NCBI GenBank assembly: GCA_948567375.1
Contig: OX419757.1
Span: 53,379,665-53,443,664, forward strand
Origin: Lunularia cruciata
Lineage: Eukaryota; Streptophyta; Marchantiopsida; Lunulariales; Lunulariaceae
DNA length: 64,000 nt
Direction: 5' to 3'
The position numbers were made by a program, and so were the translations under genes. A model generated the notes under the pieces. That model was not told the origin of the DNA and did no database searches. It was given only the letters and a program-made list of their open reading frames with translations. Position 1 is the stretch's first letter. Each line of letters begins with the position of its first letter. Below are positions 1 through 64,000 of this stretch, in pieces.

Positions 1-2063
1 AGGTTTCATCCTTCTCACCCATTATACAACCTTTAATAAGTATGTCATCAAGGAATGGACAAGTTCTGTTGGGAATGAAAGATTGCAAAATGGAATTCTA
101 GCACTTTGCACATGTGCCATTGACTTTGTAACTCCCATTGGAAGAGTATACATGCACATCAAGCCTAGTGGAGTTTGCATGGTGGTTATATCTCGGCTTC
201 CTTCTACAAGCTGAAATTGATCTTATCTTGAGTACAAATCCCCAATAGAATAGATGGCCCTCCCTGCAAACTCCTTTGCAAAATCATCCACAACCAAGCC
301 TACACCAAAATATCAAATTGTTACCTTGTTTGGTGGTTGCATATCTTGTATGAACCACAACTTGCCTTTCTTCTTCCTTACCATAAACCAACGGTTGGAG
401 TATGGTGCTTTTGATTGCTCAAGAATCCTAGCTCTGATCTTCTCCTTCAATAGCTTTGTTAGTTGAGGCAAAATTGCCTCAGGTATTGGTATAGGCCTCA
501 AATCCCATGATACACGCAGAATTGTGGATAAAATTTTTGGGGTGACCTCTTGCGGATTCACACACCCTATTGGCTCAATCTTGAAAGCAAAAGCTTTCCC
601 ATGTTTGGCAATCATCTCTTTGAATGGTTGGCATTCAACCTCCATAAGCAAATCATCTCCTCCAAATGTAAGTTGTGCCAATGTTTTCCTTAGTAAAAGA
701 ATGGCCAATATCTTCCACTTTCCTCAACCTTGGTTCTTAGCAACTCTACCGCATCTAATGGTAATGGAACAACAACTAGTTGTACCTTCTTGTCCACCAT
801 CTCATATTTGGTGTTACAATTGACTTCATGAACCAGTTGAGAAGTGGCTCATAAAGTCATCTCCCTATCTCAATCACTAAATCTCTCTTCTCTATCAAAG
901 TAATCACCTCTTTGAGCAACTTGCCTTCTCCTTGATATTCTAATATTCCATCAATAATCTCCCCTTCTTCCATTGTCTTTGTTGCTTTCAAAATTTTCTC
1001 TTTTCTTCTCATCATTTTATGCAAACTTCTTGATGTACTCTCCATATGCACAAAGCATACAGTCCTATCCTTTTGGACCCCAATATAGATCTTATCAAAA
1101 CAGTCCTATACACTAATTTTTTGTGGTGGAATTCTACATATGGCGCCTTGTTCTTCCACCTTACCTGTCAAGGCGCCTAGTGGAAATCTCACCTTCCGGT
1201 AGGCTTATTTGGATTGGCAATTCCCTCCTATTCCTATTGCTATTTGGCAAAACAATAGGAAAATTGAACTATCCTTGCTCCATCTTGACTCTTGACCTTT
1301 ACCACATGAGTGCCATCAGTCAAGACCTTGCTTTCCATTCTAAAATATGTGATGAAAAGCTGGCCTAATATGACTAGATAAGGTAAGGTATCATGAACAA
1401 ACATCATAATCCGCTCTATGACATTGCCAATCTTTATCTTGACATCTAGACATGCTCCCCACAAGCATTCTTGGTACAGTTCACTAAGTTTACCTTCCAA
1501 TCAATGTCATTTTCTACCTTCCATTGAACTTCCTCATAAATATTTCTTGACATAAGGTTAACTTTAGATTTTGAATCAATCAATGCTCTCATTGGATACC
1601 TCATACTTTGTATTTCAATGTCGTAGTGGCTGCAACTTCTTGCATAGAAGGAATCTTGTACTTCTTCAGACGCTGGCATGAATGGTTTGTCCTCATTAAT
1701 AGCAATATCATAGACATATGCTTCCTTGGCACTGTCTTCTGAAGTTTCTTGCTCAATCTCCAACCCATAGGTACTCACTTCTTCATCTATGTCACCTCCA
1801 TCCTTGTGCAGCAAGGAAGTATGTAGACCCTTCTTATAAAAATGCTTCTTCTTTGCCTTGGACAAGATAAGATCTTTCACATCCCTTTGTAGGCTCCTAA
1901 AAAACTCATTATTTATGAAATCTTTCACCTCTTGCTTCCAAAACTTCCTAGCAATCCTCTGAGGATCAAGTTCTATCTCTACATCATGACTTAACAATCA
2001 ACATGGTCCTTTTCTTGAAGATCTTTCTCCAAACTTCTTGCTAGCAGCATTATTTGAGTCCAT
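1..2063 (-). pseudogene. gypsy-1 pol fragment: retropepsin-like protease and N-terminal reverse transcriptase
   Basis: The frame opens at an ATG at 2063 (MDSNNAASKK), hits a TGA about 20 codons later, then continues in the same frame to 1446. Around 1560-1600 the protease-like stretch reads PMRALIDSKSKVNLMS, where the retropepsin D-S/T-G motif has become DSK. After a frameshift near 1500-1446 the protease C-terminal half follows (YLVILGQLF and KVLTDGTHVVKV, 1240-1500). A linker with open stretches (857-1051) leads to RT, which enters at 708-313 with ILEQSKAPYSNRW and runs on from 313 to 1 (for example YSIGDLYSRYDQFQL). The catalytic YxDD box would lie beyond the window. The family assignment is secure; function is lost. 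Confidence 0.8.
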
Positions 2064-2213
2064 TTGAGAATTTTTTCACCATCCAAACCTTAGTCCTTGC
2101 TCATTGGAGTGTTAAAGACCAAAACCAAGGAAAGAAATAGGAGAATGGAAGTTCACATTGGGATGCTTGAATGGGGGAAAACTCCAAATGCCTAGCATGA
2201 GTTTTGGCTTCGG

Positions 2214-2221
2214 TATTTATA
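2214..2221 (-). promoter_or_regulatory. TATA box (TATAAATA)
   Basis: TATAAATA on the minus strand lies 22 bp downstream of the nearest heat-shock-element-like block and about 150 bp upstream of the ATG at 2063. Transcription would start near 2185-2195, giving a leader of roughly 125 nt. Spacing and orientation fit a Pol II core promoter driving the protease/RT frame. Confidence 0.55.
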
Positions 2222-2242
2222 GATAGCATACAAGGCCCTTGA

Positions 2243-2464
2243 GAAGCTTCTCAAGAAGCTTCCTTGAGCCGCTTTCTTAGAGTGCAAGCCAAGTTAACTA
2301 GGAAGCTTCTCAAGAAGCTTCCTTCTAGAAGCCGCCTACTTGGCGTGCAAGCTAAACTAGTTAGATGCTTCTAGAAGCTTCCTTCTAGAAGCTACTTGCT
2401 TGGGGTGCAAGTTAAGTAGTTGGGAAGCTTCACAAGAAGCTTCTTAGATGCTTCTAGAATATTC
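2243..2464 (-). promoter_or_regulatory. Array of heat-shock-element-like motifs in a ~60-63 bp tandem repeat
   Basis: GAAGCTTC occurs at 2243, 2255, 2302, 2314, 2424 and 2436. TTCTAGAA occurs at 2323, 2369 and 2383. Perfect three-unit heat shock elements (nTTCnnGAAnnTTCn) are present at 2369-2381 (TTCTAGAAGCTTC) and 2452-2464 (TTCTAGAATATTC). A TGCAAG marker recurs at 2283, 2346 and 2406, so the array is an imperfect 60-63 bp tandem repeat. It lies directly upstream of the TATA box. This is the binding consensus of heat shock factors and resembles the layout of heat-activated plant LTRs; that it is functional is an inference. Confidence 0.65.
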
Positions 2465-2506
2465 TAGGTTAATTAGGCTTATTCTCTACTTTGTTAGCCT
2501 TACTAA

Positions 2507-4230
2507 CTACGTTGCTAAATTCCATCTTGTTATAGGAGTGTCATCAAATTGTACTTCCTTCCCTCTTGTTTGCCTCCTTTTAGGTTCCACATGTTGTTGC
2601 TTTTCTTTTGATTGAACTTCAATTTCAGATCATTGATCAGCCTTCCTTTTTTCTTCAATCATTGCATCCCAAGTAGCACCAACGTCCACAATGATAGCCA
2701 TAATAACAACCGGTGCATCCCATCCAAACTTCCTCTAAATCTGCTTTGCAAATCTTTTCTTTTCCACTTCACATAAATCCTTATTTATCTTTCTCTCACT
2801 CACCAAATTATACAGATTAGGCTCAAAGATAGCAGCAGCCATGCCCTCTTCCCTTTTGCCCATATGATTTTCAAGCAAGGCCTTCATGCCTCCTATATAA
2901 CCATTCAATAGTATTGGCTTGCCGATGTCCTAAAATGCTAACTTTTCATCCTTGGCTCTCCAAGGAACTTCACCAATTGTTTGTGCAATGTGTTTGACAA
3001 CTCTTGGCACTCTCTCTTGGTATGATTTTATTGTCACAACACATGCATCCATAGGGCTACCTCCTATCTCTACTTGTTTTTGTTGTACTATTTCTACCTT
3101 GCAATTGATCTACCTTTGTAGTTAGAATTTTCAACGCTTCCATCAATCATGATATTTCATCCACTACTCTATCTTTAACCACCTAGATTACCTATTGTTC
3201 CACCTTCTCTCTACTAGCTCCAATAAGACTACTCAAAACAAGTGCCTTTGATATTGCTTCCTCATCCAACTCTCTTTGTCTCCTCCTTTGGCTCACCCAA
3301 AGAATAGCCTCTTCAATCTTCTTCCATTCAACAATTTTGAGGCACTAAAGTTGAAGTGGATTGAGCATATACTCCAACTCATCTCATAGATGACAATTTA
3401 TAGCTCATAGAAAATAATTGGATTTTATAATTAGATTGCTTCAGCTTCTCAATTAGACAATTGATTCAACCTTTTATTAAACTTTTGTAAAAGCTCTTGC
3501 GGCCCCAAACCTTTGCTCCTATCATTCACCCAATCCAAGAACATAGATTGAGTATCCAATCTATACCTTGTAGTAGAAATTCTTCCTTCATCATTCATGA
3601 AAACTCCTCCTATGATGTAGCTTCTTCAACTAACCTTTCAGCAATCTTTCTAATCTCAAACTCTACCAAGGTAGGAAACCTCATGATTGCAATCTTTTCA
3701 TTAAGTTCATGAAGCTTAAATTTCCTCCTATAGACCTTCAAATACCTTGTCACATCCTTACCATCAAATTCACCTTGATTTTCCACCACTACACAAAGAT
3801 ATTTAGTAACTTGATAGGACTAAGCTCTTCTTCTATCTCTTTCTTCATCTTGATCCTTCATGGCTCTCATTTTTACCATGACTATCATGGAAATTTCTTG
3901 CTCTCTTGACATTTCTGCAGATGACAATTTTAATGCCATCTTTTCTCCCACTCAAAATTTACTACTTATGCTCAAGCACAAGCCTCGAGATCCCCTAACA
4001 TGGTTTCCACTTTTGTCATGGGGATTGTATGATCTTAAGAATGCATTGGGCACCTAGCTGCTCACACTTAGACATTCAATTGCTACTTCCCAACCCAAAT
4101 TTGCCACTCTTTCCAGGCCCATAAATACATCTTCAACATAATCACCTCCATCTTTTAGCTTAATGTTGCAAAGAGTTGTGGCAAACTCACTATCAGCTCC
4201 TTTGTAGTTGCTAGTGAGTCACACCTAGCT
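2507..4230 (-). pseudogene. gypsy-1 gag-like region, decayed
   Basis: Several open stretches lie on the minus strand in related frames. Near 4215-4060 the reading includes LKDGGDYVEDVFMGLERV. Near 3800-3640 it includes FDGKDVTRYLKVYRRKFKLH and LNEKIAIMRF, a Ty3/gypsy capsid-like pattern. From about 3055 to 2507 one frame is interrupted by only three stops (VPRVVKHIAQTIGEVPWRAK, later RKFGWDAPVVIMA) and ends with a TAG at 2509-2507, just before the heat-shock-element array. The capsid identification rests on the FDGxxVTRYL-type segment and on position upstream of protease. Confidence 0.6.
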
Positions 4231-4402
4231 TGCCAGTTATTGGATCTCCATAGTATGTATAAGTTGGTTCACCAAATTGTAGCTCGTAGTGCAGGTATGA
4301 CTAATTGATGCTTGATGCCTTGGCCACTATCTCATTCTTGACCATCTTCATTGAGGGCTACAAAACACAATACAATTGTAAACAATGAACTTTAACCGTT
4401 AT

Positions 4403-4510
4403 GGATATTGATACTATTGGGGCTTGGCTCCATTTTAACCTATCTTGTCTTATCCTTGTAAAACTTGATGTGTTCTTCTCCTCCTTCAAGTTATCCTATG
4501 AGGTAGCCTT
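4403..4510 (+). repeat. Fragment resembling the 3' end of the LINE at 36.8 kb
   Basis: About 100 bp starting at ATATTGATACTATT aligns by eye with the segment just after the LINE stop codon (36769 onward). Shared blocks include GATACTATT, CTTGATG and TCCTAT. It is probably the 5'-truncated tail of another LINE insertion. Nothing LINE-like was seen immediately upstream. Confidence 0.4.
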
Positions 4511-5579
4511 TTCTCCCAATCTGATAGACCTTCTCAAGAATTTGAAGCTAATTGGAATTGGCCGCTCTAAGGAGTTAGCATTACCATTTTAAACCTTGAA
4601 CATATGAACTTGAAGCAAATCAAAACTTGTGATCGAAAGTTCAATGAAGTAGGGAAGAGAATAGCTAGAGGAAATTTTATTCCATTCCAATCTCATAGGA
4701 TCTTGTTTCCAAACATCAGACATACAAATCACACTGGATGAGTTTCTTCATTCAACAATTTTAGACTCTTGGAATACATCTTCACCAATAGCTAGAGAGC
4801 ATTGATGAGAGTTTAGAGAGGATGATTCCCCCACCTTCAAGATTGTCATATCCAAGAGAAATGCTACGTCTAGTAATTGAGATTGATGGATGGTGTAATT
4901 TATTTCCTTAAGGTGAGATTTTAAGGGGGCTGCACACTCTTTCTTAGTAAACCAGGCCTATGAATACTTAGATTCCTTCCCTTCCAACAGTACAAAGCTA
5001 GCAAGGCTCAATGCCTATAGATTGCATCCCCATGAGTAGATCACTGTCTCTCTCCTTCCCTTTACTTCAGTAGATGCATTTCCCTATTAGAACCATGTGG
5101 CTCCATATTTTCAAGAGTCCATTCAAAGACTTAGAATAGGTAATTTATTGACTGCCTTGCAAAAATCCAAAGTAGAATAAAGCAATTACAACCATTATTA
5201 TGTTCAAGTCAACATCCACAACATTCAACATAAAGTTCTATTGACCAATTTTCTCTAAAGATAAAGATGTTCCTCAACAATCACCACAAAACTCCTTTGT
5301 TTTTTGTCACTCTCTCTCCCTACCTTTTGATTCCTCTCTGTCCTACATTTCTCCATTTTTGTTTCCTCTCTATGCCTTTTTGTTCCTTTCTCCTGATTTT
5401 CTGTTCCTCCTCTCTATGCCTTTCCATTCTTTTCTCTTGATTTGTTATTTCTAATACCCTCTGCACTTGATTCCTTTCCCCTACTTTCCTATTTCTGTCT
5501 CCTTTGCTGGTTTTCCATCTCTTTGTTGCATTTTTTATTCCTCAAAATCCCTTTCCTTTGTTCTTTCCTTTGATTCCTC
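4511..5579. other. No gene recognised
   Basis: AT-rich and pyrimidine-rich DNA between the two gypsy copies. No long open frame and no recognisable motif on either strand. From about 5300 it grades into the CT-rich DNA of the minisatellite. Confidence 0.4.
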
Positions 5580-6290
5580 AAAAAATACCTCCTTTCTTGT
5601 TTCTTGTCTTCTTTCTCAATAGTTTCCTCTCTTTGCTGCACTTTTGATTCCTCAAAACCCCTTTCCTCTATTCCTTCTTTCGATTCATCAAAATTCTCCT
5701 TTCTTGTTTCTTGTCTTCTCTTTTTGCTGGACTTTCAATTCATCACTCTCCTATCCTCTATTCCTTCATTTGATTCCTCAAAAAGACCTCCTTTCTTGTT
5801 TCTTGTCTTCCCTCTTGATGGTTTCCTCTCTTTGCTGCATGTTTGATTCCTCACTCTCCTTTCTTCTATTTCTTCCTTTGATTCCCTAAAAAAAACCTCC
5901 TTTCTTGTTTCTTGTTATTTCTCTAGATGGTTTCCTCTCTGTTACACTTTCAATTTCTCACTCTCCTTTCCTCTATTCCGTCCTTTGATTCCTCAAAAAA
6001 ACCTCCTTTCTTGTTTCCTATCTTCTTTCTTAATGGTTTCCTCTCTATGCTGCACTTTTGATTCCTCACTCTCCTTTCCTCTATTCCTTCCTTTGATTCC
6101 TCAAAAAAAAACTCCTTTCTCATTTCTTGTCTTCTCTCTCAATGGTTTCCTCTCCTTGCTGCACTTTTGATTCCTCATTCATGTTTCCTCTATTCCTTCC
6201 TTTGATTCCTTAAAAAAAGCCTCCTTTCTTGTTTCTTGTCTTCTCTCTTGATGGTTTCCTCTCTTGCACTTCTTCACATCCAAAAATGCA
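5580..6290. repeat. Minisatellite, ~109-bp unit, about seven copies
   Basis: The marker CCTTTCTTGTTTCTTGTCTTC or a close variant recurs at about 5588, 5697, 5787, 5897, 6002, 6112 and 6221, spaced 90-110 bp apart and mostly 105-110. The plus strand is strongly pyrimidine-rich; the minus strand reads as Lys/Arg/Glu-rich peptide. The array abuts, and appears to replace, the 3' half of the gypsy-2 RT. Confidence 0.85.
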
Positions 6291-7690
6291 CTTCTCTAGG
6301 TTGAGTGATGCATTTACCTCATCCAAGCATTGAAAGACCTTGATAAGATGCTCAAAGTGCTTCTCCTTGCTCCCATAGATACAAAAGTCATCAATGAAGT
6401 CTCTCACAAATTTCCCAATGAAAGGTTCAAATACCTTGTTCATGAACCGTTGGAATGTGGTTGGAGCATTGCAAAGCCCAAAATGCATGATCTTGAAAGT
6501 GTAAGTTCCCCAAGGTTTGGTGAATGTGGTGAGTTGTTGATGCTTTGGTGCAATATTGATTTGGTTATATCCACTATAACCATCTCCAAAACTGTACTTC
6601 TCATGACCTGCAACCTCCTCCAAGATCTCATCAATGAATGGTAATGAGTAGTAGTCCTTCTTGGTAACACCATTGAGCTTCTTGTAATCCACACATACCT
6701 GAAGCTTTCCATTCTTTTTCTTCAAAATCACAATTGGAGACACCCATTCTGAATTCTCCACCTCAAAGATAAATCTAGCCTCCTTGAGCTTATCAATCTC
6801 CTCCTTCACAACCAAAGCTATTTATGGGTTAATGCAACATTGATTTTGGCAGACTGGTCTTGCATGTGACTCCACCTCTATCTTGTGCTCATCCAAGGTG
6901 ACTTCCTTCAGATCCTTGTAACTAAAAGCAAACACATGGATGAACTTGCATAAAATCTCCTCAAATCTCACCTTCTCCTCCTTGGTAACATTTGGACCAT
7001 ACTTGAGGGTAAATAACCTACTCTCTATCTCCTCAAGTGTCAATGGTGATTTATCTGGGTCCTTCAAAACGTCTGGCTTAGGTGCAAAATCCATAGCACA
7101 CAAGGGATACACATCTAAATCAGAGTTAGATTCATCCTCCTCTATAGAAGTCTCCTCTTCTATGCTTGTATCCACACTTGAAGCTCTTTCTTTAGAATTT
7201 GATTCCCAATAATCAGAAGATGGTGTATCTGAATGTGAAGTATTGGTGGTATTAGTCATAAGAATTGTGACTCTATGGTTTGGTGGCCCAATCCTCAAGT
7301 ACCCTTTATGCCGTTTATTAGTTGTGTGTGTTGCTCTCAACCATGGCCTTCCAAGAAGTAAGTCATAGCTTGAATCCTTCAAGACTTGGAAATTTTGAAC
7401 TCATCATAATGAGATGAGATTTTGAACTCCCATAATTGAAACTACCACTTTATCCATCACCCCTACTAGTCAAAATTGTTTTTTGTTTGCCATGCTCACC
7501 ACAAATGTTGAAGGTCTTGAGGGTATCATACCCAACTTCTCCATCAACCTTTCTGAGATGGCATTCAATGCTGATCCTCCATCAACCAATGCATCTTTGA
7601 TGTTATGACGATTCACTCTCACATCAATCTTGAAGGCATATTCACAAGCCTCCCATGGTGTTGGTTTGGCATCCACCACCCCCATTCATA
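6290..7690 (-). pseudogene. gypsy-2 pol: protease and truncated reverse transcriptase
   Basis: The protease active-site region is at 7685-7470 (KDALVDGGSALNAISERL, a D-G-G variant) and the protease end is YDLLLGRPWLR at about 7365. An acidic linker (SIEEETSIEEDES) follows, then RT. RT blocks include VSPIVILKKKNGKLQVCVDY, GYNQINIAPKH and the catalytic box FIDD at 6398-6387. After the block EKCIFGCEEV the frame continues as RKPSREKTRNKKGG, which is the translated minisatellite and not RT. RT therefore lacks its thumb, RNase H and integrase. A stop after CCINP separates 6822-7382 from 6210-6815. Confidence 0.85.
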
Positions 7691-8096
7691 CTGGAGTTTT
7701 TACCTTCTTCTTCTTCTTCTTGCTCCTTGTAGAACTTAAACCACCTCTAAGCTCCTTTTTCAAGGTAGGGTTGAAAGTGATCAATTGTCCCACGGTGATG
7801 TTAGCCTTGTGACTACCAACATCTTCCAAGACATTATAGTTCTATTATTGCTTTGATATTAAGAAGTCCTCCATCCCCAACTTCTTTCTTGGAGTCTTTG
7901 TTGTTGATGGCGTTGAGGTGCGAGTGCTCCTAGTAGACATAGGAGTATCCTTGCTAGGAGTGAATCCTTGAGAAGAGTGCACATCCTTTGCAAAATGAGC
8001 TCTCTTCTTCTCTTGTGCTAAAAGGTCCAAATTAAGACTCTTGGAGTTTGAGCACTCTTCCTTCTTGTACTTGCTCTCAACCACATCTATAGATGC

Positions 8097-9059
8097 TATC
8101 TCCTAACCTTTGTTTGGACTAGGAGCCACTTGGGTTTCACTACCTCCCTCTTTCCCTCTATTGGCTCCCTCATAATCCCTTCTTCCATAGTAAATGGAAT
8201 TTGGGTAATTCTTTTGGATGTGGTCTTTTCTTCCACAACCAAAAAAATTTCTATCATTGAAATTGTTGGTTGGTTGACCTCCTCTATATGAATAACTTCC
8301 ATAACTCCTAGGCCCTCTCCCCACATTGTGATCCATCTCTCTCTTCTCCCATAGTTGCACCGCATTGATCTTGAGATTTGCAAGTTGTTCTATGATTGTT
8401 TGAAGTGGATCCTTTGGTGGAAGTGCAAAAACAAGAGCAACTACTACCTATGGTGCAACCCTTGCCACCAAAGTATCAGAAGTTCCACCATACTTGTAAA
8501 CTTGAGGAGGATGCACAACCTCCTTCACCACCAAATCACTCTCATCCTCTTCCAAACTCTCCTCCATACAAATTATGATCTTGATAGCTTCAACCTTGGA
8601 AGAAGGTTTCTAATATCTTACCTTGCTTCTAATTTGTGGTCTCAACCCTCCCACAAAATTCTTGGTGAGCATAACCCCGATGCCAATCATAGTATTCTCC
8701 ACATCATCCCCACACTTCTCAATATTATGCAAAATTTGGACTCTCACTTTCTCTCCATCTCCTTGTTTGAGAAAGGTAACCTCACTCATCAATCTTTCAT
8801 CACTCTCATATGGAAGAAAGTTCTCAATAAGTCCTAAAGTCAAATTCTCCCAAGTCTCTTCTTGCACATCTCTCCTCTCTCTCTTTTGGTATTCTGACTC
8901 ATACCATGTAAGTACTGCATCCTCAAAGAAATTTGGTAATAATTAGGCCCACTCATTATTCCTCATTGCATTGTTTCTTGAGCAAGCTATCTTGAAGTCT
9001 CTTAAAAAGGCCTCCACATCTTCTCCATCCTTGCCAAAGAAAACATGAAGTTCCCCCAT
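8097..9059 (-). pseudogene. gypsy-2 gag with capsid and zinc-knuckle region
   Basis: The ATG at 9059 begins MGELHVFFGKDGEDVEAFL, a retrotransposon gag capsid N-terminus. A TAA near 8943 interrupts the frame, which continues with FFEDAVLTWYESEYQKRERR and then ETWENLTLGLIENFLPYESD (8867-8610). In the C-terminal part FFGCGRKDHIQKNY near 8260 is a degenerate CCHC knuckle: one C-x2-type pair is damaged and the last Cys is Tyr. Gag would package the element RNA. The 1.5-kb leader upstream lacks a convincing frame. Confidence 0.75.
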
Positions 9060-10603
9060 CTTAACCCCTCACTATCTTTCTTTTCTCTCAATTTTTCTTT
9101 TTCTTTTTCCTTTTCTCTCACTATATAACTAATAAAGTATGTACATGACTAACACCTTGAGAGTAATCCACCCTAGGGAAAATAAAAGTTCCAAGTTGCT
9201 CCAAGATTTCTATAATAACATCAAATCCTAGAGTGCATATTAATTGAACTCTCATGGATAGTTTATCTATAAGTAAAACGATTATCTTCATTACTAATCT
9301 TGACAACTAGTTGATGAACATAACAATATTTCTGTAGTTGTACTAAGATTCTCTCTAAGATACTTCACTAAAGTCTCCAAAAGTGTTTTTACTCCACTAC
9401 AGTCATGTCTTTTTGGAAGTCCTTCCACTCTACAAACCCACACAACTCCTTGTTCTTTTTATCTCCCTACCAATCTTGGTGAAGAAGTTCCAACATGCAA
9501 ATCCAAGTAAGCCTCTCCTTTCTCTCAATCTCTTGCTCTCAAAAGTCAATGGACATGAAATTGCCTTATATCCCTTTTCTCTCCATAGAAAGCACTTAGA
9601 CTCAACCTTTCCTCCAAGTGGTGTAGGTTTTTGTCTCCTCTCAACACTCTCTTCAAATTCTATTCTTAACTCTCTCTTTTCCTCAAATCCACCCCTAAAA
9701 TCACCTCAAACCCTTGAGGAACCTTGCATAGCCCCAATTTTCACTCTTGGTGACCCTCCATGTTCCCAAGATGAGTCTCAACACTCAAACATGCTTTTTG
9801 TTGCTCTCACACTCCTCATGCATGAGATCTCAACGTTGTAGAATTGACCACTCCTCACAATGTAACTCAAATCTCTCAACTAGTAAATCATAGTCCTTTG
9901 AAAAATTTCACACTTGGTTACAACTCTAGGGAATCCCTCCTTGAAAAAAAATCAAATCTTTTCATTGAGCCATTTGGCCTAGGCACCTTATATATTCAGC
10001 ACACATATTTCAGATTTGGTCTAAAAACCAGCCCCTCACTTAAAAAACTTATAACTCTTTGTTAAAGACTGATCTCTCTTTTATTTTTGATCAACAGGTA
10101 GGATATAATGTACTTAATTTTCTTGAAAAGTTTCACAACAATCCATTGAAAATTCAAGAAATGGAAGACTCTGTATAATTTTCCAGAGAGCATGTATTTG
10201 CGGGAGCAATTTACCCTATCAACTTTCAAAAGTTCTAGCCCATTGTGCATAGTAGCTCTAACAATAATTTCAAGTCTACTAATTGGAGGACAACCCAAGC
10301 TATCATGTGTAGAAATTTTAAGTCTAGATCTAAAACTTGAGATTTTGCCCAAAATCACCTTAATCTCTAAAATCTGCAATCCACCTCATACAATCTCTCC
10401 AAATCCTCTCCTGTGTACAAGATATACAAAATCACCTCAAAGACATTATAATGAACTATATGGTATACAAAAGGGTGCAAGTTCTCTAACATAAGTTCAG
10501 CCCTCTCTTCTCCTAAAGTTCTCTCCAAGTGAGCTCTCATAGCCTCCTTCTGTCTAATATAGAATTGTATGCGGAACATTATCTTGCCTTCTAGAGAGGT
10601 CTT
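9060..10603 (-). other. gypsy-2 leader between primer site and gag
   Basis: Open stretches exist on both strands (for example 9383-9841 plus and 10367-10642 minus), but none matches a family I recognise. Position between primer site and gag start makes this the untranslated leader of the element. Confidence 0.5.
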
Positions 10604-10616
10604 GGCAACGGAACCA
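10604..10616 (-). other. Primer binding site, tRNA-Asp-like
   Basis: TGGTTCCGTTGCC on the minus strand lies 4 nt inside the LTR end. It differs from the common plant Ty3/gypsy tRNA-Asp primer site TGGCGCCGTTGCC at two positions, and its complement ends in CCA as a tRNA 3' end should. Confidence 0.6.
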
Positions 10617-10620
10617 AAAA

Positions 10621-11049
10621 TGTGAGCCGGTCTGTCTCTCACTTAGAATGAACCTCTAATGGCTATTATGGTAACACATCATGGACTAAGAAGGCAAAGA
10701 ACACCAACTCCATCATACTCTTCCAAGGGTAACATTCCAAGACTCAAGACATTGCTCACTAGAGAACTCAATGAGAGAGAAATAGTTGCAAATGAAAAGA
10801 TGATGAGTACTTCCTCACCCTAAGTTTATATACTTGTGAAATAGTTACGCACCAAAGTTACTAATTACTAGAGTAACTCAAGTTACTATGCTAAAAGTCA
10901 AGTAAAGTAAAAAAGTATAAAGGAATATCCATCCACATGGGCATATTCCACTAAGCATGTGATCTTACCTAACCAATAAGTCAAGGATTTCTTCACATGG
11001 GCTATCCATGGACTAAAGAAGAATAAAAAAAAGGCTGGTGGGCCCAACA
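10621..11049 (-). repeat. gypsy-2 5' LTR (429 bp)
   Basis: The minus-strand sequence begins TGTTGGGCCCACCAG and ends GGCTCACA, giving the usual TG...CA termini, followed after a few bases by the primer site. A TATA box (TATATAAAC, 10832-10824) sits in the middle as expected for the U3/R boundary. No second copy of this LTR was found in the window, so its boundaries rest on termini and primer site. Confidence 0.65.
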
Positions 11050-13530
11050 ATTCTCAACTCTTTCCTCGAAGCCAAACACCTAGCAATAATACCAAGTCAA
11101 CACACTAGAATCTAAATTAGTGGTGCTCATCTTTTCCACTTTCTCTAAAGTGAGGTCCTCACTATCTTAACTATGATTAACTTTAGCTAATCATGACTAA
11201 TGTAGAATCATCCTTTATCTCTATATGAATTATATTTCTCAAGTATTTGTAATACCAAGCTAAATATCATAATACCACACACATGCACAAATGAGTGTTA
11301 CAATAACACTTGTCAAAAGTACAACCTCAAAGTGCTTGACAGAATACTCCATGAACTCCTTAATGCTAGGTTGTAGAATATACTATAAAGTATCACATGT
11401 GCTATAAGAGCTCCATCCTCTTCTTTGGATATCTATGCACCACTACAAGAATCATGGTCTTTGTGGAACTCTAATGTCTACCAAACAACTCACATCAAGT
11501 ACAATGATTTTCTACCTCATATCAATATGAAAAAGAACGTGTGGGATGAAAGCTCTAGATGTGATTATCCTCTTCTTCAATTTCTAAGTTGATATACCAC
11601 ATCCTTCAAGGATTTACTCCTCTATTATAGCCACTACACCTCTAAAGGACCTTTGAATCTAAGAGGAGGATCTTCCAAAGTACGAGGTCTCCATGCTAAA
11701 ATATTCTCCCATACACATAAATAAGGCCTCTCTTTGGGCCATTGATGAGAGTCAACAAGGTCTGAGTGGCACATGTGGCTCTTCCTCTCAGATTATTGTG
11801 AGACTCACTAGTCTCTCCTAGGCCAACTCTATATGTGGACTGATTAAGCCGTTCAATCCCAACTTGAGAAGAAGCTCTCCTTTTAAAGTGATGCTCTTCT
11901 ATTTTGAGTTCCAACATCTATAGGTAGAAACCTCCAAGGTGTATTTTAAATTCTCATTCTCCAACCACTTGGTAGCTTCCTCATGAGCTACAATATATGC
12001 CTCCTTAAGAGCATTTACCAAGGCCTAGTCTCAAAATAAATATACTTTGGGTCCTCTCCAAAATCTCCATAGTAATTGTAAACTCATGTAATAGATCTCT
12101 TCAAGTCTTAACCCCCTGCCATAAGATCTCTATCTCTAACAAGTGCATCAAACTTTGCCAACTTCTCAACTCTTGTACTAACAAGTTTATCCAACTATGC
12201 AAGTCTCTCAACTCAAGGTCTATACTAAGGTCTATACTCATTTTCCTTCTCCCAAATCACCCTAACCAATTTCTGTGATCTCCCATGAGTAGTGCACTCT
12301 TCATAACACAAATGCACCTCTCTCTTTGTAAGGTTTGTTTCACTATCCATCAAAATATGCTCCTCTTACCATAATTGCTCCTCCCTCTCTACTAGTATCT
12401 TCTCTCTAGTCTTCACCATAAACTCCAATTCAAGTAGTCTCTCTTTCTCAATCAGAAGTTGCTCCTCTAAAGGTATATTACACCCCTCCACATCTGCCCT
12501 ACACTCCTTTGCATTTGCCATTGCATGAAAACTCACATGATGAGACATATAGTTTGGTTGTGATGGTGGCTCAACATCTTCTCTCCCTCCATGCTCATGT
12601 TCATCTTGCTCAAAATCTCTTCTCCTCTCTTCATCATGTTCCTCCAAGTGGTCACCAAGAATACATGCTATAAAAAATTAATGAATATAATCAAACTCCA
12701 TTATGGTTACATGAAGTAATGTGCACTAAGTATAAGCAACACTCAAACTCCACAATGAATCCACCAAGAAAGAAATAAATAATAAATGTTTACTCAATAG
12801 TGTTGAAATTGAAACTCATTCAAAGAATGGGATCCCTCATATATGAAAAGCAAAGTAGATGCATTTAAACTCTCACTCATCCTGATATGTATTGTCATCC
12901 AAGCCACCTTCAAGGACATAAACCTCCTCAAGTGGTAAACCAAGGCCATATACAAGCTCATCCTCACACACTAATCCTTTCTCCATAAACAAGTGAGTGA
13001 GAATTTGCCCTACATGAGTAAAAAAAAACAGTCTACCATTTGCATTGGCAATTTGCCTCTGAAGTACAACTAACTCTGCCTCAATAGCAAGTAGTATGAG
13101 CTCTGCCTAGTCATAATCAATACCCAGAGATGGAGATAGTTTAATCTACTCCATGAGAACAATATTCCTAAGTACAACTTGGATACATCAAGAAGGGATA
13201 AGAAATGAACACAATAATTAGAAGAAAGGACAAAATGCAGAATATGCACATTGTCTAGCTACATATCTCTTATTGTGTTATCTCTAGTAGGAAACCAATC
13301 TACAACCATTCTTTGTGGAATTGTTTTCCTCCTTGGAGTGCTACTCCTAGGCAAACAAAAGGCTTCTATGATAATATCAACATTGAGCTCCAACTCTCTT
13401 CCTCTCACTCTTCTATTGTATGTTTCCTTATCTTGCATGCTTGCAAATTCCATGCATAAGGGTACTTGCACAACGTTTATCAAACACAATATCAATATCT
13501 AAAATATAAATGTATAGTCAACTAGTTTGA
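11050..13530 (-). pseudogene. Decayed coding region of unknown family, coiled-coil-rich C-terminal part
   Basis: On the minus strand, 13495-13259 reads MEFASMQDKETYNRRVRGRE followed by a segment ending QRMVVDWFPTRDNTIRDM. After gaps, about 13060-12870 reads MEKGLVCEDELVYGLGLPLE and related residues, and 12647-12366 is a charged Glu/Arg-rich stretch (EEHDEERRRDFEQDEHEHGG, then heptad-like LIEKERLLELEFMVKTREK). Further charged fragments lie at 12330-11700 (MLELKIEEHHFKRR). Stops and frameshifts are frequent. I do not recognise the family. It may be an accessory or gag-like gene of a mobile element; it ends just before the gypsy-2 LTR. Confidence 0.35.
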
Positions 13531-13746
13531 TTTGATTAGATAGAGTAACAACACACAAAGGTAACAAGTACTATGGGTTTTTCAACCCTATCGCAAGTGT
13601 GATTTGTGTGGCCACAATTGGTTTTTTGTGGAGTGCAAACCATGCTTATAGATTCAAAAGAAGTTTGGCAATGAATTGAAAACAAGTTCTAGATTTCAAT
13701 AGAAGATTAATGCGTGTGCAAAATATTAATACAAGCTATTACTCAC

Positions 13747-13958
13747 ATGAGGCTTGGGATATTTGATCCAAGAGCAATGGCAAGTCCAAGGGAATCCAAC
13801 TCCACTTCCTAAATCTGCTCTACTGCACTTCATATTTGTTCTTTGTCCATCCATGAGGCTTGGGATATTTCATCCAAGAGCAATGGTGAATCCAATAGAA
13901 TCTGCATCCACTTCATAATTCTGATCTACTGCACTTCATATTTGTTCTTTGTCCATCC
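13747..13958. repeat. Tandem duplication, 106-bp unit, two copies
   Basis: ATGAGGCTTGGGATATTT starts at 13747 and again at 13853. Both copies end with TTTGTTCTTTGTCCATCC. The copies differ at several positions, so the duplication is not recent. Confidence 0.85.
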
Positions 13959-14910
13959 AACACCATTTTATAAAGGGCATATAATCAACGAGTGTATGAA
14001 AAGTTATGGACCATAGCACTCCTCTAGTCTCACCTTCTTGATCAAGGTTTCTTTCATAAGTATCTATTCTGCCCAATAAATCAATTGCCAAAGAGTTTAA
14101 AATTTGATGGGTACTTTGATAGAAAGGCTCTAGAGCACTTCAACCCAAGCTACTTCTTTCATCAGTCTAACACTCTCTTTCTCTCATGTCTCTTCTTTCC
14201 TTCTTTCTTGACACTCTCTTTGATCCCTTTGATCCTCCAAATAGCTCCAATCCACTTTCCTTCACCCCAAGGTTCTTGTACTTCCTTTTTCCTCCAAAAA
14301 TTCAGAAATCCCACTCTTATCAAATTGGTTCTTGGTTACCCTAAACTTCCAACATCCTAAATCAAACATACTATTGCAAACAAGTTCAAATGCATTTTGA
14401 TCTACTCCTCCCTAAGATCTTGTACTTTGAAATCTCTAAAATCTACCAATTATCCATTAAACCATTTTTTCTCTCTCTATACTCTCTATCCCAATACTCA
14501 AAATATGTCCCTTGAACTCCCTCCTCTTTTGCTCTTTATCTATACCAAACTCTGTCCCAAAATGAACACTTCTTGAACTTTTCCCAAACTAAACTAAACT
14601 AAACAAATCCTTGAACTAGAACTATGTCCCTTGAACTTCTCTAACTTTCTCTCTATATCTATATACCACAATCTCCCCTCAAATGAACTCTTTTTGAACT
14701 CTTCCTAAACTAAACTAGACAAATCCCAAACTTGGATTGTGTTCCTTGAACTCCCTTCTCTTTCTCTCCTTTATACCTATACCAAACTCTCTCCTAAAAC
14801 TCCAAATAAACTCTTCTTGAACTCTTCAAAACTAAACTAGACAAATCTGAAACTCTGAAGAAAGATTTCACAAAACTCCAAACAAACTCTTCTTGAACTC
14901 GCCTTCAACT
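13959..14910. other. No gene recognised; AT-rich with degenerate repeats
   Basis: From about 14560 the motif AAACTAAACTAGACAAATC and TTGAACTC-type words recur irregularly, a looser version of the 73-bp repeat that follows. The open frame at 14085-14360 shows no recognisable domain. Confidence 0.4.
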
Positions 14911-15069
14911 AAACTAGATGGAATTCCAAACCAAAACTTTGAGGAAAGCTCTCCCAAAACTTCAAATGAACTCTTCCTCAGTTAAACTAGATGGAATTCC
15001 AAACCAAAACTTTGAGGAAAGCTCTCCCAAAACTTCAAACAAACTCTTCCTCAACTAAACTAGATGGAA
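14911..15069. repeat. Tandem repeat, 73-bp unit, two copies plus a partial
   Basis: AAACTAGATGGAA begins at 14911, 14984 and 15057. The two complete copies between these points are nearly identical (CCAAAACTTTGAGGAAAGC in both). The third copy diverges after about 13 bp. Confidence 0.85.
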
Positions 15070-16448
15070 GTCCAAAGTGGTATAACTATACCTGCCTGAA
15101 CTAGAACTAGAACCAATTTGGACAATTCTAAAATCCTAAAGATCTCATATCATAATTGGAGTACAAAAAACACAATTCAAATCAAATAAATTACAAAGAC
15201 AAATATGAATTCAATATGCTCATATTCACAAGTCAAGTCAAGTCAAGTTGATCTATTCAAATAAATTTTCCAATTCCATATATATTTCTTGGGAGGCTGA
15301 AATACATTAGTGTTTTTCATTGCCTTTTGAGCATATATGCTGAAATTTGCAATATTGCATAACTTCTAGTCTCTTCTCTATTCTCCCCATGGTATTTTAC
15401 TATTGGCTCTTAATCATTATCTATTTCTTCAAGTATCTCTAAATCTTCTTCTACCCAATTATCACATCTATTAATGAGAAAGATATGTCAAATAATATAT
15501 ATAATTGCCCATTTTAACATCACTTCATTTCTACTAGGATCATTGAGTTGAACCCTCAATTCCTTCAAAGAATTCCATCTTGCCTTCAACATCTTGATAC
15601 AATGCTAGTTTACCACTCTAGCTTTTGCAAGACATTTGTTGAAAACTTAAACTTCATAAGATCTATCACTGTTTGAAGGAGGGAACCAAGTGACTCATTG
15701 AGACTTAGCCCAAATATTCTAAAAGATATTGTTGCTTGTCAAACAAAGTGCAGTCTCCTCTTGTATTCAAGGCTATCCAAATAGGAGATTTTCTCAAGCA
15801 GGCCATGTCATGGCAAGAGCCAAGCATACCTAGTTCCATTCAAAAAACATGATGTTAGTATTATTATTCTGGAGACGCTCACATAAAATGCTTAATTTGA
15901 TCATCACCTCTAAAATGAAGAACAAAATTTGAACAAATATAGAATTTGAGCAATCAAACAAAGCAATATTCTTACCTCCAACAAAATGAATAATCCTTTG
16001 TTTGTCTACACACACCACTTGATCACTGAAAGAATAATATCCTTTTCTACTAAATAAATCACCCTAAATTCATTGAATGATAAAATACCCAGTCTAGTCT
16101 ATTGTCTAAAGGATATTATTGAATCTAATCTATGGAAATATTTAAATACAAATTTATTACTACAAGACTATTTAATTTGGACTTACAAATATTGCATTTC
16201 AATAGCAAAGTTCCACTATCTTGTTAACAGATGTAGGGGCTTATCATTCTCATCATTTGTCCATTTCTTTATGTTATTTTCCATAAATTCACCCAATTCA
16301 CTCCTTGACTCATTCAAAATGAGTGGGATGTATTTTTATATTTCTTTTTAAAGAAAAGTGCGAGTGCTTGTGCACGGCATTGGAAAGCTTCAAGCCTTCT
16401 TGATCCTCTATAACCTCTCTCTTTGTTTTCTTAAATTCAAAACTTCTT
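15070..16448. other. No gene recognised
   Basis: AT-rich sequence. Short open frames at 15830-16018 (minus) and 16073-16351 (plus) lack recognisable domains. A CAAGTCAAGTCAAGT microrepeat lies near 15235. Confidence 0.4.
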
Positions 16449-16583
16449 GAGAGGAAATCTAATTACACTCACAAAGAAATGCTACTTGCACTTGAGAGGA
16501 AATCTAGTTGCACTCATGAGGAAATGCTTCTCACACTTGAGAGGAAATCTAGTTGCACTCACAAAGAAGTGCTAATCACACTC
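16449..16583. repeat. Tandem repeat, 45-bp unit, three copies
   Basis: GAGAGGAAATCTA recurs at 16449, 16494 and 16539, exactly 45 bp apart, with the remainder (TTGCACTCACAAAGAAATGC and variants) conserved. Confidence 0.85.
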
Positions 16584-16895
16584 GTCTTTGTATTTAAATT
16601 TTGACTTTATGCATGGGCTTTTTTTTAATTTTGTTTTGGATAAGATTTTCAAATCCCACTTGATTTGGTAAAATTAGAGTACATTTAAGACTCATGGAGA
16701 TATATCATAACACTTCATATTTGAAAAACCCATAAATGTTTATGGGTAATTAAAAAATGACCCACAACAATGTTCATATTTAGGGTAGAGCACCCATAAA
16801 TATTTTAGAAAGTGATTTTTTTCTACCAATAGAAGTTTACAAATGTTACTCATAAAAAGTTTTACGTGTTTCTTTGGAACTCAAAAACCTTATAA

Positions 16896-18360
16896 TTGAA
16901 ACTTGAGGCTATTTCCCTAGGTATCAAGGCACTCGTAGGTATCCATCTAGAGTGGGTTATCCTACAAGTGGATGTTGAGAATTATTTTAATAGCATCTCT
17001 TGGGTATCCATCTTTAGTGAGCTTAAGGAGGCCAATGGATCCTTGGCAAGTCTCATTCTCTTTGTGCAGTCATTCTATGGCTCTATTGCTTCCTTTTACT
17101 ACCAACGTTGGTTCATAGGAGAGAGTCACCGTATTGGGGTTGGTTTTTGATACATGATAGGGAGATCCTTTAGGGGGGGACCTTTGTGTGCCATGGATCA
17201 CTTTAGAGCTCTCTTATCTACTACTTTGGCTATGCTAGGTTGTGTATTTCCCTCCTTAATAGACAATACACACATTGTGGGCCTTGTAGATCAGATTAGC
17301 AAGAGATGTGATCACATCACTACCAAGCTACATCCTGTTGGCTTGAGAGTCAAGATGTCAAAGTACAGAGCATGGTCTCCTTCAAGTATCCCTCCCCACC
17401 ATGAGCTTCAAGAGGGGTGTGTCAGATCTATAGATAGACTACGTATTCTTGGAGTGCTAATAGGATTTGAAGATTTTATCACATACTTCTTAGATGTTGC
17501 CCTTGTAGAGAATATTCTCCATATAGATGACCTTCCTCTACTAGGAGATTTGCAAGTGGCATTTGGTATACTCTCCTTTAGTTTTGCCCATCAATTGACT
17601 TACCTTCTCCGCACGGTTCTCCCTTTCTTCACTTTCCTATCATGTTTGATAGGAGGGTTATGGGATTCTTTGGTGATATCATTGGATCAAGGACATTTGA
17701 GTGTGTGATAAGGGATTTGTCACATAGACAAAAATCTCTACTGCTCTCATATAGTATTATCCTATTATCCATGGAGGAGATGGCACCTATAGCATTTTGG
17801 TGTAGTTGGGTTTTCTTGGCACACCTACTTTCCTCACATTTGTGGTTGTTGATAGGCTAGTTTTGGAGACTTATGTGACCAAGGTGGAGGAGGGATCCTT
17901 TTCTCTTCAAGTGTTATTGCGGTAGACAAGAGTCTATCTCCATGGTCTATCTCCATGGGCATAGGAGGACCGTCCATCCTTTGCTTCACTACTGTCAGAT
18001 TGGACAAGAGGTTTGGAATCTTCCTTGATGGAGCAACAATTTCAACATATGCTACATTCTCTCTCGTCCATTCCTTAGGCCACTAGATCACGTCTTTGCT
18101 CTTGCTCTGGCAAGGATGCAAGCTCTTGTATCCTAGCTTGATCATGCATTAGGGCATTCCAACTTGCACTAACCACTTTCTTTATAGCAGTGAGGTTCCT
18201 CCTAAGTTTGGTCCACTCATATGCATCTTTTTTCTCACTTGTGAGTGGAGTTCTACACGAGATGCAGCAATGGTCCATATGACATGGTGTCCTTATGGAG
18301 GATAAAGGGTAGCTACCCATGATGTCATCAAGGATATAGTGTTTGTTATGGCATGAGAGA
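16896..18360 (+). pseudogene. LINE-like reverse transcriptase, 5' part, split by the copia insertion
   Basis: The plus-strand frame reads LEWVILQVDVENYFNSISWV, an RT block with the first catalytic Asp (QVDVENYFN). Further blocks are GGPLCAMDHFRALLSTT and LIDNTHIVGL, the position of the usual (A/F)DDTHI box in these non-LTR elements; the second Asp is Asn here. Downstream are LRILGVLIG, then after a frameshift near 17640 FDRRVMGFFGDIIGSRTFE. Stops at 17148-17150 and later show decay. The sequence stops at 18360, where the copia LTR begins, and resumes at 36248 after the copia element. The 5' end before about 16.9 kb is missing or unrecognisable. Confidence 0.75.
18356..18360 (+). other. 5-bp target site duplication of the copia element (left copy)
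   Basis: AGAGA directly precedes the left LTR and is repeated at 36248-36252 directly after the right LTR. Five bp is the usual Ty1/copia target duplication length. Confidence 0.85.
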
Positions 18361-18598
18361 TAAACAATCCAAATCAAGAATACATAGGAAATGCATGGAG
18401 CATGATTGACACAAGAAAATATGTGGTTCACCTCATTGAGGCTACATCCATAGGAATACATCAATAGCTTTACTGATAATACACAGAATGTGTCCCAAAG
18501 AGCTTCTACCAGCTATCTCATGTAGTAATCCAGCCCTAGCCTAACTCATCATAATCAGATTAACTCAAGTTACTCAAGACTTGAGTTAACTCCTGACA
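18361..18598 (-). repeat. copia 3' LTR (238 bp)
   Basis: Minus-strand sequence from TGTCAGGAGTTAACTC to TTGGATTGTTTA. It has the same length as the 5' LTR with about 88% identity by eye. The outer flank is AGAGA and the inner flank is a G-rich polypurine tract. The last base is A rather than the CA expected for a canonical end. Confidence 0.92.
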
Positions 18599-18610
18599 AT
18601 CTCCCCCCTT
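18599..18610 (-). other. copia polypurine tract
   Basis: Minus strand AAGGGGGGAGAT immediately before the 3' LTR start (TGTCAGG). This is the expected site of plus-strand primer formation. Confidence 0.85.
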
Positions 18611-18769
18611 GACTCATGTCTTGGGGTCCTTAACCTCTATAACCTATATGATTACATTGCAGGAAATCCTAGAAGGAAGCCTAACATAGGTCCCTCTGTA
18701 AACTGGAATTAACTAGAACTAAGTTGTAGCCTAAAAAAGATAGAGTAAAATCATATATAGAGATAACTC

Positions 18770-20660
18770 AATTGCTAGTCTACTCTACTTGTGCCCATAT
18801 GCAACACCTGAAATTTGACACAATGTCTCAAAGAACTTTCCAAAGAAATCACTTTCATAAAAGCATCAACAAGGTTGAGTTTACCGTCAATCTTGACTAG
18901 CTCAATCATTTTATCAAACATAGCTTATCTGAGAAATTGATACCTAATGTCAATGTGCTTCACTCCACTACCTGATTTATAGCTAGATGTAAAGCATTTT
19001 GGCTTTCACAATGAACAGTCCCAATGTCATGAGTCAATCCCATGTCTATGATAAGCCTATCCAACCAAATTGCTTCTTTTGTTGCTTCCGTTGCTGCTAC
19101 ATACTTAGCTTTCTGTAATAGACTGAGCTACGCACTTCTGCAATGTAGATCTCCAGCTTATGCATCCACCTCCAAGTGTGAACACAAACCCAGTCATAGA
19201 TTTCCTCCCATCTATGTCTTGTCTATAATCAACATCTAGATAGAAAATAAGTGATTTGGCATTGTAAGATTTAGCATCAAATACAAGGCCAGAATCCAAT
19301 GTATCCTTGAGATATCTGAGGATCCACTTCACAGCTTCCCAATGTATCCTCCTTGGATTTGACATGTATCTGCTAGTCTTGCCCATAGCTAGAGAAATGT
19401 CAGGCCTAGTGAAAATAATCAAAAACATGAGACTTACCATTGCCTTGTTGTAGGGGTTCTTGGACAATCCTTTCTCCATGGTTCCTATTGGACAAAGAGC
19501 TAATAAAAGCTTGAAGTGAGGAGCTAAAGGAGTCCTCACAGACTTGTAATTCTCCATGTTAAATCTTGCAAGTACCTTTCTAGCATACTTCCCTTGAGTT
19601 AACCATAGCATCACATCCTCCAAGTTTCTTTGGATCTCCATCCCCAAATTCCTCCTTGTAGTACCAAGATCTTTCATTTCATTCGGAACTCAAGAGAGCT
19701 TTGAGCTTATCAACATCAGATCTGTTCCTAACTGCAATAAGCATGTCATCCACATAGTATACAAAATAATGAAGCCAAAGACTTCTTTACTCACCTTTTT
19801 CATTTATACACAGGGATCAAACATACTCTATTTAAATCCTTGTGACCTCATGAAATCATCGAACCGTTTGTTCCACTAACTAGGGGCTTGCTTCAATCCA
19901 TATAAGGATTTTAGCAACCTAGAAACCATATTCTCTTGGCTTTTCTTTACAAAGCCCATGGGCTATATCATGAAGATCACCACATCTAAATTTCCATAAA
20001 GGAAAGTAGTGATAACATCCATTTGATCTAAGATAAGACCAAACAAAGTCACAAGTACACCCAATAAGAGAATAGTAACATACTTAGCAACATAAGAGTA
20101 AACCTCATTGTAATCCACACCTTTTTCTTGTTTGAATCCCTTGGCCACAAACTTGGCCTTGTAGATCTTCATTTCTCTATCAGTGGGGCTATCTTTTGGT
20201 TTGCAAACCTACTTACTGTCCACCAATTGTTGATGTTTTGGAAGCTTCACTAACTCCCAAGTCTTGTTATCAATTAATGATTGCATCTCTCTCTACATTG
20301 CTGCATTCCACTCAAACTTGTCCATCAAAGCTTGAGCCTTATTGTATGAAGAAGGTTCCCCTTCTTCCAAGATCAAAGCCATACCATCATCATCATCAAG
20401 AGAAATATCCTCATATTCTAATTGTGTTGAATCAGTCCATTTTCCAAATTTTTTGGGACCACAAATAGAGCATCCAAGTGTTGTCTTTGTTGATGACTCT
20501 GCTTGACCTTCCTATGTTGATATGTGTTGAGATGCACCAGTCTCTTCACGCTCTTGGGGAAATTGCTCCTTTGTGGGAGTACTTCCTTGTGACTCATCAT
20601 GAAAACCATCATAATTAATCTTCCCTTCAACAATATTTAGAGGAGATTTTCCCATGTTAG
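18770..20660 (-). pseudogene. copia reverse transcriptase and RNase H
   Basis: RT enters at 20172 with KAKFVAKGFKQEKGVDYNEV, the conserved copia RT start. The catalytic box YVDD is at 19756-19745. At 19677-19105 follow LTQGKYARKVLARFNMENY, SLMFLIIFTRPDIS, ILRYLKDTLDSGLVF and the RNase H start (SLIFYLDVDYRQDIDGRKS, where the usual DADW-type Asp/Ala/Asp motif is altered). RNase H ends with VKHIDIRYQF near 18960. Upstream (20633-20418) is the poorly conserved linker after integrase. Several stops and frameshifts interrupt the region. Confidence 0.88.
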
Positions 20661-20699
20661 TATGAGGAGCCCAAGCTTTCTCCTCCTTGGTTGATGACC

Positions 20700-20938
20700 T
20701 AGACTCATTGAACTAAACATCTCTACCTACAATCAATTTACCGGTGAAGGGATCTCACAACCTGTAACCTTTTACCTACTTTGGTAGCCAAGGAAAACAC
20801 ATTTCTTAGATGTAAGATCTAGCTTAGATCTAGTGTCCTTGGGTATGAGAGGATATGCATTATATCCAAAGACTACTAAATGACTATAATCTGCAAACCA
20901 TCTGTGCTTCATCTCAAACAGTATCATGTTATGAATCA
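20700..20938 (-). pseudogene. copia integrase, C-terminal part, downstream of the gypsy-3 insertion
   Basis: DYSHLVVFGYNAYPLIPKDT and KLDLTSKKCVFLGYQS (about 20890-20772) are the conserved copia integrase C-terminal region. The sequence just before it, VIHNMILFEM, joins in frame to the upstream half (NLSPSS, ending near 31408) if gypsy-3 and one copy of the 4-bp duplication are removed. Confidence 0.85.
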
Positions 20939-20942
20939 CACT

Positions 20943-21502
20943 TTTCATGCGTATATACATTGCTACACAACATACATCTCTGTCAACATCATACACTATA
21001 GAACACAACTCACACATAAGTCATACATAGATTCTAAAGTGCCACAATAATCAGATTGTTTACCACTCTCAACTCAACTCAACTCAACTTAGATCAGTAC
21101 TTGATCTATCACTCTACAAATTGCCAACAATTGAGCATTGATTACAATCAAGCCACACCCACTCTAGCTAAGAGAATGCAAGTGACGCTCGCCGGCCTCT
21201 GTCCACCATAGCCAGGAACTCGAAGGCTCAACATTAGAGAAGTGAGCTCTCTAGAGCTGCACTTGGAAAGTATACCCCTAGACTCGAGCTAGGTCTGAAA
21301 CCCTAACGGTCTTGCTGACGGCACACTTGATGGTGCAAATGGTGCAAAGTGACGGTGGGCCCCACTGTGAAGTCAATACCCCAAACACAAAATCTGACCA
21401 TCAGAAAGTAGTCTATGAGAAACTGCTGAAATAACTCTAACTTCTATCATTGGGACTCTAGTGTCCGAGCAATCTAGATGCGATACTACAAATGGCATGA
21501 CA
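20943..21502 (-). repeat. gypsy-3 3' terminal repeat (A2+B2, 560 bp)
   Basis: The minus strand runs from TGTCATGCCATTTGTAG to ACGCATGAAA. It consists of a 453-bp part A2 (21502-21050) and a 107-bp part B2 (21049-20943). The same A+B unit forms the solo LTR at 34082-34635. A CTCAACTCAACTCAACTC microrepeat lies inside. A2 also matches the 5' repeat A1 at 30955-31403. Confidence 0.88.
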
Positions 21503-21610
21503 ACTATCATGCATATATACATCACTACACAACATACATCGTTGTCAACATCATACACTATAGAAGCACAACTCACACATAAGTCATACATAGACTCTAA
21601 AGTGCCACAA
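21503..21610 (-). repeat. gypsy-3 extra repeat segment B1
   Basis: About 108 bp matching B2 (both contain GTGGCACTTTAGA and GTCTATGTATGACTTATGTG-type words) lies between the polypurine tract and A2. The 5' repeat A1 lacks a B segment, so the element reads A1 - internal - B1 - A2 - B2. Confidence 0.85.
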
Positions 21611-21621
21611 TTGCCCCCTTA
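21611..21621 (-). other. gypsy-3 polypurine-tract candidate
   Basis: Minus strand TAAGGGGGCAA directly before B1. A G-run at this position normally marks the start of the 3' LTR, which would place the LTR start at B1 rather than at A2. Confidence 0.65.
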
Positions 21622-21784
21622 GTTGGCGGTTAGGCCCCTCTAACTCCAAATAGCCATCTACTCTAAGTATATGGTATACCCTATAATGGGTAAAGATTAG
21701 GAGGCCAAGTGCTATGGAGCCCCATTGTTAGTCGCTTGTCTGCAATCTATACCATATAAAGAATGAACTAGCTATAGGTCAAGT

Positions 21785-23034
21785 ACATTTAGGACATAAC
21801 TACTATCCCTGAGGAACCACTATGAGTGGAGGAGTCATACATGCCATATGCCATCCTCTCAAACAACTATCACACACTAACATAGTAGTAGCTCCACCAG
21901 AAGAGCCACATAACATACACCTCAAGCCTGCACGTACAAGTGCCAAGCTTGGATCCATAGTACCATCAATGTTTGGGAGGTGATATGGCGCACAATTGCG
22001 CACATGATCTTTCCAAACAACACCATCACGTCCTTCTAACATAAGGACTCCAGATGGAAAAACCTCACACACTCTCAAGATAGTGCGGCTTGTCTAAACA
22101 TCAAGTGTAGTTGGTGCTGTCTGCTAAAGATATACATAGTCGCATGGATGAAATTGACGGATTGAGAGTCTATAACCTCCTCCTCAAATGGTAGCATAGT
22201 GTAAAGTATCCTATGTTGAGTAATTGCCAAGTTCTCAAAGGCCACCGGCATCACTCTCCAAAAGATCTTTGCACGCTGAGAACATGCACTCATCCATACA
22301 TCTAGATCATCCAAGTCCAAGACTATAGTAGCACCTTGATGAATGGCTGCAAGTAAATTTGGATCTTGTCAATATAGTAGAAAGTATGAAGAGAAGGATG
22401 CTAAGTAGGCTTGTCGGCTGAACCGATAGTCCATGGCCAACCAAGGTAATTGGAGATCCCAATCTCCCAAGTTTTCTACAAAATTTTCTACATACTTTTG
22501 CAATCCTCTCTTCAATGTCTGAACCACTCTCTCTGCTAAGCCATCTGCCTTAGGGTGATCTTGGGATGTAGTACGATGATCAATCAAAGCCTTATCACAC
22601 AAGACCTGAAACTCCTCCAAGAACTCTATACCCTGATTAGTCAAAACCTCAATTGGTGCACCAAAATGACTAAGAACTTGATCCAAGAACTAGTAAGCTG
22701 TCCCTTCACTAGACTTGTCAGGAAGTGCCACCAACTCAATCCACTAGGAGAAGTGCTCCACCATCACCAAAACATACCGATGATGTCTCACAATCAACGG
22801 TAAAGGTCCAGCAAAGTCTAAACTCCAACGGTAACCCAATCCCATGATAGGTAATGGGTGTAACTGTGGCATTGGAGCATTGAAGGATGCTCTAACTCGG
22901 TCACAAACCACACATCTGACAACAAACTGTTGTACCTTGGTCTGCATACCGCACCACCAATAATGACTATGGAGTAAGCTATATGTACGCTTTACTCCAA
23001 AATGTCCTAGCTCTTCATGAGCATGACGGACCAA
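21785..23034 (-). pseudogene. gypsy-3 integrase with C-terminal PHD finger
   Basis: The zinc-binding H-H-C-C segment is at 23034-22744 (HAHEELGHFGVKRTYSLLH, then CVVCDRV). The DDE core has SLDFAGPLP (first Asp), LTNQGIEF (second catalytic Asp changed to Asn) and HPKADGLAERVVQTLKRG (Glu) at 22686-22369. The C-terminal region (22078 on) holds RVCEVFPSGVLMLEGRDG and NCAPYHLPN, then at 21919-21785 a PHD-type pattern: CMLC, CDSC, then H and C (GWHMAC) and CPKC, that is C4HC3. Two stop codons fall just before CPKC. Integrases insert the cDNA; PHD fingers commonly read histone H3 tails, so a targeting role is an inference. Confidence 0.85.
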
Positions 23035-23129
23035 CTGTGGTCTTTGAGATGGAGGTGGTACTACTCACACTCTACCATTGTCCCATACACGCAAAGGTGT
23101 CTGCCTTCTAATGTGAACCATCTGGCTCA

Positions 23130-24800
23130 CTAAAGAACATGGTCTCTCTCCTTGGCCCCAACTGTGCCACCCACAACACCAATGCAAAAATATTCCATCA
23201 CTAAGACATCATCATGAATGTCTCGCTGAACTATACCAATATCTTCACTCTCTACATCTATGATCTCAATATCTCCTCTTGTATGTGCTAAGAGAGATAT
23301 CACCAAAGCCTTTGAAAATATACACAGAAAGGCCGATGCATGCCAACCTGGCACCATCTCCTCATCAGTCTCACCATGCCAACGTGCTCCGGTCTGATCT
23401 TGCTGGCTGGGACATGGGTTTCTACTCAACCCATCTACATCATGGTTCACCACTCTAGGTCTATGAACAACTGTGAAATCATACTCCTATAAAACCAGAG
23501 CCCATTGTGCAAGCTTCCTTGAAAGCTTGTCGGACTCCATCAACCACTTTAGTGGCTGATGATCAATGATGAGAATGAAGGGGTTACCAAATAGATAACA
23601 TCGGAAATGTGCAATTGCCCAAACTACTGCCAAGCACTCTCCCTCATATGAACTATACTTTGCCTCTACTGAATTGTTGGAGCAACTAGCATAGGCCACC
23701 ACAAACTCCTTCACCTCATCAGCATGCTGGATGAGCACCGCTCTAAGCCCCAATATACTCTAATCAGTATGAACTTGAAATGGTCATCCTCTGATCGGTC
23801 ACCTCCAAATAGGAGCAGATGTCAACCTCTCCTTGAGCCCTACAAAGGCTCTCTTTTGCTCATCTCCCCAACACCACTCCTTTGTAAGCCTGGTCAGCTT
23901 TGTCAAGGCCTTTGCAATGACACTAAATCCTCTAACATAGCGGTGATAGAAGTTTGCCAACCCAAGGAATGCTGGCACTCTGCTCACATCCGTAAGCCGA
24001 GGAATATGTGCAATAGCCTCCACCTTGGTTTGCTGAAGACCTAGTCCTCCTGGGTAGATAATATGACTCAAATACTCAACCTGCTTGTGGAAGAACCTAC
24101 ACTTCCCAAGATGTAATTTGAATCCATGAGATCTCAACCTCTCAAACACCTCCAACAATTGTCTCTCATGCTCCTCCATAGTAGTATTATAGACCAAAAT
24201 GTCATCAATATAGCACCAAGCAAAATCCAATCCAGCTAGGATCCTATCCATGACCCTTTGGAACTCAGCAAGAGCATTCTTTAATCCAAACAATAAGAAC
24301 CTCCACTGATATAACACATCCTTGCCATGAGGATCAATAGCCCAAAATGATGTCTTGAACTTATCCTCCTCCTTGATCGGCAACTGATGATATCCCGCTC
24401 AAAGATCCAAAGTACTGAAGACCTTTGCATGCCCAATCATATAAAAAACTCCTCCGATGTAGGCATGGCACACCAATCAGCCCTTGTCTGTCGGTTGATA
24501 GAATGGTAATCTCTACACATCTGCCTATTTGTGTAGTTGCTATGCATATCCTTCTTGGCTAGCATCAATGTTGCTAATGCATACTCTCCATGTGAAATCT
24601 CCACCAAACCAGCCTCAAAAAGGTTAGTACTCCGGCTCTGAATCAATGTCCTCTCCATCTCACTATATCGATAAGGACGTTGGAAAAATGGTGTATCGCT
24701 AGTCAGCTCAATCCATATACCAAGTCCCTTCAGAGCATCCAAATCCTTCATATTGAAGGCAAAACAACTCGTGTGTCTCCTCAAGAACCTCCAAACCCTC
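23130..24800 (-). pseudogene. gypsy-3 reverse transcriptase and RNase H
   Basis: The RT N-terminal part is at 24784-24437 (PFFQRPYRYSEMERTLIQSR and EISHGEYALATLMLAKKD). The core is at 24383-23799: TSFWAIDPHGKDVLYQWRF, NALAEFQRVMDRILAGLDFA, the intact catalytic box YIDD at 24212-24201, and the connection LGLANFYHRYVRGFSVIAKA. RNase H at 23753-23487 has YSSYEGECLAVVWAIAHFRC and DHQPLKWLMESDKLS. The tail at 23453 (DVDGLSRNP) links to integrase. Frame changes occur between blocks. This is the element's cDNA polymerase. Confidence 0.9.
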
Positions 24801-25219
24801 CGTCTTTCCTCTCCAGTAAGCTTGGGTCCAAGATTTGGCTCCCAAGTATCCTCTATAACTGTAGTAGGAGTGGAAGATGTCCTGACTGGCTGCTACACTG
24901 GGCCCTTGGGAGCAAAAGTGTCATGCTCCCGACCACTAGAGGTCCCAACCTTTGTGTGAAAAACTCCTTCCACTTTGGCTACAAGTTCCACACTTCCTCT
25001 AGCTGCATCCCAAGTGGACCAAGGGTGTAATCCAAGTAGCCCATGCTCACCTGGATGGACTCCAAGTAGACCACTCTCCCTAGTAGCTACTGGCTATGTC
25101 CCAAGAATACCATGCCCCCTCGGTCCATTACCCCCAACATGTGCCTGAATTGTCTCAATAGGCACATGGCTCACAAGTGTCAGAGTGGTGAGGCCTATCA
25201 AGCGCATCCTATGCTACTC

Positions 25220-26172
25220 TACCAAGCCAAGGCTCACAATCTAGGTCAAACAATTCAGGTCCATAGCCTGACCTAACACTTGATGCCTCTGATACTATTG
25301 GAACATTGGTAATACTGGTGCAAAAACCCATCACTTGCTCTCTCTCATCAGCGTTGGGCTCCACCAACTACTGTAACTATGAGTCCCAAACAAGTCCAAG
25401 TCCTCCCTCTCAAAAAGCATGAGAGCTTGGGAAACTCATGAGTGTGAGAAATGCGGCTCTAGGCTGTCCAACTAGGTTCACCACTGCCGTAGGTGATCTA
25501 TCAGCCACTACCACTATCTGAGACTGACACCCAACATCCAAGATATCATCAACAAGGATGTGGTCAAGTCGTTGAATGTCATCATAAGCACGTTGTAGAA
25601 CCTCTTTGGGTAAGAGGTTTGTCCACCAAAGACGAAGACGGTGAGTCTGTGATCCCACTTTGGCTACATCTAACAATATAGCAGGTCCCCTCCAAGAATG
25701 GACATGATGTGTACTTGCCACCACTCTAGTGAAAAAATCACTCATCAAAGGAACTTTCTCCAAAAGGTAAGCTGGAGAAACAGATTGAAGAACCTAGAGA
25801 TGTCATAGAATTTGTAACATTTTCCAAAACACACCAGAATGAGGATCCTAAAGACCCAACCCTCTACCAACACGTGTATGTCCATGACATGGCCATCTAA
25901 AAATCACCAAGTGAATAGGCCCATGTCTCTCCAGATCATAAATGCCCCTAGTAAGGAAATGTTTGCTGGTGGGGCCTTTTGGTAACCTTTGACTGCTGAC
26001 ATTGGTAATAACTCTGGATATCAATAGGCCAAGTGTGCCACATGATGTAGAGAGACTCGCCTAGCAATCTCATGTCTCTCTACATACAAGTACCTCTATA
26101 CTCGTATACCCGCTTGTAATACCGTAGCTAGTTGGTGCTAATCCCACCAAACAACTCCAATAGACATATCCC
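25220..26172 (-). pseudogene. gypsy-3 DNA cytosine-5 methyltransferase domain between protease and RT
   Basis: Reading the minus strand through two frameshifts gives C5-methyltransferase motifs in canonical order. Motif I is LELFGGIS at 26160-26137 (S-adenosylmethionine binding). Motif II-like YVERHEIARRVSLHHVAHLA follows near 26080. The motif IV region is WPCHGHTRVGRG with the catalytic Pro-Cys at 25892-25887. The motif VI position is YLLEKVPLMSDF near 25770-25735 (ENV has become EKV). Later blocks are HSWRGPAILLDVA, HRLRLWWTNLLPKEVL, VDDILDVGCQSQIVV and FPSSHAF (25763-25410). Then come ADEREQVMGF near 25350 and, in the motif X position, LGQAMDLNCLT near 25275-25245. About 310 codons is a normal size for a bare catalytic domain. 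The C-terminal blocks recall DNMT3/DRM-type enzymes, an inference by eye. Confidence 0.82.
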
Positions 26173-26286
26173 CTCTATTGGATATTGCCAAGCAATGAGT
26201 GTGGTATCCAAAGGTGTCAAAGTAATTGACTCTGAAGGCTCATCCTCACACTCATCTCCTGATGGTACGAAGGCTCCACTCCAAGC

Positions 26287-27231
26287 CTACTGCACCAACT
26301 GATTTGCATGCTGCTGCAACGCCGCCTCTGAACTCCACAATGGAACATCCAAGGTGGATAGAACAATCCAACTCGTACTCCAAATCTGAGTGATCTCCTC
26401 TGGTACTAGAGTATCCTTTGCATAGGCATTCCCCTCCAACAAGTCACCAAGCCAAGTAACTACACCACTGAAAGCTAAAATTGATGCTGCCATGGTCTTG
26501 GACTGTAGTGAGCCAAGATTGCCACTACTGAAGCGTATTGGTAGGCAACATACCCGTCCCTCACCAGACTACCAACCTGGTTTATAGGAGGCTATCTCCT
26601 CCCAATAGTCAATGCTGAAACCCATGGGGTATAACAATGCTCCCCCAACTAGCACATCATATGACTCAACTATTGTTGCAATAGCCTGAGCTCTCACCAC
26701 CAAGCTATCAATTAGATGACCAGGCTGAACCTGGACAACAAGCTCTCCACGTGTGATTACCTGTGTCAAACCACCACTAAGAGATATCTAGATTTGAAAT
26801 GGACACCTCTCCACATCGGTCTTCCGTAACTCCAAACCGACAACTACAACCTTCTCCAACATAAAGGGTTGCGCACCAGAGTCTAAGAAGACTCTCTGTG
26901 ATGTATAGACCTTCCCTAAAGGTCCCACCAAACGGAAAATCCCCCTTTGGTTATCCAATAGGACAACACCAGGTGTGAACCGTGCTCTCTCAAAGGCCAG
27001 TCTAGTTGGCAACTCATCAAGTCTAGCCGCTGTTGCCTGCCATAAACCATTGGTCGCTAAACAGATCCCATGCTCCTCAACCAAGTCAGCTCCACTACCA
27101 ACCACCTCTGCTCTAGTAGTAGGAACCACATCATCTTTACTCTCACAAAGCATGACAACCAACCAAAACACTAGGCCTGGGTCAACTCCCAATGTAAACA
27201 TGTCACTTGCTGAAAACAAAGGGCACCTCAT
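26287..27231 (-). pseudogene. gypsy-3 aspartic protease region
   Basis: One frame from 27231 to 26287 with few stops. The retropepsin active site is VFLDSGAQPFMLEK, with D-S-G at 26883-26875. Flap and C-terminal blocks are TQVITRGELVVQVQPG and SYDVLVGGALLYPMGFSIDY (26769-26569). The segment at 26493-26287 (MAASILAFSGVVTWLGDLLE) connects protease to the methyltransferase. Retropepsins cleave the polyprotein; here they would also release the methyltransferase. Confidence 0.82.
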
Positions 27232-27237
27232 AATGAG

Positions 27238-27765
27238 CTAAGCCACCTCCAACATTGTGCTAGACTCAATTTGTGTAGTAACAGGTGGCTGCCGAGTAGG
27301 TAGTCCATCATGCACTCCATCACCACCTACCACATCTGCATTGGGACGTCTAGGAACCATGGATGTTGTCTGCAATGTCTCAAATAGTGTGAAAGACTTG
27401 TGAAGTCTGACCTGTTTCCCAACCTCTCCTCTTTGTGGGTCCAACTCCATTGATGCTCCTCTAGGCTCTAGAGCATGTATGTCACTCCTAGTCACTGATG
27501 TAGATGCATCCACCTATGCTACTGCACACATGAAGTCCAAAACATCTCTATCACCAGCATATGAGGTGGAAGCCTCAGCACCTGAATCTGATCTCCTCTA
27601 AGCAATGGCCATACTAGTCAATCTCTGCTCCAACTGCTCAATCCAAGTAGCCATAGCTATATCAGAAGTAAGGGCAGGTACAACACCCCTATTAGGTGTA
27701 GATCCTCTACCACCACCTTTACCACCCCGTCCTCCATGAACTTGAGCTCCTCTACTACCTGCCAT
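27238..27765 (-). pseudogene. gypsy-3 pol N-terminus, Arg/Gly-rich
   Basis: The ATG at 27765 starts MAGSRGAQVHGGRGGKGGGR, followed by ATWIEQLEQRLTSMAIA, a stop, RRSDSGAEASTSYAGDRDVL, another stop, and the open segment 27513-27238. This frame is the same as that of the protease, so the pol product most likely starts here and not as a gag-pol fusion. The RGG-type start suggests nucleic-acid binding (inference). Confidence 0.65.
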
Positions 27766-27789
27766 AGCAGCCCTACCACTCCGTAACTC

Positions 27790-28200
27790 TGGGTGGAGGT
27801 CAAAACATCAGTCACTAGTGTTGTAATACTTTGAGGACAAAAGAAGAGAGAAAACACAGATTGCACACTCAAACAATCGATGCCCCAAGGGAGCACCTTC
27901 TCTTTATTATATAGACAAAGAGGATCTCCGCCAAGGAAGCTCCACCATAGGATTAGGGACATAGATAGGTGACATGTCAGCAAGCTTCACCCTTGGATTA
28001 CTTACTTGGATGGGTGACATGTCTGGTCTAGGTTCTATCTGGTTGGTCAAACAAGCTTTGACCGGAGGGAATCTTTTAGGGAATCTTCCTGTAGGAATCT
28101 CAGAATCACGTGAGTAAGGTACCATTGGAAAGCTCTTGACAAGACAATGCAAGGGGGAAGGAAGGCCAGCCTTTCCTTCATTGGGGGGGGATTTGCACAT
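27790..28200 (-). promoter_or_regulatory. Promoter-like or LTR-like spacer between gypsy-3 gag and pol
   Basis: The minus strand has a TATA box TATATAATAAAG at 27913-27902, then a CT-rich leader (TGTTTTCTCTCTTCTTTTGT) and the pol ATG 137 bp downstream of the TATA. Two GACATGTCACC(C/T)ATC words lie upstream, near 27970 and 28015. The layout equals a plant Pol II promoter or the U3-R-U5 of an LTR. It is not similar to the terminal repeats of this element. Confidence 0.5.
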
Positions 28201-28270
28201 TTTTGAGGCCTAATTCATCCGTTTAGGCCTCTGAAATTGCCTTCAAAGATTTCAGGCATATTTTGGTTCC

Positions 28271-28570
28271 TACTCTATTAGTAGAAGTCCCCTTTTGATG
28301 ATACCTCTTTATGATCTATTTAGTCCATCATGTGTAACATCTTTCTAGATGTTTCCAAACCAATTCTCACCTTTAAATCATATGTCTAGCTATTGGTTCT
28401 AAGGTTCTCAAGTTTATTTCGGTTTCTTCCCTATTAGTAGAAGTACTCTTTTGGTGATACTTCTATCTGATCTATTTCAACCATCATGTATAACATAATT
28501 CTAGATGTTACCAAACCAAATTTCACATCTAGATCATATGGCTAACTCTTGGTATTACAAGTGTGCCCAA
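28271..28570. repeat. Tandem duplication, 156-bp unit, two copies
   Basis: CTATTAGTAGAAGT begins at 28275 and 28431. The following 140 bp align (TCTAGATGTT, ATCATATG and other shared words) with moderate divergence. It lies between the zinc-knuckle end of gag and the promoter-like spacer. Confidence 0.8.
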
Positions 28571-29760
28571 ATCTATGGCAATGCTCACACTACCTCTATG
28601 CTTGCTGTGATACACCCAAGGTATCAGGTCCACTACCCTAAGTACACTCTCTATGATGGTGAGGTCCACCACAAGTCCAACAAGCAACACCACTACTCAT
28701 TGGCTGCTGCTGACCCAAAAATAAAGGTAAGGGTCTAACTCCACTAGGCCCTCCACTTGCTCCATAGGATCTAGGCTGTCCACCTTGTCCTAAAAAACCA
28801 ACTGGGCATGGTGCACTCTACTGCACTCTAGAAGAAGTCACAATTGTGGATGAGGTCTTCCTACCAAATCCAGGTGTCACCATCCTCTCCTCCACCATGT
28901 TGAGCTCAATACGCTCAACCAAACCAAAGACCACTACCAAAGTAGGCAAAGTAGCCTGTAACAACATAGCATCATGAACTCTATGTCGCAACTCCTTGTC
29001 TAGTATCCCAAACCAAAACTAGACTGCTTGGGCCTTAGTTACTCCCTGAGTGAAACTAATCAACCGCCTCATGCAAGTGTATGCCTTGCATAGGCTCTCT
29101 CCAGCCTTCCGTTGGAACTCCTGCAAGCTCCTCAACTTGTCAGTCTGCACTTCCTGGTAGTTCTGCCTCAAACAATGGAAGAACTCTTCCATGGGGTTAA
29201 ACCTTGATACCACACTATCTTTTGCAACGGTACCTCTACTTGTAGTAGCACTATCTCCATCTAGTGCACCTCCACTAGCTCCATTAACACTACTCAAGCT
29301 AGAACTTGTAGGTACATCCCAATCTACTCTTGGCTACCAAACCTGAAGTGATAGAAACATAGTTTGGAGACCAATATTGTCTCTATAACTTGATCTCCTC
29401 CAAATGAGCTCTCTTGAACTCATGGTAGTCATCCACCGTCGGACCCTCTAGATGCTAAAACAATCCCTTCCATCCCATGAAGGGTGTAAACAAAGTTGGG
29501 TTCCGCATCTGCTACAGATCACACCAACTATCAAACTCTTAGATGAAGTCATCCAACTCAATGGTACCCACTGTACCAAAGTAATGTGAATGGCCTTTGG
29601 AGGCCCCATAAATCTCATCCATGTCCCACAACAATGGCGCAGACACACCAAGTGCACTCTCAACTAAATCAACTCTTGAGTCAAATTCCAACTTAGAGTC
29701 AATCTCCTCCCTCACTGGGACCTGAGATATAGGCTGATATCGAGTACCACTACTTACTAT
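28560..29760 (-). pseudogene. gypsy-3 gag with zinc knuckles
   Basis: The capsid part near 29760-29450 includes RYQPISQVPVREEIDSKLEF, LGVSAPLLWDMDEIYGASKG and HSHYFGTVGTIELDDFI. 29297-29019 contains NPMEEFFHCLRQNYQEVQTD and LRSLQEFQRKAGESLCKAYT, the retrotransposon gag helix region, followed by LDKELRHRVHDAMLL. The C-terminal part has two knuckle-like motifs, CWTCGGPHHHREC near 28650 and CEHCHRFGHTCNT near 28580. Frameshifts and stops break it into pieces. Gag would form the particle and bind element RNA. Confidence 0.8.
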
Positions 29761-30954
29761 AGGCTGTCTCCTCTAGAATCCCCAAAGAACTCCGTTGTGA
29801 CAAAGTAACCGCAACCGCAAACTGCAACAGCAAACCGGAACCACAAAGTGCAACCGCAAGTCGCAACCGCAAGTACCCCACCAAGTGCCAATACCAACTA
29901 AGAACCACCCACTAATGTAACTCTAACCAAGATAACTACACTAGGGGAAAGAGCAACATATAACCTGCCATCACAACACACACTCTCACGGTTTGCAAGT
30001 CATCACTTCTTGCATCATCGGAGAGAAACAAAGGTAGTCAGATTGGTCATCACTCCAACCTCACTATCAAGAGTACACTAGAGCACCAACGCTCAAAAGC
30101 CAGGGCACCTCACACAAACATGGTGCACAAATAGGAAGCAGAGAATAGAGGGAGTCCAATCACAAGAAATGTAAACAAAAACACTCCATCTCGTAAAACA
30201 ACACGAGATTGACTCTACTACCATTTGACATTTGACATAAGAGAAGTTTGTATCTTAGTCCTTAGCTTCCAAGATCACCAAGAATGGGATCAAACTGCCT
30301 CTCCTAGCCAAAGCTACAAGTGTATAGATAACAATGACACAGTCACTAGGACAACAAGTGAGGGTGGACCAGTTGGCTAGGGCACCAGTCTAGGAACAAG
30401 AGATATAGGAGTCAAACCTTATTGCGCATAATCTAGCAAGATGGGTAGATTTTGCCAACCAATGACCAAGATCTACTCTAAACTAGCTAGCCTCAAGCCA
30501 ACAAGTTGACTTACTGACCCTTCTAGCCCTTTTAGGCCTTTGTAGCCTCTCATAGCCCACAACCCTATGCCTTGAAGCCTCTAAACACCAAAATTCACTC
30601 AAGCCAAATTGAAAACATGGGTTTCTCCAAATTACAAATTCATGAGAATAACTTCACAACTCCACCTTCAATTTTACTTTCTGAGCCCAACTCGCAACAA
30701 ATTGGTCTTGCTTTCACCTCATGAGCTCAAATTCACAACCATTGCTCAAAATTTGCTCCTTTTGTGCTTGAAAATTGGCCAGCACTTTTGCACACCGTAT
30801 ACCTTACTACCAAATCTCCATCAAGCAACAAGCTTCTGCACACTAGAGAAAAATTGAACTTCAATCGAGCTACCAATGATCCACCAAGTTTGGAGATACC
30901 ACCAACACTCAAAGTTCTTGCACCCAATTTCTCCCTGATTTGACTTCTGTGATG
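29761..30954 (-). other. gypsy-3 leader
   Basis: About 1.2 kb between repeat A1 and gag without a convincing frame. 29805-29872 is a GCAACCGCAA-type short repeat. Directly after A1 (CTGATTA, then CATCACAGAAGTC) I could not find a primer site matching the plant tRNA-Met or tRNA-Asp consensus. Confidence 0.5.
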
Positions 30955-31403
30955 TAATCAGATTGTTTACCACTCTCAACTCAACTCAAATCAGATCAAT
31001 ACTTGATTTGTCACTCTATAAACTGCCAACAATTGGGCATTGATTTTAGTCCAACCACACCCACTCTAGCTAAGAGAATCTAGGTGACGCTCGCCGGCCT
31101 CTATCCTCCATAGCCAGGAACTCGAAGGCTCAACATCAAAGAAGTGAGCTCTCTGGAGCTGCACTTTGAAAGTATACCCTTGGACTTGAGCTAGGGCAGA
31201 AACCTAATGGTCCCATTGATGGCACACTCGACGGTGCAAACGGTGTAAAGTGACTACAAGCACCACCATGAAGTTAGTATCCCAAACACAAAATCTGACC
31301 ATCAGAAAGTATTCTATGAGAAATTGTTGAAATAACTCTAACTACTATTATTGGAACTGCAATGTCCAAGCAATCTAGATGCAACATTACAAATGGCGTG
31401 ACA
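30955..31403 (-). repeat. gypsy-3 5' terminal repeat A1 (449 bp)
   Basis: The minus strand runs from TGTCACGCCATTTGTAATG to ACAATCTGATTA. It aligns along its whole length with A2 (21502-21050), but the 107-bp B segment that follows A2 and the solo LTR is absent; the sequence goes straight into the leader. Confidence 0.88.
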
Positions 31404-31407
31404 CACT

Positions 31408-32130
31408 AGAAGGAGAAAGATTTACTGAGTAAGTTGTAGTGTTGATAGCTTCAACTCAACATACTCCTCATCCGCTCCAATAGTGTTTGAATGAGCCACT
31501 CAACAACACCATTTTTCTATGGAGTATATACTGTAGTGAGATGGCAAGTTATCCACTCTTGTTAACAATACACCTAAAATTCTCTAGAAGTGTATTCCTT
31601 GCCGTTATCTAATCATAGATATCTCACTTTCTTACTAGTCTGAGTCTCAACTTGGGCTTTCCACTTCTTGAAAGTGATAAAGACCTTAGACTTTTGATGT
31701 GGGAAATAAATCCATACAAAACTCAAATAATCATCAATGAAAGATACATAGTATAGCTTTCCAGAATATGAGGAAGTGAGGGATGGGCCACACACATCAC
31801 TATGTATATAGTCAAGAATTTCTTTGGAACTATGAGTTCCAACACCAAAATATTTCCAATGCTACTTCCCTAATACACAATGCTCACAAAATTCTAAACT
31901 ACTAGACTATAGTGTAGAAATAACGCCTTTCTTGCAAAGAATAGACATGCTCTTCTCACTAATGTGACCTAGCCTTGAATGCCAACAAGTAGTCAATCAT
32001 ATCATGAGATCTAGTAGCATGAGCTTCTCTAAAAATAATGTTTCCCTCTAGCACATAAAGATTCTTGTGCCTATTTCCCTTCAAGATGACTTTTCTCCTA
32101 GCCATGACTTGAAATACACCATCAACTACT
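31408..32130 (-). pseudogene. copia integrase, N-terminal and core part
   Basis: The zinc-binding pre-integrase motif is HSRLGHISEKSMSIL with CEHCVLGK near 31990-31890. The core has SDVCGPSLTSSYSGKLYYVS and FIDDYLSFVWIYF (31795-31613), then RYL where the second catalytic Asp follows (RSDNG-type block, next frame). It continues to AINTTTYSVNLSPSS, where gypsy-3 interrupts at 31403. Confidence 0.85.
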
Positions 32131-32132
32131 TC

Positions 32133-32400
32133 TTATTGATGACCATTTGTGTCTAACACACCAAGAGATATCAAGTTATTCATCATGTTAGGGATATGCC
32201 TGACATCACTTAATGTGTGCACAAGACCATCAAACATTTGAATCTTAACAGATCCAATTCCTACAATTTGATAGGGGTGATCATTCCCCATCAAAACTAA
32301 ACCGTTTGATATCGAGTAAGAACTAAAGAACTCTCTTGTGGAACACATATGGTATGAACAAGCACAATCTAGAATCCATAAATCTCTTCTTTGTTGAAAT
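32133..32400 (-). pseudogene. copia protease
   Basis: Reads WILDCACSYHMCSTREFF, where the usual D-S/T-G(A) active site is D-C-A. Then YQIVGIGSVKIQMFDGLVHT and LSDVRHIPNMMNNLISLGVL, the conserved copia protease C-terminal half just before the pre-integrase domain. Confidence 0.82.
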
Positions 32401-32454
32401 GAAGTGCAAAGGGCATACCATTAGTATCATAGAGCATAGTTGTCATCAAGCAGG

Positions 32455-33283
32455 TCATCTTCTTCTTCCTCCTTGTTTTCTTTTGCCACATTTGCTAAAG
32501 AAGGCTTGACTGCTTTGCCATGAAAATCTTGAGGTAGCCAACCTTGCCACACTTCCAACAGAGCATGATCTTATGGTCTTGGGATCTCCCCCTAGACCAA
32601 GATTTGGTCTTAGATCTCTGCTCCTTACCATTTGTACGCTGTTTAGTCCTTCCACAATTCAAGTTCAACACTATTCTTGAAGGGGTCAAGGGTTGAGAAG
32701 GTAATATCATCTTTTGTTGAAGATCATTTGTTAATCAAGCACTCACCACCTCATTCTAGGTGATGGTCTTCCTATCACGATGTAGTAATACTTGTGACAA
32801 GGACTTGTAGGACGAAGGAAGAGAACTCAATAGGTGTAGAGCCTTTCTCTCATCACTTAGGTCCTCTCCACAATTTTTCAAGTCCACAACAAGATCATTG
32901 AAGGCATCAATATGATCTTGTATCTTGGTCCCATTGTCCTTCATCTTGAAGCTCATCAGCTTCAAAGATGTGTAAAGACGATTTGATAACTCTTTTTGAT
33001 GGTACTTCTATTGTAACTCATCAAAAAGAGTGATGCATTCCTTGTACTCACCCAACTGCTTTATGATATGTGTTTGTCGATGTTAGACCACTTTGTGTAC
33101 AACTATCTCTTGCATGTTGTTCCAATCATCCTTTAACACCAAATCGGTCTTGGGTCTCAACTATATCCCAAAACCGTTGGCCTTGAGCATGCCTTTCACT
33201 TGATGCTCCCATAGGAGATGATTGAAGCATCCATCATACTTGGCAATGTCAAATTTGGCACCTCCAGTCTTCATGACTGTCAT
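32455..33283 (-). pseudogene. copia gag
   Basis: The ATG at 33283 begins MTVMKTGGAKFDIAKYDGCF, a copia gag N-terminus, with a stop after ANGFGI. The UBN2-type segment at 32965-32756 reads IDAFNDLVVDLKNCGEDLSD and LLSSLPSSYKSLSQVLLHRD. The zinc knuckle at about 32560 is CWKCGKVGYLKIF, which lacks the last Cys. Confidence 0.85.
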
Positions 33284-34081
33284 CTTGTTCTTATCCCTCA
33301 AAGAGTGGTCCAAACACTAGCAAAAACAATATTGTACAAGTGGCACTAGGATGGAGACATGTCCTAACACGCACTACGTAAGATGAATTGCATACTTGTG
33401 GGTAGAATTCACTCTCTCAACTTGGAAGGGATGGTGATTGTAGTCAATTAGAATGAGTGGAAAGCATGGAAGGAGAAACAATAATGAAAGTCTCAAACAA
33501 GACCAGAAGTGTATAGTAGATGCCATCTTAGGTTGATGTGTCTTGTGGTTACTAGTCTGAATTAGTCTATCTCCGGCTGATTTAGGATGACTTAGTTCAT
33601 ATTCTTCTAAACATTTTGCTAGAGTAGTAGTTAAATTCTAAAGATGCCTTAGTAAGCCCAAGTGCAACCCTCTTTTTTAACTGACAATTTGGAAGTCCGG
33701 CAGTAGTAATGACTGAGTGACTAAAAAATAGGTTGACAGACAGATAGACATAACAACTACTACAAATATTACAAGGTTCCTTCTCCTCCTTATCCTTGGT
33801 AGCTTTGCATATCCACTCCTCAACACCAATGATTCAATTGAATCTTTCATAATATCTCCTTTGAGACTGCTTTGCTCATAGCTTGTAAGTGTCTCCAATC
33901 CAACTCAACTAGCTACTATAACAACCATTGGCAAAGCTTTGCATGTGGACTTCAAAAAAAGAAAAGATCACTTGAAACAAGTCCAAACATCAACAAGTTC
34001 CAAGAAATTTTGGCTCCTTGCATGCTCCCGTTGGACTACTCACCAAGGATTCCCCATGTTCTTCCGACTTGGTGGACAATT
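33284..34081 (-). other. copia leader, gag-proximal part
   Basis: No supported gene. The open frame 33898-33677 on the minus strand has a hydrophobic run (NLVIFVVVVMSICLSTYFLV) but no recognisable family, and is probably chance. Confidence 0.4.
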
Positions 34082-34635
34082 TGTCGTGCATATATATATC
34101 ACTACACAACATACATTGCTGTCAACATCACACATATAGAAACACAACTCAGACATAAGTCATACATAGACTCTAAAGTACCACAATAATGAATTTGTTT
34201 ACATAACTCAAATCACACTCAATTAGATCAATACTTGATTTTTCACTCAATGATCTACCAACAACTGGGTATTGATTACAATCAATCCACACCCACTCTA
34301 GCTAAGAGAATCTAGGTGATGCTCACCGGCCTCTGTCCACCATAGCCAAGAACTCAAAGGCTCAACATCAAAGAAGTGAGCTCTCTAGAGTTGCCCTTTG
34401 AAACTATACCCTTGGACTCAAGCTAGGTCTCAAACCCTAACGGTCCTATTGATGGCACACCTTACGGTCCAAATGGTGCAAGTGGCTGTAGGCCTCACCA
34501 TACTGTCAGTACTTCAAACAAAAAATCTATCTATTGACAAGTAGTCTATGAGTAACTACCAAAATACTCTTGACTACCAACACTACTACCCCAGAGTCCG
34601 AGCAATCTAAGTGTGATGCTACAAATGGCATGACA
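34082..34635 (-). repeat. Solo LTR of the gypsy-3 family in the copia leader (554 bp)
   Basis: Minus strand TGTCATGCCATTTGTAGCA to ATGCACGACA, an A+B unit homologous to 21502-20943. It is flanked by AATT on both sides (34078-34081 and 34636-34639), a 4-bp duplication like the CACT of gypsy-3. The ends are TGTC...GACA. No internal sequence remains. Confidence 0.85.
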
Positions 34636-34639
34636 AATT

Positions 34640-35995
34640 CCCACTTCCTTCAATTAGAGCTTGTGCAGGGGAAGAATTGCACCTCATGTCATTGATATAT
34701 CATCAGTTGCTTGTCTTCCATACTGCCTCCATACTGCACTACAAGCTACTGATTTCTCCCTCTTCTCAGACCTGCATTTTGCTTTTGCAATGTTGGGGCA
34801 ACCGCTTGACTACTGAACTCCGTAACAATGCTCACACTTCTAGATTTGCACTACAAATTGAGTTCATGGGTGGTGATAGAGGAAAAGCTTCATAAATAGA
34901 GGGAAGAATGGGAAGAATTCATGGAAGAAAATTGTGTCCCACAACTCCAAACCCTAAACAAGTATATGGATTTTTTCTTCACTTTCCAATGCCTTGAGCT
35001 ATGGATTTGCCCCTTTGATTTTGAAGAATGTGAGCATCAAAATAGAGAGTAGAAGAAGATCAGTTGTGGTGGTAGAGAGTAATTCTATGGAAGAAGTGTC
35101 TATCACGAGCAATGCTGGGTCTTTTGGAGGACCAAGTGGCTCATAGGTTCTTGTGATTCCTATCTCAACTCTCTCTTTGATTGAAAAATCCTACACTATT
35201 CAAGCACAATTGGGACGGTAGCATGTTGGGACAAGGGTAAGTTTTCCAATGCACTAAGGCCTATTATACTTTCAGCCCTGACAAAGTGACATGGACCATC
35301 TTCTCTTCTTCCAAACCGTTCTTCACTTTCTAGACCTTGATGCTCGATAACCTCTTTCCAATCATCCTATGCTCTCATCTGTGCCCAAAATTCCCTTGCT
35401 AGGAGTAGCAATGTACCCCGCTGTCTTCTTTAGCTCCTCAACATACTTTTCTTTGTAGGCTGACATGTTGTCCAAGTTGCTTCTACTTCTTCTTTACCTC
35501 CTACCCTTCTTCTCTCCTCTCAAGTCCTTTGAAGAACAAAACTCCCTTCTGCACTTTTGCATCTTGATCTCTCCTCTTTCAACACCTTATTCACACCCCC
35601 AGAAAGATCCGAGAAACCCCAAACCTGATCCAATCTTTTAGCTCCCTCCTCTCCCACTTTCAACTAGATACACATGACAAGCATAACATACTCACGGCCA
35701 ATCCCCACCAATGCAAGATGGTCGAGATGCGACAATGTGGGCAGGATGATGCCGCATGAATGACTACACTGAAACATGATCTTATGTGTGTTATTCTCCT
35801 TGGTGCAAAACTCCTTTTTTACGTAGATCCTTTTGGAAGTGCCTTGAAACTAGCTACATGGACATCCAACATACGTTGCTATTTGTGATTACGACCTTTG
35901 ACCTTCAACTACACCTTCTTCTTAGCTCTACCTCCTGCTCAGCTTTGCAAAATCATCCACCTCCTTCTCAAGAGTTTTCTATTTTCAACCGATTT
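34640..35995 (-). other. copia leader, primer-proximal part
   Basis: About 1.35 kb without a supported gene on either strand. With 33284-34081 the leader totals about 2.15 kb, long for a copia element. Confidence 0.4.
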
Positions 35996-36007
35996 GCTTT
36001 GATACCA
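35996..36007 (-). other. copia primer binding site, initiator tRNA-Met
   Basis: Minus strand TGGTATCAAAGC, one base from the plant consensus TGGTATCAGAGC, two bases inside the 5' LTR. Confidence 0.9.
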
Positions 36008-36009
36008 AT

Positions 36010-36247
36010 TAAACAGTCCAAATCAGGAATACACAGGAAATGCATGGAGCATCTTTGACACTAGAAAATACGTGGTTTACCTCATTGAGGCTACGTCCAC
36101 AGGAACACATCAGTAGCTTTAGTGATAATACAACGAATGTGTCCCAAAGAGCTTCTACAAGCTCTCTCATTTAGTAATCCAGCTCTAGTCGAACTGATCA
36201 CAATCAGACTAACTTGAGTTACTCAAGACCTGAGTTAACTCCTAACA
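36010..36247 (-). repeat. copia 5' LTR (238 bp)
   Basis: Minus strand TGTTAGGAGTTAACTCAGG to TTTGGACTGTTTA. It matches the 3' LTR at 18361-18598 over its whole length and is followed by the primer site. Confidence 0.93.
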
Positions 36248-36252
36248 AGAGA
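36248..36252 (+). other. 5-bp target site duplication of the copia element (right copy)
   Basis: AGAGA, identical to 18356-18360. Confidence 0.85.
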
Positions 36253-36870
36253 GTGGATACCTTGCATGGAGGGAGCATTCATATTCTTTGTAGATGACAT
36301 GTGTCAGAGCAAACTTATACTTGGTCCAAGATGATCAGGTAATAGTGGTGGATGTTGTGGTTACAGGCCCTGTGTGTGATGCAGTTTTGGAAGGAGTGAT
36401 TACTCATCCTCCTAGATGGGCGGCGAGTGGAGCAGTAGCACGTAAGGTCTCCAAGAATAGAGGTATGCAATGAGGTCACCTCTTTGTTTCTCTAGCCTTG
36501 GAGTTATATGGACATGGCGTTCGACACATTTGTTAGGGAGTGCACAAGAGCTTATCATATTAGATGCTAAGAGGTACAACTCTCACTCTCATACTTTGTA
36601 GCATACTTTAGACATCATGTATCCATTGCTCTACAGAGAGCATTGGCTGGTGCAATCCATAGGAGAACAATTACTCTAGGTGATGCTTCTTCGGATGCTC
36701 TAGTAGTTTGTAGACCTTAAGACTTACATAGCTCTGGTATCTTAGGTGCAGGAGGGCAGATTTCTTATATTGATACTATTTGAGCCAAGCCCCATTCTAC
36801 CTCTTTTGTCTCTCCCTTGTACTGCTTGATGGGGTCTTCCCCTCCGTCTTGTGTCCTATAACATAAACCC
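36253..36870 (+). pseudogene. LINE 3' part, continuing after the copia insertion
   Basis: The plus-strand frame resumes with VVDVVVTGPVCDAVLEGVIT and PPRWAASGAVARKVSKNRG near 36340-36470. After frameshifts the C-terminus reads VSIALQRALAGAIHRRTITL and ends DASSDALVVCRP with a TAA at about 36720. A 3' tail of about 150 bp follows (GATACTATTTGAGCC and onward), resembling the fragment at 4403. This completes the LINE begun at 16896. Confidence 0.7.
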
Positions 36871-39000
36871 CCTGCCGTGCAGGACTCTATTATCATGTAG
36901 ATGAGGAAGCATTCGCAATTCTTGCCAATCACCATCGTAGCAAGTGTCTTTGAAACTCGTGAGTTATGTGCATTTTTGTCGTCTTCCACACCACCAAGTG
37001 GTTCTTCTCATCTCCTGTACTTACAAGATTGGTACCCTGGACTTCTTATCTACAAAGAAGATAGAAAAGCCTAAAACTTTGGACCCTTGTCTATCGCGGC
37101 TGTCACAAGCTTCCACAACTTGGACAGGCTCAAAATCCTTGAGAAAGCCATATTTGTAACCATGTAATGATTTCTGAGGGGAATTCGGTTCATTGAAGAT
37201 GGTATGGTGCAGTTTATCGTTAATGGAGTTGGTTTTACCACTGCATCGTCGAGACTGTCAAGCAAGGATGTTCCTTCGTCCAAGTTGGATATATGTGGAC
37301 AGAACACCGGGTGACAGTAGGGTAGCATTACTAGCATGCTACCACACTGTATTGACCTCTCTTACCTTGAGCCAGCCCCATGCACAAAAGAAATCTCTAC
37401 AGGGCACACGACTATTACAAGAATCACAGACAAGAACGAAGCGGAGTTGACAAACAACGTGAGTTCTAAAGCTTGTACATTCGGGAAAGGACAAATACAG
37501 CAGAGGGGAGCGGTTGATCGTAATCCATTACTCAGGTTGCGGTGGAACTCGTTCAGGAGCCTTATCTGCTTTCTTCTGAGGTGGGGATGGCAGCCGATGT
37601 GGCTCCCCTCTCGCTCCACTGGCAAACCCTGCTTCACCACCATGGAACGCTTGCAAAATCTCTTTCTACTATTTCTTAGCCACTATCTGCCTCCTTTCTA
37701 CAACGGAAGTCACTGTGATTACACGTGGTGTTCTCCTGCAGCATCCACGTCCAGTTTGAGAACGCTATGATGTCTTTCTACTCGACCCTGCCCGGACTGC
37801 CCTCGGAACCAACAAGACTCACCTCGCGCTATAGGAACGTTTGGAATCGGAGAATTTGCATCTCCAGTACTGGGGTATACAAGTGTGAGCTGATTCCAAC
37901 ATTGGGAGGATCTCTTCTGTCTGATCATTCACAAGATGGATCAGGTCTTCTGTGCATTGAATTGAACTGAACTTTACTGAAACTCCGCAGTTTGCTTACA
38001 CTGCTTGAACTCCCGATTGAATTTACATTTGAAATTCCTAGTATGTGCTCGGAGATTAGTTCCTTGTTTTTGAGTTCTCTCCTATGAATTTGCCTTGTCT
38101 CTATTGACTAAGTATTCGTAACATAGGAGGTCACTGTCCTTTGAACCACTGAAGCCGAATTGGAGCTGAAGGTTGGGCAGACAGACTAGAGCAACCACGG
38201 TCCATGTACAGAGATTAACGAGATTAGTACTGAATCGAATTGAAGACATGGAATTACATCGTTTTGGCCCCTTTTACACTCGTGTGTTCTTTTACACCGA
38301 GGTGCCTGGAATCTCTTGCATCCAGCGTTGTGAATGTACTTCCTCTTTGTTTGTGCGTGATCTCAATGAGCACAGTGAGCGAAACGTTGCCGATGCACAT
38401 ATATTTATAAATGCTTTTCTTTAGTTTTGAGCAGGCCATCTTGCAAATTCTCCAAACTGCTAAAAAAAGTCGATGCATTTGCATCAGATAGATAAAAGTT
38501 GATAGATTTCTATATTTATTTTCATCCATTTACAAGATGAAACGTGAGAAATTCCACATATATGAACAATCAGGAATCAATCCAACATACTAGTACCTTG
38601 TGATAATGGATGTAAAAGGTACATAAAAAGATTATCAACATAGACTGTCAAGATTCTTTCACAACCAAAAGGCCAGCGGCTAGTGAGTGCCAAACCAAAT
38701 CGAATCAGTCATTTGAGCTTTGTAATTGTGTGGTGCATACATTAGATCCGGGGGAGTAACTTACGTACATGCATGATTTCGTGGGCAAGCATGCATGAGG
38801 AAATGAAGCGAGATTCCGTTTCCTCTCAAACGAGTTCAAATCTGCTTCTTGTTCTTAAACCAAGTTTGCGCTCGATAGCGCGAATCTGAATCTCGGAGGT
38901 TTTTACTCAGCCCGAAAACTGGAGAAAGCCAGAAGGTAATTTTAGAAAAAGGGAGCAAAATCAATAAGATAATGGCAGGATTTGGACGGAGAGGATGTGA
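36871..39000. other. Intergenic, no gene recognised
   Basis: Short overlapping open frames on both strands (for example 37071-37337 minus, 37336-37770 plus) have no recognisable domain. The texture changes here from element-derived AT-rich DNA to more balanced composition. The last few hundred bases hold the upstream region of the EF-Ts gene, with CATGCATG-type words near 38780-38800. Confidence 0.4.
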
Positions 39001-39039
39001 GTGATCGATCGGTGGATAAAAATATCTAAGATGAGAGAG

Positions 39040-39882
39040 AAAGAGGTGGACTGGGCCTTCCTCTTGGCCGGAGAACAGAGCCGGGGACAGAGAGGGGAGG
39101 AAGAGAAACGAGAGGAGAGGGTGTGTGTGGTAGAGCTTTGAGATTGCGCTATATCTTCAATCCGGGCACACGCGCACAGGTCTCTTACCTCTATCCCGAG
39201 GTCACGGGAGAAACTGTGGCAGAAGCTGTGCGCTTAGAGCGTCTGAATCTGCAGGTACGAGGTTCTGAGCCGATGCTCGTTTAGTGTGCATTCGTCCTGT
39301 GGTAATTTTATGATGGCCTGCTTGCCGTGCATGAAGTGAACCAGCAACCAGGGTTTAAGTACGACATAGGAATTCAGTCTTCAAGAGTAAAGCGCGTCTA
39401 GGTTTGAAAGAATTTTAGTGAAGTGAGTGGAGGTGAATTGTTGCGCCATAGCCAACGTGGTCCAAGTGGTATGTCCAATTTTTTTGTTGAGTTGGTAAGA
39501 AAATTTCTTTTTAAGGTACTCAGGGGTTGGGGTTTTGTGGTTTGTATGTTGTATGGTTGGATGCTAGCTAGAATGTGAGGGGAGTGCTTGAGCTTTAGAA
39601 TTTTGTTTTGGATTATCTGCTTCAACGAGAATTGTGTCATGTATTGTCTCTGCATTGTGCAGTCTGTCCAGAGTTTTTCTCACACTGCGGTACTTTCTTC
39701 GTTGGCGTTTGGCGCCGATAGCTGGAACCGAGGATGCTAAGAACATTTAAAGCTTCAGTTGGATTTTGGCATTTTTGATGCTTACTGGAGGATAGCAGGT
39801 TCTTCTGAGGAAGTCGAACCCTGAGCAGGATTTGAGAGACCAAGGAAAGCAGTCTGCTGGACGAACTCTTTTGTGCTGAATC
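39040..39882 (+). promoter_or_regulatory. 5' untranslated region of the EF-Ts gene with a probable intron
   Basis: A GA-rich tract at 39030-39130 precedes the probable first non-coding exon. A good donor follows at 39254/39255 (CTGCAG then GTACGAGG), and an acceptor at 39798/39799 (GATAGCAG then GTTCTTC) precedes the ATG at 39883 by 84 bp, giving an intron of 544 bp. Another acceptor at 39662 is possible. No TATA box was evident. Inferred from splice consensus only. Confidence 0.5.
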
Positions 39883-42800
39883 ATGGCACCCGCAGCGTTG
39901 CTGTGCTCGTCAGGGACGGTTCAGTCTCTCTGCCAGTCCACCCAAAGGTCGTCGAAAGTATGGCAGGCAAAGAGGTCAGTTTCTTCGGGTTCCGCATCAA
40001 CTCGGCCATCATCTGATTCCAAAATGGAGGGTGGATCCGTGAAATCGTGCTTGCCTGTATCTGTATATGAAAGCAGGAGAAATATAGCTGTTCGACACAT
40101 AGCTAGAAGTGTTTCATCGAGGCATGTCTTCACTGCAGCCGTAGAGGGCAACGTAGTTGTAGAAGAGCCTTCTACGGACTCACAAGTGGCCGAGAGCTTA
40201 GAAGAGAAAACCCCAGAGACCGCAGCAGTCGCGGAGGAAGCCTCAGCTCCTGCTGCCGCTCCAGCAAAGAAAGTCAATAAATTCAGACCGCGAGGTAATA
40301 CGAGGGCCAAGAGAGAGGAACCTACCGTGCCCGTTGAAGCCTTGATAACAGGCGCTGTCTTCACTGGAAAAGTTACAACAATTCAGTCATTCGGGGCATT
40401 TGTTAATTTTGGAGCCTTCACCGATGGACTCGTGCATATCTCTAAATTGAGCTCAGGTTATGTGAGTAATGTCGCTGACATTGTTAGTGTAGGGCAAGAA
40501 GTTCAGGTCACTGTTATTGATGTAGATAACAATGCTGGTCGCATCGCTCTCTCCATGGCCGAGAAGGAACTAAAGAAGGAGGGATTCGGCAGGCAAAGTG
40601 GAGAACCTGGGAGTGAGAAGAGTCGCTTGCAAGAAGGAACTGGTGGAAGGCCTGTGAACAAGGGTAAGAGCGCTGGCAAGGGTAACCAGTCAGGCCGTCG
40701 GGACGACCCTAAGAAGCCTCAAACTAAATTGGTTAAGGGCCAAATTGTCGAGGGTACTGTGAAGAACAGCGTCAGAGGAGGAGTTTATGTCATTCTCCCG
40801 GAAGAAGAAGAAGGGTTTCTGAAGTACTCGGAGATTCCAGGAGGAGAGAACATGGCCCCGGAGGCCGGATTGCAACCTGGACAGAAAGTCACTGCCACGG
40901 TATTGCGTGTCGACCGTGGCAAGATTACCCTGTCCATGAAGCCCGTTGTTGACATCAAGAGCGTTAACAGCTCTATTAACAAGGGTGCAGGAGGTGGTGC
41001 CACCAATCCTTTCGAGATTGCATTTCGTTCCATGGATCTCTTTCCAGAGGCTGCCCCGGTGAACTCCGAAACAATCCCGGACGAGACCTTAACACCAACC
41101 GAAGTTGAAGCGGAGGAAGCAAGCCCTGCTGTTGTTGCAGAGGAGGTGACTGAGGATGTTGACGAATCCACCACATCTTTCGATGAGATTGCCGTGGAAG
41201 AGGGCCCTTTTGCCGAGGTAGAGGAATCTACCAGTGCAGCTCTGACTGAAACGTCAGAGGATACACCCGAGGAGGTTGCTGAAGTTGTAGCTGATGAGAG
41301 CATCCCAGAACCGGTTGTAGAAGACTCCGCCCCAGCTGCAGTAGTTGCTCAAGAAGCCATTTCCGAGGAGGCTGCAGTGGAAGAAGTTCCCGCTGAATCT
41401 GCTCCCCAAGAATTTGTAGAGGAGAAAGTTGAGGTCACAGAATCTCCCACTGCTGAAGTTACTCCGGACTCTGTCGCAGAGGAGGCTGAGGGGTTAACCA
41501 AAATTCCCACCGCTGAAGTCGCTATCCCTGAACCTGTGGAAGAGAAGGCCGAGGAGGTGACAGACGCCCCCATTGCCGAAAATGCGACTCCAGAGTCTGT
41601 TGAAGAGAAGGTCGAGGGGTTGACAGAAGTCCCCACTGGCGAAGTTGCGACTCCAGAACCTGTCGAAGAAAACGCTGGAGAGGTGACAGAAATCCCCGCT
41701 GCCGAAGTTGTATCTTCAGAAGCAGTGCATGTGGAAGATAAGGTCAAGGAAGTGACAGAAGTTCCCGTAGCAGAAGCGCCAGCCGAAGTTGCAGCGCCCG
41801 AAGTGAAGAAAGCCCCTGCAGGTATTTCTGCTGCAGTTGTTAAGCAGCTGCGAGATGAGACAGGAGCTGGCATGATGGATTGCAAGAAGGCTCTTGCAGA
41901 ATCTGATGGTAACCTAGAGAAAGCTCGTGACATGCTCAGGAAGAAGGGGCTTGCGAACGCCGACAAGAAAGCAAGCAGAATCGCATCAGAGGGTTTAGTA
42001 GCGAGCTATGTCCATGACTCCCGCATTGGTATCCTCATTGAAGTTAATTGCGAGACTGACTTTGTCGCCAGAGGAGCAGCTTTCAAGCAGTTGGTTTCAG
42101 ACCTTGCAATGCAGGCAGTTGCAAGCCAACAGGCTAAGTATGTTTCTGTTGAGGACATCCCGGAAGAGGCGGTGAGGAAGGAGACTGAGCTCGAGATGGG
42201 AAGGGAAGACCTGGCCAACAAGCCCGAAGCCGTTCGTGCGAAGATCGTTGAGGGTAGAGTCTCGAAGAGGCTGAACGAGTCCGTTTTGCTGGAGCAGCCA
42301 TACATCCGGGATGATAGCATTCTTGTGAAAGATCTGATCAAGCAGACAGTTGCGACTCTGGGCGAGAACATCAAAGTTCGGAGGTTTCAACGCTACGTTC
42401 TCGGGGAGGGTCTTGAGAAAAAGAGTGGGGACTTTGCTGCAGAGGTTGCTGCTCAGACAGCAGCCAAGCCAGCTGAAAATTCCAAGGGCGAGGAGAAATC
42501 AGGGAAAGTGCAATCTGCTGCTCAAGCTGAGCCAGCTGCCCCTGCCGTTGCAGTTTCTGCTGCACTAGTCAAGGAGCTTAGAGAGCTCACTGGAGCTGGG
42601 ATGATGGACTCCAAGAAGGCTCTTGTTGCTAGCAACAACGATTTGGAGAAAGCCGCTGAGTACCTTCGTAAGAAAGGACTCGCAAGTGCTGATAAGAAGG
42701 CTAGCCGTCTAGCTTCCGAGGGTCTGATTGGAACCTACATCCACAATGGAGCTATCGGAGTTATGGTGGAAGTTAACTGTGAGACCGACTTCGTAGCAAG

Positions 42801-43203
42801 GTCTGAGAGGTTCAAAGATCTTGTCAAGGATGTTGCCATGCAAATTGCTGCGTGTCCCATAGTGGAATATGTCAGCACCGATGGGGTCCCAGGTGCACAA
42901 GTGGAAGCCGAGAGGGCTATTGAGCTAGGAAAGGAGGATCTTGCAAACAAGCCAGAAGCTGTCCGTGCCAAGATTGTCGAAGGACGAATGGCCAAGAGGA
43001 TAAATGAGCTTGCTTTACTCGAGCAGCCATTCATCAAGGATGACACAAAATTAGTCAAGGATCTTGTTAAGGAGACCGTCATAGCCGTGGGTGAGAACAT
43101 TCAAATAAGAAGATTCTCGCGCTTCAACCTTGGTGAGGGTCTTGAGAAGAAAGTTGTAGACTTTGCCGCTGAGGTTGCTGCTCAAACTGGGCAGAAGTCG
43201 TAG
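39883..43203 (+). CDS. PETs: Chloroplast elongation factor Ts polyprotein (two S1 domains, two EF-Ts domains)
   Basis: A 1106-residue intact single-exon frame. EF-Ts recycles GDP-bound EF-Tu during plastid translation; S1 domains bind RNA and the ribosome. Residues 1-85 are Ser/Arg-rich and poor in acids, fitting a plastid transit peptide. S1 domain 1 is about 153-228 ([24 protein letters not shown]); S1 domain 2 about 283-354 ([19 protein letters not shown]). Residues 385-645 are an acidic Glu/Val/Pro/Ala linker with about five ~21-residue repeats. EF-Ts module 1 (648-850) has the UBA-like start, signature [12 protein letters not shown] and [10 protein letters not shown]; module 2 (891-1100) repeats both ([12 protein letters not shown]). 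The same order occurs in the algal and Arabidopsis plastid EF-Ts/PSRP-7 polyproteins, from which smaller products are derived. No introns in the coding region. A weak polyadenylation-like AATATAAA lies at 43319-43326. Confidence 0.96.
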
Positions 43204-44169
43204 AGACGCAGTAGAAACATTCCTCATAGACTGGGATAGCAAATTTCCCACAGCTATCTGTCTCTGATTTGTAGACGTATCATTCTTTCGCAGACCACTT
43301 AGACTTCAGTCTGACTTCAATATAAAGGAGAATGACCCTGAATAGAACGCAATTCAGCGCTGAGAGTTAAAGCCTCATGTCGGCCATAGTTAGAGTCATT
43401 TTACAGAACCGTTCTGGTTCTTATAAAGTTAAAACGTTTCTCATTTGGAAAGTGTCTGATGTTTCCCCATGTGTCTTCGTTCTTGTTTATATTAACTGCT
43501 TGTATGATAGTCGAGAAGAAGTCACCCCGGAGCTCGTAGGTGTCGACACTTGGACAGGGGGAAAGCAAGGATTCTGCATCCGGTATTCTCCTGTGTATCA
43601 GTTGAACAAAGACGTTGACTTAGAATTAAATTGATGGCTGACAGAGTAGGTCTGATGGATTCTGTCAGTGCGCCTGTTTCACTCCTTTGAATCAAAGCAG
43701 AGAAGTCTATTTCATGGTGACCTCGGGATTGTATTTGGAGATAATAATTATCAGCTCCACATATCCAGCTGCATACATGCTTTTCATGAATTAGATATCT
43801 CCCGTTCGAACGTAAATTTCAGTCAGTTCTGCTTTCATTTCATTGCCATTTCATCTACATTTCATATGCATTTAACGAGTTCTGGATCCCCTTTCCTCAA
43901 ACGGCTTCTGTCCTCATATATTAAATATCCAGCTGCATAGAACAATATTCCAACAGAGAGCAAGATTTGCACTGTCCTTTCGCATTTCAAGCCTTTGGCA
44001 CGGGTGTGCGGCGTTTCCTGCGTGCCAGTATACGTGGGGGCAAGGGACTTTCTCCATCGTAATATAGGAATACACTGAAGTCATTCAGATTGTAATTGTT
44101 CGAAACAGAGTCTGTGGAACATACCATATACTACATAGAGTTTGCCTAGAGTTCTCGATTTCACGGTTG
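43204..44169. other. 3' flank of the EF-Ts gene, with a degenerate repeat copy
   Basis: 3' UTR and intergenic DNA. 43850-43935 (GAGTTCTGGATCCCC, then AAACGGCTTC) is a degraded copy of the repeat terminus seen at 44400 and 46220. Confidence 0.4.
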
Positions 44170-44460
44170 TTTATTAGTACGGTAGTCATATGTTATTCTC
44201 AATTTGTTTCAATTATGCCTTTGCTTCAAGTTACATTCGATGCGCCTACCTTACCACATCCTACCTTTATTCTCTCATTGCATTTTTATGAATTTCTCAC
44301 TACTCTCGTTGCATTCTTTTGAATTTCTCACTACTCTAGCATTGTAAATCATGTACATCTTACTTAGTCATCATTTGCAACTCATGAGTTTTGGATAACC
44401 CGTTTCCAAAATTAGTTATGTTCTCATATATATATAGGTATACAGTTATATAGGTATATA
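44170..44460 (+). repeat. Copy of the terminal repeat that forms the 46.26-kb inverted repeat
   Basis: It aligns with 46020-46262: both contain a TTTCAATTATGCC/TTTCGATTATACC-type start, an ACTACTCTAG block, CATGTACAT, CATGAGTTNTGGATAACCCG and the ending CTATATATATAGG-like AT run. Direct orientation relative to the left arm. Confidence 0.65.
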
Positions 44461-44513
44461 AGGTTTTTACTTAGACTTGTATACATCTTGCCTCTTCCAG
44501 TGTATTTTATATA

Positions 44514-44760
44514 TTGTATAGCACCCTTTGGATTTTTATGACATGGATTTTCATCGCAGACTGCTGGACACTTGTCCACTGCTTATGGATACGTGGCCCA
44601 CATGGTTCTTCCCTTAACACGAGGCTGCAGTTGCCTCTGTCGGTTGCCCTATCGCAAGTTCCCCTCCTTTCTTTTCAGTACTCTTACTTGTTTATCTGCT
44701 CGCGAGGGTTTCTCCTGCTGGGTTGGCTGGGGTTTCTCCCGCTGTCCTTTCTTGTTGCAG
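44514..44760. other. Pyrimidine-rich repeat-island DNA
   Basis: Open on the plus strand over short stretches, without a recognisable domain. It leads into the 355-bp tandem duplication. Confidence 0.3.
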
Positions 44761-45460
44761 CATTGACGTTTTTTGCTCCCCGCTCAAGGTTTGCTGGGGT
44801 CTCTCCCACTAGTCCTTGCTTGTGAAGGATAGCAAAGTTTTTTATTGGCTCCCCGCTTGTCCCTTCCCTTGCAGCGCTGCGCTTTCTTGCGAGGAGGTTT
44901 ATTTTGCAAGTCCCTCCCCAGCAGGGCTGAGTTTTCTTACGAGGATGTTTCTTTTGCTGATTTCGCTGCTGTTTATTTCGTTGCTGTTTATTTCGTTGAT
45001 GCTTTATGTATCCCGCTACTTCGGTTTATTTCGTTGGTCCCTTCTCGTGTAGCGCTCGTTTTTCTTACAATGATGTTTGTTTCGCTGATGATTATCGTAT
45101 CTCACTATTTCTATTCATTGACGTTTTTTGCTCCCCGCTCGTGGTTTGCTGGGGTCTCTCTCACTAGCCCTTGCTTGTGAAGGATAGCAAAGTTTTTTTT
45201 TTGGCTCCCTGCTTGTCCCTTCCCTTGCAGCGCTGCGCTTTCTTGCGAGGAGGTTTATTTTGCAGGTCCCTCCCCGAGCAGCGCTGAGTTTTCTTACGAG
45301 GATGTTTCTTTAGCTGATTTCGCTGCTGTTTATTTCGTTGATGCTTCATGTATCTCGCTACTTCGGTTTATTTCGTTGGTCCCTTCCCGTGCAGTGCTAC
45401 GTTTTTCTTACAATGATGTTTGTTTAGCTGATGCTTATTGTATCTCACTATTTCTGAGCG
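44761..45460. repeat. Tandem duplication, ~355-bp unit, two copies
   Basis: CATTGACGTTTTTTGCTCCC begins at 44761 and again at 45116. Both copies contain GGTTTGCTGGGGTCTCTC, GAAGGATAGCAAAG, CTTGCGAGGAGG and TTTATTTCGTTGGTCCCTTC. Differences are few and the second copy is slightly shorter. Confidence 0.88.
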
Positions 45461-45489
45461 GCACTGTAAGGGAGCAACCGAGTTTGCCT

Positions 45490-47070
45490 TGGCACTCATG
45501 AGTTTTTGAGCAGAAACTCGGTATGAGGGGTATTGACTCTAGCTCAGCTACTTTGGCACTGCGTGAGGCACTGATGAAGTCGCATGTGTTTTCATGGAGA
45601 TGTACTATGGCCATCTTCTGCTTCCCTCAGCTGTTTGGCTTCTCTAGACTCAGGCGTCCATAGCGTTTGATGTGATATATCGATATCCACGTCCTTGGAT
45701 GCTTTGCTCGTCTTCCCTTGTTCTCTGAGTGATTTATACTTTCTGTGCTCTGTCTCATCCACCTTCTCAGATTTTTGTTTCCTGACTCAGCTCTTCCTTG
45801 ACCCGCGATATTTACAGGCTATTACTTGTCTCTTGCCACCAGTTCATCTCCATCCTTTTCAGCTGTCATTTTCTTCCTGGTGTCTTTATTTTTCTACTTA
45901 TGTGGGAGTACTGTCTCCGTCTCTTTGCAGGCTGCATCTCAACTATGTGAGTTGCTATCTAATGGTTTCCACGTGACAGTTATTTCGCGTTTCATTCGAT
46001 GATGTTTCTCATATAGATATGCTGGTGTTTCAATATGTTTATTTCGATTATACCATTGCTGCAGGTTACCTTCGATGCATTTTAACTTCGGGATTTCATA
46101 CTACTCTAGTCTTGCGTGTCGTTTACCTTCCATGCATTCTACCCTCGGGGTTTCATATTCCTTAGTGTTGAGTATCATGTACATATTGTTTATCGCTCAT
46201 TTGCACTTCATGAGTTCTGGATAACCCGTTCCCAGAACGGCTTCCATTCTCGTATACCTATATATATAGGTATAAGAGAACAGGTGCCATATTGGGAACG
46301 GGTTATCCAGAACTCATGAGTTGCAAACTATTGTTAAGCAAGATGTACATGGTACGCAACGCTAGAGTAATATGAAATCCCTAAGTTAGAATGCATGGAA
46401 GGTATCCAACAGCAATGGTGTAATCGAAGCAAAACTATTAGAACAACCACATATATAGAGAAGAAACATGAGCAAATGAAAGGCGAAGTAAATGTCATTG
46501 AGAAACCAGTAGATAGCAATATGCATATTTGAGAGGCAGCCATCAAAGAAGCGGATGCCGACCTCCCACATCAGTAGAGAAAAAACACATCAGGAATAAA
46601 TGGCCAACTTAAACGGACGGAGAAAAACTGGTATCAAGAGACAAGAAATTATTTGTAAATATCGCGGGTCAAGGAAGATCCGAGTCAAGAAACGACAATA
46701 GTGGAAGGTGTAGGAGAAAGAGCACGGGAAGTAGAATATATCGCGGGGCAAGGAAGATCTTTGTCAGGAAACTAAAGTCGTGGAAGGTGAAGGAGAAAAA
46801 GCACTTGAAGTAGAAATCGCTCAGAGAACGAGAGAAGATGAGCAAAGCATCCAAGGACTGGATATAGATATATCACAGCAAGCCCAATGGACGCTTGAGT
46901 CCACAGAAACCAAACCACTGAGGGAAGCAGAAGACTGCCATAGTACGCCTCCATGAAAACACATGCTTACTTCATCAATGTCTCACGCAGTGCCGAAGTA
47001 GCTGAGTAAGTATCCCATATCAGTAGATAGAGTCAGTATCCCATATCGAGTTTATGCTCGATAACTCATA
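45490..47070. repeat. Large inverted repeat, arms ~0.78 kb, almost no spacer
   Basis: The left arm (45490-46262) and the reverse complement of the right arm (46263-47070) align along most of their length. Examples are ATGTGTTTTCATGGAG, CCTTGGATGCTTTGCTC, TTCCTTGACCCGCGATATTT, CTCATGAGTTCTGGATAACC. The centre is a perfect 22-nt palindrome at 46253-46274. The arms differ by substitutions and short indels. Internal open frames on both strands mirror one another and are not genes. Confidence 0.85.
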
Positions 47071-48390
47071 TCCATATATGTATATATGCAATGCACTGAT
47101 TTATCATTACCGGGGTAGCAATATTTGATGCTGATTACGTCGATCAAGCTCTGTAATGTAGGGTGTGGTTGCTATCGCGGGGGCCTCGAATCATCAAACA
47201 AAGTTACTTCAAAAGGTTTAATGTAGTCAGGTAACCATAAGTCTTTCGGTAGTCTCTTGTGAAGCTTAAAGGGGAGAGGAGCCTGGAGCATCCTTGTGTG
47301 TGGAAGTAGTTCAGAAAGTTCAGAGTGAAACAGGAGCACTAAGACGCTCCTAAGTGTGCTGTAGCCATCTTTAACTGCATATGCCGCTTTGGTAATCGAC
47401 TTTGATGATCCATTTTCAGAAACGATCCATCTGGATTAAAATAAGTCAATCATGCGTACTGTTACTCTAGAGTTCTGCTCTGTGATTTGAATTATGGATC
47501 CTGCAACTGCTACCCACATTGCTTTCGTTCGTCAACCCTCACTCTCCATACCAAGGGAGCTGAGCATGAAAAACCATGCAGGGGCTAACAAAAGAATTAA
47601 GTAGGTTGCAAGACGATTTGGATTATGTAGAAACCCGTCAAAACAAATAAGCCCAGACCATGCAGGGAACAACCATTACACTACAATTATAACAATATCA
47701 TTACAACACACCGTATAATGGTTGTACAGTGGTGCCAGAGTGATGTATGACAATGTTCATCAAGTCAGCAGTGAGACTTTCAAGTGCAAAGGAAACATTG
47801 AAGGCAAGACCCCAAATGTGGTATGGGTGGAATTAACAAATTCTAGCGTGTGTTTTCCCTATTCACTTTGGACTTAGCAAATTAAAGGACTTTGGTTATT
47901 CTTGAAATACACAGTTTGATTATCATCTGTCAACTATGAGATTGAAAATTGAAGAAAAAGTGTTCTTCGCTTTACTTGTTTGATCTGATTTAATTTTCCT
48001 TTTCATATGCTTATAGTTTCAAGGGAAGATTGGGCGGTCTGAATAAATACGGGCACTATTTCGAAGATAGCAATCTTTATCTGTAGATATGAGCTGAAAT
48101 CTTACAAAAGTAAAATGTAATATTTTTTTCATAACATAGTAAAACGAACTAAATACAAAAACATAAAGTTAAACAAAATAAAATATTACACATATACTGT
48201 AGAACGAAAGTACAAGTTATTTCACTATCTGTTTCAAATCTATACATACCATGTGACACAAATTCTAATAATGGTTTTTTGGTTCTAGACAATATTCTTT
48301 ACAGTCATGTTCCCTACACAAACCAATCCCCTTTGAAAGCTAAAAAGAACGTCACGATACTTGCAACGTGAGATCGGAGTCTCATCAGTA
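47071..48390. other. Intergenic, no gene recognised
   Basis: AT-rich DNA downstream of the lectin kinase. No long frame, repeat or recognisable motif. Confidence 0.4.
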
Positions 48391-50656
48391 CTAGAGCCAA
48401 GGGTAGGAGCACGTATACATAAGTTGCTCCAAGAACCAGACCCGGAATAGTGAGTAGATTGAGCATGCTAAAGTTGTGGAGGTCTGAAGGAGGGAAGGGT
48501 GATACCGATTCAGCGGTTGTTCCGCATCCCGTAGGAATGACAATGGTACTGACTCTGACGAGGTTGCTGAAAATTGAAGAAGTGAAGTTTTATATCGGCG
48601 CAGTGCTTCCGTGTCCCCTTGGATTGACATTGACGTTGACAATGATATATCCGAGTCCTCTTGTATACTTGGCAAATTGTCAGCTGATGTAACCATTGGC
48701 TTCCGGGGTGCCATCACGTATTGAGGTCCACCATCATTGTACGCCGGGCGTGGTTTGGACTTCGGAATGGGAGGCATTCCTACACTACCTGCCAGGATCT
48801 CTACGACTTGCCGCATCTTGGGTCGAGCATCTGGATCTGGGTTGGAACACAAGAGACCTAGAAGTAGCACTTCAACCTCCGTTAAATCATATTGATTCTC
48901 GAGCCTTGGATGTACAACACTGAACAGACTATCGTGGTTCAAGCAGTCCCAGACCCAATCCACGAGAAGAATCTCCTCCTCGGGCAATTCGGGACTGTAA
49001 GCTAGCCTTCCGCAGGCAACTTCCAGAGCCACTGCTCCAAATGCATAAACGTCCGTCTTCTCTGTGAACTTCCCTGTGTAGCTTCCACGTGACGGTACCT
49101 CAGGGGCTATGTACCCGTATGTTCCTGCCAGCGAAGTGGTGGCTGGCTTGTGATCACGGTCCGCCATCCGGGCCAACCCAAAGTCCCCTACTATTGCATT
49201 AAAATCCACATCCAACATGATATTGCTGGACTTAAAGTCCCGGTGGATAATATGTTTTCTTGAGTTTTCATGAAGATAAAGCAAAGCCTCCGCAGCACCG
49301 ACAATGATCTTAAATCTAGTTTTCCAGTCCAACACTGATCCTGCAACTGGCTTAAAAAGAGCCTTATCTAATGATCCGTTTTCCACCAGTTCATAATAAG
49401 AACGTGCCTTTATCGATGCACCATCCAAGCAAGTTGACAATGTTACGGTGTCGGAGCTGGCTTATGATAGAGACTTCAGCCTTGAATTCCTTAAAACCTT
49501 GCTTCGAATCGGTGCTCAATCTTTTGACAGCCACCAGTTGTCCAGTACGTGGTAAAGTTCCTCTATATGCACTTCCAAATCCACCTTGCCCAAGTTTGTA
49601 ATCGTCGCGGAATCCTCCTGTTGCCACGCTCAATTGTTGAAAGGTGAACAGCATACTATCTGCTATGTCAGCGAGCCCCAAGTCTTCTACGGATTCCTCA
49701 TCCGTGGCGGACCTTCGACCATAGAGGAAGTACAGGAAGACTGCAGAGACTGAGACTATGACGGTCGAAACCGCAGTGACCCCAGCAATTAAAGGAACTT
49801 TGCTAGTATGTGTGGGAGCAATATCAGAAACAACTTGAAAGTTCCAGTTGTAAACAGTATAAAAGTTGTGGCAACTGCAAAAACCATTTGCACCGGTGAG
49901 GCCAACGTATATAAGCCCGCCCGACTCACGTTGGAAGATATCGGACAAGATAACTGGAGATTCCAGAAAGGCTTGAACAGGTCTGGAGTTTTTGATACTG
50001 ACTCTAACTTGGAGGAGTGCATGTGACGAACTATAGTCGATAGAGGCAAACAGAGTCTGATTACCAGCAAGATTAATGCTCACTTCGGAGGCATTCCTAC
50101 TGCAATTCGATCTCGGGCTTTCAAAGTCCACACCAACATGGTTATCGTTGATGTCCCCGAACTCATCATTTTGATGTGTGTCAATCACAACAGCCAAAGT
50201 GCGGACGAACTGTTTCCCATCTTTACCATACACGCCGAAAACGTTCTCGAAAGTTACTGTGAATGCATAATCACTGACCAATACAAATGTCATTCCCTCG
50301 CCTCTCCACTCAATTGCGCCTGGCTCAATCTTAAAGGTAAAAATACTGCTAAACGAATGCCATCGATCTGCTGAAGAGTCCCACAGTTTGATAGGGTCCC
50401 ATGCAAACGCCATGCCAAGTGAATTCCTAAACTGAATCGTATTCCTGCTGTCGAATTTCTCACTACGCATGGGAGAAAGCGTCAGATGTCCAAACTCTGT
50501 ACTGGCGTTCGCGTCGCACCTTAGGTTCCCTTCTACATTGCATTTAAAGGGGTTTGCGTCCGTCCCCAGCGAGAAGCCTTTCGGGACTGCAGATTTGCAC
50601 AGTGTTCCGTTGGCCAAAATGGCTATGAAAGCCAACATCAACTCCAACCAAAACAT
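48391..50656 (-). pseudogene. L-type lectin receptor-like kinase with one frameshift
   Basis: The N-terminal frame (50656-49391, 421 aa) has a signal peptide (residues 1-23), a legume-lectin domain (about 25-278, with AVVIDTHQNDEFGDINDNHV as metal-binding-type loop), a transmembrane helix (about 288-312) and the start of a Ser/Thr kinase: LGQGGFGSAYRG (355-366), the catalytic Lys in VAVKRL, and the helix C region to NIVNLLGWCIDKGTFLL. The rest of the kinase (49400-48391) is in another frame: YELVENGSLDKALF, IIHRDFKSSNIML (HRD), VGDFGLARM (DFG), YIAPEV (APE). The shift lies in TTATTATGAA at about 49395, within the kinase hinge, equal to one base gained or two lost. All catalytic motifs survive, so this may be a recent pseudogene or a sequence error. 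Such kinases sit in the plasma membrane and signal from extracellular ligands. Single exon otherwise. Confidence 0.88.
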
Positions 50657-51616
50657 TTTAATTGGCTTTACTGGTTGAATTACAGCAACTGATTTTCTGT
50701 CAGACAGAAGCTAAAATCCGTGATCCCCGTGTGCGCTATCTCCGGAAAGATGAGGAAGAACCCTCAAGGCTTTACTTCACAGGCACATAAAAGATTTGAA
50801 AATCTACAAGTCTCTTGAACTACAACTAATCTAGAGCGGGCAGAGAGTGGCGATGATATGAGCCGCCTTAAGGGGAAGTTAAGCTCCAATGATGCCATGA
50901 ACTCGAGAATCTCTCACAACTCTTACTGCAAGAGTAGGGGTATCCAAAGAGCCGATCACAAGTATCAGATCTTCGATAAACGTTGACAATTCAAAAGAAA
51001 TGAGGTGATGAAACTCGAAACAGAATACGTTGAAGCCTATCCTCTTCATACTCCTGTCACTAGATCAAGTACTGTACACATGAACAAAGTAAACTTTCTT
51101 CTAGGGAAGTACATTCGACTTTCTTCAAGTCAATATCCGTAATTACAATAGTTCGAGTCGTATGAACCTCTAAAGTCCATAGCCGGCCCACTGCGACCGG
51201 GAGCGGCTCATCACCCAAGACTCCAGAATACTCAAAGAATCTTAGGAAGACTTCTTACCAAACCTCTTGTCATAAAGGTGGTCGACGCATCAACCATGCA
51301 CTTGTCTTCGTAGATAGGCCCTTCTTTCCTACGGTCTGCCATCCGAACCCAATCAACCAGCAAATCAGCAAATAACCATTTCGATGGTCAAGAAAACCAC
51401 CATCTCGAATTCTCAAATTGGCTTATGCTAATGTGTAGTAGTAGTAGTTAGCTGATAATATGATCATGTGATATTAGAATAATCTATATTAAGTGTTCAA
51501 AGAACATTAATTTGCTCCGACAATGCTTTCAGCGGTTGTAATTTAACTTATGAAAAATTTGGTCTTTCTAAGAAATTTATAAATTTACTTTCATAGTCTT
51601 ACCTAGATACCTGCCG

Positions 51617-51651
<35 letters not shown>

Positions 51652-53085
51652 TACATCCCAGCATTATAATTTCAATAATTTTGGTTTAAAAAAAAATTTT
51701 CTTACCAAAAAACAAAAAACACTAAGCCATGACGGATCATGAGTATTCCCATTTAAAATTGATTCGAAGCATGTTAAATTTATGTTAGGCTCTTCCTTTC
51801 ATCCATATGGAAAGGGGGTAAAATTAATAGTTTAGAATTAACTTCGGAAATTATGAAGTTGACTTTTCAGAAACATAAAATTCACAAAACTACGATTATA
51901 TCACCCGCAACGCTGAGTAGGATAATTCGTGTGCAAATTGCATATTGTCGCATGTATGGAACAATGAAGAGCTTGTATTTGACACAATATTGTTTCAATT
52001 TGGCTGTTATCGAAATTTGTAACAAAACCATTCAATGTTTGATGCGTGGTCCAGATGTTATTTAACTCATCAAATTATTTGTATTTAACTGCATTGTGTA
52101 GAATGTTATAGAAAGTGTTCTACAACACATAAGAATTTGTAGAATTAGTTTAATTTCTATGATATTTCTCGTTTTTTATTTAGTATTTAGTATATTATAT
52201 CAAAATATATTATGATTAATTTATAATATATGACAGTTCAGATAGATCTTTCTTATTTTTATTAAATTTTTAATTCTAGTTAGTATTTATAGTAGTCAAT
52301 GGATTCCAATAATAACGGTTCAATTCAGTAATTTGTGGAATTGAAGCCCTCTAATTCTCTTAACATATAAACGGCTACTCATTATATAAACTTATCACAT
52401 CTCTTATTATAAAAAAACGATGTATAGCAAGAGAGCTACATCATATAGTTCACGTCAGAATAAATAATAAATCATTGTGGATAAAGTAACACTTTTTGAT
52501 CTAACATATTACGTGATACTATGAAGTAATATCATAAGCCATTCATGATTTAAAATTACATCACTATGCATGTATGTTAAGAATGAATATGGGAGGAAAT
52601 GTTACTGATGAACATTATGAAAAGAGATGAAACCAGTTCACATTGTCATGGTGTAATGATAAAGTGTCATTTGTAATAATTTGGTAAAAACCGGGTAGTT
52701 GTACAAGGATACGAGTTGGAAATAATTAAAAATGAGATAAAATGTTACAATGATAACAAATTATTATTTTATATTTAAACTCTTGGGAAGAGTCATTCCT
52801 TGCAGAGCATAATATCACCACACTTGCACACTACAAAAAATAGATCAAAAGTAATCAGGCTCACTAGAGATGCAATCTAAATGGTTCTTGAATTGATGCT
52901 CATTCATAATGAATTCATTTTCACTCAGAAGTTACATGCCTTTCTCTTGCATGATTTGATTTTGGATTCATATTGTTGAGAAAATTGTAGGTTGAGATCC
53001 TTGTTCCCATCACAAAGTTTATGATTGTATGAAATCAGCAATACTAAAACGGCTTCCGAGTAGTATCCTAAAATGCACGTAAGAA
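50657..53085. other. AT-rich intergenic DNA, no gene recognised
   Basis: The upstream flank of the lectin kinase, then strongly AT-rich DNA (51.4-52.9 kb). The frame 51853-52065 has no recognisable domain. Confidence 0.4.
51621..51649. repeat. (AT)n microsatellite
   Basis: An uninterrupted run of about fourteen AT dinucleotides. Confidence 0.9.
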
Positions 53086-53460
53086 GAGTGGATAGATCCT
53101 CCAAGTGTCCAATCACACAAACGAGTATGACCGTGAAGTAGCATTCTATCCTTCCAAGAAGGCATGATTTCACAAGAGTGGATAGATCCCCCAAGCGTCC
53201 AATCACACTAACGAGTATGACCCAAGTGTCCAATCACACAAACGAGTATGACTGTGAAGTAGCATTCTATCCTTCCAAGAAGGCATGATTTCACAAGAGT
53301 GGATAGATCCCCCAAGTGTCTAATCACACTAACGAGTATGACCGTGAAGTAGCATTCTATCCTTCCAAGAAGGCATGATTTCACAAGAGTGGATAGATCC
53401 CCCAAGTGTCCAATCACACTAACGAGTATGACCGAGAAGTAGCATTCTATCCTTCTGAGA
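53086..53460. repeat. Tandem repeat, 90-bp unit, about four copies
   Basis: GAAGTAGCATTCTATCC recurs at 53135, 53256, 53346 and 53436. Spacing is 121, 90 and 90 bp; the first interval carries a 31-bp partial copy. Because 90 is a multiple of three, the minus strand stays open and encodes a hydrophobic ~30-residue repeat (LGDLSTLVKSCLLGRIECYF). I see no gene context, so it is treated as a repeat. Confidence 0.88.
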
Positions 53461-56010
53461 TGTCACAAGAGTCATGAATGGATCTTACTGATTAATCTTA
53501 TAGACTTGTGTTACATTATGATACTTTAGGAGTTTTGCGAACTATCGATGTATAGTCCCTAACCTCTGTAGACCCCCTAGAGATGGATACTCGTTCCACA
53601 TGAATGATTTCTCTCACTCAAGTGCTTAACTCCTACATCAAGATTCCTCACTTAAGACTACAATCATTTATACATGACATATATGAATATACATACATAG
53701 ATTCAATTACGTGCAAAAGAAGGGTGCACAAAATAAATTTGATGAACATTGGGCCAGAGCCTTTTATACATTTCCTTCTTAGCTTCCAAAAGAAATCCAA
53801 TGGCTAAAATGCACTAGAGATCTTCTAATTACATCTACACCTCACTAAACCTATCTTATCTTATCCTAATCTAATCTTAAATAGGCATAGCTCACATGGA
53901 ATGACCACCTCAGCTTTTTTTTTACAACTGTTTTGTTGTGTAGGTGTCTACATAGGATAGTGTCCTAACTGAGTTCTATGAAGCATGTATAGGTACAAAG
54001 TGCCTTTACCTTCAAACTAGAGATCTATTCTATCCTAACTACAAGATGTGTTGTAATAGTTCTCTACTAAGTTACCAAAAGTTCATATAATATGGTGTCT
54101 ATTGATGGTTGTTTGTAAAAGGTTGTTACTTGTTTGCTATGAGGTCAAGATACAGCTACATAGAATTCCTTTTGCCTTTACAAAGTTGCACATTTCTCAT
54201 GCAAAACTGGTATGTGTATCTTGGAACTTGGAGGCAGTATGAGTCTACAACTTCATTGACAATACTTTTAGTTGGTTCCCTACATAGACCTTCCTCTCCA
54301 ACATATTGAGTTGTGTCTTGAGGTCCTTCACCTTTGCACTTTGTGGATGTTCAACTGCTGTTTGTTCTAGTTGCTCAAGAAATTGAGTAGCAATGCGGCC
54401 AATGGTTACGAGCAGACACATTTTTTTGTTCACTCTAGAGCTCCATAGTCACTTTGGCATGAACCTTCACCTTGATTTTGTCCTCCTTCTCCTTTTGATG
54501 CTTGAGGTTCATAGTAAGCTCCTGAATACAAAGGTATTTAATCTCCTTGTAATCTTATAGTGTGCTTCAGCTGCAATTGTCTTGGCTTGGGACTCTTCCA
54601 ACTCCCTCTGCATCTACACCACTTCTTCATCTTGTGCTCTTATTTTCTCAACTTGTCTTGTTTGTTGCTAGGATACCTTCTTGTTTAAATTTTCTATATC
54701 TACCTTCATTTTCTTGTGTTTCTCCCAATGTGCACTCTCATCCTTCAGGTATTTCTTTGGTATCTTGTCTTTCTCTTGAGAATCCTCTTCTTCAGACTCA
54801 GGTTATTCCTTGACTTTGTTCAGCTCACTACAAAGTAGTGAGCTAAGGGTGCCAAGAACAAGGCACTACAAAGTAGTGCCTTGTCCTTGGCACCTGATTG
54901 AGCTAGCTGGTGGAGATGTTATATGAGTGTAATGGGGTCTTTGATCATAGGGTTGAGTTCCCTATAGAACAACAAGAATCCCTCCAATGCCTCCATTGTT
55001 GGTGTAACCATGTTAATGGTGTATATTGCCATCAGCCACGGGAGTGACTTGTTATCATGTTTTAGACATCATAGGACGTCCTCCATCATGTTGGAAGTCC
55101 TTGTTTATTCATTGTTTGCTGGTTGTGGATCTGCAGGTTGATCCTTAGGATCCTTCTCCACCTCCTTGTGTGCTATGGCAGTATTGTTAATCACACCTGC
55201 ATCTTCTCTCTTGTCTTGTAGTTTCCATCCTGTTGATTTCTCTTCCTTCATTTGAAGTGTGTTATCCTTCATGTGCAGTTCTAGATTGTGTTCTTAGTCA
55301 AATAGACTTTGTTGGGACAGCCTCACTTTGTCATCATTGGCACCTAGGATGACATTGATGATCATTAAAGATTTCTTTGTTGCCTTCTTTAACTTGGCAA
55401 TAGGAACTTCCTTGTCTTCTCCCACCATCATGTTTTACATAGCCATCAAGCCTCCTATATCTTTGTGTGTCATTTTGCTAGGACAACTGAACTTCATCTT
55501 TATGCTCTACCATCTTCATCTTGTCCTAGTTTATTGGGTGTGATGATTTTGCTTTGTCATTCAAGTCCCCAATGTTCCCTTTGTTCTCCAAGATAGGTGA
55601 CAAAATATGGGTGAACAAACTATCACTTCCCGATTTGTTATTATTCTTGGAAATTTTCTGCCGATGATCTAAGGCTTTTAGTGATCTTTTAGTGAGTGAC
55701 CTACTTTATCCCTATCTTCCTCATTTTCTTTGTTTGCTCCTCTGCTTTCACTTTTTCCAGGTGATGCGTCTATTATCTGTGTGGTTTGTTTTTGCTTCTT
55801 TGGGGCTTGAATCTTAGGTTGTGTAGCTATTGTCTTCTGCAAGTGTTTGTCATATTGTACAATTCTTCCACTAGTACAAATTTCTTGGAGCTTGAGTACT
55901 TCTCATCTGCAAGTTGGTATTTCTCTATTTCGTGCTCTACATCTAGGTGTGTACTGAAGTAATTAGGGTGATAGAAATGATTGTGTATTTCTCCTTCTCC
56001 TCCTTTGTAA
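53461..56010. other. Low-complexity DNA, possible decayed coding sequence on the minus strand
   Basis: Minus-strand stretches are Lys/Gln/Glu-rich (for example KIQAPKKQKQTTQIIDASPG near 55780, and coiled-coil-like TQFLEQLEQTAVEHPQSAKV near 54350) with many stops. A short inverted repeat with CACTACAAAGTAGTG lies near 54827-54885. No family recognised. Confidence 0.3.
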
Positions 56011-56130
56011 GAAGGTTCATATCTAAGTAGAAGTGAATTACAAACAATAAGGAGGTTCATATCTAAGTAGAAGTGAATTACAAACAATAAGGAGGTTCAT
56101 ATCTAAGTAGATGTGAATTACAAACAATGA
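56011..56130. repeat. Tandem repeat, 40-bp unit, three copies
   Basis: GGAGGTTCATATCTAAGTAG-type word at about 56012, 56052 and 56092, each followed by A(A/T)GTGAATTACAAACAAT. Confidence 0.9.
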
Positions 56131-56442
56131 CAAGATTGTAACCTCTCCCAGCTTCTTCATCTCATGTACTAACTTAGCTACTCGTCCATGAAACATTTGT
56201 GCTCAACTTACAGGTTTTCTCAAGGGAAGGAGTTGGGAAAAGATGGTGTGGTTGAGTTGACATAAGCTGTTTTTTTGGATTTGAACAACTTCATGATTGT
56301 GTCAATGATTACTTGATAGACAAAATCTTTGAAGGAATCAATTTGTAACAGTTAGTTTTCTTGGCTTTATGAAATCAGTTGTCTACCTTAGTTTTAAGTT
56401 TTTGACTAAGATGACCATGAGGAATCTCCGTAAACATTTGTC

Positions 56443-56556
56443 TGAATGGGGAGGTTTCAAATCCCAAAACCCACCGCTAGTGATCTGTGACATTTGTTTG
56501 AATGGGGAGGTTTCAAATCCCAAAACCCACTGCTAGTGATCTGTGTCCAGAAGGTA
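56443..56556. repeat. Tandem duplication, 57-bp unit, two copies
   Basis: GAATGGGGAGGTTTCAAATC at 56443 and 56500, with nearly identical remainders (CTAGTGATCTGTG in both). Confidence 0.9.
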
Positions 56557-57789
56557 GGATTACCTCTCAAAAATTTACTACTTGTACCGTCAATAATCAT
56601 TAAGAACTACTAGGTGTATTACCCTGAAAATTAAGGTATATTACCCTGAAAATCGGAGGACGGGATATCGAGAGAGGTTGGACGAATGTTGGAAGAATAC
56701 ACAAGCTATGTTTTCATGAGTATTGACTTCTGAAGCCTCTCTTTTTAGGATGATCTAATAAGGAATGCGAGGGTTAAGAATTAGATACGTTACCTTAAAA
56801 ATATTATCATAGGAGAAAGGACTTCCCAACTACAAGAACTGTGTCCACAACTTATAGGAGCAGTTTCGTTCACATTACGTTGTTGTGGATGGATTCAAGT
56901 TTCCATAGTCTCGCATGATACACAATCAAATGTCAACGCCCAATTAGTGATCATCGCGACTGATGGGGCCGGTTGATGGTGAAGTCTCGATGACTGTGTC
57001 ATACTAGAGGATGAATGTCATATGCATCATACCTTGTAGACATCATCAGGTGATTAAGCATGGTTGATCACCTGTGCCAGGTGCTCGGACGGTGAGGATA
57101 ACCCCTTGCTCCGCGGTGTTTCTTTCCAATTCGATCAGTCGTCATCTTCAGAGCCCGTCTACTTTGCGAGATATTGAAGCCGTCGTAATAAGTCCTCCCG
57201 TCAGTTGGCCCTTGCTTCAGAATGGGACGCTAATAAGTCTAATCGATAGAAATTGTGTGTCCCTCATAATTGGCGTTTGCGTCTCACACTTGAATGCTTG
57301 AAGGACTGATATTTGCAAATAGAAACTGTCAAACTGTTCAGATTTGAGTTGTCTATATGCACAATTTGCAATTTGATCCAGCAGACGGGAATTGATCCTG
57401 ACAAGAAACTTATCCTGCTCGACACCTTCGGCTGCGCCACAGAATTCTGTTCTAGACACGAAGGCAAGTAAGGTATACTATAGCTGTATACCGTAATCGA
57501 CCTAGTTCAAGGGACGCCGTTCAGGACAAAGTCGTGGGCGTCTACGATGAAGGGCCGAGCAGTGTAGAGCTGAACATGCCATGCATCAACAATGAGGGTA
57601 CCTTCTTCATTTCGTTAGGTGATTTGGAATGATCAAAGAAAACGCTTTGGAATTTTGCTTTTAAATACTTCATGTATTGAGAGAGGCATAACGTATCTGC
57701 CTTATATTCAGCTCCTCTCATGCTGTATCTCAGACGTTCAAAGCCAATGCTTCTACATAGTCGACTGCTTTAGTGGTAGTACCTGGTTT
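56557..57789. other. Intergenic, no gene recognised
   Basis: 3' flank of the pectinesterase gene. A short duplicated ATTACCCTGAAAAT lies near 56618-56648. No supported gene. Confidence 0.4.
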
Positions 57790-60259
57790 TCAAGGGAAGA
57801 GAGTATCCTGATCTTCTGATCGTTTACCGAAAGGATTGAACGGCCACGTCCTTCCACTATCGAATCCTTGACCCAGATATGGTCTAACATCGTCTATCGT
57901 AAGGTTTTTAGACCAGGGTGCGAGATGGGTCAGATTGGCGCCCGGACCACTGCATTGGTAGAGGCCAAAATACGCGGTCCTGCAGTGACATGTGAAGTCA
58001 AACAGCTGATTAAAATTATCCTGATGTGTAGATATGCTGAACGTACTAACACGATTTCTACATAGCATTGCCTTACAGCATCCAAAATACTGGTTAAATC
58101 GTGGCCACCTTCTTCTTCCTGGATCTCCGAAGTCGCTCCATCCTTCATCCTCAATAATATCGTCAAAGTAGCTATGAGCAAACACAATTCGTGCGAAAGG
58201 TGACCAGGCTCGGCCTAGATACACAGATTTTGAACCAGTCACGTAACAGCCGACAAAGGAAAAGCCTGTGTCCTCTTCGGGTGATCGCCTCTGGTGTGCG
58301 GCTATGGCTCCGTATTTTGTTGCTATTGAGTAGATAGTGCAGTTCTGCAAAATCCCAAATTATGAGACTTGGCTCCATTTGTGCATCTGCCAAGCAGGAG
58401 AAAAAACTCCTACATACGTATTATTGTAACGACATCAAACGCAAACTGGGAGGTGGGGACAATGTAGAGCAAGGCTCAGTAGAAAAATTTATGAGCTCGA
58501 GTTGGGCTCGATATAGGGCACCAAGACTAAGTAATACAGTGAACTCACCTCAAACAGTGAACGACCGTTTCCAAAGATGAAATCGATAGATCCTCGTATG
58601 AAGCAATTGAGATAGTAATGTCGACCTTTATAGTCGTAAAGAGTATCTTGTGCACCGAGGAAGCTGCACCCATAGAGGGAAGCCATATCTCCAGCAAGGA
58701 GAAAAGCAACTGCTTGAGCACCTTTGGCTCCAGGTTCTGGTGCAGGCGCAGAATTCTACGCACAGAAAAATAACTGTCATGAAGCTATTCCAGGCTAAGG
58801 GACCATGAGCTACGCATATTCTGCTGCGAGGGTCAGCAAAGAAGAATTAATAAAGAGAACCAGGAGACTGGTGTAAAATCTTGACCCGTTTCTGGAAAAG
58901 AAGAATACACAAAACTGAACAGACGCCACGGTGCATATAATATGTTGTTCTTGAACTAGTTTACGGTTTTCATGCATCATAAAATATTCACATGTACATG
59001 CGGGTCTCTGCATAATTTCGTGCTTTTTGAATTCAAAAGCCAAAATGGCTCACACCAACTTTGAAGCAAGGAGGAAATTGATGTGACCACGAGTGGTTAA
59101 GGAGCTATGGATTATAACCTGAAATGCAATTTCTTGAGCCACAAAGTGATCCGAGAATACAGATACGGAAGCGCTCTGCATTGTTCCAAATAGCCTCCCG
59201 TCCTTTGAAAAGTTCAAGAAGCTAAACATCGTTGACTTTTTGCTAGTAGATGCGGTTGCATTCCAAGTGATGATGGTATTTCTAGTGCCATCACCATGAA
59301 ATGTGATATGAGGTTTATCGCTTGGTATAATCACCTTTTCTCTGCAGTCCGAAGCAGGTATTAGTTCCTACTGTAACTTCAAGACATCAGTTCACTGGCT
59401 GCAGACATTCCACAAACAATATACTAGTAATCAATGGCCCGAAGTAGATGCATAGTCAATGGTCTTCAGCAAAAATTCACGTGCTTGACATGTTACCTGT
59501 ATATCCCTGAACGAATTCTTACAACTATGCGCTGCGTATTACCCGAAGGAACAAAATTCACAGCATCTTGGACAGTAGTGAAGTCTCCAGTCCCATCTTG
59601 GCTCACGGTTATATGCACAATGGGTTGTTCGTAGTCTTTGGATTTGGGGATTTGCTCGAAGTTGTAGATCTCGGGTGTACTCCCCAGTGCAGAACCTGAA
59701 ATGCTCGCCAGTTGTCTCGGCGAACGACGTTCAGACGAGTAAATAGAAGCCCCATGGGTCGATATAGTTTTGTCACTAATTGATACCGGATTAAAACTTC
59801 GAGTATCACCATAGAAGTTGTGATATTCTGAACGTTCAAGGTAAGACTGTGTTCCCCTCTGAGCTGCATCAGCTGCTGTATAAGCATATACACCATTAGC
59901 AGAAATCTTTCCAGCATTGGCATGAAGATATTCGGTATGGCTTACTGTTTCTTCTGCGAAACTTTCCACGGTTCTTTGACTAGTGATCATACCTACGTAA
60001 CATGGAAACAGTGTTCGTCTTGAATGACTTCTGTCCTACTGGACTTTTGGACTCGCAAAGACTAGGCCGTCCTTTTATTGCAACTGACCTTGGACCCTCC
60101 ACTCTTTTGAACATGCTGAACCCGATTATATGATAAGCCATTACCTTCGTGAAGCTCTTGTAGTCTGGAGTGGCTCATACTGCTGTTCACGTAAACGATG
60201 GCTTCAAAAATTAGAAAAACTTGAAGCCACATAAACATCGGTATCTGATTCAGAGACAT
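57790..60259 (-). CDS. Pectinesterase (pectin methylesterase), six exons
   Basis: Removes methyl esters from cell-wall homogalacturonan in the apoplast. Exons by splice sites: 60259 to about 60089 (signal peptide, [17 protein letters not shown]), about 59990-59497, 59341-59119, 58755-58549, 58344-58109 and 57979-57790 (TGA). Introns 2-5 have clean GT...AG ends and keep the frame, for example ATACAG/GTAACATG and TTTGAG/GTGAGTTC. The catalytic domain starts at [20 protein letters not shown]. Active-site blocks are present: [28 protein letters not shown] and LGRAW, providing the two Gln, the Asp and the Arg. It ends [18 protein letters not shown]. About 500 residues. The ~140-residue region before the domain is Ser/Tyr-rich and shows no pectinesterase-inhibitor domain. 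The exon 1-2 junction is uncertain: the best donor (60089/60088) does not keep frame with the acceptor at about 59993, so the start may be mis-modelled. Confidence 0.85.
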
Positions 60260-63200
60260 TGTGCTGAGCTCTTCGCCCTCTCTCGTTCCATGCAGAGCGA
60301 GCAGAATGTTCTTTCAGTAATCAAATTGATTTCTTACTCCGTAGCAACATAGTTCTACCTGAGGGTCGTCAGGCCAAAATTCTATCATCACAGCAGCTCC
60401 TCTCCTCCTGCCCCCTCTTGGGCTGCAGGACGTGGTGACTGCTGTCCAGTCTTCTTTAGACTGGTAACGGCATTTAAAGCCGGCCACTTGACAGCATGTT
60501 GTAGAAATCTACCCACTCCCTCGTCATTTTCAAATTTCAGTTATCGTGAAGGTAAGACGTAAGGTCTTCTACGCAATCTTTAAGTTACCAGTTCCTTGGT
60601 GTCTGCTGGCCTCACAAGAAGTCCAAACCTTTGTTTTCTTCTCTTGAAACTTTACTTTCTCCTACCATCGCAAAGCCAAAATGAACCTTTCCTGGAGGTT
60701 CTAATTGCAGGATCCTTTGGTAGTTTTTCTTAATACTAATCCACAAGCGCAGTATAATTAAATTATATGTGGCAAAGGCGGACCCAACAAAGGCGGATCT
60801 TGAAGTATATGCAATGCCCCAGTCTAACCAGTTCTATTCGCATATCGTTTCACACACTTAGTGTGCTTAAATACAGTACGCTAGGTCTGATCTTATCTTG
60901 CCACAAGGCCTTTAAACTCCAGCCCTTCTTTAGCATTATATCCAGGTTATATTTATTTGGAAGCACAATGTTGTAATTACAGTGGTGCAGAAATATCTGT
61001 ACAATACAGTACTACGAAGGTAAAGAGTAACGGTATAAACCTGTTCATGCGTTAGGCACCTGATGGTCAAACAGAGCGCAGCCGCCAAACTGATGAGTTG
61101 CTGTCTCCAGTACCCACAAGGCGTGACATCGTACAGGCTGTAGGTACAAGTGGCTTGACCCACTGCTCGAGAGATCCTGAATGTATGGTACCTAGCTCAA
61201 GTTTGCAGAGTGACGACCTACTTGCTTAATTGGATCCATTCATTCCTCGTGCTTTTCAATTGTTTTTTAACGAGGGAAGGTATCGGTTGGTGAGCTTTTG
61301 GTAGAGTTTCAAAATCCATCGTCCGCCGATTGTCATCATCAAGGAGCGCAACCAGTGAGGGATTGCCTTTGCTGCCTCCAAATCGAGAAATTTTTCTTCA
61401 CGAATTCTACACCTGATTGCGATAGCAGCTATATACGTCTCATCACACTGACTGTCATAGCTAGTACTGCACGCATTTTGTGATGTCATCGGGATAGTTA
61501 CTCAAGGTGATGAAAGACCGTAACCGTTGGGTTCGTGTGTCTTGAGTACGGTATCGATGAACACTAACAACAATATCTTGTAATAGGGCAGCAGGTGTTA
61601 ACTGTATCCTGTGTACGTACATAACGCTTGCGAATTGTGCACCTTGCATCTAAAATTAGTAAATTCAAGGAAGTCTAGTACGTACGTGTCTTGACAGACA
61701 GGTAGAGTTTACGAGTTCATGGATATGCGCGAAGAATCTAGTAATTTCATGGAGAATTTGCCAATATACAGTTGTCTTCACCATACATGTTCTTTCTGCA
61801 AGAAAACCGTATCCTTACATGTGATAGATGATATTCAATTTTTGTAACTATGCATGTGATACGCTACGAAAGACAAATGTCTCTAAAAGAGACGAGTCCA
61901 CACTTGGAGCCTGATCATGGAGAATTATGATCGACATTTACGGGTCAAGAAAGCACTCACAGCTACGACGGTCGTCGAGCTTATGCATATCAACTGACAT
62001 TCCATTTTAGATCACTACTATGACTACTGTTAGGCTCGATATATCATGGTGTTTCATGTTGAAACCAGACGCGGTAAGCAAGAGCGAAAAGCCGTCCAGA
62101 GTCTTACAGAAGTGCTCAACTCAAAAGAAGTGACGCCCACCTCTCTCGATACTATGAGAAGACTCCCTCATCCACGCGTGCCTGCATTCATTTCCACCTC
62201 ATGAACCACATCAGCCTGCCATCCGACCTGCACTTGCCCGCTCAGCCTCCCAGAATCCATGAACAATGGGTGATTGCGTAGACAAACTCCTTTTCCTACG
62301 TGTCAGCCTAGGTGACTGTAGACGCTATTCCTTGGCCACTTTGGGAAAAGCTGACGAACTTGGGGAGGGAAGATTGAAATCATCGGGATGATCCGTGTTC
62401 AATTCCTTCATGTATCCAGTCCAATTTTTGCAGGTTTCCAAATCAATCTCTTACGAGCCAGGGAGCATAGGACTCGGATTCTAGATACCTGCGACAGGCA
62501 TCCGGGATATCTTGCATCCATGATTGACTCAAGGTTTACACTGACCTTTTATAGTGGAGCAGATTGGTTATTAACTAGGGAGCGTCACCGGTGCTGCCAT
62601 CGAATTTGAAGCAAGCAAGTACGGATTCTGGAAATCCTGCCGCACTTCCACTAGCCAATAAGAAGATCCCAGACTACAGTCTACGACCCATTTGTATCCT
62701 CCGCTGTAAAATGCAGTGTCAGGATGTTCTTCTTTGTTCATCGAATATGGGAGGAGAACCCATTTGTCTGCAAGGGATTTACCTGGACAAGCTCAATGGT
62801 CCACTTTGCTAAATTGGTTGCGGTTGCGATGGGATTCAAATTGTCTTCTAAATCGGATTGCAGGACAGAGGAAGTTGTCGAATGGATTCCTCCTTACTGT
62901 ATCTATCACTCTCATCTTCCTCGCTTCCAACGTGTTCTGGTTTCTGCACCACTCAGCTTCCCCCATTTTCTGTTTGATAAATTGTTCACAACGCGTGGTC
63001 CTTCAGGTCAGTACTTGTTCGCCCGATGCTATTGTCCCTGCGGTATGAGAGGACCAAGAACATCCTTCTTTCATCCCCCGCAGACCACCTTTTCAAGGTA
63101 AGACGCACATGTTCAGAAACAGCACTCTGCTTTTGCCGTTGAAACTTTTGAACTAAGCTGTCCTCGTCCTTCATGCTGAATTGCACTTTTATGGCAGTAG

Positions 63201-63261
63201 GCATCTACTTTTGCAACTTTTCAACCCAGATGCCGGGCAGTGTGTCGAGCTGAAGGAATGT
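60260..63261. other. Upstream flank of the pectinesterase and intergenic DNA
   Basis: Short overlapping frames on both strands (for example 61256-61489 minus, 62716-63101 plus) with no recognisable domain. No supported gene, RNA gene or element. Confidence 0.4.
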
Positions 63262-63720
63262 CATCTTCAACCTCGTATACATGATGACCGCTTGTCATAA
63301 TAATCTCAGATGTCAGAGGAGGTTTCCTCTTCCTCTGTGAAACAAGATGTAAACTCGCACTAAAATCTACTTGCATTGCAGGTTTATCTGGCGGTGGATG
63401 AAGGCGCGCAGCTTACATTGGAGTGTTAATTACCCTGCGGAATCAGATTTGGATGTTTTGCGGGTCCGTCTGGCAGTGGATGAGAAAACAGCCTAGATTG
63501 CAGACGAAAAGTCGTCTTCTACCTCTGATTAATGATTACCTCTTGTCATAACAATCTCAGATTTCAGATGAGATTTCCTCTGCCGAAATAGACTGACAAG
63601 ACTTACATTGCAGGCAGTGGATGAAGACCCGCTGCTTACATAGGAGTTCTAATCAATCTGCGTAATCAAATGTGGAAGTCCGCGCAGATCCGGACAACAA
63701 GACCTGACATATCTACTTCC
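63262..63720. repeat. Imperfect tandem duplication, ~250-bp unit
   Basis: CTTGTCATAA(C/T)AATCTCAGAT occurs at about 63292 and 63543. Both are followed by GA(G/T)(A/G)TTTCCTCT-type sequence, ACATTGCAGG-type words and a TCTGCGTAATC-like end. CAATCTGCGTAATGGGATTT at 63961 may start a further copy. Confidence 0.6.
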
Positions 63721-64000
63721 GTCGAATTTTGTATGTGGGATGTAGGCAGCAGGCTTCTTGGGGCCACTTTTGTACTGGAGAGTGGCATAGGTCTACATGA
63801 GTTTACTACTTGCAACCGAGGCTTTGTATGCGATATCACATTTCAAGTAATGGTGCACCTCAAAGGGAACCTGCCTGAGCTCCTACTCTCACATCGTTCC
63901 CCAGGAACGACGCCATGAATTCACAAGACATGTAGTGTCTGTCTACATTCGAGGCCCTTCACAATCTGCGTAATGGGATTTTTATCTTTAGAAAACTCGC

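What the first reader, a model, noticed from the sequence alone, without database searches (positions are those of the whole stretch)
25220..26172. DNA cytosine-5 methyltransferase domain carried inside a Ty3/gypsy pol polyprotein
Seen: between the DSG protease and the RT of gypsy-3, in the same orientation, lie motif I (LELFGGIS), a Pro-Cys motif IV region (WPCHGHTR), a motif VI-like LEKV, and C-terminal ADEREQVMGF and LGQAMDLNCL, in canonical order over ~310 codons. Established: these motifs define C5-methyltransferases. From memory, methyltransferase-bearing retrotransposons have been reported in some dinoflagellates and in a charophyte alga. Inference: the element acquired a host-type (perhaps DNMT3/DRM-like) enzyme and may methylate its own DNA copies or the target locus, tuning host silencing. 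A methyltransferase as part of a land-plant Ty3/gypsy pol is the most novel thing in this window.
Basis: partly seen in the sequence, partly recalled or inferred. Interest (0 to 1): 0.92.

Follow-up and report, generated by a model that had tools for sequence, protein, structure and literature searches.

The report
Plant jumping gene carrying DNA methylase
The window holds a dead copy of an abundant plant retrotransposon family (nearest named relatives are in mosses and liverworts) that encodes its own DNMT3-type DNA cytosine methyltransferase, the kind of enzyme hosts use to silence such elements, and a 2019 paper said that land plants lack such elements.

Summary

Corrections: the enzyme is DNMT3-like, not DRM-like (motif order unpermuted). 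It lies in a gag-protease-MTase frame that ends in an in-frame UAG just before RT; 37 of 41 copies carry the whole plant-virus type I readthrough signal UAG-CAR-YYA. This copy cannot make the enzyme.

Methyltransferase-bearing Gypsy elements are known from Klebsormidium; a 2019 paper says land plants lack them. I rate this a new variant of a known kind. Self-methylation of cDNA and UAG readthrough are inferences. CG/CHG mutation footprints look alike in this family and one other, so they show no self-methylation.

The parts
30955..31408 (-). 5' LTR (aligned part)
   Evidence: pairs with 21048-21506 at 85.2%, K2P 0.152
29022..29207 (-). gag core piece
   Evidence: collinear gag match in 20 of 20 fetched copies; coordinates counted
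28644..28682 (-). CCHC zinc knuckle of gag (CWTCGGPHHHREC)
   Evidence: read; motif name recalled
27820..28556 (.). 737-bp stretch of this copy that is absent from copy L014, with a 156-bp tandem duplication at 28236-28547
26788..27237 (-). aspartic protease region (DSGAQP at about 26866-26883)
   Evidence: collinear in 20 of 20 copies
25217..26298 (-). DNMT3-like cytosine-5 methyltransferase domain, broken over three frames with stops
   Evidence: tblastn of P0001 residues 1-366 in four collinear pieces; homologs; predicted fold of the relative P0001
26137..26160 (-). motif I LELFGGIS
   Evidence: Phe and Gly kept in 38 of 38 copies
25872..25895 (-). motif IV WPCHGHTR (catalytic Cys kept)
   Evidence: Cys in 37 of 38 copies
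25752..25763 (-). motif VI LEKV, decayed from LENV
25614..25649 (-). motif VIII region QTHRLRLWWTNL
   Evidence: aligned relative resembles DNMT3A here
25323..25352 (-). ADEREQVMGF
25244..25276 (-). motif X region LGQAMDLNCLT
24893..24895 (-). in-frame TAG that ends the gag-protease-MTase frame of the family, followed by CAG CCA (UAG-CAR-YYA)
   Evidence: TAG in 40 of 41 copies including this one, TAA in 1
23799..24892 (-). pre-RT segment and reverse transcriptase
   Evidence: PF00078 E 2e-20 on 23799-24398; open pieces
23421..23765 (-). RNase H
   Evidence: piece matched in 19 of 20 copies; coordinates counted
22411..22998 (-). integrase (zinc finger and core)
   Evidence: core piece matched in 19 of 20 copies; coordinates counted
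21048..21506 (-). 3' LTR (aligned part)

Best explanation
SHOWN: the window holds a dead copy of a high-copy Ty3/Gypsy LTR family that encodes an unpermuted DNMT3-type cytosine-5 methyltransferase, with its catalytic motifs, between protease and RT. The domain is family-wide, shows purifying selection, and groups with element-borne MTases of bryophytes and green algae. In this family the MTase ends a gag-protease-MTase frame (1428 codons stop to stop in L009 and L010), closed by UAG-CAG-CCA directly before the RT-RNaseH-integrase frame. INFERRED: the MTase is made and packaged with Gag and protease; a minority of ribosomes read through the UAG to make RT and integrase; the enzyme methylates the element's own new DNA, in the particle or at the fresh insertion, probably at CG. 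That would mark the copy as self or keep insertions mild enough to be tolerated. I put identity and membership at about 0.97, readthrough at about 0.65, and self-methylation as the main role at about 0.4.
Against: No expression, methylation or activity data. C-to-T decay of this copy is strong at CG (about 0.30) and CHG (about 0.25) but near background at CHH (0.054-0.057, against 0.041-0.047 at A/T sites); a Gypsy family in which I found no MTase shows the same pattern (CG 0.46 on 26 sites, CHG 0.25-0.29, CHH 0.07). So the footprint says nothing for self-methylation. Within the family the stop codon is not more conserved than its neighbours: 40 of 41, against a mean of 0.939 over 60 other codons, many at 41 of 41. 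dN/dS just after the UAG is 1.13 at dS 0.021 and just before it 1.07, both uninformative. Closterium relatives run MTase and RT in one predicted protein (P0127, P0099), so the UAG is not needed by all such elements. dN/dS of protease, RNase H and integrase is not below the simulated range. Simulation settings other than the context rates were my choice. All copies come from one genome.
Confidence: 0.6

Rival explanations
1. The MTase is a passenger: captured long ago, still translated with Gag but without a role as an enzyme (a spacer or structural part).
For: No activity data. One motif VIII Arg is kept in only 25 of 38 copies and the other in 31 of 38.
Against: dN/dS 0.40 is below the neutral simulation range 0.63-0.96. 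The catalytic Cys and the motif VI Glu-Asn are almost invariant in copies and near-invariant in the 11 and 24 relatives aligned, though Closterium P0099 reads WECQ in place of WPCQ. The domain is kept from Closterium to bryophytes.
Confidence: 0.15
2. The enzyme acts on host chromatin or host defence rather than on the element's own DNA, for example by altering silencing marks around insertions or by competing with host DNMT3/CMT.
For: Long-frame copies of the family keep CG (O/E 0.40-0.49) and CHG (1.15-1.32) near a host gene (0.66, 1.45), while long-frame copies of another Gypsy family are depleted (0.12-0.13, about 0.5). So source copies may have escaped methylation.
Against: Only one family of each kind was compared; a younger or recently arrived family would look the same. 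This old copy shows the same decay as the other family.
Confidence: 0.2
3. UAG is an ordinary stop: RT-RNaseH-integrase is made by internal initiation, reinitiation or splicing, not by readthrough.
For: In the four copies looked at, an in-frame ATG lies 41 or 48 codons after the UAG. Some Marchantia and Sphagnum gene models seem to join the parts by predicted introns (P0063, P0081). Post-UAG dN/dS is uninformative.
Against: Both frames are in phase across the UAG in L011, L013 and L014, for example; the whole leaky context is present in 37 of 41 copies; protein similarity to other species begins before that ATG.
Confidence: 0.3
4. The finding is an accident of this locus (chance motifs or a private insertion).
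For: This copy alone gives 0 Pfam hits.
Against: E 7.8e-135 homologs, 18 of 20 RT-selected copies, 111 scored P0001 matches in the genome at 72-74% identity.
Confidence: 0.01

Closest known systems
KnitGypsy-Dnmt3 of the charophyte Klebsormidium nitens (de Mendoza et al. 2018, PMC5890265)
   Same: Gypsy-type element with an intronless, unrearranged Dnmt3-type domain under purifying selection (paper's section 9).
   Different: There the domain is described as in the Pol polyprotein ORF, and the figure legend gives DIRS-like terminal repeats. Here it closes the gag-protease frame before a UAG, the element has ordinary direct LTRs, and relatives are in land plants. Sequence kinship not tested: no protein named Klebsormidium was listed.
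SymbioDIRS-Dnmt3 and SymbioLINE-Dnmt of dinoflagellates (same paper)
   Same: Retrotransposon-borne DNMT; the discussion speaks of the DIRS one's demonstrated ability to methylate CG.
   Different: Other retrotransposon classes, described there as independent acquisitions.
Elements of Closterium and Cymbomonas and unnamed environmental elements (database entries such as P0099, P0103-P0130, P0157, P0082-P0098)
   Same: Their MTases fall on the same side of the tree as this one.
   Different: Closterium P0099, P0104, P0112, P0118: protease-MTase-RT in one protein. Cymbomonas P0157 and many environmental ones: MTase after RT, between RNase H and integrase where mapped, often with a PHD finger.
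Plant DNMT3 and DRM host genes
   Same: Catalytic-domain fold and motifs.
   Different: This genome's own DNMT3 (L001, several exons) and DRM (L002, permuted) fall apart from the element clade with 100/99 support.
Type I stop-codon readthrough signals of tobamoviruses and others (PMC5382211)
   Same: UAG followed by CARYYA.
   Different: There in replicase genes of RNA viruses; here between an MTase and an RT. Function untested.

Membership tests
C5 cytosine methyltransferase (PF00145) | Match above the curated cut-off | tested here: met
   P0001 42.7 bits against 22; all 7 relatives scanned pass. The window copy itself does not match.
C5 cytosine methyltransferase (PF00145) | Motifs I, IV (PC), VI (ENV), VIII, IX/X in order | tested here: met
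   the window copy has EKV. Motif names recalled.
C5 cytosine methyltransferase (PF00145) | Methyl transfer to cytosine | not testable with these tools
   Needs an assay.
DNMT3 clade | Closest in sequence and predicted fold to DNMT3, motif order unpermuted | tested here: met
DNMT3 clade | Nested among DNMT3 genes in a tree | tested here: inconclusive
   Element MTases are split from host DNMT3, human DNMT3A and DRM by a 100/99 branch, but only three references with long branches were used.
DRM | Rearranged motif order (VI-X before I-IV) | tested here: not met
   Order is I to X; host DRM L002 is permuted.
Ty3/Gypsy LTR retrotransposon | LTRs, gag, protease, RT, RNase H, integrase in Gypsy order | tested here: met
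KnitGypsy-Dnmt3 | DNMT domain inside the Pol ORF | tested here: not met
   In-frame stop between MTase and RT in 41 of 41 copies of this family.
KnitGypsy-Dnmt3 | Intronless Dnmt3-type domain under purifying selection | tested here: met
   Continuous frames; dN/dS 0.40; the paper reports Ka/Ks under 0.2.
KnitGypsy-Dnmt3 | Sequence kinship with the Klebsormidium copies | not tested
   No Klebsormidium sequence was obtained.
Type I stop-codon readthrough | UAG followed by CARYYA | tested here: met
   UAG 40 of 41, CAR 40 of 41, YYA 39 of 41, all three in 37 of 41 copies.
Type I stop-codon readthrough | Measured readthrough product | not testable with these tools
   Needs a reporter or mass spectrometry.

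The most novel reading that the evidence does not exclude
A land-plant LTR element carries its own modification enzyme as a particle component: a DNMT3-type methylase made in Gag-like amounts, with RT and integrase made only by leaky UAG readthrough. It methylates its own cDNA before or at integration, and this keeps source copies from being treated as foreign, which would fit their retained CG and CHG content compared with another Gypsy family in the same genome.
Probability: 0.25. Interest if true: 0.93.

Novelty: new variant of a known kind. Interest (0 to 1): 0.8.

Why it matters
Cytosine methylation is a main host weapon against transposons, so an element that brings its own DNMT3-type methylase is paradoxical. 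The cases in the paper that I read in part were in dinoflagellates and one charophyte (PMC5890265). [quoted passage not shown] Abundant, recently inserted copies in a bryophyte-like plant, and relatives in Marchantia, a model with good genetics, would make the question of what a retrotransposon gains from a methylase directly testable. The frame arrangement also makes a clear prediction: the methylase should be made in excess over RT and integrase.

Tried and rejected
Pfam on window pieces and on the X-masked read-through gave nothing for the MTase. The solved-structure search with the read-through gave only DNMT2-type chains at E 0.42 and 0.47, and with one piece only unrelated molecules. IMG/VR scans: no relative for the window piece or P0061; 6 loci for the MTase alignment at 31-53% identity over part of the domain, not followed. 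DRM origin rejected: order not permuted. Self-methylation from the decay spectrum rejected as evidence once another Gypsy family gave the same pattern. 'The stop is unusually conserved' rejected: with one control codon it looked so (502 of 512 TAG when the stop was left free, against 502 of 620 GTC), but against 60 neighbouring codons it is not. What stands is that a stop is shared by all 41 copies (TAG 40, TAA 1), while any other in-frame stop between protease and that point is in at most 5 of 20. Host species not identified: one liverwort genome paper checked (PMC13182070, passages) did not fit in size (377 and 390 Mb against 566 Mb). Passages seen of PMC6453930 and PMC12344493 named no such element in bryophytes. 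LTR dating: 10 copies tried, 7 gave an alignment (203-541 bp, so some partial), 3 (L010, L011, L023) none. A second comparison family could not be used: loci not cut out, one search unanswered. No absence from vascular plants is claimed.

Full report
WHAT IS IN THE WINDOW. On the minus strand, between LTR-like repeats at 21048-21506 and 30955-31408 (85.2% identical, K2P 0.152), lies a Ty3/Gypsy element with gag, a DSG protease, the reported MTase motifs, RT, RNase H and integrase, all decayed. The MTase region runs from 26298 to 25217: tblastn of an unbroken relative gives four collinear pieces in three frames.

IS IT FAMILY-WIDE. The window lies in a 566-Mb genome of 74 contigs. PF00145 gave 123 scored matches of 2161 candidates, the listed ones all over the cut-off; in the eight loci cut out, L005-L008 match P0001 over its length, L001, L002 and L004 only weakly and L003 not at all. 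L001 and L004 read as DNMT3-type host genes, L002 as a DRM, L003 as a DNMT1/CMT-type piece (my reading). P0001 gave 111 scored matches of 13362 candidates, at 72-74% identity. I fetched 20 copies, ten for long open frames and ten spread through the list: gag, protease, MTase and the first RT piece are collinear in 20 of 20, and RT2, RNase H and integrase in 19 of 20. As these were picked by their MTase, I then searched with the window's RT, took every seventh of the 150 scored matches from row 4 to row 137 (20 copies) and looked 2.1 kb upstream: 18 hold at least 366 of 368 MTase residues, L047 holds 65, L043 none.

SELECTION AND AGE. Pooled dN/dS among copies is 0.40 for the MTase (codon bootstrap 0.28-0.59; the 20 MTase-selected copies; 0.43 in the 8 with an open MTase), against 0.77 (0.63-0.96) in a simulation of neutral decay with the observed context bias; the remaining simulation settings were my choice and its divergence was not matched to the data. 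RT gives 0.34 and gag 0.25, below their simulated ranges (0.49-0.77 and 0.52-0.79); protease 0.54, RNase H 0.41 and integrase 0.60 lie inside theirs. In 38 copies the catalytic Cys is kept in 37 and the motif VI Glu and Asn in 38; the two motif VIII Arg only in 31 and 25. LTR divergences in the seven of ten copies that aligned are 0.006, 0.008, 0.019, 0.020, 0.026, 0.042 and 0.171 (the last on 203 bp). So copies have inserted fairly recently, and the window copy (0.152) is an old one.

THE STOP BEFORE RT. The gag-protease-MTase frame is 1428 codons stop to stop in L009 and L010 and ends at a TAG; in copies without a frameshift, such as L011, L013 and L014, the RT frame follows in the same phase. 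The window copy and the 20 MTase-selected copies all have TAG (21 of 21), the RT-selected ones 19 of 20 with one TAA. The next codon is CAR in 20 of 21 and 20 of 20, and the one after is YYA in 21 of 21 and 18 of 20; the whole signal is present in 37 of 41. UAG followed by CARYYA is the type I readthrough signal of tobamoviruses and others (PMC5382211, passages). Across the genome, exact flanks with the stop left free occur at 512 places, 502 of them TAG; the 100 listed places show 98 TAG and 2 TAA. One control codon left free gives 620, 502 of them unchanged. Against this, over 60 neighbouring codons in 41 copies the mean kept is 0.939 and many are 41 of 41, so the stop is ancestral to the family but not specially conserved within it. 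In relatives, P0046 and P0056 (Sphagnum jensenii) and the unnamed P0003 end in the same tail (...ASPKVFA, 78 residues after the MTase), and Marchantia P0061, P0066 and P0069 and environmental P0060, P0072-P0074, P0076-P0078 and P0131 end 72-126 residues after it with no RT. This fits a stop there too, but other rows end elsewhere (P0063 runs on into RT, apparently by a predicted intron), and I had no DNA for any of them. The segment after the UAG and before the first in-frame ATG is 64% identical over 33 residues to Sphagnum fallax P0081 and recognisable in Marchantia P0065 and P0068, so it looks like translated protein. Its dN/dS within the family is uninformative (1.13 at dS 0.021).

RELATIVES. 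The three protein searches gave 158 distinct proteins. Names seen include Marchantia polymorpha and M. paleacea, Sphagnum fallax, S. jensenii and S. troendelagicum, Calypogeia fissa, Riccia sorocarpa, several Closterium strains and Cymbomonas tetramitiformis; many are unnamed environmental sequences. Where my RT profile finds RT in the same protein, the MTase comes before RT in 25 and after it in 29 of 54. The second type has MTase between RNase H and integrase where mapped, often with a PHD finger. In a tree of 54 rows (50 relatives chosen by hand of the 158, L009 and three references) all element MTases fall on one side of a 100/99 branch, with human DNMT3A, the host's DNMT3 and the host's DRM on the other. 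L009 of this genome groups with the three Marchantia rows, P0001, P0002 and P0060 (100/99), and all 11 Closterium rows group together (100/99). Deeper forks are weak, and three references with long branches cannot place the capture. No protein named Klebsormidium was returned; the searches limit candidates by length and word matches, so this is no evidence of absence.

HOST. The window also encodes an EF-Ts/S1 polyprotein, a legume-lectin receptor kinase and a pectinesterase, the genome has DNMT3- and DRM-type genes, and the element's nearest named relatives are in bryophytes. I infer a land plant, probably a bryophyte. The claim of land-plant occurrence rests independently on the named Marchantia, Sphagnum, Calypogeia and Riccia proteins.

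METHYLATION FOOTPRINT. Compared with a long-frame copy (L009), the window copy has C-to-T changes at 0.30 of CG, 0.26 of CHG and 0.057 of CHH sites, against 0.047 of A/T sites changed in any way; three other copies give the same picture. Another Gypsy family of the window, compared in the same way over 2051 bp, gives 0.46, 0.25-0.29 and 0.07, with small CG counts (12 of 26). No MTase was found in the 3.5-kb stretches of that family that I held; its whole element was not read. So both look methylated by the host at CG and CHG, and the element's enzyme leaves no distinct trace here. A lead remains: the coding parts of four long-frame copies of the MTase family have CG O/E 0.40-0.49 and CHG 1.15-1.32 (four other copies, whole stretch: CG 0.37-0.43), nearer the EF-Ts host gene (0.66, 1.45), while two long-frame copies of the other family have 0.12-0.13 and about 0.5. 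This is one family of each kind, so it is only a lead.

WHAT IS KNOWN. DNMT-bearing retrotransposons were reported from dinoflagellates and Klebsormidium (PMC5890265; outline with abstract, sections 9 and 11, and search passages). [quoted passage not shown] Searches of open-licence full texts (listings and abstract starts only) showed me no report of such elements in bryophytes; subscription papers and preprints were not searched. Some Marchantia and Sphagnum models are already named as cytosine-5 methyltransferases in databases (P0004, P0033, P0062), so the sequences are public.

VERDICT. A real, family-wide DNMT3-type methyltransferase under selection in a land-plant-type Gypsy element, in an unusual frame arrangement: a new variant of a known kind. 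The functional story (particle-borne self-methylation, leaky UAG) is inference.

Noticed in passing
P0082-P0098, P0157 (environmental and Cymbomonas polyproteins): A second element type with MTase after RT and often a C-terminal PHD finger; P0082 and P0097 also have a C-terminal stretch (LLDPWAGTCTIE... in P0097) that to my eye resembles a second methyltransferase motif I, without a Pfam hit there in P0097 (P0082 was not scanned).
   Followed up: partly
window 27820-28556: 737 bp between gag and protease absent from L014, with a 156-bp tandem duplication inside.
   Followed up: no
window 34074-34635: A third LTR-like copy about 2.7 kb beyond the element's 5' LTR, perhaps a solo LTR.
   Followed up: no
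L009, L010, L014, L016 against L076, L077: Long-frame copies of the MTase family are far less depleted in CG and CHG than long-frame copies of another Gypsy family in the same genome.
   Followed up: partly
window 6213-6821 (-): A second Gypsy family with many copies in an unbroken frame of 1611 codons elsewhere in the genome; no MTase found in the 3.5-kb stretches L076 and L077.
   Followed up: partly
Closterium proteins P0104, P0106, P0110, P0111, P0113, P0114, P0120, P0121, P0123, P0124, P0127, P0152: These MTase-bearing predicted proteins also carry precomputed PF00098 (zinc knuckle, name recalled), and P0124 carries PF07727, a Copia-type RT family by my recall: either chimeric gene models or other element classes with the MTase.
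   Followed up: no
window 48394-50710 (-): Legume-lectin receptor kinase split into two overlapping open pieces near 49.4 kb (an intron or a break).
   Followed up: no
L029-L034 (IMG/VR loci): Six viral contigs encode cytosine methyltransferase-like stretches 31-53% identical to part of the MTase.
   Followed up: no
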